The position numbers and the translations under genes were made by a program. The notes beneath the pieces were generated by a model, which searched no databases, was not told where the DNA came from, and worked only from the letters and a program-made list of their open reading frames with translations. A stretch of 64,000 nt of DNA. Origin: Saturnia japonica (lineage: Eukaryota > Arthropoda > Insecta > Lepidoptera > Saturniidae). Position 1 is the stretch's first letter, and each line of letters begins with the position of its first letter. The DNA lies in NCBI GenBank assembly GCA_033032175.1, contig CM065311.1:7309190-7373189 (forward strand), read 5' to 3'. Below are positions 1 to 64,000 of the stretch, piece by piece.

Positions 1-984
1 ACATTGTCAGTTTAATTAGAGACTGCAAATAAGGCGTAGTACACAACTTGTCTAGTGCACAAGCACCGGGGACATCGTAAATAAGAGATTTTACGGAAAG
101 CAAACCTAAATAGAACAAGATCATAACGAGAACATGTAATTTTATATGTTTTATTCACGGAAAGTTGTATCTAATTATGTTATGTTAATATCTGTGCTAA
201 ATAAAGCTTATATTTAGTTACGATATGAGCAAACACATTGCATTTTTTATTTTAAAGTTTTACCAATATATCGCTCACTGTAACTCATAACTAAATATTT
301 AGGTAGGTATTTGTTCGAAATAGGGTCTGGAACATAAGTTTGACATTTAAAAAGTACTGTATAATCTGTTGTTGTTGAATGTCAATGGTACCTGTAAATC
401 TAATAGTCTGTGATCAATGGCGGTTTGAATTGTGCCTGATTTGGATAAATATTTTTTTTTAATTCGGGAAATTTAGGTCAAGGGACATAATATTGTGTTT
501 TAGATTACTTTGTAACCACGCCATGAGGAAAAATATTTTGGATTCTGAGAAGCTGGATTTGAAAATGACTGACCTTTGTCTGTGCCCCTTCTCATCCTTT
601 AACACTCCTGTAGGGCTTCTATCATCAACGCGGGGTCGATATAGGTAAGTAAATTGTTGTAAGATAGACCTGCGTTTCGCAGGCGTGTTATGTCCATGTC
701 CCAACCGAAAGGTCGGATGACCTAGTCTTCCACTGTGCATAATTGTCTATTCCCAAGCGTTTGGTTAGGAATGGAATATATCTATTTCTTTATTTTAAAT
801 ATTAATAGGATATTTAACACAGAAGTGTCTTCTAAATAGGGATATCGAGAATCAATCGATGTTATCGAAATGTCGATTATGAGCTTTAAAGTCCGAGGAT
901 CCATAAATAAGCAAAATGTTAACAGAATTACAACTTTCCTAAAAAAAGGTCGCCCACTTTGTTAGCTCTAAAATATCGATGTTA
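1..984. other. AT-rich intergenic DNA, no gene seen
   Basis: I see no recognisable gene. A slightly GC-richer patch at about 575-755 contains a short perfect hairpin at 669-683 (six-base arms, three-base loop) and a 93-codon minus-strand open frame that I do not recognise. Between about 840 and 980 there are several ATCGAT-type motifs just outside the LINE that follows. Confidence 0.5.
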
Positions 985-3285
985 GGAAATATATACATAT
1001 TCTTTATTGCACAAAAAAAAAGTACAAATGGAGGACTTAATGCTAAAAAGCATTCTCTGCCAGTCTTCCAAGGGAGCAAGGGAAAGGTATATGCAAGGTG
1101 TGCATAATGTTAAGTAAAAAAAAAGTTTATAACGATTATTAAGATTATATATTATTAAGAAGTATTCAATTGCTCCAAGTAAAACCTACGTAGCGAATAC
1201 TTGAAGGAATTTCGAGAGTTGGCCAGTTGGATATTGATAGGAAGCGAATTCCACAGTCGTGCTGCTGTAACGGCAAAGGATTGGTCGCGGAAATTAGTAT
1301 GATGACTTGGTATACTGAGAATTAAAGAATCAGAAGACCTTAGCTGTCTATTATGCGTATCCGCGAGAGATTGAAAAATTGTTTTTAAATATTTAGGGGA
1401 TTTGGGATTATTAAGTACGGAGAAAAGAAGACAAAGTATTCTTATATTCCTACGTTGCCGAATAGGTAGCCATTTCAACCTGGCTCGGTATTCAGAAACA
1501 TGATCAAACTTCCGAAGACGGAAGATAAAACGGATACAGTTATTGAGTAGACGATCAAATTTATTTAAGAGATCTTCTGAGAGGTCCAAGTAAGCAACGT
1601 CTGCATAATCCAGAAGTGGTAGAAGAAGAGTATTCACTAGGGAAATCTTAGTATTAACAGGAAGAAAGTTTTTCAAACGCATGAGAGAATGAAGAGAAGC
1701 ATAAAATTTTCTACTAACTTCCTTGACCTGGTCTGCCCAGCATAATTTAGTATCGAAGATGATACCAAGATTTTTCACCGTAGTTGAGTAAGGAATGGTA
1801 CATTTATTGTATTGAAGAGGAGTCAATGAATTAAAGTCTATTTTAGCAAGCTGTTTTGAGCTACCTATTACAATGGATTGACACTTAGTTGGATTAACAT
1901 AAATCCCGTAAGATTCAGACCAGGAAAGTAAACTTGAGAGGTCCTTGTTTAAATTATTGATTATAGAAGGAAGATTCTTTATTTCGCAATGCAGATACAA
2001 TTGCAGGTCATCAGCATAGAGATGGTAGTGGGATTGTAAAATAGGCGTAAGTAAGTTTATAAAAATAGAAAAAAGTAACGGAGAAAGAATGCCGCCTTGA
2101 GGAACACCAGCTTCTAGAGCACACCAATCTGATTCGCCATCATAGACGCGAACAGCCTGGTGACGATCTCGGAGATAAGAAGAAAACCATTCCAGTACTA
2201 AGGGTGAAAACTGAAGACAAGAAAGAGCGGCAATCAGAAGATCGTGGTCAACAGCATTAAATGCATTGCTAAAATCAATAAGGACCAATACTGTGACCAT
2301 ACCTTTTTCCATATTAGATCTAATATCTTCCGTGATCTTAAGCAGAGCAGTAGTAGTACTGTGGGCGGTTTGAAAGCCAGACTGAAATTGATTTAATAGA
2401 TCGTTGTCAGTGAGGAAAGAAGTAACTTGTTTATTGACAATAGATTCCAAAATTTTGGAAAGGAAGGGAAGAATAGAGATAGGTCGAAAATGATTAGGAG
2501 CTGTGGGATTGGTAACTTTAGAAAGCGGAACAATATAAGCATTCTTCCAAGAAGCTGGATAAATCCCCGTGGTTAAAGAAAAGTTTATGATAGAAGTCAC
2601 ACATGGGAGAATAAGCTTATAAATATATTGTAGCATGACACGACCAATATTATCACAACCCACAGCTTTGGAATTGAGAGTTAGGAATATTTTTGTAATT
2701 TCATCTTCACTAGTAGGGGAAAACTCAAACTGCTCAATCTGAGGACGGGGTAAACAAGCAAGAAATTTAAGAGTAAGATTTTTAACATTCAGTGTGAGCT
2801 TAGTAGCACTTGCAAAATGTTTATTTAACAAGTTCGAGTTAATAGGAATTTTATCGTCCCTATTCAAGGGTTTGGATAGTCCGAGCGACTTTAGAAATTT
2901 CCATAAGCAAGCAGGTGTGGATACTTCAAGTTGCTTATAAATATAGCGACGTTTGGCGTTCCGGCACAGAAGATTACATCTGTTCCTTAAGGCCTTGTAC
3001 AGCACCCAATTTTCATCAGACCTGTGACATTTGAACTTACGAAATGCACGATCACGCTTTAACATTGCCCTACGTATTGGATCTGAAAACCAAGGAGCTT
3101 GATTTTTATGGGACGAACTGGGGCATGACGGTCAAAAAGATCAACAACAGTAGTGTTCAGGAAATGTAGCTTCTCATCTACTGTAGACAGAGATTCTACC
3201 GCTGCCCAATCAATGTTAGCAGCGTCACTAAGGAGCTTATCGGTGTTCATACGGCCAAAATTTCTTTGAGAGAGAATTATATCTT
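985..3285 (-). mobile_element. 5'-truncated CR1-like non-LTR retrotransposon (LINE)
   Basis: This is the 3' part of a non-LTR retrotransposon on the minus strand. It holds most of the reverse-transcriptase ORF followed by a short 3' UTR. The 3' UTR ends near 990-1010 with an AATAAA-type signal next to a T/A run. The 5' boundary is set by a stop codon just upstream of the last homologous-looking codons, near 3285. The endonuclease domain is absent, so this is a typical 5' truncation. I saw no convincing target-site duplication. Assignment to the CR1-like group rests on the style of the reverse-transcriptase motifs and the C-terminal WNSLP region, which I recognise from memory of the family. 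Confidence 0.8.
1155..3250 (-). pseudogene. LINE reverse transcriptase, broken by one frameshift
   Basis: The ORF encodes the polymerase that copies LINE RNA into DNA at the target site. The main open frame covers 3065-1155 (636 codons). It carries motif A with the catalytic aspartate (LIDFSNAF, residue about 264), motif B (GVPQGG, about 320-325), the YADD active site (about 350-353) and a C-terminal WNSLP segment. The preceding 3250-3059 frame (APVRPIKIK) continues the same protein. Reading across the T-run at about 3103-3107 (an A-run on the coding strand), a switch of frame gives the expected WFSDPIRRAMLKRD, so one base was probably lost there. All catalytic motifs seen are intact. The N-terminal endonuclease is missing, so the copy cannot move by itself. 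Confidence 0.85.
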
Positions 3286-3289
3286 ATCA

Positions 3290-5200
3290 TTAGTTTTATT
3301 TGTTTATTTATCGTATACAACGATGTTTACACTTAGCGATATTGTTCTAATATCGCTCATCTCTACGTCATAGATAGCAATTACTGGAGCTAAATTTAAA
3401 GTAGTATAATCTTTTAAAAGACTTGCTTCGTTTACGATCGCCGACGAAGCTAAGCGCGGCACCCCGTCAACGCAAGGCTCTCGTTATACTGAGCCCCGCG
3501 GCGCCGGTAAACAACAACTATCATACATTATACACCTGTCGATATTTATTTACCCGATTATCAACCCTATGATTAAATCATAAATGTTTCATAAATACAT
3601 CTAAACCGCACATTTTAACTTGGTTAAGGTTTACAACTAGCCTTCCTCATTACGTCTGCCGGCGTTATTGCCATCTCGTCGCAACATCAGTACACGACCG
3701 CGCCACCACGCCGCTCAGAAAAATATTTACATGTATCTTTCGTACAAAATATTGTGAGCAAAGAAAACGAGCACTAACACAGATGTAATAATTTTGTTTA
3801 CCCATTTGTGTTCTACTGACGCAGTTTTTTTCGATTGTAAAAACTGCCTTTTTGTCATTTTGTTTCCTTATGATAAATATCCGTCAAAAGGGGCACGATT
3901 AATCGTGTCTTGTTCTAGCCGGTGTACATATACCCAGTAATCAAGCTATGTGCTAGAAACCTGTATTCGACTGGGTCGGGAGTTCGGGACTAACATACAC
4001 AACGTGACAAAGCAGTCAGTGACTCTCTTTTGATTTATCGCGTTATAGGATCAGCCAGTATTGGACTACTAAATCAGAGTAAACGAATAGAAACGTCTCA
4101 TTAATAATGCGGTATACATACAATAAATACATGTGATACATAGATTAAATCTTAGTGTGTACCTTATTTAATTGGCCGCAGCCCGGATTACATCACACAT
4201 CGGATCACATGACCTTTTGATTATTGCGGGTTATTGTAACGTATTAAAAGATTCATTTTCAAAAATAATGTATTTTAAGCTCTAATTTTCATTAGCAACA
4301 TAACATTTGAGAAAAAGAAATAAATCACATCAGCTAATAAAATATTACATTAATTATTGCGGTATTGTAATAATTACATTTTAACAAATCATTTATAGTT
4401 GACCTACGACCTTCAAGTAGCTGGAGAGAGATTTATGAATCAATTAATATGAAATTATCTTGATAAGAATGTTTCTTATATTACTGTTTAATAAAACGTT
4501 AGGAATAAAAAAAACGTTTTCATCGTTTTACTTGATCCTTGCCTACTTCTACTTTACTTAAAAACCTTTCATTTTTCTTTTTTTGCAGAGTGATTTTTAA
4601 TGAATTTTATTTACTACAAACATAATTAAATGACATCTTACAAACAATAAATTATTTCAAGGAAGTTTTCAAGTATGTAGGTATATTAACATGAATTAAG
4701 TAAAAATGCAACAAAATCTAAATTAGGTAAGAAAAATATTTTACAAAAATAATAAAGAGAATATTCTTTTTACCTATTACAATAATCTTACTCATATTAA
4801 TTAAATTAAAAAAAAGATTGATAAAAATTACAACAATATTAAATTAAACAATGAACCATATTGTATGGTACGATGGCTTTTGTAACCGTTTATTAAAATT
4901 AAAATCTATTGCCAGTGGGCGGTATTTATTCATGACCATATAAAATGAATCTACACGTTTGTATTTTCGCAGAATTTTATTCTCGGAATGACTAACGTGA
5001 ACTAAATAAAGGTCGTCACTCACTCATCAACCCGACAACCGACTAGCATCGCCTTCGCACTCGACGTCCACGCGTTGTCGACGGATGAACGCCGCGTGGC
5101 TAACTAGTCAACATCACCTAGTTATCTCAGGGCTTACCCCGCATAATCCATTTAAGCACAACAAAATAGTCGTTTTTCCGAACTAATTTTAATTTGCTCC
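3290..5200. other. Intergenic DNA with two GC-richer patches
   Basis: There is no gene I can support. GC-richer patches lie at about 3425-3520, 3655-3720 and 5025-5130; each might be part of an old element or a non-coding exon, but none keeps an open frame I recognise. A fragment of repeat family D lies inside this stretch and is listed separately. Confidence 0.4.
3950..4085 (+). repeat. Dispersed repeat family D, fragment
   Basis: The stretch resembles 12420-12605 on the same strand and 58295-58390 on the opposite strand. All three share a 'tgactctcttttg' type block followed by a 'cgtgtt/cgcgtt' block and 'caggatcaacca' or 'aggatcagcca'. No coding capacity or terminal repeat was seen, so the class is unknown. 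Confidence 0.45.
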
Positions 5201-5204
5201 TAAT

Positions 5205-5300
5205 ACAATCAGCTACCTGCCAGTGAAAGCCCCGTCAAAATCGATCTAACCGTTTCTGAGATTACTCGTAAACAAACAGACAGACAGACAATTATTTTAA
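5205..5300 (-). repeat. Retroposon family R 3'-region fragment
   Basis: On the minus strand this reads as a run of CTGT repeats, then 'aatctc(a/c)gaaacggtt' and 'gatttt.acgg..ctttcactgg'. This pattern recurs near 28.4, 36.5, 42.9, 53.6, 56.2 and 57.4 kb. It is probably the non-coding 3' part of an RTE-like LINE or a SINE that uses it. Confidence 0.5.
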
Positions 5301-6295
5301 AAATTGGTGTTTTATAAGTACCGTATTTACTTTCATAATAATGCATTTAGTAAAAGCTATTATTTTGACATTACTAATAAACACTTCAATTTTATTAATT
5401 TATATAGATACAGGGAAAAGTCATAGAAACTTTTACTTTGCTTATTCATGTGATACAATTCTATTGCTCAGTCATAGTTATGACGAAGCTACACATTTTC
5501 CTGACAGGTAATGAATCATTTCGACTTAACAGTTATTACCGTATTTGTCAGTTTGCCATTTACGGCGGGAGCTAATTGTTAACGGTGCATCTCGCGCCTA
5601 ATACTGCTGCAAAACCTCGTTTTATTTAATTGCTTTTGTTAGACATTTACATAGTATAGATAAATGTAACGATATACAAATATTGTTACTTTCACGACTA
5701 CAGTTTGCGTATATTATATTATTTGTTTACTACTTCGTTCATTCAATTTATGTTATGTTATGTATGATTAGCTGTTTTAAGAATAACCATTCGAGATTAA
5801 CGGAACACAAAAATATTGAATGGAATTACATGTACCTAATACATTATTATTTTATTTTATAACTGCATAATATTCATTAGAAGTCCATCGGTTCAAGCAT
5901 GTACCGACCAATTGAATATATCGGAATTCGCATACATTTACAATGGAGACAAATACTCTTTCGTACAGACATGGGCCTAGGTAAAAAAGAGATGTAAAAA
6001 TATGAAATCGGTGTAAATTAATAGCTAATGCATTATCAAACAGTCACTGAAAAAAGCCGATTTTTTGCAATCTAAAAGCAGATATTTAGGATATTTCGTA
6101 AAAACGAAGTCATGTAATAAACTTCAATTAAACTATTTTTGAAGTAGGATTAATAATAAAATAGGGTTATGTTTATTATCTTTTAAAGTTATTAGTTTAC
6201 TTATTTCTTTATTGTGAATGTCAACGATGTTGTACGATTTTAAAAACAAAAATATATTCGATTTTATAAATCATATTTCAACTAAATCCTCCTTT
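5301..6295. other. AT-rich intergenic DNA
   Basis: I see nothing beyond AT-rich sequence and short homopolymer runs. Confidence 0.4.
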
Positions 6296-6580
6296 AAATT
6301 GGTGGCACACTCTCGGCTGTCAATATAGAAAAACGTCGTGAGGAAACCTGCACCCTTAAGAAATATTCTTGTAGTACCTACCACCACTGTATATGGGGAA
6401 AAAATGTAGAACTGTGGATTTCTCGACGTTCTAAATCGCAAATACCTCTTGAGCTGCCGTTATGATTAAGCCTGTGGCTTCTCTTGGGTAGAGACTTCTG
6501 TCCAGCTGTGATACATTTACGGTTAGTATTATTACTATCTATTATAATGTGACTTGTATTTATAATAATATAGGACAAAA
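6295..6580 (+). repeat. Fragment of a lepidopteran dispersed repeat
   Basis: It contains 'aacgtcgtgaggaaacctgc', which I recognise as a common lepidopteran LINE-associated motif, followed by about 200 bases of unassigned sequence. No open frame of note is present. The edges are uncertain. Confidence 0.4.
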
Positions 6581-6599
6581 AAGAACCCTAATTTATGCC

Positions 6600-7660
6600 T
6601 ATTCATACGCTTTTAATATTTAAAAAAAGCTTAGTTATCTTATAAAGACGACTAAGTAACTGGATTAATACTTTATATTAATTATCTATATGTGCACTTT
6701 AGCTTTTACAATGCAGTATACCCAATTGCGAAGTAAATACTAATTTACAAATTAGTGAATCAGAATCATGTATATTGTAGTTCAAACAATGTTAATTGAA
6801 ACGATAAAATAATATGTCTAAATATAAAACCATAATACAATTTAGAGGGAGTCGATGTTTTTGCGAAACCCCAGTCAATATTCCAAACAATTAATCATCC
6901 TTGCCTACAATGTTAGGGATCTAAAGTTCTGACTGAAACATGTTTCATCACTCGCACAAATTTAAACGTATAGTTCCAATATACCTATAAAAAATAATGT
7001 AATACAATATTCATGATTTCAAAGAATATATAATCATTAGAACATTATTTTAACCTAGTCCTGCTGTTAACGTTGATTATGTAGGACTTGAACAGACGTA
7101 AGAGGAAAAGCGGTCGGCAAACCTTTTTAAAAATAGGTTTAACAAAAAACTATTGCTGTCGCGCTATGCCCGAACGGCCGTATTGAGCGTGAGAGAAACA
7201 AATGCAGATCGGATTACTGCCTACATAATTATGTAAAATAGTAAAATCATTATTTTTATTCCCCGTTTACTCTTCCAAAACAGGACCGTTTTTTTAAATG
7301 TTATCTTTTTTTTTATTATTATTTATTTATTTGTAAAGTAATAATCTTATTTCTAAAAAATAGTCCCACAAAACCGTGTGATCGGTTTGACTATGGGATC
7401 AAACGGAGTCTTATGTTGTATTTACACATTAAAATATTATTTACTCATGGAACGCCACTATTACGTTGTTATTATTAAAAAGGACTTCGGCTGTCTCCAT
7501 GTTTTCCTTTTACTTTTTATATTCGGCGAAATTGTTTGATAAATTTCTGATAACAACGATAATTTCAGTAACATTTTTGAAAGAGTTAGGGCACAGAGAA
7601 ATATTTCTTTGGAGATTTCTCTCTACCTGAGACAACCAGACTGATAAAATACCTACCTAC
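6600..7660. other. AT-rich intergenic DNA
   Basis: No gene is visible. A GC-richer stretch at about 7140-7210 stays unassigned. A T-rich and ATT-repeat run lies at 7290-7335. Confidence 0.35.
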
Positions 7661-7669
7661 ATACCTTCC

Positions 7670-7855
7670 AACTTAAAGAAGATCACATCCAAATAACCTT
7701 GTATTGGGTTTCTGCGGTGAGTAGGGCTTTCAGAGCTCCTTGGGGTAGGGGAGTTTGAGGTCGGCAACACGCTAGTGAAACTTATAGTATTACAAACGTC
7801 CATAGACTACGGTAGCCACTTACCAGCAGGCGGGCCGTATGCTTGTTTGTCACCC
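7670..7855 (+). repeat. Fragment of a common lepidopteran interspersed repeat
   Basis: The wording 'gtccatagactacggtagcc' followed by 'cttaccagcaggcgggccg' is familiar from many lepidopteran genomes, where it marks an old retroposon 3' region. The copy is diverged and non-coding. Confidence 0.5.
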
Positions 7856-8167
7856 TTTTAGTATGAAAAAATATTTTTAGAAGTTTTATTTAAAAAAAAT
7901 AAGTATATTTTGATTTCATTTGTAATTCATCTTATACAATACAAAAATACTATGAGAAGTCGTCTTTACAATCCAAAGACAATGGCTAAGATCTTAAAGG
8001 ATTTAAACTCAAGAAAAATGTTTCAGTATACAGTCACGAGTTGACTTAATCCAAACAGATAGATCTTGGTGTCAGTGTCTTATTGTATAAAAAAAGAGCG
8101 CGTTGGAAAAAGAGAAAATAATTAATGTGCTAAAAATAAAGTTATACAATGGTTTAATGAATGTAAT

Positions 8168-8400
8168 ATACTAGGGGCGCCCCATAGTTTCACCCATATT
8201 AATTTTATTCGGCAAACTCTCCACCGCGGTACCGCGCCGTTGTCAAAGCACCTGTGTTGCCTACCATTGTTCTTAATTCCCGTACTTGCCTTCATCTTTC
8301 CAGATTGCTTGATGTATAAAGGTACTGCTTTGTTCCTTAGAACCGTAGCATGACGATATATATAACGTTACCTATAAACCTTCCAAAATAATAAAAATAT
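8168..8400 (-). repeat. Dispersed repeat family G, fragment
   Basis: The left edge 'ctaggggcgccccatagttt' is the reverse complement of the '...ccgtggggcacagctagt' ending shared by copies at 18.75-19.38, 32.76, 40.06, 54.86 and 61.25-62.02 kb. The body shares a 'tttccagattgcttgatgt' type block with the 32.88 and 40.18 kb copies. It is non-coding. Confidence 0.5.
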
Positions 8401-8404
8401 TAAA

Positions 8405-11400
8405 TTCAAAAAAATATTTTTCAACTTGTAGTTCCAGAGATTAGCGCGTTCAAACAAACAAGCAAGCTCATTAAGTAAAGATTAGTCAATAAATATAACT
8501 TTTTAAGGCAACTGTTAATAATATATAATTATCAAACTTTAAATATATTAAGAGACAATCCAACAAATTTGGTCTTTAAAGTTCGTCAAGGTAATTTAAG
8601 TGTTATTGACAACACAATTTCAGTGGGTTTGCTAAAAAAGGAACACATACAGGTAATACAAAACTGTTCAGCGTTTCTTTGAAATCTGGTTAACTGTCTA
8701 CGTGACTTTGTACTGTAAATAACTTTGTATTAAACTTTACACGGATCTCTTAAACGAGCGATAAAAATATTAATTTTAGATATTAGTTTAAACCAATAAA
8801 AAAAATTCAACAAAATATTTTTAAAAAGTTATTAGTAAAATAATTTGTATTAAAATTTACAGCATTTAAGGTTATGTTAAGTGAGATAGACAGTTTTAAC
8901 TACAGAATATAAACAATTAAGGAACAATTAAAAACCTTAGTTTTTAGAACTATTGCACAAAGTGGTAATGTGCATTTATTATTATTATTTTTCTTATGTT
9001 TTTTTTTTTTTTCAAAGAAATATTCATGTGATTGTAGTTTACTCTATTATAAGACATAAATAATAATCATTTTAAAATAAGGTTTAATGAAATCAATTTG
9101 GATCCTATGCTCGCACCTTTGTCACAAATGCAGCATAAAATAAACTTAATCTTTATAATTAATCTTTATCGAACAAAATCTTTTTTACTTTTGTATTTGT
9201 ATTTCTCGATGTATTTTAAGATTTTTAAATATTATTGCATGCCAGTATATTTAAACTATTTGCCTAAGTATTGTTTACTAAAACCCAAATTAAACTGTAT
9301 TTTAATCTTAACTCGTGAAACTTTAATATCACTAATGTATTGTATATATAATTAATAATGGTTAGTTTGTTTACCCACTATGCGTTTTTAAAACATTCGT
9401 CTAATTGCGTGCGATGAAACTTTCGTTTTTGTGCGCACACCCGGGGCGGTTCGTTATTAGTGCAACCAGGTAACAATAGATGGCATGAGAGTTGTTTCAT
9501 GAATAAAAAAACGAAATAAAGTCTCGGGTAACTAAGATTTTTTTAAATACAATATAGTTTTAAATGGTTTCATCAAAAAACAAAACAATCAATTAAATAG
9601 TTTTACAGTAAGTTATAAGTATCATACCAGATTTTCATTTCATATGCAGTCCTTTTAATCTTATAAAACCACGAACAATAATATTTCTACCCAAAAGCAA
9701 ACACAATAATATTATTATGTGACTCGTTTTCTACCCATAAAATAAATAATAATACAGCAGCATTTGGTAAGGAAAAATAAAACAAAAATAGTATGGGACG
9801 CACCAATAATTGAAACACAAGCTATTACGGTATTATTGTTCCCATAAAACATGTTCACCAGGGACCGTGTATTGTAACCACGCAAGTAGAACTCGCCGGT
9901 CACAATCTGTGCTGCTCCCATAAAGAATCGTCCCGTAGGCGGCATACTGTTCAATATCTTATAATCTATAATATCGCTAGAATTGTCACTGCACTGAAAT
10001 ATAATATACAGGTACCGAATTCTGTAGAATTTTTCAAATAAAATAAATGCAAAGAAAACTTAATTTGGAAAAATATTATGGGATATTTTAATAATCGGTG
10101 AAATTTTGTAGCTTTAAAACATATTTTTATAGTTTTTACACTTACAATCTCATTACGCTAATTTTTGTTACCACTTCAGTTAATTTTATGTGAATTGAAG
10201 AACTAAATAATTATTAATTTTATATCAATAAATTGCTATACCTTGGGAAATCAGTACATTGCACAAATATCTAACCAAAACTGATTAATGAACATTTATA
10301 GTAACAAATATTAAAAATCCATTTAAAATAATTACACAAATTATCCTTACTTGTAGGAGGTTTCATTTTTATTTATTTCATATTGAAGAAGAATATTTTT
10401 AAAGTGAAAACTTCTATAGGCACGTTGTTTTATATATAGATAGTTTCTCCACTTTAAACATGGGTTTGTTTTTAACAAAATTATTTAACAGAAAGAATAT
10501 AGATAAACTGTGAATCACAATTTTAATCTAAGCTCAAATCTAAATATAGTTTTATACAAACTAAAATACTTATAATACACGAATACTCGTGAAGCATTAA
10601 AAATAGTAACCGGTCTGGGCACTAAACTGTCATATCTGTGTGGTCTATATTCTATTCCTTTATTGGTAACGGTATTTCTGATATAATGGGAGAAAGACAT
10701 TGCTTCAATACAAATGTGGCTTAGCTTTAAGCATCACTTTAATAAAATATAATATTCGGAAATTACTTTTAATGTAAAAATTTCTTCTTAGAGATGAGAA
10801 ACTTAGTTTAAATTGTAAAACTAATTTATTTGAAAATGGATACGATAACATAAGAAAAAATTAGTGTGTAGGTACTAATGTACGCACGTAAGGAGTTATA
10901 CTACTTGTGCGTAAAAAACTTCCAAAAGTTTTATCCCGCACGCCAACAACATGTTGAAGTCAGCAATCAATGTTTAAGATAATTTAAATTCATCTCTAGA
11001 CCTAATTAGATATTATTGTTTTTCTTATCAAGTAAAATATTGATTCATGTATAATTTAAAGAAATATTTATTTCAGCTTAGAATTCCCTGTACAATTTAA
11101 TATAAAAATAATAAATTCAATACCAAAGTTCCACCACTTAAAACAAGTTAATTCTAACCATAATAAGTGAAATATCTATTCACTTTTATCAAATATCCAT
11201 TCTATCAAAGGAATGTACTGTTCCTCATTCAATAAATTTACAAATTACATTTCATACTCTACAAACTATAAATTCTTACATTATAGAGTATAGATACTTA
11301 CGTTAAGCAATGTATATGAGCATTTAATGAACATTAATTGTAGATTTCTAAAAAAACAAACGACATTTAAGAACTATGATCGAGTAATTTCATAATATCA

Positions 11401-11765
11401 TACAATCTAATTATAATAAACAGACAGGAAAAGAATTGGAGTTCGGTTCGACTGATGGAATTGGGGTCATATTCTATAGTTCCAATGACGTTATATGAAT
11501 TTTCTCATACATAATTTAAGAAGTTAATGAATAGTTTGGGTAATAAAGAGATACGATATAAAGGTCCAAATATGACTTAACGTTGACGCCCACGTTCAGT
11601 TGAAATATAAAGACAGCACGCAGTATTTGTTGAACAGTGTTAAGTCATAGAATAATGGCGTTTTAATCAAAGAAATTTTTTTTATCTTTTTATTTGTTAA
11701 ACTAATAAAATGTAAATTATCTTTGTTTTTTATTCATTCAACACGACATAATAATTTTATTGTGT
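8405..11765. other. AT-rich intergenic DNA, no gene seen
   Basis: This is 3.3 kb of low-GC sequence. A 79-codon minus-strand open frame at 9954-9715 has ordinary amino-acid composition (for example MPPTGRFFMGAAQIVTGEF), but I could not place it in a family and do not call it a gene. An 'acaatagatggc' motif lies near 9473. Otherwise I see nothing. Confidence 0.4.
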
Positions 11766-11779
11766 CCGACTGTATACCG

Positions 11780-12373
11780 ACCCCCATACACCAGGTGTAA
11801 CCACGCCCGTGAAACCAACGGTGCCTCCGCAGGGGACAGGCGGCTAACTTAGCACATTCCGCACACCCGCTACGTCCACCCTCTCCTGCGGCAACTTAAG
11901 CCTAGGTCCTTTCCCTCGGTGCGGAGCCCTTGAGTCTAGCAGTCGCTCGCAAGATACAGTGACACTGCACTTTCATTCACTAGCAACCAACAAACAGCAT
12001 TACACTGCACACTACACAGGTACATAGGTTCTTAAAGGGACCTTTTTTGTACAAGTTAGACAAAAATGAACAGATCACTAAATACACATACACATGTTTC
12101 TTGCTTCCTCCCAGAAGGTAGAAATATGCATTATGTGTAATCACTTAGCTGGAATTTCTACGGATAGGGAAATTAGCCAGTTCAAGACTTAATGGCTACT
12201 ACGGCAAGAGTCCAAGCCGAAGTTCGGCAACTTTGGCACCCTTGAGCATGTTGCTACGGTTTCGCGGCTGAGTGCCATACGAGCTCTTCCCTAAGCTACG
12301 GTGAAGCTGTAAAAAACCTTCCGAGACTCCAGGGGCTCTCTGGTTAACAATATGGTTAGATAGAAAAAAAAAA
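11780..12373 (+). mobile_element. Jockey-clade LINE 3' end (family J), decayed
   Basis: This is colinear with the 3' part of the Jockey insertion at 35097-35947. It shares 'cgtccaccctctc', the 'aagcctaggtcc' block around the end of the coding frame, the 'acacaggtacataggttct' block, the 'actttggcaccct' block and the 'gtgaagctgtaaaa' block before the A tail (12364-12373). The coding tail is degenerate. It is probably an old 5'-truncated insertion; no target duplication was resolved. Confidence 0.65.
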
Positions 12374-12419
12374 CAGGTGTTACACCCACCACAATGACGC
12401 GTTACTCACACTTAGGCGT

Positions 12420-12605
12420 GCGCGTGTAGCGTCCCGGAATCAGCCGGCGTGTATACAATAATCCAGCGGGGTGGTAGTAATACGTACCTGACTGGGTCGC
12501 GACCAATATGCAAATGGTGATAAAATAGTCTCAATGACTCTCTTTTGGTTTGTCGTGTTTCAGGATCAACCAGTGTATATCTACTGCCACGAGGCATGCA
12601 AGCCG
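12420..12605 (+). repeat. Dispersed repeat family D, longest copy
   Basis: It starts about 45 bases after the A tail of the Jockey fragment. It shares blocks with 3950-4085 and, reversed, with 58295-58390, including 'atccagcggggtggtag' and 'tgactctcttttggtttgtc'. No coding frame is supported. Confidence 0.5.
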
Positions 12606-12909
12606 ACATAACAGCGACAATACCCGATAGATTTCTGATTTCTATGTAGCATCAAGAATAATGCCGCCACTTTGCAGCGATACAAAAAAATTATATTAAA
12701 AAATATGTATTACAAAACACATTCCTAAAGATTTTTTGAAGTAAAACTTCTTTACGCGACATGAAAGTAAAATTCCAATGTCGAATTTAAGTGCAAGATT
12801 TTTATAAGTAGCATTTTTGAAACGCAAATATTCTAACGCTAAGGAATATAAATTTTGGACTTGCTTAAAGAGAGAAAAAGAAAGAACCATGCTATAAACT
12901 AATAGATTA

Positions 12910-13045
12910 ACATCATCATTTCAGCCGAAGGACGTCCACTACTGGACATAGGTCTCCCCTAAAGATCGCCACAACGACCGGTCCCGCGCTTTCCGTATCC
13001 AGCGGCTTCCCTTAACCTTTACTAGGTCGTCGGACCTCTTTGTCG
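12910..13045 (+). repeat. Fragment of a very common lepidopteran repeat
   Basis: The stretch 'gtccactactggacataggt' followed by 'ctcccc' and, about 40 bases on, 'gcgctttccgtatccagcgg' matches a repeat I know from many moth and butterfly genomes. It is short and non-coding here. Confidence 0.55.
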
Positions 13046-13049
13046 CGTA

Positions 13050-14210
13050 AGTAAGTTATAAGGAATAACTTAGGGTATTTTTATTATATAAAAATATTTA
13101 AGATTCCACGCAAATAAAATAAACTAAAGTGAACCGGACCAGTCTCCAGAACCGCCCTCGCCCCACACGCCGTCGCTGCATACGAAATTCCACGCAGACG
13201 AAGTCGCAGGCACAGCTAGGTTTCAATAAAAATTTCACTGTTTAGCGGAATTGTCATTTTTTTATTGTCACTTTCTCCCCTAATTTGTACCAAACATGAT
13301 TTATTCGCTGCATCACGCCTTGTCAGTACGCCGGTTACAGTATCGGGAAACCAGCACGCTCGAATGCCAACTCGGAGCATGACTCTACAGATTCTGCTCC
13401 ATTTATGTTAAAATTTATATTATCATAATCATTTACATAGTAAGCCGGTTGGTTGGATAAACGTTGCGTGGCTATTATCGAACCTAATTATTGTTCTTTG
13501 TGCTTAAAATTTGGGGAGAATTTTTATTTAAATCAAGTCACGTATCGCCTTCGCGACGGGAAACAAAAGGACTTTAAGAATTGAGTTGTTAAGCCTATAA
13601 TCATTTCATTATGGTACACGCCCAGAGCATGTCGCGAGAATAAATAATAATTACATTTACAAGCATTGAGTTTGCAAAAAAGGAATATCCATTCCAAAGA
13701 ATGAACATCCTTAACGCCTTCTTTGTAACTTTTAAATAAAAATGACAACAAAATATGAAAGAGTTCGAAGAAAATTTTAAAACTGATAATGGTTACATAA
13801 AAAATACCGTGATAATTTATTTCATTAAGTTTCTTTTAATTTTGTTCTCATATAACATAACATAACATACCATCATACCTGTATTCTCGAAGGATTAGGC
13901 AGAGGTGTACTAATGTACACACACAGTTCGCCGAGTGTGTTTTTACTGCACGTGCACTCACAAATAAATTAATTCATAATGCTCTTCAAAAGAAGTGTGA
14001 ATCCGTTCTTCCTCGTATTATTTTATTAAATCCTTTTTTTGTTATCCAATGGAAAATTTTCATTGCAGGTATTAATGCACGATTATTATTTTAGCTTACA
14101 TTTTATATTAGTGTAATAATTTTCTGACCTGGTTTCCTTGTCAATGATATAAAAATAAGTTTTCTTTTACTTTCTTCTTAGCCGAGGTTATAAGGTCGAT
14201 TTAAAATTTC
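13050..14210. other. Intergenic DNA
   Basis: At about 13140-13225 a GC-richer stretch ends in 'cgcagacgaagtcgcaggca' followed by 'cagctaggt', which is a typical lepidopteran retroposon terminus. A short AACAT repeat lies at 13853-13868. No gene is supported. Confidence 0.4.
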
Positions 14211-14224
14211 AGTAAATTAAAGTA

Positions 14225-14829
14225 CAGTGTAAACTCTATAAAACTATACTCGATTTAACGACGCACTCCTTAAAACATCGAAATTACTTGACTTTGGTTG
14301 GTTTACCGTATATTCTATACAACGATACACTCTATATAGCATCACGCTCATTCTAAACAACGACAACAATACGGAATTAATAAGCAGTACTTTTTAAATG
14401 CCCAAATTAGTAAGAGCTGGAGCTGTTACGTTCTTTTGTTTGTTGTTTTGTTGCTTTATTATCTAGCAAGTGTTTAGCTCGACTGATGTACCGGAAATTC
14501 TAAGAAATTCTCTCTTATCTCAGCAATGTTATTAGAAAAATACTTTTTATATATAATCAAGTTGATCCCACAATATCCCAAGATAGTAAACTATATAAAA
14601 ATACAATTAAACTACTGGAGCAGCAAAAAACGCCAGACGAAGATAACAGACTACATGCAATAAGCGTTATTATTAAGTTGTTTTTACGTTTGTAAAATTT
14701 GCACTATAATCGTAAATATTAGAATAGTAAAATAATATCAATTTTGTTTTCACTCCAATTAACGAAATCTCTCTATAACACCAAAAAATACACAGTCCCT
14801 TATGTGTTCGTTATATAGAGTTAACACTG
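14225..14829 (+). mobile_element. pogo/Tigger-like DNA transposon, deletion derivative
   Basis: The element is 605 bp long with imperfect inverted ends that begin CAGTGT. Left 14225-14246 and right 14829-14808 match at 19 of 22 positions. It is flanked on both sides by TA (14223-14224 and 14830-14831), the target duplication expected of the pogo/Tc1-mariner superfamily. The inside is AT-rich and keeps only a C-terminal coding scrap. The plus orientation follows that scrap. Confidence 0.7.
14613..14663 (+). pseudogene. C-terminal scrap of a pogo-like transposase
   Basis: Seventeen codons read YWSSKKRQTKITDYMQ and then stop. A basic stretch followed by a (R/K)QTxIxDYF-like end is common at the C terminus of pogo and jerky type transposases, which agrees with the inverted ends and TA duplication around it. 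No catalytic part remains. The family call rests on this short match plus the element's ends. Confidence 0.4.
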
Positions 14830-14831
14830 TA

Positions 14832-15735
14832 TTTACAAACTTGCATAGTTTTCCCAGTAGTAAGAAGAAAAATAGTTAACAAAAAATAATAAAAACCTTA
14901 AGAAATATTCTTACATTTCCTTATATCCTTATATTATATATGTTATCCCTTGATTACGTAACTATTTTACAAAATCCGACTTCCTATATATAATATCCTG
15001 AGACCTCCCATTTAAAATTTATACTTCCTTAACTAAAATTACTTAACACCTTATCTTTGCATCATCGCTGACACAAATACAAACAAATCGTATGTATAAT
15101 CCTTCTCACGGTCATAGATTTTAGTTGCCGGTTTATAGATAAAGTTTTACTTTTACCTAAGGAATATATTAGAAGAAACGCTTTGAACGCTCACATAAAT
15201 CCGACTGTGGCAGGGAACGTCACATAAACTTGATTTATCTTTCATGACGTAAGTTAACTCCTAACAAAATCTACAATTTCACCTTGTTAGATACGGTGTT
15301 CTTGTGTGGTACCATATCCAGATAGAATGTTTTTATAATATTTTGTTTCATCCACACTTATTCTCGTATGATGTATTTTCTTTGATCTTAAATCTATAGG
15401 AGTATTTATCTATATAACAAAATCGACATTTTTTCCGTTTTATAACACATCACTTAAAAAGTACTGATGGAATATGAAAATACTTACCGAAATCGAGGAA
15501 GAGTCTAGGTTACATTATTATGATTACCCTTTTCCATAGGCTGTAAGCGGTAATTATAAAATTACAATAAAAATTTAAGACAGTCCAAGATTACTCCAGA
15601 GAGAGAAAATAGGTCCCCCGAAAAACTAAAAAAAATTCACGTGAAATAAGTTAAACGCATCAACAAGTTATTAATCTTTTTATATGTAAAGTAAGATTAC
15701 ATAAAACAAGATTTGCAACAAAATTTGAGAATGGG
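14832..15735. other. AT-rich intergenic DNA
   Basis: Nothing recognisable is present. Confidence 0.4.
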
Positions 15736-15751
15736 AAAACAGTGTGCAACT

Positions 15752-15967
15752 AAAATGGAGATGGACGGAACATATTTTTAAGAAACATAAAAAAAGAAAT
15801 GGATTATACCTATAATAGAATGGTATCCCAGGAAGAATAAAAGCAGTCAATGAAGACAAAATAAAAGAGGGGAGGGTGATATTAACAAAATAGCTGGTCC
15901 AACATGGAACCAGCTATCAAGAGATAGTAAAATATGGAAGTCTTTAGAGAATGACTTAAGGCCTTGA
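15752..15967 (+). pseudogene. C-terminal remnant of a LINE endonuclease-reverse transcriptase
   Basis: Reading two frames in turn gives KWRWTEHIFKK, then EWYPRKNKSS, then DINKIAGPTWNQLSRDSKIW followed by KSLENDL and a stop at 15965-15967. This order (KWRWxGH, EWYPR, DI..IAGPTW, RD...WK.LE) is the recognisable C terminus of a widespread family of lepidopteran LINE proteins. It contains at least one frameshift and internal stops, so it is not functional. Confidence 0.65.
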
Positions 15968-15969
15968 GT

Positions 15970-17755
15970 GATTTATCTAAAAATAAATACTAACTTAATA
16001 GATAAGATACGCGTATGTAACTGATAACTGTATGTCTGTCTATCTCCGCTTACTTCTTCAAACTACTCAACGGATTTTTATATGATTTTCACAGTAATTT
16101 TGGGAAAATCTCAACAAAAACCCCGTATAAACATGTAATTGTGAGTTAAACCGGAGATCATTGTTGTGATAAAGTAATTTTAAAAATCTTGACGTCTTGA
16201 AACTTTTAAAAGTTTCGACAATTTTTGGTTATTAAACTGTCACATAAAACACAATCACAAGAAAGTATAATTAAAATATGTATTTCAAAATAAAATAAAA
16301 ATCTTTTTTTTAATATTGACGTTTCAAACACTGACCACTGTGATTATGACCAGACTAGATGGTACAATAACGCAATAAAATATTGTAATTATTTATCACA
16401 ATTTAAATATAATATGAAAAGTACCAACGATAAATTAACTTGAAAATGACTTTGAATATTGTTAGCACAATAATATTACCTTACCTTTCTCAATCAGTAA
16501 AACGTTAACTGACATTGAATAGACAACGTAAGCCTACAGGTTCGATCCAATTGAATATTCATGTTATATTCACTCATGTAGCAGAATAAACCAAGCTTCT
16601 ACGTTATCCATTACCGTTAAATGTAAATACCATAAAATAAAGATAGTGTATGTATAACAATAGGCTAGTTGACTCCTTTTGAAAGTAAGTCTTTAATTAT
16701 TATTTATTGTCCGATTAAATGAAAAAATATTGCCATATTTTTTTAGGACCTGAAAACCGCAAAATTTTGTTTGAAAAATTTACTTTTCGTAAACAAGCGA
16801 AAACGCTGTCAGCCATATTTGTCTATATTATTGTCTCTGTCGTGACGTCATACGGGTCGAGAACGAGCATATGACATTTAGCAAACGTTCATCAATGTAA
16901 AAATTTCGATACTTTTTATGTCATAAATGTCAATGTTTTGACTAAAAAGATGTCACGAATATCGTATTTATAAACAAAGCATTTTGATTTAATTTATTGT
17001 ATAATTTAAATGCATTCAAATTTAAGATTTATTTAGCAATCATACAATATTTCAAAATCATTTTATAGAATTATCCAGAAAATAAAAAAGGCTAAACCAT
17101 TATAAAAGCTCATTGCTTTAGTATTTTCGTTCTATGTGTCTACGTAAATAATTAAGAATACTTGGTATAAAAAACATGAAAAATCTATACGATGATAAAA
17201 CAAAAAATATTTTATAATTAAATGTGTATTGCACACCATCAAAAAAAACAACAATGTACCAATATTGCTAAAAAATTATAAGGCCTAAATGAAGTAGGTG
17301 TATATTTCGGCTACGTGGTAGGAAGCAGAAACGGGCTGACACGGCTGCCGGCATCCAACATCCGGTCGGGTTTCCGGTAGGCATCACATTGTATATACAA
17401 TCGTATTTACAATTTTCTAACTATATGAGAAATAAAAACATGATTTTAATATTTGTAAACATTATATTTCTCCCATATTTCAGTATCGACTTTTGAACAT
17501 AGCAAGAAAACTAAATTTTATTATATTTGATAATAATAAACTAATATACGAATAGATAAATATTCTGTCATTAATTTTTCGTGTAATAATAATGTAAGCT
17601 AAATCTAATTATTCTAGTACTTTCTAATAATATTCAACGTTCACTGATGGGTAATTCCCGAGGGTAAATGCAAACGTACGTCAGCTCACGCAAATGCGAA
17701 TGATTCTATAGATACTTCTGTATTTACCCAGTACTTTGTGGTATTATTCGAAGAT
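15970..17755. other. AT-rich intergenic DNA
   Basis: The block around 16025-16150 has the wording of a retroposon non-coding end ('tgtctgtctatctccg', 'ctcaacggattttta') but is too diverged to assign. A GC-richer patch lies at 17300-17385. I see no gene. Confidence 0.35.
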
Positions 17756-17774
17756 CAAAATGCAGTTATGACTC

Positions 17775-18118
17775 ACTGATGTTGAGTGTTGAAATCACTG
17801 CAATAAGCCGGAGCTTTCGGTAAAAGGAAACATCGTGATGAAACCATAGCAAGGTGGTTGGGTATTTTATAATGCTCTCCTGGTTAGCTACCCCTCTCAA
17901 GTTGAAAATCTGTCGCCAATCACATTAATGCAGAGAATGCCTTAGGCATTAAGTCCGCCATTGCGTATTTAACGCATAGTATGTAAATAAATGTGCGCTT
18001 TGGAAGTTGCAATTGAGAACCAGTTCCCCAACTAGGTTTAACGTGTTACCATATGGGTCATATCGTTATCTAAGACAAGGTGAGATTATGGCCAAACGCT
18101 ACATCTATATATACCAAA
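17775..18118 (+). repeat. tRNA-derived SINE family S, copy 1
   Basis: It shares an ordered set of blocks with the copies at 49.36-49.63 and (reversed) 53.87-54.18 kb: 'catcgtgatgaaaccatagc', 'tcaagttgaaaatctgtcgcc', 'gagaaccagtt', the 'tggccaaacgct' block and a 3' end rich in 'tatata...aaaatac'. The tRNA-like head is worn in this copy. Confidence 0.6.
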
Positions 18119-18124
18119 AATACT

Positions 18125-18745
18125 GTTCATGATTTCTCACCATATTTTTCTTTATCGCCAGCCAAATGCCATGATACTTATAAAAAATACTGATAAATTA
18201 TCAAGCCAAACCCACAATTGTAAAAGTAAACATTTCAACTTTGATATAGCTCTACAATTATTAGATATTTTAAACACGGCTAAAGACATCAAATACTTAA
18301 AAGATATTCTTAACTGGATTACTATTCGATAATTAATATCTTACTACAGTTGTGTAGACAAGCAGGATATATATGAAAGTGATGACTGACAGACAGGCTT
18401 GACGGGTGTTCGTTAAGTTAATGTAGCGCCTGAGCCTTCGGTCATTAATTAAGACGGATTGTATCACTGTAAACGAACTTAGGAACATACGAAACTCCCT
18501 TATGCTTGCTCCTTTAATATACATTACAATTACTTAAATATACTGATTTTGTCGTAATAATCTAAAAGAATTGTTTATTGCGATATCTTCCTATCCATAA
18601 ATCTATACTATAAATTGATAAAGCTCAAGAGATTGATTGTTTAAATACGCTAAATAGTTTGAAAAAAAAATATTTTTTCATTTTATATCTTATTTATCGA
18701 GGAAGGTTATATTTAAGCTTATTATTACTATATATATTAAAATCA
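18125..18745. other. AT-rich intergenic DNA
   Basis: A 67-codon plus-strand frame at 18129-18332 is not recognised and is unlikely to be a gene. The block near 18630 (gattgattgtttaaatacgc) resembles the start of family G copies. Confidence 0.35.
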
Positions 18746-18754
18746 AGGAGAAGA

Positions 18755-19380
18755 GTTTTTTTTGGTTGTTTGTTTAAACATGCTAGTCTCTGGAACTACA
18801 AGTCGGATACGAAAAATTATTTTTGTTTATGATAGCCAGAATCACGAGGAATAGTTTAGGTTATTTAACATTAGGCCATAGCTCTCAATTATTATCCTTA
18901 AATATTGATTTTTGTTAAGTAAGTCAAAAGTGGAAGCCCTCTCGAACTGCTTTATCCGCGTGCGCTGGCATAATGGTTAATGATACCTAAATACCATTTT
19001 TTCAAAAAGATTTGTCCTTAGTATATCTAAAAACCGTCTGTGATAGCGTATTCTTATCTCTTATACATAAGCCAGAATAAGGTATTTTCTGACAAAAATG
19101 TTTTGAATTTTAAAAAGCGATTTATGAGCGTTGTTTTCGTAATATTTTTTTTTATGGAACAAAAGTTACGAAAAAAATATTTTTTTTTTTAAATTAAACT
19201 TTGCCTTATAGAGCATGTTATTTGGACACAGCTTAGAAAATAATAGAAAATTAAAAAAGTTTGTACTTGTGTGAAGTGAGAACAATTATTATAGGCAACA
19301 CGAACGAGCTGGCGGCGTGGCGTGTTGCTTGTCAGATAAAATTAACACGAGTGAAACCGTGGGACACAGCTAGTAGACTA
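18755..19380 (+). repeat. Dispersed repeat family G, long copy 1
   Basis: It is colinear with 61245-62025: 'gtttgtttaaa', 'tctctggaactac...gtcggat', 'tatccgcgtg(c/t)gctggc' followed by 'ataatggttaat', 'tctcttatacataagcca', 'gatttatgagc', 'gcatgttatttggacaca', and an end in 'gtgaaaccgtgggacacagc' + 'tagt'. No reading frame is kept. The terminus is typical of non-autonomous or RTE-like lepidopteran retroposons. Confidence 0.6.
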
Positions 19381-19424
19381 TATAATATGACCCTAAGCAT
19401 CTAAGAAGTGGAACATTAACCATG

Positions 19425-19552
19425 AACGTCAAGCAATCTGGAATACTGAAGGTACGGGGAGTGAGAACAACGATAGGCTACACAAGTGCGTTGACGTTGG
19501 TCCGAGGAATTTAACACGGGAGAAAACCTGAGGCATAGCTACAACTAATAAT
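19425..19552 (+). repeat. Dispersed repeat family G, 3'-end fragment
   Basis: It shares 'catgaacg.caagcaatctgg' and 'tacggggagtgagaacaa' with 61890-61945 and ends in a diverged '...cataGCTA' terminus. It lies in direct orientation just after the longer copy at 18755-19380. Confidence 0.5.
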
Positions 19553-19554
19553 AA

Positions 19555-20380
19555 ATCTTCATTAGACTCTTATACATCTGTATGTTGCTGATTATCACAA
19601 TGATATAAAAAAACTACAAACATACAGTGAAGTGGCAGACATCGGTGTGACAAGGTGGAGCAGGCTATCGCAACTGAACCTTGATTGCTTACTTACTTAC
19701 TTATTCTGATACTCTTACCGGCTAAAACTCAAAAAGTAATCAACAAACACTAACATAGCTTTCATTAAACAATAACCGAGATAATAAAAGTTTTTGATTA
19801 GCATATATTTATTTATTTTAAAATTTTACATATATTTTCACTTCCAACAATTTCTCTTTTCCTGAAATTTGTAGTAACATTTTGCTGAATCAATATTAAC
19901 TACTAAAAACGTATCTGTACTTAAACATAATATTGCAAATGGTAACTTTTATGAACCTAACTGGTTGACCGCTAAACAAGAGTCAGGCAAATACAATAAT
20001 ATTACAAATAACCTAGTAAATCTACAACATAGTCGTACACCGATCAGGCTGATATAAAGATGGCGCCCATATTATGTTATCCAGGAACAAGCTCGTAAAT
20101 ATCTTATTTCGCATTTAACTGATCATAAAATATAATTTAAACACTTTGTAAAGCAATAAATGATCGCCCAACGTCAGCGAGACGTGGGGTAACGTGTCGA
20201 GTAGATAATATACTAAGCATATAACGTATGTCTTCATCTCTTCGATAGATTGTTGTATTAATTTTATGTATATAGGCTCATTAAAAAATTAGCTAAGATC
20301 ACCAGTTTTTAAATTTTCACCCAGCCTACATTGGATAACATAACTTTGAAGCAATAATGGTTCAGTTATATTCTGTACGG
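19555..20380. other. AT-rich intergenic DNA
   Basis: There is a short CTTA repeat at 19687-19706. A 12-13 base inverted pair (20074-20085 and about 20332-20344) was noted, but it does not sit at element-like ends. No gene is seen. Confidence 0.35.
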
Positions 20381-20389
20381 TTGCCACAT

Positions 20390-20530
20390 CGATTTACGTG
20401 AGTTCGAATCCATGCAATGAGGCTGAGCTTTTGGTGAAGGAAAACTTCGTGATGAAACTACCGCGTAGTGGTAGAGAATTTTCTAATTCCTTAATTCCTG
20501 CCTTCAAGTTCAAAATCGACAAGAAGATAA
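20390..20530 (+). repeat. tRNA-derived SINE family S, partial copy 2
   Basis: It starts with a B-box-like 'gtgagttcgaatccatgca', followed by 'cttcgtgatgaaactacc' and the 'gtggtagagaattttctaat' block found in the other S copies. The 3' half is missing. Confidence 0.55.
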
Positions 20531-20924
20531 ATATTATATATGTGTACAAATACTAAACCTATAAAGAACTAAATATGTTATGTACAGATAACATTGACTG
20601 TTAAACATAAATTACGTTAAAAGACGTATCGATCAAAAGATTCGATCGTCAATATTTTGCTTGACTTTCGTAGATATCAATTTCCTATCCCTGGGAAAAA
20701 ATACTTGAAACTATCAATTCTGTTCGATAATTGTTTGAATTTTAACGTTACAATAATACATTATAGGGATATTACAAACAAAATTTAATGCATAGGTCTG
20801 ACCTTAATGATTAGATATACATCATTTGTGTGTCGCTGAATAATCTGTCTGTACCTAAATGTATTTTTTTTTTAATTACGCAATAGGCATCCTACATAAA
20901 TGACACTAATAACCAATATGATAA

Positions 20925-21345
20925 TAAATTGTGTCTGTAAGCCTGATTGTATATCGTTTGTGTAACCAAAAACGGCTTGAACGATTTTTATGAAATTAGT
21001 GTACACAACATGTTTAAGTCATTGTATGTTAAGAATTGTCAATAATAAATACATTTAGAAAGGGTAAAAATAAGAATTTCAATTTTTTAAATTAATTCTC
21101 TACCGATTATATGGAAATTTTGTAGACGGTAAGTATATTTTGTAATTTCTTAATTTGTAGGTTATAAGAATTGTCAGTAAAATCACACTTTTCGATATCG
21201 TATTTCATTTTCACCCGATTTCTTTGTCATTTCTTAATTGATAGGTCATACGAATTGGCAATAATATGAGTAAAATTAAATTACGGGACGAAAATATTTA
21301 CTGCATAAGCACGTTGGAAGTCGCGTGGGCACTGCTAGTTGTAAA
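20925..21345 (+). repeat. Dispersed repeat family H, copy 1
   Basis: Shared order with 31500-31745 and 60760-61215: 'gatgaaattttgta' type block, 'attgata(g)ggc.ta.atgaattg', '(aata)aaattacgggacgaaaat', and an end in 'gtcgcgtgggcactgctagt'. It is non-coding. Confidence 0.5.
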
Positions 21346-21756
21346 TGTACAATATATCAGGAAAGTACAATTCTTGATTATAAAATAACTGATATTGATG
21401 TCCAACTGTGTAATGATACTAGAATTTGCAACAATATCGTTTTATTAGGGCTTAACCGATAAATGAAAATTAATGTTCAATTATAAATTACATACCAATA
21501 AGTATCTCACAATCTGATATAATGCATATTGGTGCTATAAAAGATAATCTAAGGCGACTGTTTAGCACGCGATAGTACCTACAAACCAGTTATTTAATTG
21601 AGTATTAAAATACAATAGAAAGTGTATCAGAGCAAGGTGGTTTGCGTGATATCCCTCCTTTAGAGTAAACTGGAGCTTTCAATAATGATATTGAAATAAA
21701 ATAATAAATATCGATTATTTTTGATAAGACAATCTACCTGACAATCTGCTATGGAT

Positions 21757-21832
21757 ATTTTTTTTATGACTGACTATACTGTTAGCCTTAAGGGCCCTGG
21801 AGCCTCTGAAGGCTTTTACAGCTTAACCGGAC
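21757..21832 (-). repeat. Jockey family J 3'-end fragment
   Basis: On the minus strand it reads 'aagctgtaaaagcc...', then '...ggcccttaaggctaacagta' and an A tail (T run at 21758-21765). This is the last 70 bases of the element seen in full at 35097-35947. Confidence 0.6.
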
Positions 21833-21834
21833 TT

Positions 21835-22777
21835 GACTGCTATGGATTACATGAGTTTCGATTTAAATCTTCTTTCGAAATAAAATGTTTACGGCCTGCA
21901 TTAAAATTAAAGAATATAATGGAGTTAAAAGTTTGTAATATTTTTTTTTTTTACAAATTATTACTTTAAAATGTTTACAGTTTTTTTACTTGACTTAATC
22001 ATAAAATATTTTTGTCTGCATACTAAATCATACTATCCTATTAGGATTATAAAGGCAAACTGCTGGACCAATGTTGATGAAAATTGATATGTAGGTAGCT
22101 GACTCCCTGAATTAACACATAGACTACTTTTAAGGTTTTTTTAAGGCGTCATTTAAATTATACGCGGGGCACAGCTAATGAAATATAATATAAAACAGAC
22201 ATGAATTATTCGGTTCGGGCTTTAAGTATTTGAGAACCAATTTTTATTTATTATATGCATTAGATATCATATACTACACAATATTAAATATATTAACAAA
22301 ATCACATCTAAAATCGGCAACTGATATTTTAATATAAGCAAATATGTAAATAAATACAAACCCTTTTTATAGGCTATAATTTACGTAACAAATAATACCG
22401 TGTATATCTGTAACTTTAATTTGGCTATGTACATCATTTTTACATGATTTGTTACATTATATTATTCTTTTAATTTTTAAATGAGCACTTAAATGAAATA
22501 GGTCATAAGTTATTATGTTGGAGTTATAAACTTACCTTATATGAGTTTTAATATAATAGAAATAGGTTAATGGTCATCAAGAAACTTAAAACTTGACGCA
22601 TTAAATACAGTAGTTTATTGAAGTTGTAGTTAACCGGCACCGTTCTTACACCTAATAGAGTTTATTACTTTACTTAACAACTTTATGTTAGAGAGAATTA
22701 ATGTGATTTTGCTCTAAATCGAAAAATGTTACATGCCTCGTTTTCGAGTATTAGATTCTAACTTTATTGTTTCTGCT
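21835..22777. other. AT-rich intergenic DNA with one retroposon end
   Basis: A diverged retroposon end lies at about 21990-22185 and closes with 'acgcggggcacagctaat'. The rest is AT-rich. The stretch reaches to the left target duplication of the P-type element. Confidence 0.4.
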
Positions 22778-22785
22778 GTTGTATC
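22778..22785 (+). repeat. 8 bp target-site duplication, left
   Basis: GTTGTATC here is repeated exactly at 24489-24496 on the other side of the element. Eight bases is the duplication length expected for the P and hAT superfamilies. Confidence 0.8.
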
Positions 22786-22815
22786 CTCAGAATACAGAAC
22801 AAACCAGAAACCGCG
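22786..22815 (+). repeat. P-type element, left terminal inverted repeat
   Basis: The 30 bases begin CTCAGAATACAGAAC and end CCGCG. They match the reverse complement of 24459-24488 at 29 of 30 positions. One more flanking base pair (C/G) would also pair, so the exact tip is ambiguous by one base; the 8 bp duplication favours the edge given. Confidence 0.85.
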
Positions 22816-22840
22816 AACGCACATAAAACTGAAGATACAA

Positions 22841-22865
22841 AAACCACTCTTAAATAGAGTGGTTT
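22841..22865. repeat. Subterminal palindrome inside the P-type element
   Basis: The arms aaaccactct (22841-22850) and agagtggttt (22856-22865) pair perfectly around a 5-base loop, 25 bases inside the left end. Drosophila P elements have subterminal inverted motifs and internal binding sites for the THAP domain, so this is a candidate binding site; that role is inference. Confidence 0.6.
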
Positions 22866-22942
22866 GACGTTGTTGCGATTAGTCACTCCTTTGTAAGTAG
22901 CGCGTCGTGACGTATTGTACAAGTGCCAATTTTAATTTTAAA

Positions 22943-24265
22943 ATGCCGTCTTGTGTTGTTCCTACATGTAAAAATGCTGCAGGGATTATAAAAAAACAGG
23001 ATGGGATCACATTTCATCTGTAAGTAGCGCATTCTAAAGTATATTTATTTAATTGTTTAATTTATTTTACATTTAGAAAATTACGCGTCCATTTTTTAAG
23101 TGTTGCCATTTTATTTTCATCGAAAATTTTACCCATTAATTTTTTTTATACTCGTGTAGAATACTTACTATTTTTGTGTATATAGAACCTTTGTAATTTT
23201 AGTTTCCCTGCTGATGAAAATAGAAAATCGGACTGGATGAAAGTCATACAAAGAGCACGGCTAGATGAGTTTTGGAAACCATCAAGCCGGAGCGTACTTT
23301 GCTCAATTCACTTTGAAGCGCAATATTTTTATGATACAAAAGGTGGTTTGAAAAGACTGAGGAAAGCAGCTAATCCAACTAAGGTAGATATAGTCATAAT
23401 AATTACTATATTTATATTGTATCCCTCCTGGTGAAAATGTTTGTCATGTATTTTGAAGTAAGGTTTTGGTTTTACGCCTGTAATCCCCGAAGGAGTATGC
23501 AAAGGTATAACAAGTATGCCCACTTTTCGTCGAGCTTATCCGTCCCTCATCGTGATAAGGGGCGAGCCTATACTGGGCGCAAATTTCAGATTCCGGGCTA
23601 ATGAAACTTCGGTGAATTAAATATATGAATAATACTAACGTTCTATTTCAGTATTTGGCCTTGACACCAGAATTTTCCGAGTTACACATAGAAACGTCTA
23701 AACCTTCGACATCGGACAATGTGCGTACCCACCTATGATAATAATGTTTAATTTATTTTTTTAATTATATTGAAAGGCAAACAAGGCACTTAATCGGTAT
23801 ACTTAGTTACAAGTAAACTAATGTAGTAAATAAACACTAGTAGTAACAGTAATAAATGTAAAATAAACTAAGTAAGGCCCATGAACATTTGCAAGCTCAG
23901 GCACAAAGTGCTATTACTAATGCGTTTCCATCCGTGAGGACTGAAATGTCATGCCTTGTACGGCAGAAATATTCTGTATTTAATTAAATTTTTTGTTAAT
24001 CTATTACATGATACAACAACATACAACTTAAGGCTTTTCATTTCAGGTTACACAACCACAATCTCCTGCGAGATCGAACTCAGAGATCGGTGATGTCAAT
24101 ATTTCTGATTTGGAATCTGTGTTTGATACGCCGAGAAAGGTCAAACTTAAATCTCAATTACGACGAAAACAATTATTTTGTGAACAACATGTTCGACGAA
24201 TGAAAACATTACAACAAAAATACAACAGACTTGCCAAGAAGTACGAATCTTTAAAAAGTATATAA
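22943..24265 (+). CDS. THAP-domain protein, 181 residues, four exons
   Basis: Exons 22943-23019, 23203-23383, 23652-23720 and 24047-24265 join into one frame. All three introns start GT and end AG; the first splits codon 26, the others fall between codons. The product begins MPSCVVPTC and carries a THAP zinc finger: C4, C9, C59 and H62 as zinc ligands, W37 and a conserved proline (FHLFP at 24-28), closing with AANPT at about 81-85. Residues 137-140 (TPRK) precede a basic, coiled-coil-like C terminus (about 145-180). THAP fingers bind DNA; in P transposase they bind the element near its ends. No catalytic domain follows, so I infer a DNA-binding repressor or accessory protein rather than a transposase. 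The start is the first ATG after a short AT-rich leader. The unbroken, spliceable frame is unusual among its decayed neighbours. The third donor (GTGCGT) is the weakest site. It could also be a domesticated host gene. Confidence 0.7.
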
Positions 24266-24290
24266 AAAAAATTAAAAAGCAATCCATGTA

Positions 24291-24300
24291 AATAAATAAA
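24291..24300 (+). promoter_or_regulatory. Poly(A) signal of the THAP gene
   Basis: AATAAATAAA begins 26 bases after the stop codon (24263-24265) and lies inside the element, so the gene carries its own 3' end signal. Confidence 0.6.
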
Positions 24301-24458
24301 TATTTTTTTAAAAATATCTTTTCTTTAGTGTTATAAGACTACCCTAAAAAGTGGGAAACCGCTCCCGAGCTAGCAACATTATGCGTATGGGAAGTGGGGC
24401 AGGTGCGGGACGTACGTATCGTTTTGGACACAGTGCAGCGTATGTAATTATTCTTGAA

Positions 24459-24488
24459 CGCGGCTTCTGGTTTGTTCTGTATTCTGAG
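24459..24488 (-). repeat. P-type element, right terminal inverted repeat
   Basis: This is the reverse complement of the left end with a single mismatch (position 25 counted from the tip). About 190 non-coding bases separate it from the THAP stop codon. Confidence 0.85.
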
Positions 24489-24496
24489 GTTGTATC
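24489..24496 (+). repeat. 8 bp target-site duplication, right
   Basis: GTTGTATC, identical to 22778-22785. Confidence 0.8.
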
Positions 24497-24499
24497 ATA

Positions 24500-25340
24500 G
24501 CTTCATAACAATTCCTTATTTGTACGCACATGTATTATTTCCTTAATCTATCCTTACAATAAAAGAGTAAAGAGTCGAAATCTGTACATTGAAAATATTT
24601 GAGAAAAATAATATGGGGGGTTTAGAATCATGGACAGAAAAAATTTCGATAGATTTGGAAATTTTTATCTGTGTCTGTCTGTCGGTATGTTTGAACGCCA
24701 ATCACGCAAAAACTACTGGACCAAATGCAATGAATTTGGTATAATTGTAGTTTATAATCTGAAGGTACATTTAGAATGTATTTTTTAAATTATATATTTG
24801 GTCTATAAATTGCGTTTTGGTTTAGTACATATAAAAAGGAATGTATGTATGTATATATAATTTTGTAGTATATAGCGTTATTGGCAATTCGACGTATTCC
24901 CATTAGAAGGTAATGGGGTGACTATTTGCGATAATTTCAACCCCCATATGCATTATGCAAAAGTGAACCATTTTTGAGTTATCACGATTTTTATTTAAAA
25001 TAAGTCAAAAATGCAACATCAAAAATGTATTTGAAAAAAGTATCATTTTAAATTTAATTTTTTCTTTTGATTAATAAAAATTATTAAATACTGATTATTA
25101 AAACAATAACAATCGGTCCGAATTTAAAAATGCGAGATGAAAAACGATATTATTTCAATATTTTTTTGAGATGTTCTTCCTCTAAAATGACTTAAAAACA
25201 AAAAAGCAAACGTTATGAAACTTGGCTTCTAGATTGTTTTAAAAACATAACCCTTTTCTTAGCTTTCCAACAATGCATAACAACTAGGAACTTATTTCAA
25301 AGAAACCGAAAAAAAAAAATATCACAAAGGAAGCAGGCGG
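24500..25340. other. AT-rich DNA with a worn retroposon end
   Basis: Around 24665-24770 the wording 'gtctgtctgtcggtatgttt' and 'gcaaaaactactggaccaaa' is of the lepidopteran retroposon type. The rest is AT-rich and unassigned. Confidence 0.4.
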
Positions 25341-25344
25341 AAAT

Positions 25345-25405
25345 TTGTCTGGCTAGCTATCATCCTTAAGTTGAAAATCTGTCGCCAAGCACCTATGGTA
25401 AAAAC
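25345..25405 (+). repeat. tRNA-derived SINE family S, short fragment
   Basis: It keeps the 'ctggctagctatcatcctta' and 'gttgaaaatctgtcgccaa' blocks of the family and nothing else. Confidence 0.5.
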
Positions 25406-25409
25406 GTAC

Positions 25410-26620
25410 GGTATTGGTATTAGTAAGAAACCATAACGATAAAAAAAGTTATTGCTAAAATTTATATCGCTTTGTATTGCTTATTTATAGTTCATAAAAT
25501 ATAGGTATTTTTTAGTTCATATAAATGTATTGTTTTTAATTATAAATGGGCAACCATTATAACTACACACATACATGCAGGTAGTGTAAAAATCAAAATA
25601 TTAATCGTTTATTAACAAAATAAGCTCAACATAAATATGATAAAATAGAAATATCCTCTTAAATTAATCACTGTGTATGAGAGTTTGTATATTTTGTAAA
25701 ATTTGTAAGTAAACGTATAATATATCAATCAAAAGTTAATGAATCTCGTTGAATGTGTTCGCAGCTTACATGGGAACTTTATCATGACCGCTATTATACT
25801 CGATCACTTAAGTAATTAATTACTCGTCTTCACAGCAGGATAACGGACCACTCTTGTTAAGGGAAAGCCAAAGGACTAAAAGAAACGTATTTTTATTTTT
25901 AAAAAGCCGATATTATAATATACTTAACTCCAATAAAAGATTACTTTTTTAGTTATCGGCTAAAGCCGCGACGTGGTGTGTTGCAAAATTTTGAAGCACT
26001 TACGAAGTTAAGTGAATGCTGTTGCGAGATTTGTATTTAATATTGAAAAATATCCATTTTCCACTCTGAGATAAATGCGCATTTCTTATACAATTAAAAT
26101 AGTAAAAGTAAATGTACGCTCAAGTTCTTTTTTTGTTATTACAAAAAAAATTACTTCACAAGTTTTTATTTTTTGTAGTCAAGCTCATAAATATTTTCCT
26201 TATTGTATAAGCCGATTCATAAACTTCGACATTTTTTAAATAGGTTAAATAAAACAATGCAAATATGTTTGTAAAAGGTAATCTCTGGAACTACTGATAC
26301 GATTCTAAAAACCCCTTTTAGGAATAGTAAGCTACAATATTCCTGAGTAAAAGTCGCGGGTAGTTGCAAGAAAATAAAAAAAGTAATACTCTGACTCATT
26401 CATTTATACGCAAATAGCACAAACCGATCGTTTCTTAACCTTTAAAATTTGCATATGTACGAATAAAGTGTAAAATTGTAATATAATAGAAGATACTTCA
26501 AACAATCTATAACGACTCCGAAAAATCAATCACTTAAATGAAGTTCCTCAGAAAATAGTTATTTAATCGGGAGCAAGTCGTTGATAAAAGTTAGTCCTAT
26601 ATAATTGTTAACATTATGAG
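25410..26620. other. AT-rich intergenic DNA
   Basis: Nothing recognisable beyond a faint retroposon-like block near 26270-26380. Confidence 0.35.
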
Positions 26621-26626
26621 ATATTA

Positions 26627-27907
26627 GGTCCTTACATATGAAATTGGCGTTTTGTTGAACTGGTAATTTTGATCCCAAATATCTGGCGGCTGGTTAGAAA
26701 TTCCAAATTCAAATTTATTCCAAATTTAGGCTTGTGTATTTGTGTTTCGAATTTAGTGATTCATTTGTTTTCGCACTCTTTTATTTTTCTTTGACATCGT
26801 TCTTTTCACAAAATATAAATTTTAAAATATCGCCTTATTTACGAAAATAAGTTCCATTTTGGCATAAGCGCTGCAGAATCAGCTCGAAGGATTAATGATC
26901 TGTAAGGGAAAGCTACTGTAAAAGAAAACACGGTACGTTTTTGGTTCCAACCTTTTCGTTCTAGAAATTTTGACCTACGAAAAAAACTCAGTGGATGGGC
27001 GGAGACCCTAGTTGAAAATGAAGAATAAGGTGATCATTGAAGTGGATCATTCACAAACCACATCAGAATTAGCGGCAGGCTTCGGTGTCACTGATAAAAA
27101 AAATTAATTCACTTGAAACAAACAGGAAAAGTGAAAAAGCTTGAGAAATGGGTACCGCATGAATTGACTGAAGCACGCCAACAAACACCTATTGAGTTCT
27201 GCATTACATTACTCAACCGTCACAATAACGAGGGAATTTTGAATCGTACTGTTACTTGTGACTAAAAATGGATCCGTTGCGACAATCGGAAATGCTCATC
27301 ACAGTGGGTGAACCCAGGAGAACCGGCCAAATCCTGTTGTCCCAAGCGAAAGTCGTCTCAGAAAAAGGTACTGGTGAGTGTTTGGTGAACCAGTGCTGGT
27401 GTCATACACTACAGCTTCGTAAGATCTGTCCAGACGATAACGGCAGATCTGTATTATCAATAAATGCAAATCATGATGGAAAAGCTAGCCATTAAAAAAC
27501 CGTGACTGGTAAATATCTCAAGCCCAATGCTGCTTCAGAACAACGCTAGACCCCATACTTTACGACCGACGGTCTTTAAATTTTAGAAACTGCGGTTGAA
27601 ATGTCTCCGAAACCCACCATATTCCCCGGACACTGCTCCAACAGATTACCACTTTTTTCGGAATTTGGACAATTGCTTGCAAGGAAATAAAATCAATTCC
27701 GACGAGGCTGTCCAAACTGCCTTCATAGATTTTATTGATTCTTGCTCCTACAATTTTTTCAGCAATGAAATCAATGAACCACCTTCAAAATGACGAAAGT
27801 GCATAGATAAAATTGGTACATACTTCGATTGATTAAATTTATAATTTCACAATATTTTTTTCATTTTACTTTTACCATATAAAACGCTAATTTCATATGT
27901 AAGGACC
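26627..27907 (+). mobile_element. mariner-like DNA transposon (DD34D type), decayed
   Basis: The element is about 1281 bp with inverted ends starting GGTCCTTACATATGAAATT. Left (26627 onward) and right (27907 backward) match over 27 bases except one. TA lies outside each end (26625-26626 and 27908-27909). Because of an extra TA step on the right, the tip could be placed two bases further out. Length and layout fit a full-length mariner with little internal loss. Confidence 0.85.
26870..27832 (+). pseudogene. mariner transposase, inactivated
   Basis: Conceptual reading gives the N-terminal helix-turn-helix region (ESARRIND..., TVRFWFQ.FRS.NFDL), the first catalytic block (VTCD at 27251-27262) and the third (PPYSPD.APTDYHFF), followed by FIDFIDSCSYNFF and YFD before the stop at 27830-27832. 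Spacing between second and third catalytic positions is 34 residues, as in mariner. Lesions are visible: in-frame stops near 26899 and 27025, a stop at 27263-27265 directly after the first catalytic Asp, Asn replacing the second catalytic Asp (codon 27539-27541), a stop at 27584-27586 and Trp changed to stop at about 27791-27793. Frameshifts are also needed. Protein wording resembles the mariner group that includes the transposase part of human SETMAR. Confidence 0.85.
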
Positions 27908-27911
27908 TATA

Positions 27912-28350
27912 ATTAAAATGACTGGACATAATTACGATGTATGCAATATTAAATAAATATCTATAAGCATTGATATAAGGCATATTACAAGAGATTACAA
28001 AAAAAACTTGTAGATCACATAGCACGGTTTGATCGGGAAGCACGCAATAAACTTATAATATACGCGTGGCCGGTATTTAAATAGAATGTAATGGAAATAT
28101 TAACACCTACGTGCGGTATAAATGTTCAGTATTAGCTACCTACACTTTTTTATTAGGTACTGAGTAAGGCATAAGTGCATCTAATACATAAAAACAACGT
28201 TCTGCAATCTCAGAATTAGTACTGTAAGTGACATGTGTTTCTTGCTACAATTTGTTTAAATATATGCACAATTAAGTGTATGTTTGTAATGTCAAAATAA
28301 CAGCTTTTTACTAAATGCATAAAAATACCTAAATCAAATAAGCAATTTAA
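27912..28350. other. AT-rich intergenic DNA
   Basis: Nothing recognisable. Confidence 0.4.
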
Positions 28351-28354
28351 AAAA

Positions 28355-28775
28355 ATTTATCTGTCTGTCTGTTTGTTCCGTGGAATCTCCGAAATTGTTC
28401 AACCGATTTTGGCGGGACTTTCACTGGCAGATAGCTGATGTCATATAGAGTAACTTAGGCTACTTTTATTTTAGAAAAGGAATTAGGATTCCGCGGAAAT
28501 AAAAAAGCTGGTCACGGTGAATCAATTCAGATGTTTAAATGGCTTATGCTGAGTAAACCATATGAGATAAATCAAATTAATACACTGCATAATTTTAGAT
28601 ATTAATAAGGCATACAAAAAGTCACCAAGAGCATATGTCTATCTTCTCAGGACCACCCACAATAAGAATTTTTATTTTAAAATTAACCAGGGGTGAGGGC
28701 AGTACGGTTCTCGCGTGTGCCCGGTTTACGGCATTCTGTAGTCCACGTGGGCGCAGCTGCGGGCACAACTAGTGC
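28355..28775 (+). repeat. Retroposon family R, longest single copy
   Basis: The copy runs from a CTGT tract through 'gtggaatctccgaaattgtt', 'gggactttcactggcagata', 'gagtaacttaggctacttt' and 'catatgtctatcttct' to 'cattctgtagtccacgtggg' and an end in '...cgggcacaactagt'. The same order occurs at 36478-36855 and 42860-43230. It is non-coding and probably the 3' part of an RTE-like LINE or a SINE derived from it. Confidence 0.6.
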
Positions 28776-28978
28776 TAAATATTATCTCCAAACTTAATTT
28801 TAGTAAGAAGTATTTTTTATGCCGGAATAAAATGCTGACTGTGCAAATATTATTGTTTTACTCCTTAGATACCTGGTCCTTATCAAAAAATATCACGATA
28901 TCTTCATTCAGTAAAAATTTATTCATGTGATAGGAAACTACGCGTTCAGCGATGTGTTTTCTTGCCGTGGTGTTAATA

Positions 28979-29006
28979 CACTCATCAAAAAAGTCTAAGC
29001 AACATG
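28979..29006 (+). repeat. Tc1-like element, left terminal inverted repeat
   Basis: 28 bases, one mismatch to the right end (fourth base). Confidence 0.9.
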
Positions 29007-29283
29007 TACTAATTTAAATTTTAGGATGGTTCTTCACATTATAACGTTGTATTTTATTTTTTAAATAATATCTTTAGGGTTCTATGATGTAAAAATAACA
29101 GCTGTTGTCTTTATAAGTTCTTTTAATAACATAAATTAACAATATTAGAATATACTGTAGAAACTAAGATACATAAGAAACTAAACTTTTTTCTTACAAA
29201 ATGAAATTTCTAAAGAAAATGTACTTATTATGAAAGAATAGAACAATTTAATACAAAGTATGGGCTCCTCTGCTATTCAGAAC

Positions 29284-30290
29284 TTATAGGCAACGATTAT
29301 TCATTGAATTAATGAGACTGTTTATGTCATCTTGCGGTATTCGCTCCCAATGAAATTGTAGCAAATACTTTAGCTGTTGGGTTGTTGTCGCTCCGTCCAA
29401 GTCCTTCAAAACACGTCTCTGGAGCATGTCCCATGCGTGCTCGATGGGGTTGAGATATGGCGATTGTGCAGGCCAGGGCAATACCCGGATGTTCTCCGTT
29501 GCAAAGTATTCACTGGTTCGCCGAGCTGTATGTGAACGCGCATTGTCATGCATTAACCTAAAATCGGAGCCAAAGGTTTGTGCAAATGGGTAGACATAAG
29601 GTCTGAGAATATCCTCAATGTAATTTTCAGCACTCATGTTTCCATTTACAAAAACGAGCTCAGTTCGCCTGTTCTTCATAATACACGCCCAAACATAACT
29701 GTTGAGCCGCTGTATGGATGAACTTCCTGAATGCACTTGAGCCTTTCAGTATTTCCGGGCCAACGATACACTCGCACCCTTCTTGTATCAGGTTTAAACC
29801 CGAATCGCGACTCATCGGAAAACATAATTTTATCCCATTGTTCCTGGGTCCATGTTATGCGTTCTCTACACCATTCATATCGACGAGCGCGATTCCCGTG
29901 ACGTATCGGTGGGCACCTGATTGGGCGTCGAGCTCGTAGGCCGTACTCATGCAGTCGATTTCGTACAGTTTGAGGACTTACATCAACACAACTTGAAATG
30001 TGTAGCCTCAAACTTATATCTCGAGCGGTTAACATCGGCTGGTGTCTTCCAGTCAGTTGTATGTACCGGTCTTGCCGAGTGGTTGTACTCGTTTTACGGC
30101 CTGGATGCTGTTCAGCGGGTTCTCCTGTATTATTGTAGCGCTGCCAAAGACGACAAATAACACTTCTATGAATGTCAAACTGTCGAGATACCTGAGATTG
30201 ATTACTTCCCGCTTGCAACATCCCTACAGCTCTTTGCATTTCATCTGCCATCAAATGACGTCGCTGCATGACGTAAAGAATATCTAACAA
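29284..30290 (-). pseudogene. Tc1-like transposase (DD34E), one frameshift
   Basis: The enzyme cuts the element out and joins it into TA sites. The first frame (30290-29676) holds the N-terminal helix-turn-helix DNA-binding region (residues about 15-110), a GRKTSTT linker resembling the GRPR motif, and the first catalytic Asp in FSDESRF (about residue 159). The second frame (29736-29284) continues with WACIMKNRR, the second Asp in MHDNARSHTA and the Glu in LNPIEHAWD, 34 residues apart, and ends NNRCL. The break is at about 29693-29694, where one base appears lost: ATG-TTT-GGG is read, whereas the continuing frame needs one more base before TTTGG. Both halves are otherwise open, together near the usual 330-345 residues. 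No other lesion is visible. Confidence 0.9.
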
Positions 30291-30548
30291 TTCAATTTTG
30301 TCGCTAACTTTATTTAAATGGTAGGTAAAATTATAAAATCAAGACTAAACGTAGCAATTAAAACGCACTTAAATTCAAACAAATTCGCAGTCATTTGAAT
30401 TTTATGAAAAAACAAAACATAATCAAATTTTTTTTTTACAACCAGCCAATATGTCATCAATAACAAAAAAGTTTACTTACCTACTCACTTTGTTTGAGTA
30501 AATATTTAGAAATTAATTAATATAAATGGAAAAAATTGTAATATCACG

Positions 30549-30576
30549 CATGTTGCTTAGACTTTTTTGATGTGTG
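30549..30576 (-). repeat. Tc1-like element, right terminal inverted repeat
   Basis: 28 bases, reverse complement of 28979-29006 with one mismatch, followed by TA. Confidence 0.9.
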
Positions 30577-30578
30577 TA

Positions 30579-30915
30579 TATTACAAATTCGAAGTGCTTC
30601 GCTGTAGGGTGCGGCGCGGGCAATATACTGTAGAATAACTAACGGCAACCCTCACACTAACATAATTCTAGCAAAAAATAATCAAAGTCTATACTAGTGT
30701 GGTAAAGTTCAAGAGATTGTTTGTTTCTTTGAACTCGCTAATATCTGGAAACTATCAGTCAGATCTAAAAAAAAACTTTGATTGAGGTTCTAGGCTATAT
30801 AACTTTACACTTTGGAGAGTGTGCACAGGAATTGCATGATTTAATTCCGCCCAATCCGTTCCACCATAGGACAAATAGACGTCGCGAAGGTTTTCACCTG
30901 ATTTATAAGATTAGT
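30579..30915. other. Intergenic DNA with a family-G-like start
   Basis: The block at 30705-30810 (gagattgtttgtttc, then 'atctggaaactatcagtc') resembles the 5' part of family G copies but diverges afterwards. Confidence 0.35.
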
Positions 30916-30920
30916 ATGAA

Positions 30921-31119
30921 TGGAAAAGTTGGGAGGAAGGTCTAGACGAACGTACCTCGATCAAATCGGGGACGTTCTAAAGAGAGTTCAGGCCGTGAGT
31001 ACTCTAAACCGTCTAAACCGTAAAGATTGATGAATATTGAAGAAGCAAAAAATATATGCCATGATCGTAGCAAGTGGAAGGACGTGATCTTTGCCTATAC
31101 CGTTGGAAAAGAGGCGTGA
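30921..31119 (+). pseudogene. C-terminal remnant of a second type of LINE reverse transcriptase
   Basis: Two frames in turn read RTYLDQIGDVLKRVQAVSTL and then RLMNIEEAKNICHDRSKWKD followed by VIFAY and a stop at 31117-31119. The order 'TYLDQIGDVLK...RLMNV.EA..VC.DR..W..' is the C terminus of a LINE protein that I recognise from lepidopteran genomes. It differs in type from the remnant at 15752. A frameshift and stops near 31028 make it inactive. Confidence 0.6.
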
Positions 31120-31417
31120 TTTATACGTGTATGTATATACGAGTATGTGTACTTTATTTACGATAAGTATTATTAATAACACGGCAGACGAAGTCGCGGA
31201 TATCAGCTAGTCAAAAAATAATTAATATCACTTAAGTTTCGTCGGCTTCTCATTCATAATAAAACATATGTAAGAAAGAATGAATAAAAAAACACTCCGT
31301 TATATACATAACTAAAAATTAATACATAAATAAAATCTATACATTTCCGTGATCCATTCTGATGAAAAGTAGATCTTAATAATTCGTGAAATATCTACAT
31401 GGAATTTTTCAAGTCCG

Positions 31418-31480
31418 GTGAACCTGTAAAAGCCGCAGCGGCTTTAGGGCCCCTAAGGCTAACAGTGTAGTCAGATCTAA
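31418..31480 (+). repeat. Jockey family J 3'-end fragment
   Basis: It includes 'ctgtaaaagccgcagcggct', then 'ttagggcccctaaggc' and 'taacagtgtagtcag' before a short A-rich tail; this is almost identical to 35870-35926. Confidence 0.7.
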
Positions 31481-31499
31481 AAAAGAAAATAGAATGTTT

Positions 31500-31745
31500 T
31501 TAAATGAAATTTTGTAGGCTGGAAGTGGAGGTACGTCATTGCATAATTGTTGGTTATAAGCATTGTCAATAATAATTTTAGAAACCTAAAAAAAATATTA
31601 ATTAGTCTCACTGATTTTGATGAAGTTTTGTACACAGAAGTCTTACCTCGATTGATGGGCTACATGAATTGACAATAAAAATAAAATTACGAGACAAAAA
31701 TAATTATTGCGAATAAAGTGGTGTGGAGCCGCGGAGCATCGCTAT
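31500..31745 (+). repeat. Dispersed repeat family H, copy 2
   Basis: It shares 'gatgaagttttgtaca', 'cctcgattgatgggctacat' and 'aaattacgagacaaaaataa' with the other two copies. It begins directly after the A tail of the Jockey fragment, so the Jockey piece may have inserted into it. Confidence 0.5.
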
Positions 31746-31749
31746 CTAT

Positions 31750-32650
31750 GTTATAAAGATGAATATAAAAATGTAGCAACCTGCTTCTACAAATATCACA
31801 AGGAATTACAGTATAAAGTTCTTAGGTAAAGAACCAAATTAAAAGTATATTAATTCCAACATCAACACTAGAAACTATTAAGGTTAATCTAAATAATTGA
31901 CCTTGAAATCTGTTAATTTATGTAATGCGCTTTAAGGATAAGCAACCTTCTGTATCGGATACGAGTCGGGACTCATTTACACGGGTGATTTACGAGTTCA
32001 CACATCGGGTTCGATCTCACTTAGCAATGATTTATGCTCAACATCTCCCCCTGCCGAGTTAAACGCATTATCGGACCACATGCCCTATCAACTTTGTGAG
32101 TCGTTTGAACGATCCGGTTGTCTGTAACAGTTTGATAACTTTGGAAAGACTCACAAGACGTAATATTCAAATTACTTACTGTTATATCACAGTTTCACTT
32201 CCGTTACGTATTTTTATAGAAACGCAAGCTTTGTGTTTTTTTCCATAAAAAGTACCTCAACTGTTAAACCCCACAGCTAAATACCGTGACACATTAATCA
32301 TTGTAAGTAAGTGAAGTAGATAACTTAGCAGTTGCAATATCTATTTACTGATGAATCTTACATACTGCGAATGCAGCAGAGCTTAATCTTCCCGCCAAAA
32401 TTGTAATATGCGGACCCCATTGTAATTTTGAATCAAGCGTAATAAATACCCAAGAAGACAGTATTATCAACTAAGCCTATTAAATTCCCTTCTATCTTGA
32501 TACTACTATCAACACACCGAACAATAGGCAAGGTAAATCTCATACATTTAGTTTTGTTAGCATTTAGCAGTAAATTAATTCCGACAAGGGTAGCGATGAA
32601 TATCTAATAGTATATTTATTATTTTATTTATCATTAGATATCTGTCACAG
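31750..32650. other. AT-rich intergenic DNA
   Basis: No gene or named repeat was seen. Confidence 0.4.
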
Positions 32651-32652
32651 TT

Positions 32653-32745
32653 GTAAAATAATTTTATATATATAATTTATATTATATTATTTTAATTAAT
32701 TTATATTTATATATATAATATAAAATTTAATGTATATATATAATT
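32653..32745. repeat. AT-only imperfect palindrome beside the large duplication
   Basis: About 90 bases of almost pure A and T with long self-complementary segments (for example 'aattttatatata' against 'tatatataatataaaatt'). It ends about 17 bases before the left edge of copy 1 of the large duplication. Confidence 0.6.
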
Positions 32746-32763
32746 TGACGCATAATATTTATA

Positions 32764-33100
32764 TTAATCAGTGTTCAATTTATTGTATTAATACACCTCG
32801 CCGCCCGCACCACCCCACCAACGCACTCGTGTAAGCCTATAGTTGTTCTCACATGTCGTACCTACTTCCTACAGCTTTCCAATTTGCTTGATGTTCATGC
32901 TAACTGCGCCACTTTTTAGATTCACAGCGTGAAATTATATAGCCTATTACTTACTCCAGCATTTTATAAATTTTCAAATCTAACTGATAAATTCCTGAAA
33001 CTTCCCTCCCCATATGCGAAAACTCACAAAATTCGAACTCTTTTTATCGTATATCCCTTTTTTAACTATTGCTGTTTAATATCTAAATCATATACAATTA
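32764..33100 (-). repeat. Dispersed repeat family G inside copy 1
   Basis: It shares 'cactcgtgtaagcctatagt', 'tttccaatttgcttgatgtt' and 'gtgaaattatatagcc' with 54.86-55.05 kb and, more weakly, with 8.17-8.40 kb. Its equivalent in copy 2 is 40065-40400. Confidence 0.5.
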
Positions 33101-33679
33101 GCAGTTTCAATAAAAACTCCCATTGTAATCAACAACAAGCCGTAGGACGTACGTTCTTATTTATAGTATGTAATGAAGACACTAATGACGTCACAGATGA
33201 AAGCAAGTATAGATGAAAAATATCGGGAGCTGTGCTAACGAGACGGCAACTTTGAAACCTAGTAGTATCACTACCTATCTCGTATTGTATTAAAACATTT
33301 CGCGCGTCTTAATTACAAAGTTACTTTGAACTCCCGCCTTAAATAGAATTTTTAATTAAGCCACATTTCTTTATAAAACAAAAACAATTCTTGCACCCGT
33401 TATTATAATAGATATTTAAATATATATATACACATGAATAAATATTTTATCTACTTTTTAATGAATGACTAACTAACTGCTTATTATATGATTTCTTAAT
33501 TTCGATACTTTTTGTTATATTGTTAATTAAGAATATATTTATTAACTAATATCATCGAATACAAATTTAATAATAAATAATAGGTGTCTGTTTTTGTACA
33601 ATAATATAGTTTTAAACCAAATTCTAGCCATGCTTATAGTAGACTATGTAGTTGTTATTTTACTGGCAATTTAATGTAA

Positions 33680-33891
33680 TTTAGTCAGATCGCGACTTCT
33701 TTGCAATCGCGGCATCAGCCCAAGCCGAGGTTCAGCCACTTTGGCACCCTTGCACGCTTGTTGCCCACGCTTTTGCGGCTGTGTGCTTTCAGCGCTCGTC
33801 CCCGAGCCCGGTAAAGCTGTAAAAGCCATCAGCGGCTCTGTATTTGGATAGAGTCCCTCAGGCTAACAGTAAGGTCAGTAACAAAAAAAAA
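33680..33891 (+). repeat. Jockey family J 3' end inside copy 1
   Basis: 'agccgaggttcagccacttt', 'cggtaaagctgtaaaagcca' and 'aggctaacagtaaggtcagt' are followed by an A tail (33882-33891). It is older than the 35097-35947 insertion, because it is shared by both copies (40985-41193). Confidence 0.65.
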
Positions 33892-35062
33892 GGATTTACT
33901 TAAGAATTAGTACAATTCATCGTATTAAAATATTAAATATTTTTATATCTGAAAGTTGCATAGATTATGAAAAACCTCAAATTGTTCGCAGTTAATTTTA
34001 ATTCAACAAAATATACTCTCATTACATTAATTGCTAACATTGAATTAAAAAAAAAAACATACATTGAGGTTTTGCTTTCACTCTAAAGCACTGATACGTT
34101 CCAATTGAGATTAATGGCGGCTTTAAATATTAAGTGCAGCACTGTTACATTGTTTTTATGGGTCTTTTTATGTTTTAATAGCGTCATCCGACTAAAAGTA
34201 AATAGGTAATGTTTTTACATTTAACTTACAATGTTCGATAAAAGTTTAGTATATTTAATATATCTAAGATATTTTAGTTTTGAATACAAGTATATAAACA
34301 TCTCCCTATCTAAAGCACTTTAAATCTTCTAAACAATTAATAAAATTGAAGTGTCTGTTTGTAATGTCAAAATAGCTTTTTACTAAATGAATATGAAAGT
34401 ATATAGATACATATGTGTTAGCGACGCATAGGTCTAAGCGTAATGATACGAGAATAACAATTGTAAATATAATTTGTAGGGATGAATCATTTGTACGAAC
34501 AATCAATAATTTAATGTTTCTAATGCTTTGAATATGTTAGTATAGCGTGTAGGTATATAAGAACAATATATAAGTTATGAAAATGTTTGTAATTTAATAG
34601 AAATAATCACTTACAAGTACTAAAATCATATATCGTCGATAATTCATATTATATAGAAGTTGTATGTAATGTTTTGTGTTATATAGGTAAATTGGCCTTC
34701 TCTATATGTTTTATAATGTTTGTAACATCAAATAGTGTGTAAATAACGAGTTTCAAGCTGTTTTAAAGTTGCAATGTTTAACGCTTTATATCTACCATGT
34801 TTATTAATCTATAATGTTAAAGTTAGTGTTTTTGGATAGGTATTTGTGTCTACATTAATGTGAAATAGTTTTTATAATAATTGAATAATTGTAATTAGAG
34901 ATATTAACGATTTATTGTATTCTGCATACAAGTAATAATAATAATAGATAGAGACAGCGATAGTGCAACCACAGCGCATTACCGCGGTTACCGGACCACA
35001 CCCAAGTTTGGTAATGAGCAGTACGGATAGAGACGCCATCGTCCGTCTCGCTCTCCGGCAAA

Positions 35063-35072
35063 TAATATAAAA
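35063..35072 (+). promoter_or_regulatory. TATA-like box in copy 1 only
   Basis: An AATATAAAAGG-like box (around 35063-35072) lies about 25 bases before a possible start region next to GC-rich DNA. It could be a core promoter, perhaps of an LTR-like element, but no start site can be shown. Copy 2 lacks this segment. Confidence 0.3.
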
Positions 35073-35086
35073 GGCACACTACTGGG

Positions 35087-35096
35087 GCCAACGGGC
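35087..35096 (+). repeat. 10 bp target-site duplication of the Jockey insertion, left
   Basis: GCCAACGGGC is repeated exactly at 35948-35957, directly after the A tail. Confidence 0.85.
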
Positions 35097-35947
35097 TCCT
35101 TCGATACATGCCTACGTTAAACAGCTCTCCCGTTCGTATTTCGACACCGCGTCGAACCACGCGAATCCGTTAATAAAAACAGCCGCCACTTATGTTCCGG
35201 CACCCACGGACATCCGGTGCAAACGCCGGCCGCGCAATATTTTTATTGATCCCGACGATCACATCGAAAATTCGAATAAATATTACACATCCGTCTCTCC
35301 AAACAGAGCGTGCCAGCGCCCACGCTCGCGTAACCACCGTTCTCTCCGCAGAGGGCGGGCGGTCAATTTCGCTCCAGCACACCCGTCACGTCCACCCTCT
35401 CTAGCGGTAACCCAAGCCTAGGTCCGTTCCTCGGTGTGAAACCCTTGGGTCAGGCAACCGCCCGCGCGATACAAGTGACACTGTACGTGCATCACTTAGC
35501 TACCTACATACAACACTACACACGTATGAACATACACACGTGCACACCACACAGGTACATAGGTTCTGTGAGGGACCTTTTTTTTTCTTTTTTTACGCTA
35601 GTTAGTTAGCGCTAGTTAGTGTAGAAACATTCCGATTATTGAATACACATACGCACGGTTCCTTCCTTCCTCCCAGGAGGAAGGGAACGTGCCTATGTGT
35701 ATATTTAGTTAGCTCGAATCGTAGGTGTAGGGATTCGAATAGATCGCGACCTATTTGCGAACGCGAGGACCGCCCGAGCCGAGGTCCGGCCACTTTGGCA
35801 CCCTCGTGCGAGTCGTCCACAAAACTTTCGCGGCTGAGTGCCCTCTGCGCTCGCCCCCAAGTCCGGTGAAGCTGTAAAAGCCGCAGCGGCTTTAGGGCCC
35901 CTAAGGCTAACAGTGTAGTCAGTTCTAAAAAAAAAAAAAAAAAAAAA
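35097..35947 (+). mobile_element. Jockey-clade LINE, 5'-truncated, with A tail and target duplication
   Basis: The insertion is 851 bp: 35098-35421 codes for the end of the reverse transcriptase ORF, 35422-35926 is 3' UTR and 35927-35947 is an A tail of 21 bases. Exact 10 bp duplications flank it. It is the reference copy in this window for family J (other 3' ends at 11.8, 21.8, 31.4, 33.7, 41.0 and 56.6 kb). It is present in copy 1 of the large duplication and absent from copy 2. Confidence 0.9.
35098..35421 (+). CDS. C-terminal end of a Jockey-clade ORF2 (partial)
   Basis: An open frame of 107 codons and a stop, entering from the truncation point. It reads ...IHAYVKQLSRSYFDTASNHANPLI and later RPRNIFIDPDD. 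This is the tail of Jockey-type ORF2 proteins, downstream of the reverse transcriptase domain, where 'FDxAxxHPNPLI' and 'IDPDDPI' are typical. There is no start codon and no catalytic part, so it is not a functional gene, but the frame has no stops, which fits a recent insertion. Confidence 0.75.
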   Translation, partial: PSIHAYVKQLSRSYFDTASNHANPLIKTAATYVPAPTDIRCKRRPRNIFIDPDDHIENSNKYYTSVSPNRACQRPRSRNHRSLRRGRAVNFAPAHPSRPPSLAVTQA

Positions 35948-35957
35948 GCCAACGGGC
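35948..35957 (+). repeat. 10 bp target-site duplication of the Jockey insertion, right
   Basis: GCCAACGGGC, identical to 35087-35096. Confidence 0.85.
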
Positions 35958-36477
35958 ACACACGGGTGCCACAAGCTGAAGAATCAAGACTCAAGACTCA
36001 AGAAACTGGAAGAAACAGTACCCAGAAGATAGTACCAACAAATTGTATTGTGTCTTGAAGAATACAGCAAATTTTATTGTGGTGCCTGTGTGTCATTTTG
36101 CATCTTCACTAAGTGTTCAACCCGCCAGCGACCCAGTCCATTCCGCTCCGTGCTACGTCATCGCCGCGCCTACCAGCAGGCACCTCACTGCGTGTGTGTA
36201 CCTTGATGTTTCGCCCTCTTCACGCCTAGTAGTTTCGGGTGTGAGCAGGGTCGGTCGCACGTAGTGAGAGGGGCTCGCACGCACTCGTTTCCAGACAGCT
36301 GGTTACCGTAGCGTGTTATCCGCCGTCGGTAATACAGAGTACGAGGGAATCGTTTCCGTCGCGTTCGCGCCCTCGGTGCGCGGTCCCGCTCTGTATAGAA
36401 TGACGTAGCACATTTGTATAAGGGCATACGCACGCGCCCTTTTTAATATGTATCTGACAAAACCCCCATTTTTAAAA

Positions 36478-36855
36478 TTTTTGTCTGTCTGTTCGATCCG
36501 GGTAATCTCCGAAACGGTTGAACCAATTTTGACGGAACGTTCACTGGTATATAAGAGGTTATAAGGAGTAACTTAGGCTACTTTTATTATAGAAAAATAA
36601 TTAGGATTCATAGCAAATAAAAAAAAAATCATTGTGGATCAATTCGGGCGCTTAAATAGCTTACGTTGAGTTAACCATAAGTGATATAGCAAATTAATAT
36701 ATACATAGACATATGTCTATCTTCTAAGGAACACCCACAATAAGGATTTATGTCTTTCAAATAGCCGGGAGCGGGGGAGCAATGTTCGCGAGTGTGCCCG
36801 ATCGAAGGCATTCTGTAGTCCACGTGAGCGAAGCCGCGAGCACAGCAAGTTATGA
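36478..36855 (+). repeat. Retroposon family R inside copy 1
   Basis: Same block order as 28355-28775, from 'tgtctgtctgttcgatccgg' to 'gtccacgtgagcgaagccgc' and an end in 'gagcacagcaagt'. Its equivalent in copy 2 is 42860-43230. Confidence 0.6.
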
Positions 36856-38840
36856 AATATAATCCAATATATTAATCATTTTTCAGACGTTATAATTATA
36901 TGTTTTTTTGGTAGTTTTTTTACTGCAATAATGTTTACGTATTAACGCTGAGCAAGTGTTTAAACTGTAGAGTTTTGACCATATTTCAGTTTAAAAATAA
37001 GGATCTCTATATATCTTCTACCACAACTCATATTTTTTACGATAGCTATGGATACCAGAAAATCAAACAATAACAAGTAAATTTTACAAATACCTAGACT
37101 ATAAGACTATCGAAACTTGGACATTTTTAGTCGAAAGGGATTTTAATCTACTGGCGATTTTATCAAAAACCGGTACGAATTACGAACCTTGTTTTCCGAT
37201 TTTATGCTCGATTTGAATTTCAACTTAATTTTTTCACTGACGGTTGGTACAAGTAAACCCAAGTAAATAAAATTTCTATTATCATAATGAAACACATAAA
37301 TCAAAAGAAAGAAGAGTGTTATGAAATGGCGTTTTCAAATATTGCAATCAATCTCAATCTTTATTTTGTGAAAATAATAAATGTGACGCGTCTCTCAACG
37401 GTATTTTTTGACTATAAACAATCTTTTCTGATAGCCTTCCGCATAGGTTCTAATAAATAAAAAGCGAATGACAATCACACGAATATGGAAATAAAAAAAC
37501 CTTATAAATTAAACGAATGGTTAAGTAAACATTTTCATTTAAAAACTACTTAACTTATACATATTTAATTATTTATGTACAATTGAAATTCTATCCTATA
37601 CGATAGTTAATGGTAGTTAATCAACCATAGCGCCTAATCATAATATAATATAGCTATGAACCATCGTATCAATAAAACAAATTTATTTTGGTAAATATGA
37701 GCTCAATCGGTCAAATTGTTCAGAAGTTATACGATCGCTAAATAAATGTATAAAATATGAAAAATTTCCCACTGCAAATTATATATTATCCGCTGGTTTT
37801 ATAGGTGCTTGAAAACGTTGGCAGATCATATGAACATAAAAAAAGAACATTTATGAATATAACATAAAATATGATATTTTAATGATTATGATTAGTGTTT
37901 AAGTGAAACTCGTAACCACCACTTGACACATATCGGTGTTTATCTCGGCGGGTTAATTTTCCGGGTCAGGCGCCCGAGGCGGGCGGCCGCGGACCGCTCG
38001 GATGAATTCAATCAGAAGCAACAACCTAAGCAATCTCGACGCCGCGCCGCGCTACTGGAAACGATTGCGGACGAGTGTGTATTGAGTTGACCGCTAGACG
38101 AGTATCCGACAAGTGCCCTCGTCTCTACCGCTAACTCCACAACCAACAAAATTGTTTATACAACAATATCTGGTTCAAGAAATACAAATATAATCTTCTC
38201 GTCGACGAGCACCGAAACAAACTGAGATCCGAAATTAAATTCTGTGAAGTTCATTTAGCTGAGTACTTGGTAAACTTCTATACACAAAGTGCCCGTCGTA
38301 AAATATAATACGGAATCTACAAAACCGGTGTTTGAGTTTTGTTTTGTCTCGGTTAAACTGCGGGGTTACCGTCATAATAATATAATATTGTGAATATAAG
38401 TGGCGGCCACCATTTACTTGGAGCTGCGGGCAACGGTTTAAGTGGAACAGACAGCGGACCACTTAACCTTCGTCTTGTATTTAAAGAGAAGGTCAACACT
38501 GAACTTTAGCATAATGCCAATTGGACTTGGGTTACGCGAATTTTTTAAACATTTAACTGGTGTGAAATGTTACATAAAAATATTGCAACTATAAGTATAG
38601 ATTAAACAAAATTTAATTTTATTACCCTTACGTTTTTCTATAAACTGAAAAATAATTTATACTTAGGTGTGTCTGAGTGTACAAACAATAAAGTGATAGA
38701 TAATTAATTTTCTTTTACCATAAAATCTATATTTGTTTTGCCTTAAATGCGTTCCTGTACAATTAATTATAGTATGATTAAACTTTGATTCGTTGTGCGT
38801 ATGCTCATGATGGTTTCTAAATTAGTAGAAACATCGTACA

Positions 38841-38852
38841 ATAGATGGCGCG
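38841..38852 (+). promoter_or_regulatory. AGATGGCGC motif (CTCF-like), copy 1
   Basis: ATAGATGGCGCG resembles the core of the insect CTCF site (AGRTGGCGC). It is a single short match, so chance is quite possible. The same site lies in copy 2 at 45228-45239. Confidence 0.2.
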
Positions 38853-38905
38853 TTGATAGTTTTTTTTTTCTAAGATAATGGGAACGATCCAAAAGTTATT
38901 TTATA

Positions 38906-39418
38906 TTATGAACGATTCAAAAGCTTTAATGGTTTCAAATTTATTAAAAAAGAATTTTTGGCAACCCTAGATTGAGATCGCGAATTACGCGGCCCTCGCC
39001 TAACGGAGACGGGGCTTGACCCGCGCGATTGGCTAGTCGGGACAGGGGGCGTGGCCGTAGGCGCGGCCACGGCCCCGGATGACGCGGCGGACAGGCGCGT
39101 AACGCTGCGCGTGGGACGTTTGGGCGCGACGCCGACTGGCGCGGCGCCAGTGGATGTAACGGTCGCGGCCGTGACGTCATCGGCCGCCTTGCTACCTGAA
39201 GCGGCCGCCTCGCTACCTGAAACGGCCTCATGACGGGTCGCGGTCGCAGCGGTGCGACGCACGCAGGCGTTCTCAGGTAGATTACGGTATTCCTCGTCTA
39301 GAGAGGGACACCGTAATACGACGAAATTTTGATAGCGCTGGTATTGAAACTCCAGCGCTTTCATCCTGGCTTGCAACTTGCCTATGCAAGTGGCCAGGTC
39401 GGCAACGTTATTTGCCAT
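38906..39418 (-). CDS. Possible ORF1 N terminus, truncated (unrecognised)
   Basis: 170 codons, of which those down to about 38960 lie in the spacer and the last dozen run into copy 1. It begins MANNVADLATCIGKLQARMK, a likely short amphipathic or coiled-coil segment (about residues 1-30), then a low-complexity Ala/Thr/Ser/Pro region and a basic end (RRGPRNSRSQSRV). This pattern fits the disordered N-terminal part of a retrotransposon ORF1 (RNA-binding protein), but the zinc knuckles that would prove it are missing. High-GC codon use differs strongly from the AT-rich surroundings. The start is chosen as the first ATG after the leader. Confidence 0.4.
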   Translation of the reverse strand: MANNVADLATCIGKLQARMKALEFQYQRYQNFVVLRCPSLDEEYRNLPENACVRRTAATATRHEAVSGSEAAASGSKAADDVTAATVTSTGAAPVGVAPKRPTRSVTRLSAASSGAVAAPTATPPVPTSQSRGSSPVSVRRGPRNSRSQSRVAKNSFLINLKPLKLLNRS

Positions 39419-40062
39419 GGCGGCAGAAGAGGGAGGACAGTGGGATATTTTTATTTAATTTTAAATTTAAAGGCCTCCCTGCCTTAGGGGCAGGGGGGTG
39501 CGCCAAAAAATTTTAAAAGACTATCGGAGTCGGCAAGAGACCTGTTGTCAAGGTGCAATGACACACAGGAAGGACCTATCAACCCTAAGGAGCCCTAACA
39601 AGCCCGGGCCGAGGACGCAGACCGGTAATTAAACCGGGCTAGGCCCAAACAGGTTCCCGGGGATGGAGTGTGCAGGATCGGAAGGTTTGGCAGGAGACAC
39701 CTGGGGCAAGACTATGCGATAACCGCAAAGGCCTAGATTCCCAGGCCCGTCCGAGTCTGGCTGTTTGCCTCTGAAGGAGACAACCAGCGGGCTGCTCGGG
39801 TCACGCCCCGCTCACTTTAGTTAGCACCGTCAGGTATCCAGTGAGCGACCACAAAACCGTGGATTTATAAAAAACAAGCAAGTCGCACCGAAAAGTGCGG
39901 TTTACCACGCGAGCGTTAGACACCAGTTGGTTTACGTCGTTATTGCAACAATATATTCGAAATAAATTCCAAATATAAGATCGCAACAATTAAGTCACGT
40001 GATGGTCGAGAGCACAAACGGAGCGACACGTCCGTTCGCGATCAATACCAAATCGGAACTCC
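38959..40062 (-). mobile_element. GC-richer spacer between the copies: probable LINE 5' end
   Basis: It separates the two large copies and is found nowhere else in the window. On the minus strand it reads as about 640 bases of non-coding leader (from 40062), with a small hairpin of 'cctgcccctaaggcagg' type near 39476-39492, followed by an ORF starting at 39418. This layout resembles the 5' UTR and ORF1 start of a non-LTR retrotransposon. The element is cut off at 38959 without a 3' end or A tail, the reverse of the usual 5' truncation. Neither the family nor the LINE assignment is certain. Confidence 0.45.
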
Positions 40063-40984
40063 TATTAATCAGTGTTCAATTTATTCTATTAATACACCTC
40101 GCCGCCCGCGCCACCCCACCAACGCACTCGTGTAAGCCTATAGTTGTTCTCACATGTCGTTCCTACTTCCTACAGCTTTCCAATTTGCTTGATGTTCATG
40201 CTAACTGCGCCACTTTTTAGATTCACAGCGTGAAATTATATAGCCTATTACTTACTCCTGCATTTTATAAATTTTCAAATCTAACTGATAAATTCCTGAA
40301 ACTTCCCTCCCCATATGCGAAAACTCACAAAATTCGAACTCTTTTTATCGTATATCCCTTTTTTAACTATTGCTGTTTAATATCTAAATCATATACAATT
40401 AGCAGTTTCAATAAAAACTCCCATTGTAATTAACAACAAGCCGTAGGACGTACGTTCTTATTTATAGTATGTAATGAAGACACTAATGACGTCACAGATG
40501 AAAGCAAGTATAGATGAAAAATATCGGGAGCTGTGCTAACGAGACGGCAACTTTGAAACCTAGTAGTATCACTACCTATCTCGTATTGTATTAAAACATT
40601 TCGCGCGTCTTAATTACAAAGTTACTTTGAACTCCCGCCTTAAATAGAATTTTTAATTAAGCCACATTTCTTTATAAAACAAAAACAATTCTTGCACCCG
40701 TTATTATAATAGATATTTAAATATATATATACACATGAATAAATATTTCATCTACTTTTTAATGAATTGACTAACTAACTGATTATTATATGATTTCTTA
40801 ATTTCGATACTTTTTGTTATATTGTTAATTAAAAATATATTTATTAACTAATATCATCGAATACAAATTTAATAATAAATAATAGGTGTCTGTTTTTATA
40901 CAATAATATAGTTTTAAACCAAATTCTAGCCATGCTTATAGTAGACTATGTAGTTGTTATTTTACTGGCAATTTAATGTAATTT

Positions 40985-41193
40985 AGTCAGATCGCGACTT
41001 CTTTGCAATCGCGGCATCAGCCCAAGCCGAGGTTCAGCCACTTTGGCACCCTTGCACGCTCTTTGCCCACGCTTTCGCGGCTTTGTGCTTTCAGCGCTCG
41101 TCCCCGAGCCCGATAAAGCTATAAAAGCCATCAGCGGCTCTGTATTTGGATATAGTCCCTCAGGCTAACAGTAAGGTCAGTAACAAAAAAAAA
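40985..41193 (+). repeat. Jockey family J 3' end inside copy 2
   Basis: Equivalent of 33680-33891; ends in an A run near 41184-41193. Confidence 0.65.
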
Positions 41194-42859
41194 GGATTTA
41201 CTTAAGAATTAGTTAGTACAATTCATCGTATTAAAATATTAAATATTTTCTGAAAGTTGCATAGATTATGAAAAACCTCAAATTGTTCGCAGTTAATTTT
41301 AATTCAACAAAATATACTCTCATTACAATTGCTAACATTGAATTTAAAAAAAAAAACATACATTGAGGTTTTGCTTTCACTCTAAAGCACTGATACGTTC
41401 CAATTGAGATTAATGGCGGCTTTAAATATTAAGTGCAGCACTGTTACATTGTTTTTATGGGTCTTTTTATGTTTTAATAGCGTCATCCGACTAAAAGTAA
41501 ATAGGTAATGTTTTTACATTTAACTTACAATGTTCGATAAAAGTTTAGTATATTTAATATATCTAAGATATTTTAGTTTTGAATACAAGTATATAAACAT
41601 CTCCCTATCTAAAGCACTTTAAATCTTCTAAACAATTAATAAAATTGAAGTGTCTGTTTGTAATGTCAAAATAGCTTTTTACTAAATGAATATGAAAGTA
41701 TATAGATACATATGTGTTAGCGACGCATAGGTCTAAGCGTAATGATACGAGAATAACAATTGTAAATATAATTTGTAGGGATGAATCATTTGTACAACAA
41801 TCAATAATTTAATGTTTCTAATGCTTTGAATATGGTAGTATAGCGTGTAGGTATATAAGAACAATATATAAGTTATGAAAATGTTTGTAATTTAATAGAA
41901 ATAATCACTTACAAGTACTAAAATCATATATCGTCGATAATTCATATTATATAGAAGTTGTATGTAATGTTTTGTGTTATATAGATAAATTGGCCTTCTC
42001 TATATGTTTTATAATGTTTGTAACATCAAATAGTGTGTAAATAACGAGTTTCAAGCTGTTTTAAAGTTGCAATGTTTAACGCTTTATATCTACCATGTTT
42101 ATTAACCTATAATGTTAAAGTTAGTGTTTTTGGATAGGTATTTGTGTCTACATTAATGTGAAATAGTTTTTATAATAATTGAATAATTGTAATTAGAGAT
42201 ATTAACGATTTATTGTATTCTGCATACAAGTAATAATAATAATAGATAGAGACAGCGATAGTGCAACCACAGCGCATTACCGCGGTTACCGGACCACACC
42301 CATGTTTGGTAATGAGCAGTACGGATAGAACGGGCACACACGGGTGCCACAAGCTGAAGAATCAAGACTCAAGACTCAAGAAACTGGAAGAAACAGTACC
42401 CAGAAGATAGTACCAACAAATTGTATTGTGTCTTGAAGAATACAGCAAATTTTATTGTGGTGCCTGTGTGTCATTTTGCATCTTCACTAAGTGTTCAACC
42501 CGCCAGCGACCCAGTCCATTCCGCTCCGTGCTACGTCATCGCCGCGCCTACCAGCAGGCACCTCACTGCGTGTGTGTACCTTGATGTTTCGCCCTCTTCA
42601 CGCCTAGTAGTTTCGGGTGTGAGCAGGGTCGGTCGCACGTAGTGAGAGGGGCTCGCACGCACTGGTTTCCAGACAGCTGGTTACCGTAGCGTGTTATCCG
42701 CCGTCGGTAATACAGAGTACGAGGGAATCGTTTCCGTCGCGTTCGCGCCCTCGGTGCGCGGTCCCGCTCTGTATAGATTGACGTAGCACATTTGTATAAG
42801 GGCATACGCACGCGCCCTTTTTAATATGTATCTGACAAAACCCCCATTTTTAAAATTTT

Positions 42860-43230
42860 TGTCTGTCTGTTCGATCCGGGTAATCTCCGAAACGGTTGAA
42901 CCAATTTTGACGGAACGTTCACTGGTATATAAGAGGTTATAAGGAGTAACTTAGGCTACTTTTGTTATAGAAAAATAATTAGGATTCATAGCAAATAAAA
43001 AAAAATCATTGTGGATCAATTCGGGCGCTTAAATAGCTTACGTTGAGTTAACCATAAGTGATATAGCAAATTAATATATACATAGACATATGTCTATCTT
43101 CTAAGGAACACCCACAATAAGGATTTATGTCTTTCAAATAGCCGGGAGCGGGGGAGCAATGTTCGCGAGTGTGCCCGATCGAAGGCATTCTGTAGTCCAC
43201 GTGAGCGAAGCCGCGAGCACAGCAAGTTAT
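42860..43230 (+). repeat. Retroposon family R inside copy 2
   Basis: Equivalent of 36478-36855, with a handful of differences. Confidence 0.6.
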
Positions 43231-45344
43231 GAAATATAATCCAATATATTAATCATTTTTCAGACGTTATAATTATATGTTTTTTTGGTAGTTTTTTTAC
43301 TGCAATAATGTTTACGTATTAACGCTGAGCAAGTGTTTAAACTGTAGAGTTTTGACCATATTTCAGTTTAAAAATAAGGATCTCTATATATCTTCTACCA
43401 CAACTCATATTTTTTACGATAGCTATGGATACCAGAAAATCAAACAATAACAAGTAAATTTTACAAATACCTAGACTATAAGACTATCGAAACTTGGACA
43501 TTTTTAGTCGAAAGGGATTTTAATCTACTGGCGATTTTATCAAAAACCGGTACGAATTACGAACCTTGTTTTCCGATTTTATGCTCGATTTGAATTTCAA
43601 CTTAATTTTTTCACTGACGGTTGGTACAAGTAAACCCAAGTAAATAAAATTTCTATTATCATAATGAAACACATAAATCAAAAGAAAGAAGAGTGTTATG
43701 AAATGGCGTTTTCAAATATTGCAATCAATCTCAATCTTTATTTTGTGAAAATAATAAATGTGACGCGTCTCTCAACGGTATTTTTTGACTATAAACAATC
43801 TTTTCTGATAGCCTTCCGCATAGGTTCTAATAAATAAAAAGCGAATGACAATCACACGAATATGGAAATAAAAAAACCTTATAAATTAAACGAATGGTTA
43901 AGTAAACATTTTCATTTAAAAACTACTTAACTTATACATATTTAATTATTTATGTACAATTGAAATTCTATCCTATACGATAGTTAATGGTAGTTAATCA
44001 ACCATAGCGCCTAATCATAATATAATATAGCTATGAACCATCGTATCAATAAAACAAATTTATTTTGGTAAATATGAGCTCAATCGGTCAAATTGTTCAG
44101 AAGTTATACGATCGCTAAATAAATGTATAAAATATGAAAAATTTCCCACTGCAAATTATATATTATCCGCTGGTTTTATAGGTGCTTGAAAACGTTGGCA
44201 GATCATATGAACATAAAAAAAGAACATTTATGAATATAACATAAAATATGATATTTTAATGATTATGATTAGTGTTTAAGTGAAACTCGTAACCACCACT
44301 TGACACATATCGGTGTTTATCTCGGCGGGTTAATTTTCCGGGTCAGGCGCCCGAGGCGGGCGGCCGCGGACCGCTCGGATGAATTCAATCAGAAGCAACA
44401 ACCTAAGCAATCTCGTCGCCGCGCCGCGCTACTGGAAACGATTGCGGACGAGTGTGTATTGAGTTGACCGCTAGACGAGTATCCGACAAGTGCCCTCGTC
44501 TCTACCGCTAACTCCACAACCAACAAAATTGTTTATACAACAATATCTAGTTCAAGGAATACAAATATAATCTTCTCGTCGACGAGCACCGAAACAAACT
44601 GAGATCCGAAATTAAATTCTGTGAAGTTCATTTAGCTGAGTACTTGGTAAACTTCTATACACAAAGTGCCCGTCGTAAAATATAATACGGAATCTACAAA
44701 ACCGGTGTTTGAGTTTTGTTTTGTCTCGGTTAAACTGCGGGGTTACCGTCATAATAATATAATATTGTGAATATAAGTGGCGGCCACCATTTACTTGGAG
44801 CTGCGGGCAACGGTTTAAGTGGAACAGACAGCGGACCACTTAACCTTCGTCTTGTATTTAAAGAGAAGGTCAACACTGAACTTTAGCATAATGCCAATTG
44901 GACTTGGGTTACGCGAATTTTTTAAACATTTAACTGGTTTAACTGGTGTGAAATGTTACATAAAAATATTGCAACTAAAAGTATAGATTAAACAAAATTT
45001 AATTTTATTACCCTTACGTTTTTCTATAAACTGAAAAATAATTTATACTTAGGTGTGTCTGAGTGTACAAACAATAAAGTGATAGATAATTAATTTTCTT
45101 TTACCATAAAATCTATATTTGTTTTGCCTTAAATGCGTTCCTGTACAATTAATTATAGTATGATTAAACTTTGATTCGTTGTGCGTATGCTCATGATGGT
45201 TTCTAAATTAGTAGAAACATCGTACAATAGATGGCGCGTTGATAGTTTTTTTTTTCTAAGATAATGGGAACGATCCAAAAGTTATTTTATATTATGAACG
45301 ATTCAAAAGCTTTAATGGTTTCAAATTTATTAAAAAAGAATTTT

Positions 45345-47145
45345 CGGTTTAAAGTGTCTAGATTAAACGATTAATTTTCTTACAAATAAATGTAAATAAT
45401 TATACATTAGGTTTCCACCCACGACTTCGCTCACGTAATTTATAAGATGTGTACAGTTTTATTTTATTTTATTTTAGTTAAATTTATATGTTGTTTAGTT
45501 ATAAATTTGAACCGAAAACGGTTATTTCCATCACAAATTTGTAACCCTCTTTCACACTATTTGGGTATAATTTTGAAAAACACTTAAATAAGTGTTTCAT
45601 TAATTGTGTCGATAACTAATAATAACAAGTTTGAAATAAATCTAAACCGGAAAACATTATCTTGATGACAAACTTTACCACCGCTATTCATCCCCTTAGG
45701 GGTGAATTCCATGAAATCCCTTATTAAACGATGCCTACAATATAAAGTAATATCCTTTCCAAGTTTTAAAAGTTTAAAATTACTTTGAGTTCGACTATGA
45801 TGAGTCAAGATCAAATCAAAATTAAAAATATTTTATTCAATGTAAGCCCTATGAAGCACTTATGAATATTCATTTCCTTTTATATACTCATAGGAAAATT
45901 CAAAATGTTGAAGCGAAAATTTACATAGATATCAACTAATCTGCTACTATCATGCATTCATGCCAGTTACTAACATGCTTATGAGTAATCACTGCTTTAA
46001 CAGCAACTGGTAATCAATTATCTTAAGTGTCAGCGAGTCTTTTTAGAGGCAGTGACGACGCTCAATAGATTGACTCAATTATTTTACTTTACCGAGTGTA
46101 TCTCTGTCTGTAACCTTAATATAGCTACCATTGATGACAATGTATGTATGTTCACAACTGATGACTGTTAGTTTTAAACCTTTTACTGTTCATCGCTGGC
46201 CTTAACCTTAGAGTATTCAGCAATGCTCCGAATTTTTTAATGATTGAATTTTGAAATAGTGTCAATTTTAAATGTTAAGCAGATAAATACGATCAATCAG
46301 CGTATCCCTACTACAGACCTTCCTAAATCTCTCGAGAATCCAACGTTTGTTCACATTGAACGCAAGGTCAATCTTGTTTGTACAACAAAAAAACCTTTTT
46401 TATCTTTATAATAGCACTTTTGAAAGAGGTAATTTCAAGATATAAATTGAAGTCTGATATTTAAAGATTCATTTTCTTAAAATTAGTTTGAAACCATTTA
46501 CTAAATAAATGTGTAAATTTTACATCTATTGAAATGCAAAAGATAAAAGTAATCCAAAAGCGAGTCATCCCTGAGCTTTTGACGCTTCTCCATGAAAGTC
46601 ATAAACATTACTTAAATAGAACAAAAACAAAAGTCCAAACAGACGTAAACAACGATAATGAAAAGGCTCGTTTAATTAAGAAACATTAAGAAATTAGAGC
46701 TTTCTGTAAGATTAAAAACATAGTCCGGTGAATTATGAGGATTCGACTTTTACGATCCCTATCAAATAACAACGCAATTCCCACAGAATAAATCTAAAAA
46801 TGTTTCTTTATTGATTACGTAAGATGTTTTCGAGAAAAAGACTTCATGTTTAGTGCTATAAAGATTTGTTGGATGGTGCAGTAAAACCTTATACAGTTCA
46901 ATAAAAATATGTTAGTATATCTGCCGAATAGAGACCGACCACCTACATACGATGTGGATTTACGAGTAGTCGTGAGTCGTGACAGTATATCTCGATATTC
47001 TGCTTATAACCAGATCAAACAAAATACAACTTGATAGTGTTGGCTATATGTTCAAATATTCTGTGATATAAATATCATATAACATAAAAGATTTTTTTTT
47101 TAATCCAGGCGCATGTTATATGAATGAATGTTAAAGTAATGAATG
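45345..47145. other. AT-rich intergenic DNA
   Basis: A retroposon-like terminus ('ccacccacgacttcgctcac') lies near 45416-45435. Otherwise nothing is recognised. Confidence 0.4.
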
Positions 47146-47149
47146 TTCA

Positions 47150-47345
47150 ATGGTAGCGTTTAAGGACATCGCGTCGATCGAAGTGAGCTCGAATCTCTAC
47201 CATGAGCCTAAAGCTTTCGATGAATGAAAAAATAGTGTTGCAACAATAGCATAGTGGTAGGGTATTTTCTAATGACTAGCTACCACCCTGAAGTTTACAA
47301 TATGTCCAAGCCCGGGCTTAGCTTGTCGCCATCTTGGGTCATACA
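47150..47345 (+). repeat. tRNA-derived SINE family S, partial copy
   Basis: It includes 'tggtagcgtttaaggacat', 'gtgagctcgaatctctacca' (B-box-like), 'agcatagtggtagggtattt' and 'tagctaccaccctgaagttt', then jumps to the 'gtcgccatcttgggtcatac' block, so it has an internal deletion. Confidence 0.55.
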
Positions 47346-47349
47346 TATC

Positions 47350-49350
47350 GTCACTTACCGTTTTGTTTGTTGAAATATTATATATTATGTAATTGGTTTC
47401 TCGGAAACAGTTCCAACAATTTTTATGAATTAATTTTGTGTTTAGATAATGTTGTATTTTCAAAGTTTATCTAGATAGGTTTTTTTGTCTGCACCAAGCT
47501 ATGCGAAGTCTCAAGATTTTTATACTAATATTAGATACAAATAGCTTTATATTCTATTTTTATATCACAAAAATAAAACAGATATGTATACTATCTGGTG
47601 TTATGATGTTAACTCAATATTACCATTGAGTGTAATTCTAATACATGGTAAATGCATTCAATTCGTCTGCATAACCTCCGAGATCGGACTACTTCACGGA
47701 ATAGTTTCAAGCTAACTAATTTGGTTAATGTTAACGATGGAAATTTGTTCCAGGAACGTTTTCGCTTGCGCTAATATATGGAACTGACTAGTCGGATTTC
47801 AGTTTGTAATGGGTTTAAACGTTTAGCACGTTACATTCATTAATCTTGTCCAGTTATCTTGTTAGGGTAAAGGAGTTATATAACACTTCATTGCAGTTAT
47901 CTATCTGATCTTAGTTACACTATCCGTACCCACCAAAAACTAATAATATGCTTTAATTTTATTTATCTAGATATTGAGTGATGTGTTAAGAATTTTTTTT
48001 AAACTAACTAGAAAAAAGCAATATAAAACATAAGGAATGTCTCTTTGTGTGAATAAATTAATTAAATATTGATAGTTCTTAAACGACAACAATGATTCAA
48101 GTGAAACTTCTTTGGGTAAGGTAAGGTTCTGGTTGTGTTACGTGACGTTATGATACGCTTTACGTTACGAAAGATACGCAATGGCCTGAAAATATTAAGG
48201 TTAAAATTCAAATTTTCAAAAGCCTACTAAAGGTTAGTAGTAGGTAGGAGTAGGAGGTAGGTTAGTAGTGTAGGTATTAAAGGTTCACTTTCAAATTTTA
48301 TTTTGCGTTGAGTTATTATTACGTTTAGGTACTAAAAGGACAACATGTATTATTTGTACACAAAAAAGAAGTAGAAAATATAATATTTCGCATCTGATTT
48401 GTAATTAATCTATGATGGCTAAAACACTTCCCGCTTAATATACACGCATAGTCGTACTACATCCAAATTTTATAAAATCGCATTTTCTAGTACAACACTT
48501 TAAAAAAAACTAGTGCGGGCAAGCAAGCATTCTAATTAGTTGTGTGGCAGTATAAACTGGATCCTTTCTACCCAAGTGTGGTTTCGGCTAGAAGATGCAT
48601 AAGTCTTGATTTTTTAATAAGTAAGTCCTGTGTAAATTTTTGTTATTATTATTATAGGCAGAAATGACGGTTGTGCTAGTAAAGTTGTTCACATTTTTTT
48701 ATAACTCCTACGGGTTTTTAAACGTGATGGCTTATTATTGACTAACAGATTCCTTTGCTGTTTTTAATTTGACAATTTACCTGTTCGTCATCCATTATAA
48801 ATAAAAAAAATTACTAAGCATTATATACTTATACTTTGTATGGGCTATCATCAATCATATAGTAAAAGTTCTTGATAGCAAAACAAAATATTTCTAAGCT
48901 ACAGACCTTGCAGAGGAAGTTAATCAATACTGTCAGTTTATATCCACATGCCGAGCAAACGCTCAGTCAATAGATTTCATATAAGTATTTAACTGCATTT
49001 TGTCTATTCACCAGTCGATTTCGAAATCACTTCGAATTCATCTCACAATATACAGTAAAGACAATTCTAACTGTATCAGATGATTTAACATTCAACTAAG
49101 TATGGTAATTACAATCGTAAAGTGTATAAACTAATATATTGATGCATCGTTCAAGAAGTGACAACTCTTTCACTTGTGCAATCAGTGTCAAGTGGGAAGG
49201 TTGGAATTCCGAATACATCATCATAATTATTATTATAATGTGTTTCTTTCTGCAAACAATGTTAACAGTTTTCGTCATCGTCAATCTTGAAACAGGTTAC
49301 CTTAAAAACTGTTTAAGCAGAGTGAATTTCAATTTTACGAAATAATAGTA
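47350..49350. other. AT-rich intergenic DNA with a GTAG-rich tract
   Basis: A tract of GTAG/GTAGG units lies at 48233-48274. No gene is supported; the 62-68 codon frames near 49.1-49.3 kb on both strands look like chance. Confidence 0.4.
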
Positions 49351-49357
49351 CGAAGCA

Positions 49358-49632
49358 ATCATGGATCAGTTGGTGAAGCAATGCTGGCTCAGTTGATATG
49401 GAATTCCTGCAATTCCTGAAAACATAGTGATGAAACCATAGCATGGTGATAGGGCATTTTTTCTAATTCCCTCCTGGCTAGATACCACCCTCAAGTTGAA
49501 AGTCTGTCGCCAAACCGGCAGCTGCACTTGAGAGCCAGTTTTCCACTAGACTTAGCGTGCTATCATCTTGGGCCACATCATCACATATGATTAGTTGATA
49601 TTGTGGCCACAACGCTAAACCTATATAAAAAA
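49358..49632 (+). repeat. tRNA-derived SINE family S, good copy
   Basis: The order of blocks is 'tagtgatgaaaccatagcat', 'taattccctcctggctagat', 'accaccctcaagttgaaagt', 'ctgtcgcca', 'gagagccagttttccactag', 'cttgggccacatcatcacat' and 'gtggccacaacgctaaacct', with a 3' end in 'atataaaaaatac'. The tRNA-like head is diverged. Confidence 0.65.
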
Positions 49633-49639
49633 TACGACG

Positions 49640-52370
49640 AGATAGTTTTTTCAGAACCGTTGCAACTCGAATATTGAATATATATTTATAAATCGTGATA
49701 ACAAGTAAAACAATTATATTTCTCCCCCGTCACTTTGACTCTGGTTCCTATCCTTAGCATTCGTGAGTACCGTGGTGCGACACTGGTTATTTGTTTCTCA
49801 CGCTCGCACCCGCCCACTGCATGCCGTTCAGGGCCTGTGCAAATGTAAACTTTACTTGTAAAACCTGTAATCCACCACTCTGCAGAGGTGAGATATTATG
49901 TTTGCTCTTTATACATTTAAGAAATAGGTTTGCATTGCTTTGCAGATACGCTTTGTATTTTACAGTTGTTTTCCACATGGCAACAAATGGTAATCGTTGG
50001 TATAATTGATAAGTCACGCTTCTTATCTTAATTAATGCGGGAAAAAGAAATTCGACGAGAATAGTGTCAACGTACAGTTATAATGTGATGTCGATGCCTA
50101 TTTTACAAAGAAACCAAGCCAACTAGACGAACGAGTGCAATTCTTATCAATACAAAAAATAGAATAATCATTAAGACCTTTAATCTTAACCATTAATCTT
50201 AAATTAGTGATAGTCGTCAAAAATTCAATAAGATGAACCTATTAACTTGACAATTACAAGACAAATTTTTAACAAAAAATAAAATCAACTTCAATGGTTT
50301 TCAAGTGTTCCCTGGTGTATTATCAAAGTTGAAGGTCCAATGCCAATGAAATGAAAGTGGGACCACCCTTGAGGTATCCCCCAAACAAAAACGAATCATC
50401 GAAATCGATTCATAAACAAAGAAGGTATGACTGAACATTCATAAAAAAATATATACATTAGAATAGAGTAACCTCCGTCTTTTTATGAAGTCTGTTAAAG
50501 ATATAAAGAGACATTAAGTTTTTGATAATCATAATAAATGACTACGATATTGACGTATTGCAAAAAATATGTATGAAGCCCTTTGAACTGAAATACGATA
50601 ATGAAAATTTGTATATTACGTTGCTTTATTCAACAATATCTTAAATTTTCACATACAGTTCTATATTGAATGATTTATTAATTATGTTAATATAATTTAT
50701 TAAGAACAATAGCCATAATATGATGCGTAGATCATGATGCTGATATGATGTTAAAAATGTATCATTATGGGTTAGTATGTAAAGAAGATTTTAAATATAA
50801 ATAAGCTACTCTTGTATGATATTAGAGTACATGCGGCCATTTAAAACGTCAGATTGATTTAAGTAATTTGTTTCGAAAAATTGGATGAGTGTACATATTA
50901 TGGACGTACGTTGGAAGTTATACTTATTTGAATATCCACACTTGATGTTCTAAGACACATAACATCGACTGCGATTTATCTTTACCACAATAAAGCAAGA
51001 AGTTTAGCAAACAACTATGTACAGCAAATAGTGTAAACTTTTTGATAAACAGTGACCGCGCATCATGAAAATTCAACAACATTTTATATAACGCGCCTAA
51101 AGCAGTGTAGCTAAAAATACTTATTGACAGTCAGATCCACTAATATTCAAAACCCGTAGATTTAATATAATATATTTTAACTTATTCTATAGATACACAT
51201 TTCTTTCTCATATTTAGTTTCAAAATTTATCTCTGTCGTCAAGTAAAAAGTATAACGTTCCGTATACCTTAATCATTAAAGCAGTATATATAAAGCGCAC
51301 CTACGAAACGCCCATACACTTACACAATTCACATACACCTAATACCATTTATGTAGACATGGTAATAATAACCTTTACTCATAATTGACACGTAATAAAC
51401 GAGTCAATTGAAGCTGTGTCAGAGAGCCGACTGTGAAACAAAGTCATTATAATGTTTGGTTTCACTCGACTCATTCCGAGTATGGCGTGTGTGACCGCCA
51501 TAAGTGGCCGATTACTTAGATGCACACAAAGCACATTAATAAATTATATCGCATAGACGGCAGTCGTAAATGCATTCTTCAAACAGTGTTAAATGAGACG
51601 TAATCTTGCATCTCAAACATGGCTCCTAAAATATAATCAAGACTGATCAGAAAAACCAATAAAACCTTTTTACTAACGAGACCGGAAACAATCTCTTCTG
51701 CAAAGAAGTCTTTTAGAAAACATTTTATAAAGATGCCGCCGGTGTTTTATTTCAAAGTACTATTCTACGATTCGGACGTTCACAAAGGAGTGTATCCGTC
51801 GAAACGAATTTAAGGGATTAGAAGTCTACTTGACATTGCTTTTGTTTTTTTTCTTTTAATACTGAATGGTAAAAGTAAACTTTTCGGTGTATATCTCACT
51901 TTTGAAGGAAAAAATTCTTTAACATCATTGTGATTTGAAACTCGATGAAACGAAAAAGCGACACTAAAAAGAAACAAACACATACATCTATAGCATTTAG
52001 CCTGCGAGAGAATGAAATACAATAAATAATACAGAGACTTCAACTCATCTTTGTGCGCGGCCCTATGTGTGCGTGAGCTAGTAAACATGGAGTTTTTATT
52101 AATTATTTGTATGACAGTGACGCGGTAATCGTCTTCCGATCACATGTGTTTTTATCGCTTTGTCCTACAGGTACAGTCGGTAATAAAAATGTCAGTTTCG
52201 TCACAGAGAAAATGGTTAACCTAACCAGTAGTTATGTTTTGCAGTGCGTCGCGTTGTATCATAATGATCAAAATATTAAAACGCTAAATTCTAACTTAAA
52301 ATAGATAGATATTCAGTAATAGGTAACATAAAAAATACTCAGCAAATAAATAAAAAAAACAATTAATAAT
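49640..52370. other. Mostly AT-rich intergenic DNA; one GC-richer patch
   Basis: At 49730-49890 a GC-richer patch holds a cysteine-rich open frame (plus strand, about 49667-49885: CDTGYLFLTL..., CMPFRAC, CKTCNPPLC) that stops at a good splice-donor-like site (CAGAGGTGAGAT). It may be an isolated exon, but the opposite strand is also open and I do not recognise it. The rest to 52370 shows nothing I can name. Confidence 0.3.
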
Positions 52371-52383
52371 AAATTCTTCTTCA

Positions 52384-52533
52384 CCACCATATCATCCTAA
52401 ACCCTATAGAAAATATTTGGAGAATTTAAAAATATATGTTGCTTTACATAACATTGCAAATAATGTGACGGAAATAATGAATTTAATCGAAAATTCATTA
52501 TTTGGTATTTCTAGTGGTAGTTATACGGAATAA
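52384..52533 (+). pseudogene. C-terminal relic of a DDE transposase
   Basis: Three frames in turn give PPYHP, NPIENIW and VALHNIANNVTEIMNLIENS followed by a stop at 52531-52533. The order 'PPYHP(E/D)LNPIE.(I/V)W' followed by 'YVA.HNI' is the third catalytic block (the Glu in NPIE) and tail of Tc1/mariner-related transposases found in insects. At least two frameshifts and one stop (in WRI-stop-K) are present. It is a different type from the Tc1-like and mariner copies at 29 and 27 kb. Confidence 0.6.
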
Positions 52534-52539
52534 TATGTT

Positions 52540-52780
52540 CAATAAATATGCATTTATCTAATTGAGCTGTTGATTTATTTTAAATTTCAATAATTAACGT
52601 ATAAAAAATTTCGACATAGTATAAGGAAAATAACTAATAGTATTCTCTTGTGTATTTGACTGTACGCCTTGACATGCACACGTAGTCACTGTATCCTACA
52701 CACGGTTTACGAATACATAGGACCGCGCGCACAAATGAGTTAAACTGTATATACACACGGTTAATGCATATCAAGACTAT
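52540..52780. other. AT-rich intergenic DNA
   Basis: Nothing recognisable. Confidence 0.35.
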
Positions 52781-52786
52781 GATCGT

Positions 52787-52885
52787 TATCGCATTGGCCT
52801 AGCGGTGTGACGGCCAGGTTTGAACGCACTGTTGTGTAAAAAGTACGAGTGGTCGATAGTTCGATTCTCACTAATTTTGGATTTT
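52787..52885 (+). repeat. tRNA-like sequence (SINE head or tRNA relic)
   Basis: An A-box-like 'tggcctagcgg' (52796-52804 region) and a B-box-like 'agttcgattct' (52858-52868) lie about 60 bases apart, followed by an A/T-rich tail. No full cloverleaf can be drawn by eye, so this is not called a tRNA gene. It differs from family S. Confidence 0.45.
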
Positions 52886-52889
52886 TAAA

Positions 52890-53565
52890 AAGAGATTTTA
52901 AAGAATATAAATTATTATTTTATGTTTTTTTATGGTTTCACTTCTAAATTTAATTAATTTAGATTCTTTGAAATTTATTATATGTAATAAAAAAACATCA
53001 TTTTGCTGCAATCAATTCAAAAGATTGCTCAAAAATGTAATGTTATATAGTTCAAAAAATATTTGTAATAGCTATCTAGTAACGTTAGTCAAACTATAAA
53101 CTACCCATTTTTCAACTGCAAACGTAACAAGTATAACAGACAGCAAAGTTCATGCGCTCGTCACTATTCTGAGTAAACTCCCGTATGAGGTAGTATTATC
53201 ATTAGTTATTTTGAACTAGCTAACAGGTAAAGTTGGACGGACTCGTCGCGTCGCATGCTAAGCAAACATAAACACCTACTAACCAACCTGTATAATATAT
53301 TGTGTATTTAATTAATTAAATTAGATTTGGATTTAATTTTAAATATTAAAGGGTTTACAATGTTAAAATTAACAATTGATGTACTTACTTCAAATAAAAA
53401 TAATTTAAAGTTTATTAAGAAAATGTTACACTTTGTAGTACCTAACACATCTAAAAAAAGAACCGTCATTCTGCGGTAAATTGTCAGGTACTACAAAAAA
53501 AAACTGCATTATCTATACAATTAATAAAATTTTAGAGGTTGTTTGTAATATTAAATACATAATGT
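52890..53565. other. AT-rich intergenic DNA
   Basis: Nothing recognisable. Confidence 0.35.
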
Positions 53566-53569
53566 GAAA

Positions 53570-53775
53570 GTATGTGTGTTATTCCGAGTAATCTACGAAG
53601 CGGTTGAACCGATTTTGATAGGACTGCCACTGGGAGATTGCTGATGTTTTATGAAGTAAAAAGGCTAATTTATTTTAAAAAAAGAATTAAGGTACAGTGC
53701 AAATTAAAAAAATTGGTCATGGTGAATCAATTAGGGCGCTTATGGCTTGCGCTGAGTAAACCACAAGAGATATTC
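53570..53775 (+). repeat. Retroposon family R, partial copy
   Basis: It keeps 'gcggttgaaccgattttgat', 'aggactgccactgggagat' and 'ggtgaatcaattagggcgct', and ends at 'ccacaagagatat'. It is colinear with the first half of 28355-28775. Confidence 0.55.
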
Positions 53776-53827
53776 TATACAACTAATAGAATTGAAGTGT
53801 CTGTTTGTAATGTCAATATCAAAATAT

Positions 53828-53870
53828 GTACTACATATATTTATATGTATATATTTGATATATGTAGTAC
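53828..53870. repeat. Perfect 13 bp inverted repeat
   Basis: GTACTACATATAT (53828-53840) pairs exactly with 53858-53870 around a 17-base AT-rich loop. It lies at the join between a family R fragment and a family S SINE in reverse orientation. Confidence 0.7.
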
Positions 53871-53871
53871 G

Positions 53872-54180
53872 TTGTGGCCAGAACCTCACCTGATCTTAAG
53901 AGACGATGTGGCCCAAGATGGTAACACGCTAAGCCTAGTGGAAGACTGGTTCTCAAGCGCAGCTGATGGAACACACCTATTGGTATTTGGCGACGGATTT
54001 ACAACTTAAGGGTGGTAGCTAGTAGCCAGACGGGTATTAGAAAAAGCCTTACTACCATAATATGGTTTCATCACGATGTTTTCACCGAAAGCACAGGTTC
54101 ATTGCAGGAATTCGAACTCACGTCGATCGACGCGGAACCCGTACACGCTACCAAATGAGCTATCACAATATAGTTATTTG
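53872..54180 (-). repeat. tRNA-derived SINE family S, copy with the best tRNA head
   Basis: On the minus strand the head reads 'gatagctcatttggtagcg' (A-box) and 'gtgagttcgaattcctgca' (B-box), like the two internal promoter boxes of RNA polymerase III tRNA genes. It is followed by the family body ('catcgtgatgaaacca', 'ctaccacccttaagttg', 'gtcgccaaa', 'gagaaccagtcttccac', 'cttgggccacatcgtc'). This copy shows that family S is tRNA-derived and about 300 bases long. A 123-codon frame across its left half is not a gene. Confidence 0.7.
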
Positions 54181-54184
54181 CATA

Positions 54185-54850
54185 GCAAATAAAAAAAAGT
54201 TTGGAAAATCCAAATGTGCACGCCTCATAATACCACAACACTCATTTGATTTTTAAGAACTTATTTGACTTGATTATGAAACTAATTTGTATTAAAACAA
54301 CAACAACAATGGGTTTTAAAATTAGATCCAAATATATCGTGCTATTTTTATCCTATAAAAGAAAAATAGAGTGCAAGCGCACTACTGAACAAATGACAGA
54401 GCACCTTGTGTTATATAAAACTGTAAATAGTGAACTTTTTATTAGTATATACCCATTTTATTAATAAACTTCGGGTACTAGGCTGTTTATATGAAATATG
54501 TTAACTAGTTAATGTTATTCTCAAGATAACAAACAAAACTCGGTCTCGATACGTCCATTTTTTCGGGAGTTATCGTAACCACTTCGTAAAAAAAATCCAG
54601 ACGTCCACGTATAATCAGTCTTCAAACAGTTTTTTTTTTTTAAATAGCAAAATAAATTTTTTTACGGAATATGAGATAGATTATTTGAACTGTTTTCTTG
54701 AAACATATCTACTCATCTTATCGTATAAGTGGCAACTGGTTGTGGTAGAGGCAGTTTAAGAGCAAAAAATTGCTTGATTTTAACGTGTCGAGAGTAGAGC
54801 ACAACCTCAACCGCTCAACCGCACAATTACAACTTACATACAACATAAAT
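54185..54850. other. AT-rich intergenic DNA
   Basis: Nothing recognisable. Confidence 0.35.
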
Positions 54851-54856
54851 AATGTA

Positions 54857-55080
54857 CTAGCAGTGCCCCACGGTTTCACCCGTGTTATATTTATTCGACC
54901 AACCAATCATGCGACCGTCAACACACCCGTGTAAGCTATCGTTGTTTTTCATTTCCCTTACTTTCGTACGGTCTTGATGTTCATGATTGCTGCTCCGCTC
55001 CATAGAGTGGACTCGTAAAGCTATATAGCCAACAACCTTCTCTAATAAATAGGCTTTAAAATTAAAAAATTGTATTTCAT
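54857..55080 (-). repeat. Dispersed repeat family G, copy
   Basis: The left edge 'ctagcagtgccccacggttt' is followed by 'cacccgtg' and then 'acacccgtgtaagctatcgt' and 'ggtcttgatgttcatgattg', matching the copies at 32.8 and 40.1 kb. Confidence 0.55.
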
Positions 55081-55084
55081 ATAT

Positions 55085-56190
55085 GAATGGGTAGTTCGAG
55101 AGATTTGCGTTTTCAAAATACCGAAAAATCGTCTGAGATTTATAATATCATTTAGAAATAAAGCTTTTTTTTATCATAACCTTGTCACATATAAAAGTAA
55201 GTTTATCTTGCTTTATTTTTTAACCTATATCGTTTGATCACGACTCGTGATTCACGAGACATGGTACCGTTAATCTTGTTAACATCGTGTAGAGAAAAAT
55301 GTATTTATTTTAAAAACTTCATAACTTCAAATCAATATTAAATATTATTTTATATTATATTATGTACTATAAATTTTGTTACTTAGAATAAAAAAGGTTA
55401 TTCTAGTTTAGACTTCCACTTTCGCTGAATGGTAGGACACTCTTATGAAGATTATCTTCATAACTTAATCTAATTAAGTTGTTTATTTTAAAAATATCAT
55501 GTATTCATGTAAAGTTATATAAAACCCTTGCTGTCTACAATATTAATATAATAAATAACCTGGTATTTTTATATTTTAAGTTATTAATTATTATTTTTTT
55601 ATTATTCCAGCGATCAAACCAAAGATTTATCGTTTTTGAGTGACCACAGACCTTATTTTTTATTTCATATTACACAAAAAAGTTAATACGAATAGAATTC
55701 TTAGATATAAAATTAGTATAAAATTATTAGAACTCAAATGTGTACGACCAAAATTATACTAATAATAAATTATAATTAGACTAATTATAAATTAAATATA
55801 TTATAATGAAATAAAATTTGTGAATATGTTTGTTTTTATGGAATAATAATCCAACTCTCATCAGAAATTGTAGTTATATACTATTAATTAAATTAACGCG
55901 AAAAAAGTAATGAGATGGTGGTGCTAGTAATAAATAAATAATAATACCAAAAAAAGTGGGCGGTCATGACGAAGACAACAACTAAGAAATACCGCTAACT
56001 CATTACGAGTTCAAATTTACCATAAGAACTCTTTTAGCGATGTAGAACCCTAACTAAGAAAATAGAAGAAAAATGAAACTTAAATATTGGTCTGCAATCT
56101 CCAAATAAATATTTTTCTTCACGTATGGATATTTGCACGTAAACAATACCCAAATACTCGTTTTTATTTAATCTTGACTGACTGTTTTAT
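55085..56190. other. AT-rich intergenic DNA
   Basis: Nothing recognisable. Confidence 0.4.
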
Positions 56191-56194
56191 TGTC

Positions 56195-56380
56195 CATGCC
56201 AATCTCCGAACCTGAACCACCTTTGACGGATCATAATAGCGGGAAAATAACTTTTCAGACAGACTCTAGGCTGTATCTTAACGACTACACGACATGATAG
56301 GGGTCGATAGTGAATGTTTAATCCGAGAATAATTATGTAATCCTAGCATGCTGCACCGCGGGCGCAGCCAGTCTAGTTAC
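56195..56380 (+). repeat. Retroposon family R, diverged copy
   Basis: It has 'gccaatctccgaacctgaac', 'ctaggctgtatcttaacgac' and an end in 'cgcgggcgcagccagtctag'. Confidence 0.4.
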
Positions 56381-56504
56381 AAAATATTGTTTTTTATTAA
56401 CGCACTGATCTCTGGAACTATCATACAAATTTGAAAATTATTTTTGCATTTTATTATTTATTGAAGAATGTTTGCACTACGACTGTAACGAGGCAAGTAC
56501 GGGA

Positions 56505-56552
56505 AGTAACTAAGTAGTAAGTTAGTAAGTACTTAGTAAGTAAGTAAGTAAC
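56505..56552 (+). repeat. GTAA microsatellite
   Basis: Imperfect repeats of GTAA with interruptions. Confidence 0.75.
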
Positions 56553-56562
56553 GGGTCGATAT

Positions 56563-56620
56563 CAAGTCGGGTGAAGCTGTAAAAGCCGCAGCGGCTTTAG
56601 CGCTTTAGACCTAAGTCATC
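56563..56620 (+). repeat. Jockey family J 3'-end fragment
   Basis: 'gggtgaagctgtaaaagccg' and 'cagcggctttag' are followed by a diverged tail. It begins right after the GTAA microsatellite. Confidence 0.6.
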
Positions 56621-56714
56621 TAAAACTATACGTCATACAAATAAATAAAATTGAAGTGTCTATTTTTATAATAAAATATAAAACAATTTTTTTTTACTTA
56701 AACGCTTTTATTGG

Positions 56715-56850
56715 AAAAAAGATAATAATAATAATTTATTGGAACCATAAATCATATTACAACAAATAACAAAATTATACGATATTAGCTACATTAGTGA
56801 AGACCGTGTCGCAGCCAATAGCGCCTATTTCCAGGCAATATAACAGTAGG
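56715..56850 (-). repeat. Possible LINE 3' end
   Basis: On the minus strand it ends in an 'aataaattattattatta' run, as lepidopteran LINE 3' UTRs often do. There is no coding part. Confidence 0.35.
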
Positions 56851-57090
56851 GTCTGCGTTCTATAATAGAATGAAAATACAACAAAAGTACAACAACATTT
56901 TTAAAAATTTTCAGTAAAATGTGCTATATATTTCGACTTGTAGAGTATCATGAATGTATATTGTATATATATGTGTATGTGAAAGGAAATTAATCTAAGT
57001 TTTAAATAGATCTTCAGTTTTCTCATAACTAAGTGTGAGAAGCCAATGAGCGATGCGTATTTTACATTTTTGGATAATGTACTAAACGCT

Positions 57091-57353
57091 AACAAATAAT
57101 TCGGTAGGTCTTAGGTACCAGTCGACACACCATTCTCCTTATCAATCCAAGGCATTAATCAGGCAATAAAAATCGTGGGGTGCATTGTAACATAAGTAAA
57201 TATTTAAATAACATTTATAATGGAATGAGCGTTTGACTGCTTATAAAAAATTCAAGCGCCCCACGATTTCTTTTTTTTGTCTGCTCAATACCTAGATTGA
57301 TGAGGAGAGTAATGTGTTGACTGGTACCGACAAGACCTACCGAATTATTTGTT
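57091..57353. mobile_element. 263 bp foldback MITE
   Basis: Almost the whole element is an inverted repeat: 57091-57183 pairs with 57256-57353 reversed, at roughly 85% identity by eye, both starting AACAAATAATTCGGTAGGTC and both closing around 'aatcgtgggg(t/c)gc'. The loop is about 70 bases of AT-rich DNA. Nothing is coded. No clear target duplication was found, so the superfamily is unknown. Confidence 0.8.
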
Positions 57354-57354
57354 C

Positions 57355-57585
57355 CAAATCTCCGAAATGATTGGACTGATTTTGACGGAACTTTCAGTGG
57401 CAGATAGCTGATGTCATAAGGAGTAACTTATGCTTCTTTTATTTTAGAAAAAAGTTAGGGGTCCGCGCAAATAAAATAATGAGTATTTTTATTCTTAAAA
57501 AATCACCAGGTGACCTCCGTGAGTGGAAGCGGGATCATCACAATACCGACATTCTCTAGTCTCGTAAAATACCTTGATATATTAA
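57355..57585 (+). repeat. Retroposon family R, partial copy abutting the MITE
   Basis: 'ccaaatctccgaaatgattg', 'ggaactttcagtggcagata' and 'gctgatgtcataaggagtaa' place it in family R. It starts directly at the right edge of the MITE. Confidence 0.6.
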
Positions 57586-57589
57586 TTCT

Positions 57590-57900
57590 GCAGCATATTA
57601 TAACATGGGAGTATTGTAGTATTAACATAAGGAAACAATGGCTCTAATTTGATTTAGATCATCAATAAGCACTTCGCTTCATTAGATAGAGCCAGAGCTA
57701 TTTAGAGAAGCGATATCTGTCTAATACGCCGGACCCAAATAATGTAATTATCCAAATAATGTATTATACGATATTATCAATTGCTCTGTTAGGCTATGTA
57801 TTAATGTGATGTTATTAGACTACCTTCGCAACTTTGTCCGTTTGAGTTATAATTTCGTAAAAGTATGATTGATTTTTATACATTAGAACTTAAATATTTA
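57590..57900. other. AT-rich intergenic DNA
   Basis: Nothing recognisable. Confidence 0.35.
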
Positions 57901-57911
57901 AAACTTATAAA

Positions 57912-58132
57912 GTACTAGTGGTGTGCCCGTGGCTCCGCACGCGTTTGTTTGAATTAACGAAAATATTTTTGAAATTATTTTTTTACATTATCTAAAAGTT
58001 ATATTGAAATTTCTTATACCCTATCAACTGACCGATGATATAAGCATCCCGTGTACAAAATATCATATGAATCGGTTAAGCCATTTTTGAGTTAAATCCG
58101 GATATACAAACAGATAGACTGACGGACAAAAA
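57912..58132 (-). repeat. Retroposon family F, copy 1
   Basis: On the minus strand it runs from a short CTGT-type tract through '...gattcatatgatattttgt' to an end in '...acgggcacaccactagt'. The wording is typical of lepidopteran retroposon ends. Confidence 0.5.
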
Positions 58133-58262
58133 AAAAATGGCATATTCGTGATCAGTATCGTTCATATAATATGCATCTCGGGAAATTTTGGAAAAATATT
58201 AAAAGTACAGACAGGATTACAGATTTATTAATATAGCTATATTTATATAATATCAAAAAGCA

Positions 58263-58390
58263 AAATCAAAAGAAGATCATAGATGGGTTTATTGTGGTCG
58301 CAATACCTACCACCCCGCTATATTACTGCATATGCACCGGCTGATTTCGGAACACGACAAACCAAAAGAAAATCATAGATGGGATTACCA
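58263..58390 (-). repeat. Dispersed repeat family D, copy 3, with a direct repeat
   Basis: It is the reverse complement of the 12420-12605 blocks. A 25-base near-repeat ('aaaagaagatcatagatggg' and 'aaaagaaaatcatagatggg') occurs at about 58268 and 58363 and frames the copy. Confidence 0.45.
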
Positions 58391-58394
58391 CTGT

Positions 58395-58865
58395 TTGTAT
58401 GGTATTATCAATATATGCCAATATGAATCCAACACATTAACCGTCCCAATAAAACTTCAAAAATAATTAAAATCATATCTTGTTGTGCCGGCATACGGGA
58501 AGGTTTTAAAAAAAAAACACGATACCCCTTTTATTCCTTTCTTACCAAAAGCATAAATATGAATGTGTTCTTCATACAAACTTTCACCCAAATTTTATTT
58601 TCACCACATGTGGAATAACACTTAATAACAAATAATTCACTAGTAGCAAAACTGTATAATCCAGATAATTTACAATAGGTACATATATCGCTTAGAATGT
58701 AGAAACACCCGCGAGCCGCGGTTTGATAGCGTCATAAAATAAAACAGTCATTATGCCGTACTGTGCCGTGTTAAAAATACTTCAGCCAATCTTAAAAAGA
58801 ATACTGGACTATCATTTAATAGGTAATTATAAAAAATAAAATATATTTCTAATTAAGTATAACAC
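58395..58865. other. AT-rich intergenic DNA
   Basis: Nothing recognisable. Confidence 0.35.
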
Positions 58866-58869
58866 TGTC

Positions 58870-59130
58870 AATAAATCAACATTGACAACGCTGTCATTTC
58901 AAATCAACAAACTGGTTGTCATGGAAGGTGATATTTTCCTCTTACATACTTTCATCTCCTATTTTTTACCCTTAAAGTTATACTTTCGCTACAAAAAGTA
59001 CCCTATATCCTTTCCCGAGGTCCAATCTATCTCTATACCAAAATTCATCAAAATTGATTCAGCGGTTAAGCCGTGTAAAACGTAACAAACAGACAGAGTT
59101 ACTCTCACATTTATAATATTGGTATGGATT
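58870..59130 (+). repeat. Retroposon family F, copy 2
   Basis: 'accctatatcctttcccgag', 'aaaattcatcaaaattgatt' and 'agcggttaagccgtg' are followed by a CAGA-type tract and 'tttataatattggtatgg'. It is the common lepidopteran retroposon 3' end in plus orientation; a third, cut copy lies at the window's right edge. Confidence 0.55.
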
Positions 59131-59232
59131 TGCATCTCAGATAACTCGTAGCTACAGTTTTATTGGTTATTAATTACAGTTGGCCATGGACTTCTGTAAT
59201 CACTTAATTAGTGGACTGGTTTTTTTTTATTT

Positions 59233-59250
59233 CTATCGATTAATCGATAG
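59233..59250. repeat. 18 bp perfect palindrome with two ATCGAT cores
   Basis: CTATCGATTAATCGATAG is its own reverse complement. Further ATCGAT or ATCGATA sites lie at about 59432-59453. TATCGATA is the binding site of the insect promoter factor DREF, so a nearby promoter is conceivable. Downstream only a 19-codon frame starting at about 59459 is seen. Confidence 0.6.
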
Positions 59251-59259
59251 GCAGCTTTT

Positions 59260-60740
59260 TAAATATCAATAGTGTAAATGTGCATTATTTAAAAAAGGAA
59301 TGTTGTTATTGGTCACAAGAGACCACGTATCACAATCGTATGACCTTTTTTTCGTCTGGGTCGCTCGGTTGCCTAGATTATTAAATACAGTACTAAGAAA
59401 ACAACAAGATAAGAAACAACAGTTAGTTGCTTAATCGATAACATAATATCGATCAACGATGGCGCCAACTTACGGACGTGTTATGCGCTTTAAAAATGGC
59501 CAGTACGTGTGGAACTAGGGATATACTCACAGAGATTTGTGGATATACTAATACGTCTAATAATAATCTATACTAATATTATAAAGAGGTTTTCGTGAAT
59601 ATTTTTGTAAGAGGTATAACTTATCCGATTATGAAAACTCTTTCACTAGTATCAAAATACATTATCCCTAACTATATGGGCTATATTTTATCGTTATTAA
59701 TTTTTGTATTTTATTTAAGGCATAGGTAGTTCCGGGGTTAAAAAATATCGCAACCGAAGTGAAATATTCATTGCGTATTACCAAATAGTGTTTTTTTTTG
59801 TAATACAAAAATGTTTCTTATCTAAATTAGAAGATGTACATAATAATCATTACGGTATGAGTCAGTCCGTGAGAAGAGCTCTCGAAAGTGTCGACGCGTG
59901 GGCGATCTAGTCCTGAGCACACAGATGAACTTACAAATTACGTTCACCTACTTCAAACCGTAACTCCAGTGACTTAAGTTACGATGCAGATGTTAACAAT
60001 ATTTGTTATAAATAAGTCTATAGTTGCTTTTCCTACTATGTAAGTAAAATCAGTCACAGCTCTCTTACACACGCAGATGACTGTAACAATTTTATATGAT
60101 CTCCTCCCTATTAGACTAGTTGTTTGGGGAAAAAATAATGTAAAAATAAATAAGATCACTAGTTACAGATACCAATATTTATATATTTTAGAGGTCGCTC
60201 ATATACACCTAAAGTACGTATGTTACATTACTAATTAAAAAAATCGTGAGCGCCCTTTACAAAATATCTGCTAACGTCACGTTTAAAATTTCAGACTACT
60301 TATAATTTCAACCGTAGATCACATAATAAGAGATATTTTTTTTTATTTAAACAATTTTGAAACATCTTGAAGTACCTTTTAATTTTTTTTTTATCAAAAT
60401 GATTATTGGCGTGCATTCTTAAAACGTGTTAAATAAACTTAGAGGAATAAAGATTTTATGAGTAAAGAATTCATACATCGTACATTGCTCGTTTGCAAGA
60501 TAATCAACTTTGGTACTTCGAAGTAGAAAGGTAATATATAATTTAGTTATTTCGACACGCCGCCATACCGATTTTGATGACGCGAGGTGACTCAAACTCG
60601 TAGGGTTTATTTAACCCCATACAAAAATCACACAATGTGCTAATAGAAGTTTTCACTTCAAAAACGATTCTTTTTTTGAGCCCCAACTATCTTCTATCTA
60701 TATTAATAAATCTGTACTAATTTCTGTACATATTATTATA
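59260..60740. other. AT-rich intergenic DNA
   Basis: No gene is supported, despite the palindrome and ATCGAT sites at its left side. Confidence 0.4.
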
Positions 60741-60754
60741 TTTTACCATATTTC

Positions 60755-61215
60755 CTGATAGACATACTTTGCAAAGGATATACTGATTACGACTATGCCC
60801 TTAAAAAAGTTTTGGCTGACTACCTGTCTGTTTGTATGTTCGGATTTAACTAATAAACGGCTTAATAGATTAATAAATTGGTTAATTGAAAGGATATAAG
60901 AATTTTCAATAATACTTTTAGAAATAGCAAAAATTTTAACAGTCCTCCACTGATTCTCATCTAATTGTATAGATAAGAAGCATACGTCATTCCTTAATCG
61001 ATTAGCTGTACATTTACAGCAATACATTTAGGCACAGTAAAAAAATAATTGTAAAATTTTTGATGAAATTTTTTATACGGGCAGTATAATCTGTCATTCC
61101 TCAATTGATAGACTATATGAATTGTCAATTAAATGAATAAAAATAAAATTACGGTTTGTTAACAATTACTGCGTAACAAACGCATGCGGAGTCACGAGTA
61201 TACCACTAGTTTTCT
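60755..61215 (+). repeat. Dispersed repeat family H, copy 3
   Basis: It shares 'gatgaaattttttatac', 'ctcaattgatagactatatg', 'aattgtcaat' and 'ataaaattacgg' with the copies at 20.9 and 31.5 kb, and ends in '...cggagtcacgagtataccac' + 'tagt'. Confidence 0.5.
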
Positions 61216-61239
61216 ATCTATACTAGCATAAGAGATTTT

Positions 61240-62025
61240 TTGTGCTTGATTGTTTGTTTAAATACGCTTAATCTCTGAAACTACTAGTCGGATTCGAAAC
61301 TAAAAGAAATAGTATTAGCTATGTAACATTTTGCAATGCCTATCAGCTAGCCTTAAATATTGTTTTTTTTTTTTTAAAGTAAGTCGGAAGTGAAAGCACT
61401 CACGAACAGCGTTATCCGCGTGTGCTGGCGTAATGGTTAATTATACGTAAATACAATTTTTTAGAAAAATATTGTTCCTTAGTATATATAAAAAAATGCA
61501 ATGCCATATGCCTATCTATCTCTTATACATAAGCCACAATAAGGTATTTTGCAATAAAACTAGTTGCAAATTAAAAAGTGATTTATGAGCATTATTTTTA
61601 GGCAATCTTTACGGACACAGGTTACTTCATCACAAAGATAATTTTATAGAGTTAAGCTTTGCACTATATAGCATGTTATTTGGACACATAGTTTAGCAGA
61701 TAATGGAAAATTAAAATAATTTACCACTCAGCTCGAGTCTATGACTATAGTACTGTAGCAGTAGTGACATGGGACTCATAACCCTGACCGGCCGACACGA
61801 CGAAAACCGAGCAAAAATACTTTTTATAGCCTAAGATAGGGTATAGACTAAATAACTTCATGCTAAGACTCTATGAAGGGGAGCGGTAATCATGAACGCC
61901 AAGCAATCTGGAAAGCAATAGGCAAGTACGGGGAGTGAGAACAATTATTATAAACACCCGGCATTGGCAGTACGATATTTGTCGGATAAAATTAACATGG
62001 GTGAAACCGTGGAACTCTGTTAGTA
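61240..62025 (+). repeat. Dispersed repeat family G, long copy 2
   Basis: It is colinear with 18755-19380 and has an additional stretch (about 61720-61900) before the shared 'acggggagtgagaacaat' and 'gtgaaaccgtgga' end. Together with 18755-19380 it defines the body of the family. It is non-coding. Confidence 0.6.
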
Positions 62026-62029
62026 TAAT

Positions 62030-63180
62030 TATATGGGCAGATCCATTACTTACTGATAAAATTGTGTGGCTTGGGTTAGAGTCTACTTTCTCTTTAAGAA
62101 AAGGAAATGATCCTGAAAATTTGAGCCCAACGCGAACAAACGCGACGACTAGAGAATTTTTTGAAATTTGAAAAAAGTCAATTCCTTATAATATTCAAAT
62201 ACCTATTTCTATCTCAGCTTCTACCTTTATACAATTTAGAGATTTCGTTCAAACGGCATTCTTCCTGTGAACCCCCGATTTTCAAGAAAAAAATTGATAT
62301 TTGCTATAAACCCAGCTTAGCTGGGAGCTCCCAACTGAACCACGGTATTAGCAAAATTTTACGTTTTTTAATGCTCTCAAATCTACAGTTTTCAAAGTAG
62401 AGGATTAAATAACAGCTGATGTTTTATGTGTAGGTGTATTCTGTTGATAACTTACATATTTTCTCTTAATTATTTCGATTTTTTTATTACACGGCCATCC
62501 AAAGTCGATCGATTTTTCAAAAATCGCTATTTTCAAATAGCTTTTCGACGATATTAAGTAGTATTACTTATAATATCATTGTAACTGTTACTTTTTTTTC
62601 GGAACTTCGATTAGATTCAAATATTCAGGAAAGTTGATTTGTTACGTCCCTGAAAAGCCCTCAAAATTGCAACTTTGGAATCACTAGTGGATATAAAATC
62701 TGAAACTTTGGAATTTGAAGTAGTGCAAAGTAACGCAAGTGTGAAATAGGAGACCCGAGAGTCGTTTCATTTCCAAAATAACGGGAACGAGGTGACAGCC
62801 AAAAGTTCTTGGCAACCGGTCCTCTTTAATGAAGACCATTACTGCATAACGAGTGAATTATAATTGTCATGTGTTATGACGAATCATTATCGTAACAAGA
62901 TGGTGGCTCCCTTGTTAGAACTTCCTAGAAAGTTTTTGTGGGATCTCGAAATGAATGCTTTCAGCTTATATTTATAATCCACTTCACTTATGCACAAAAC
63001 CCAAACTATATCACGTAAAACGCCACCAATATTACATAATATAGGGTCAAAAACCTAAGTAAATTAATTAAAAATAAAAACCACAACATGTCACTTCCCT
63101 CCAAAAACTCCTCCAGCCAAAAGTTACTTAACAATAAATATTATGTCGCAATTAGGGGTGAGCCATAACAGGTAAAATAA
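62030..63180. other. AT-rich intergenic DNA
   Basis: Two plus-strand frames of 78-79 codons (61935-62171 and 62161-62400) overlap slightly but are not recognised; the first begins inside a repeat, so I do not call genes. Confidence 0.35.
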
Positions 63181-63542
63181 GATAAGTACATGTTACTCCT
63201 GTTTCTCTTCCAGAGCAATAACAGTTCCAATAACCAGTTCCAAAATAAGGGATATATGCCTGTTTTTTTTTCTAAAGTAAAACTTGTAACCATAGATGAG
63301 TAAAGTTATAGATCGTCAACTCGAAAGAGAAGGAACATAATATAGGTTGAGACAGAAACATGAGCAATAAATAATTCTATCAGTCGGTCGGTCTGTCAGC
63401 CGGTCAATCAGGAAATCAATCAATACATGATTTTTTTTTAATATCCTTACGCTAGAATAGTGAAAAGCGTGTTTCAGACTGAAACAGTTCACAGTAAAAC
63501 TCTCTGGAACAGGTACGTAGGAACGGTTTGTTCGTTTAGAGG

Positions 63543-63757
63543 TAACAGTTCTGAGCTGTTACTCTGATATACCTGTGTTTTTATCTTGTTCTGATAAATA
63601 CGACTCATTCGTAACACATTAGTATGTATACTAGGTATTCAGAAACAGCTTTTTCATAAACAGATACATTCAGATCATATCATCAGAGATTCAGATTACA
63701 GATAACAGTTCCAAACTGTTACTTATGTATACCTGTTCCGATAAATACGCTTCACTC
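63543..63757 (+). repeat. Pair of direct repeats with AACAGTTC stem-loops
   Basis: A unit at 63543-63610 and a shorter one at 63713-63757 share 'taacagttc', a stem (gtaacag/ctgttac around 7 bases in the first; taacag/ctgtta in the second), 'tatacctg' and 'ataaatacg.(t/c)tca(t/c)tc'. Single AACAGTTC motifs also occur near 63219 and 63482. Confidence 0.55.
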
Positions 63758-63877
63758 CTAGTTCAAATAACAAATTCTAGATATTAATGTTGTCAGTTTA
63801 AAAAATTACAAATTATTTAAATTTAACCAGGAACTTTTAGCATAAAATTTTAGAGAAATGATGGGTTCTTCGTATAA

Positions 63878-64000
63878 ATTTGCATCCCCTATTACACTCT
63901 TCAAGTTTTATTTTCGCGAGATAAGATAGCCTGTGTCCTTCTTCATGGTTCAATATATCCCTATACTGAAATTCATGAAAATTGGTTTGATGAGTTTTTC
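63878..64000 (+). repeat. Retroposon family F, copy 3, cut by the window end
   Basis: 'gcctgtgtccttcttcatgg' and 'ctgaaattcatgaaaattgg' match 58985-59065. It continues past the window. Confidence 0.5.

What the first reader, a model, noticed from the sequence alone, without database searches (positions are those of the whole stretch)
22786..24488. A P-type transposon that encodes only a THAP DNA-binding protein, with its splice sites intact
Seen: 30 bp inverted ends with one mismatch, an exact 8 bp flanking repeat, and four exons with GT...AG introns that join into an unbroken 181-codon frame containing the C2CH ligands of a THAP finger and a basic, coiled-coil-like tail, plus an internal poly(A) signal. 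Known: P elements have a THAP finger, about 31 bp ends and 8 bp duplications, and internally deleted Drosophila P elements (KP type) make repressor proteins that keep the DNA-binding and dimerisation parts. Inference: this is a self-contained repressor-coding, non-autonomous P-type element. If present in many copies with the frame preserved, it would be a transposon family built around self-regulation.
Basis: partly seen in the sequence, partly recalled or inferred. Interest (0 to 1): 0.85.

Follow-up and report, generated by a model that had tools for sequence, protein, structure and literature searches.

The report
Internally deleted P transposon, KP-like
This is a jumping-gene copy, probably from a moth or butterfly genome, that has lost its cutting enzyme but can still encode the part that grips DNA; fruit flies have well-known elements of the same kind, so it is interesting mainly as a relative of those.

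Summary
A 1,703-bp element (22786-24488) has 30-bp inverted ends with one mismatch and an exact 8-bp duplication. Four exons join into 181 codons with a THAP finger (Pfam E 2.8e-15) and a basic coiled-coil tail. The protein is the N-terminal piece of a P transposase: two long lepidopteran proteins carry the same N-terminus (33-37% over all 181 residues) followed by RNase H and GTP-binding domains, one also by the P-type HTH. Closer partial relatives (67-68% to exon 4) run on into the HTH, one also into the catalytic domains. Here homology ends at 24283; the stop at 24263 lies inside it, where relatives have Leu or Ile. The simplest reading is an internally deleted, non-autonomous P element of the Drosophila KP kind. 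Repressor activity is plausible but untested. Short THAP/coiled-coil proteins ending near the same place are annotated in several Lepidoptera, so an old THAP-only lineage stays open. The decisive test, copies and an autonomous partner in the same genome, could not be made: the genome search was unanswered in 32 of 32 attempts. New member of a known kind; moderate interest.

The parts
22778..22785 (.). left target-site duplication GTTGTATC
   Evidence: exact match to 24489-24496
22786..22815 (+). 5' terminal inverted repeat, 30 bp
   Evidence: 29 of 30 complementary to 24459-24488
22841..22865 (.). subterminal palindrome AAACCACTCT-TAAAT-AGAGTGGTTT, bp 56-80 from the 5' end; candidate THAP/transposase binding site (inference)
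   Evidence: found; 52 of 5000 first-order Markov resamples of the 157-bp 5' region hold a 9-bp palindrome with loop up to 10; Drosophila P site lies at bp 53-63 of the 5' end (PMC3688188, passages)
22943..23019 (+). exon 1: THAP C4, C9
   Evidence: tblastn P0001 88% over 22943-23020
23020..23202 (+). intron 1, GT...AG
23203..23383 (+). exon 2: rest of the THAP finger with C59, H62
   Evidence: tblastn P0001 78% over 23204-23383
23384..23651 (+). intron 2, GT...AG
23652..23720 (+). exon 3: linker
   Evidence: tblastn P0001 and P0002 over 23616-23723, which begins 36 bases before the predicted edge
23721..24046 (+). intron 3, GT...AG
24047..24262 (+). exon 4 coding part: basic coiled coil
   Evidence: tblastn P0001 from 24047; AlphaFold model of relative P0001 has one helix 132-181, pLDDT 86-98 in the blocks 131-180
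24263..24265 (+). TAA stop, at a column where relatives have Leu (7 of 8) or Ile (1 of 8)
24266..24283 (+). coiled-coil homology beyond the stop; homology to P transposase ends here, so the deletion breakpoint is placed at or just after it
   Evidence: tblastn, E up to 0.01
24291..24300 (+). two overlapping AATAAA poly(A) signals inside the element
24459..24488 (-). 3' terminal inverted repeat, 30 bp
24489..24496 (.). right target-site duplication GTTGTATC

Best explanation
It is a non-autonomous copy of a P-superfamily transposon that lost everything behind the coiled coil (HTH, RNase H, GTP-binding and C-terminal parts) by internal deletion, and that was moved to this site by transposase from another copy. 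SHOWN: inverted ends, 8-bp duplication, spliceable THAP plus coiled-coil frame, homology to P transposase N-termini, absence of detectable catalytic domains. INFERRED: its mRNA, ended by the internal poly(A) signal, makes a dimerising THAP protein that binds the subterminal sites of its own and related elements, perhaps the 22841-22865 palindrome, and competes with full transposase for the ends and for the promoter region, as the Drosophila KP protein does. The repression would be a by-product of which part survived the deletion, not necessarily a selected function.
For: Ends and duplication. THAP finger; fold matches for the model of relative P0001 include 3kde, the THAP domain of Drosophila P transposase on DNA (probability 1.00, E 7.3e-3), after human THAP2 and THAP1. 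Long P transposases with the same N-terminus: P0012 (33%, 704 aa) and P0013 (37%, 752 aa) over 100% of the 181 residues, with RNase H and GTP-binding Pfam domains in both and the P-type HTH in P0013. P0012 matches solved P transposase 6p5a at E 5.2e-20. P0006 and P0017 are 67% and 68% identical to exon 4 and continue without a break into the HTH domain, P0017 also into RNase H and GTP-binding domains. None of 20 retrieved proteins matches the window beyond 24283 at E up to 0.01. KP-type repressors keep the DNA-binding part and lack full transposase (PMC12393704, PMC7776569, passages).
Against: No second copy, no autonomous partner with these ends and no transcript has been seen; the genome search did not complete. 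The end sequence was not matched to any P element. The Drosophila P site AT[AC]CACTTAA (recalled motif) does not occur in the element; its core CACTTAA occurs twice, but both times inside introns, so the binding site is a guess. The stop removes about six residues of the helix modelled in P0001, so dimerisation may be weaker. Repression is wholly untested.
Confidence: 0.6

Rival explanations
1. A passive internal-deletion derivative: same origin, but the THAP frame is open only because the copy is young, and the protein is not made or does nothing.
For: An extra stop inside the homologous coiled coil fits early decay; near-identical ends and an exact duplication fit a young copy in which a frame would be open by default.
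Against: All three introns and 181 codons are intact, and a leader region and a poly(A) signal are present; similar short proteins are annotated in other Lepidoptera.
Confidence: 0.28
2. An old, self-maintaining THAP-only P lineage of Lepidoptera, kept because its protein regulates the family.
For: 6 of 7 short proteins that have both a Pfam THAP match and the KTLQQ-like motif end 21-34 residues after that motif, near the end of the helix modelled in P0001; P0001 departs from P0002, P0006 and P0017 right after NNRFI, about where homology ends in the window.
Against: The search took only proteins of about 100-317 aa, which favours short ones; gene models may be cut; P0003 and P0007 diverge from the family before the end; P0002 ends 67 residues after the motif and P0014 (THAP and motif, 398 aa) 140 after; the motif pattern was widened after a first narrower one. 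No DNA of those loci was seen, so no shared junction is shown.
Confidence: 0.1
3. A host THAP gene (domesticated P neogene) that happens to lie between inverted repeats.
For: THAP plus coiled coil is also a layout of host THAP proteins (recalled; the listing of PMC6402169 names a conserved coiled coil in the human family); a fish THAP6-like protein is among the hits at E 7.7e-5.
Against: The gene lies wholly inside 30-bp inverted ends with an exact 8-bp duplication; its best long relatives are P transposases.
Confidence: 0.02

Closest known systems
Drosophila melanogaster KP element (207-aa KP repressor)
   Same: Internally deleted P element that keeps ends, THAP finger and dimerisation region and loses the catalytic part (PMC7776569 and PMC12393704, passages)
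   Different: End sequences and intron layout differ from Drosophila P as I recall it (no call compared them); repression is known for KP, untested here
Long lepidopteran P transposases P0013 (Chilo suppressalis) and P0012 (Spodoptera exigua)
   Same: Same N-terminal layout over all 181 residues, 37% and 33% identity
   Different: They go on into GTP-binding and RNase H domains, P0013 also into a P-type HTH, all undetected here. As gene models they are themselves not complete: Pfam finds no HTH in P0012 and no RNase H C-terminal part in P0013
Anopheles gambiae P elements and P-MITEs
   Same: 27-31 bp inverted ends, 8-bp duplications, THAP-bearing transposases, non-autonomous derivatives (PMC1562414, abstract and two sections read)
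   Different: Their MITEs show no similarity to the internal part of the P masters; this element keeps a coding frame
Helicoverpa armigera P elements
   Same: P superfamily reported in a noctuid: table row 15 sequences, 12 full-length (column reading inferred), 6103 copies (PMC7764229, passages)
   Different: No THAP-only element in the passages seen; 'THAP' does not occur in its main text

Membership tests
P superfamily (any member, including non-autonomous) | 8-bp target-site duplication | tested here: met
   GTTGTATC, exact
P superfamily (any member, including non-autonomous) | Terminal inverted repeats of about 30 bp | tested here: met
   30 bp, one mismatch; 27-31 bp in Anopheles P
P superfamily (any member, including non-autonomous) | Coding sequence homologous to P transposase | tested here: met
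   N-terminus matches P0012 and P0013 over 100% of 181 residues, exon 4 matches P0017
P superfamily (any member, including non-autonomous) | Subterminal transposase/THAP binding sites | tested here: inconclusive
   Palindrome at bp 56-80 is in the right place, but the Drosophila motif (recalled) is absent
P superfamily (any member, including non-autonomous) | Dispersed copies sharing the ends | not tested
   Genome search unanswered in 32 of 32 attempts (first, last); no other copy within the 64-kb window
Autonomous P element | HTH, split RNase H and GTP-binding domains | tested here: not met
   Of Pfam families only THAP passes its cut-off on the spliced protein; no tblastn match (E up to 0.01) of 20 proteins lies after 24283
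KP-type repressor-coding P element | Internal deletion that keeps DNA-binding and dimerisation parts in frame | tested here: met
   coiled coil modelled on relative P0001, not on the window protein
KP-type repressor-coding P element | Protein represses transposition | not testable with these tools
   Needs a bench assay
KP-type repressor-coding P element | Ends shared with an autonomous element in the same genome | not tested
   Genome search unanswered (first, last)

The most novel reading that the evidence does not exclude
THAP plus coiled-coil P elements without a catalytic part form a long-lived, mobile lineage across Lepidoptera with one shared deletion junction at the end of the dimerisation helix. 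Their protein is kept by selection as a trans-acting regulator of P elements, so the selfish unit is the repressor itself.
Probability: 0.1. Interest if true: 0.65.

Novelty: new member of a known kind. Interest (0 to 1): 0.32.

Why it matters
Repressor-coding deletion derivatives are best known to me from the Drosophila P element, where non-autonomous copies may halt an invasion without piRNA defence (PMC12393704, abstract and other passages). A counterpart with intact introns in what is probably a lepidopteran would let the question of whether such derivatives recur and are selected be tested in an order where P elements can be numerous (6103 copies in H. armigera, PMC7764229).

Tried and rejected
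Host THAP gene: rejected because the gene sits inside inverted ends with an exact 8-bp duplication. The other strand of the element: nothing notable seen by eye in three-frame translation. A second copy of the element or of its flanks elsewhere in the window: none. Viral and prokaryote collections: no exact copy of the 23-base end in viral contigs and no relatives of the proteins in viral contigs or genome contigs, as expected for an insect element. Drosophila P binding motif (recalled): absent. Rfam: nothing at gathering scores in the window. Bacterial-type promoter and terminator scan: not informative for an insect, apart from pointing again to the palindrome.

An exon boundary as the cause of the shared protein ends: P0002, P0006, P0010 and P0017 read through that place, so it is not a general exon boundary, but it could be one in other lineages.

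Full report
What is there. Its two ends are 30-bp inverted copies with one mismatch, flanked by an exact 8-bp direct repeat, GTTGTATC. The repeat finder reports 31 bp because the last base of the left duplication happens to pair with the first base of the right one. The first 23 bases of the end occur only at the two ends in the window, with no match in 100 shuffles, and the element has no second copy in the window.

The gene. Exons 22943-23019, 23203-23383, 23652-23720 and 24047-24262 with GT...AG introns give 181 codons and a TAA. Of the Pfam families only THAP passes its cut-off, E 2.8e-15, with ligands C4, C9, C59 and H62. The joins are not only arithmetic: P0001 from Spodoptera exigua covers 100% of the query at 75% identity, and P0003 (Parnassius apollo, 64%) and P0004 (Ostrinia furnacalis, 50%) cover 96% and 100%. 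tblastn of P0001 gives edges within one base of the predicted ones for exons 1 and 2 and at the start of exon 4; its exon 3 match begins 36 bases early and ends 3 bases late, and some other proteins read a little into introns. An AATAAA begins 26 bases after the stop. There is no transcript evidence.

What the protein is. A search admitting long proteins gave 5 hits among 197 candidates: P0012 (704 aa, S. exigua, 33%) and P0013 (752 aa, Chilo suppressalis, 37%) cover all 181 residues; the other three (Colias P0014 and two eel proteins) cover 48%. P0012 has TNP-like RNase H N- and C-terminal and GTP-binding domains but no HTH match; P0013 has the P-type HTH, the RNase H N-terminal part, about half of the GTP-binding domain and the THAP9 C-terminal domain. 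P0012 matches the solved Drosophila P transposase 6p5a at E 5.2e-20. Nearer kin exist as fragments without organism names: P0006 (231 aa) and P0017 (403 aa) are 67% and 68% identical to exon 4 and continue unbroken into the HTH domain, P0017 also into RNase H and GTP-binding domains. So the 181-residue protein is the THAP and coiled-coil part of a P transposase.

Where it ends. Of 20 proteins compared with the window by tblastn (E up to 0.01), 8 align across the stop codon (P0001, P0002, P0004, P0005, P0006, P0013, P0014, P0017), 6 of them to 24283 and 2 to 24277; none aligns after 24283. At the stop column they have Leu (7 of 8) or Ile (1 of 8). The stop is therefore a change within retained coding sequence, a few codons before the end of homology, and the rest of the transposase is missing. 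In the model of P0001 (mean pLDDT 80.1, pTM 0.47; 15 sequences) one helix spans 132-181, so the break falls about where the dimerisation helix ends. By position, the window's stop shortens that helix by about six residues. The THAP part of the model matches human THAP2 and THAP1 and Drosophila P THAP on DNA, 3kde; the C-terminal helix had no useful match. The window protein itself was not modelled.

How it would work. The ends and the duplication imply that a P-type transposase put this copy here; it shows no catalytic domain of its own. If expressed, the protein could dimerise and bind P-type subterminal DNA. A perfect palindrome with 10-bp arms and a 5-base loop lies at 22841-22865, bp 56-80 from the 5' end. 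The Drosophila P site lies at bp 53-63 and the Galileo site near bp 70 (PMC3688188, abstract and passages). In 52 of 5000 resampled 5' regions a 9-bp palindrome arose by chance, so this is suggestive, not compelling. The Drosophila motif as I recall it is absent, and its CACTTAA core occurs only in introns 1 and 3. In Drosophila, truncated P proteins that keep the DNA-binding part act as repressors (PMC7776569, PMC12393704, passages seen). The KP analogy is functional inference; nothing here tests it.

Is it more than a deletion derivative? Among the 11 hits, 7 have both a Pfam THAP match and the KTLQQ-like motif of the coiled coil (P0001-P0005, P0007, P0009). Six of these 7 end 21-34 residues after the motif; P0002 ends 67 after it. 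Left out of that count: P0010 (46 after, no THAP match), P0006 (154 after, no THAP match), and P0008 and P0011, which lack the motif. From, P0014 has THAP and motif and ends 140 after it. P0001 parts from its longer relatives right after NNRFI, about where homology ends in the window. This fits a shared or recurrent THAP-only form. It also fits cut gene models and the length filter of the search (about 100-317 aa), and P0003 and P0007 diverge earlier. Without the DNA of those loci I give the lineage hypothesis 0.1.

What could not be done. Copy number, the autonomous partner and dN/dS are therefore unknown.

Literature. Seven searches of the held library listed no paper whose title or abstract start names a THAP-only P element in Lepidoptera. 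Four of these lists were cut (25 of 43, 15 of 33, 15 of 64 and 15 of 31 papers shown). Beyond listings I saw passages or sections of six papers (PMC1562414, PMC7776569, PMC12393704, PMC10298559, PMC7764229, PMC3688188). P elements as such are reported from Helicoverpa armigera (table row 15, 12 and 6103, read as sequences, full-length and copies; PMC7764229). Most subscription literature is absent from that library.

Verdict. The repressor role and the family 'built around self-regulation' remain inference.

Noticed in passing
22892-22903 and 23019-23030: The 12 bases at the intron 1 donor (TGTAAGTAGCGC) recur exactly 127 bp upstream in the 5' leader. If used as a donor, the upstream copy would skip the start codon and exon 1; a pseudo-donor with a regulatory role is conceivable.
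   Followed up: no
32762-38961 and 40063-45347: A direct segmental duplication of 5-6 kb, 98.5% and 99.4% identical over its two parts.
   Followed up: partly
35032-35950: About 920 bp present in only one copy of that duplication, with a poly(A) run of about 20 near its end, so probably a retroposed insertion made after the duplication; no clear target-site duplication seen. Part of it (35320-35936) is 67.6% similar to 11801-12373.
   Followed up: partly
1155-3065 (-): Open 636-codon frame with a reverse transcriptase domain (RVT_1, E 1e-33), probably of a LINE-type element.
   Followed up: no
29284-30290 (-): Tc1/mariner-like transposase in two overlapping frames (HTH_Tnp_Tc3_2 and DDE_3), so probably broken by a frameshift.
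   Followed up: no
23829, 23851, 23862: Three further AATAAA words inside intron 3: if used, transcripts would end before the coiled-coil exon and encode little more than the THAP finger.
   Followed up: no
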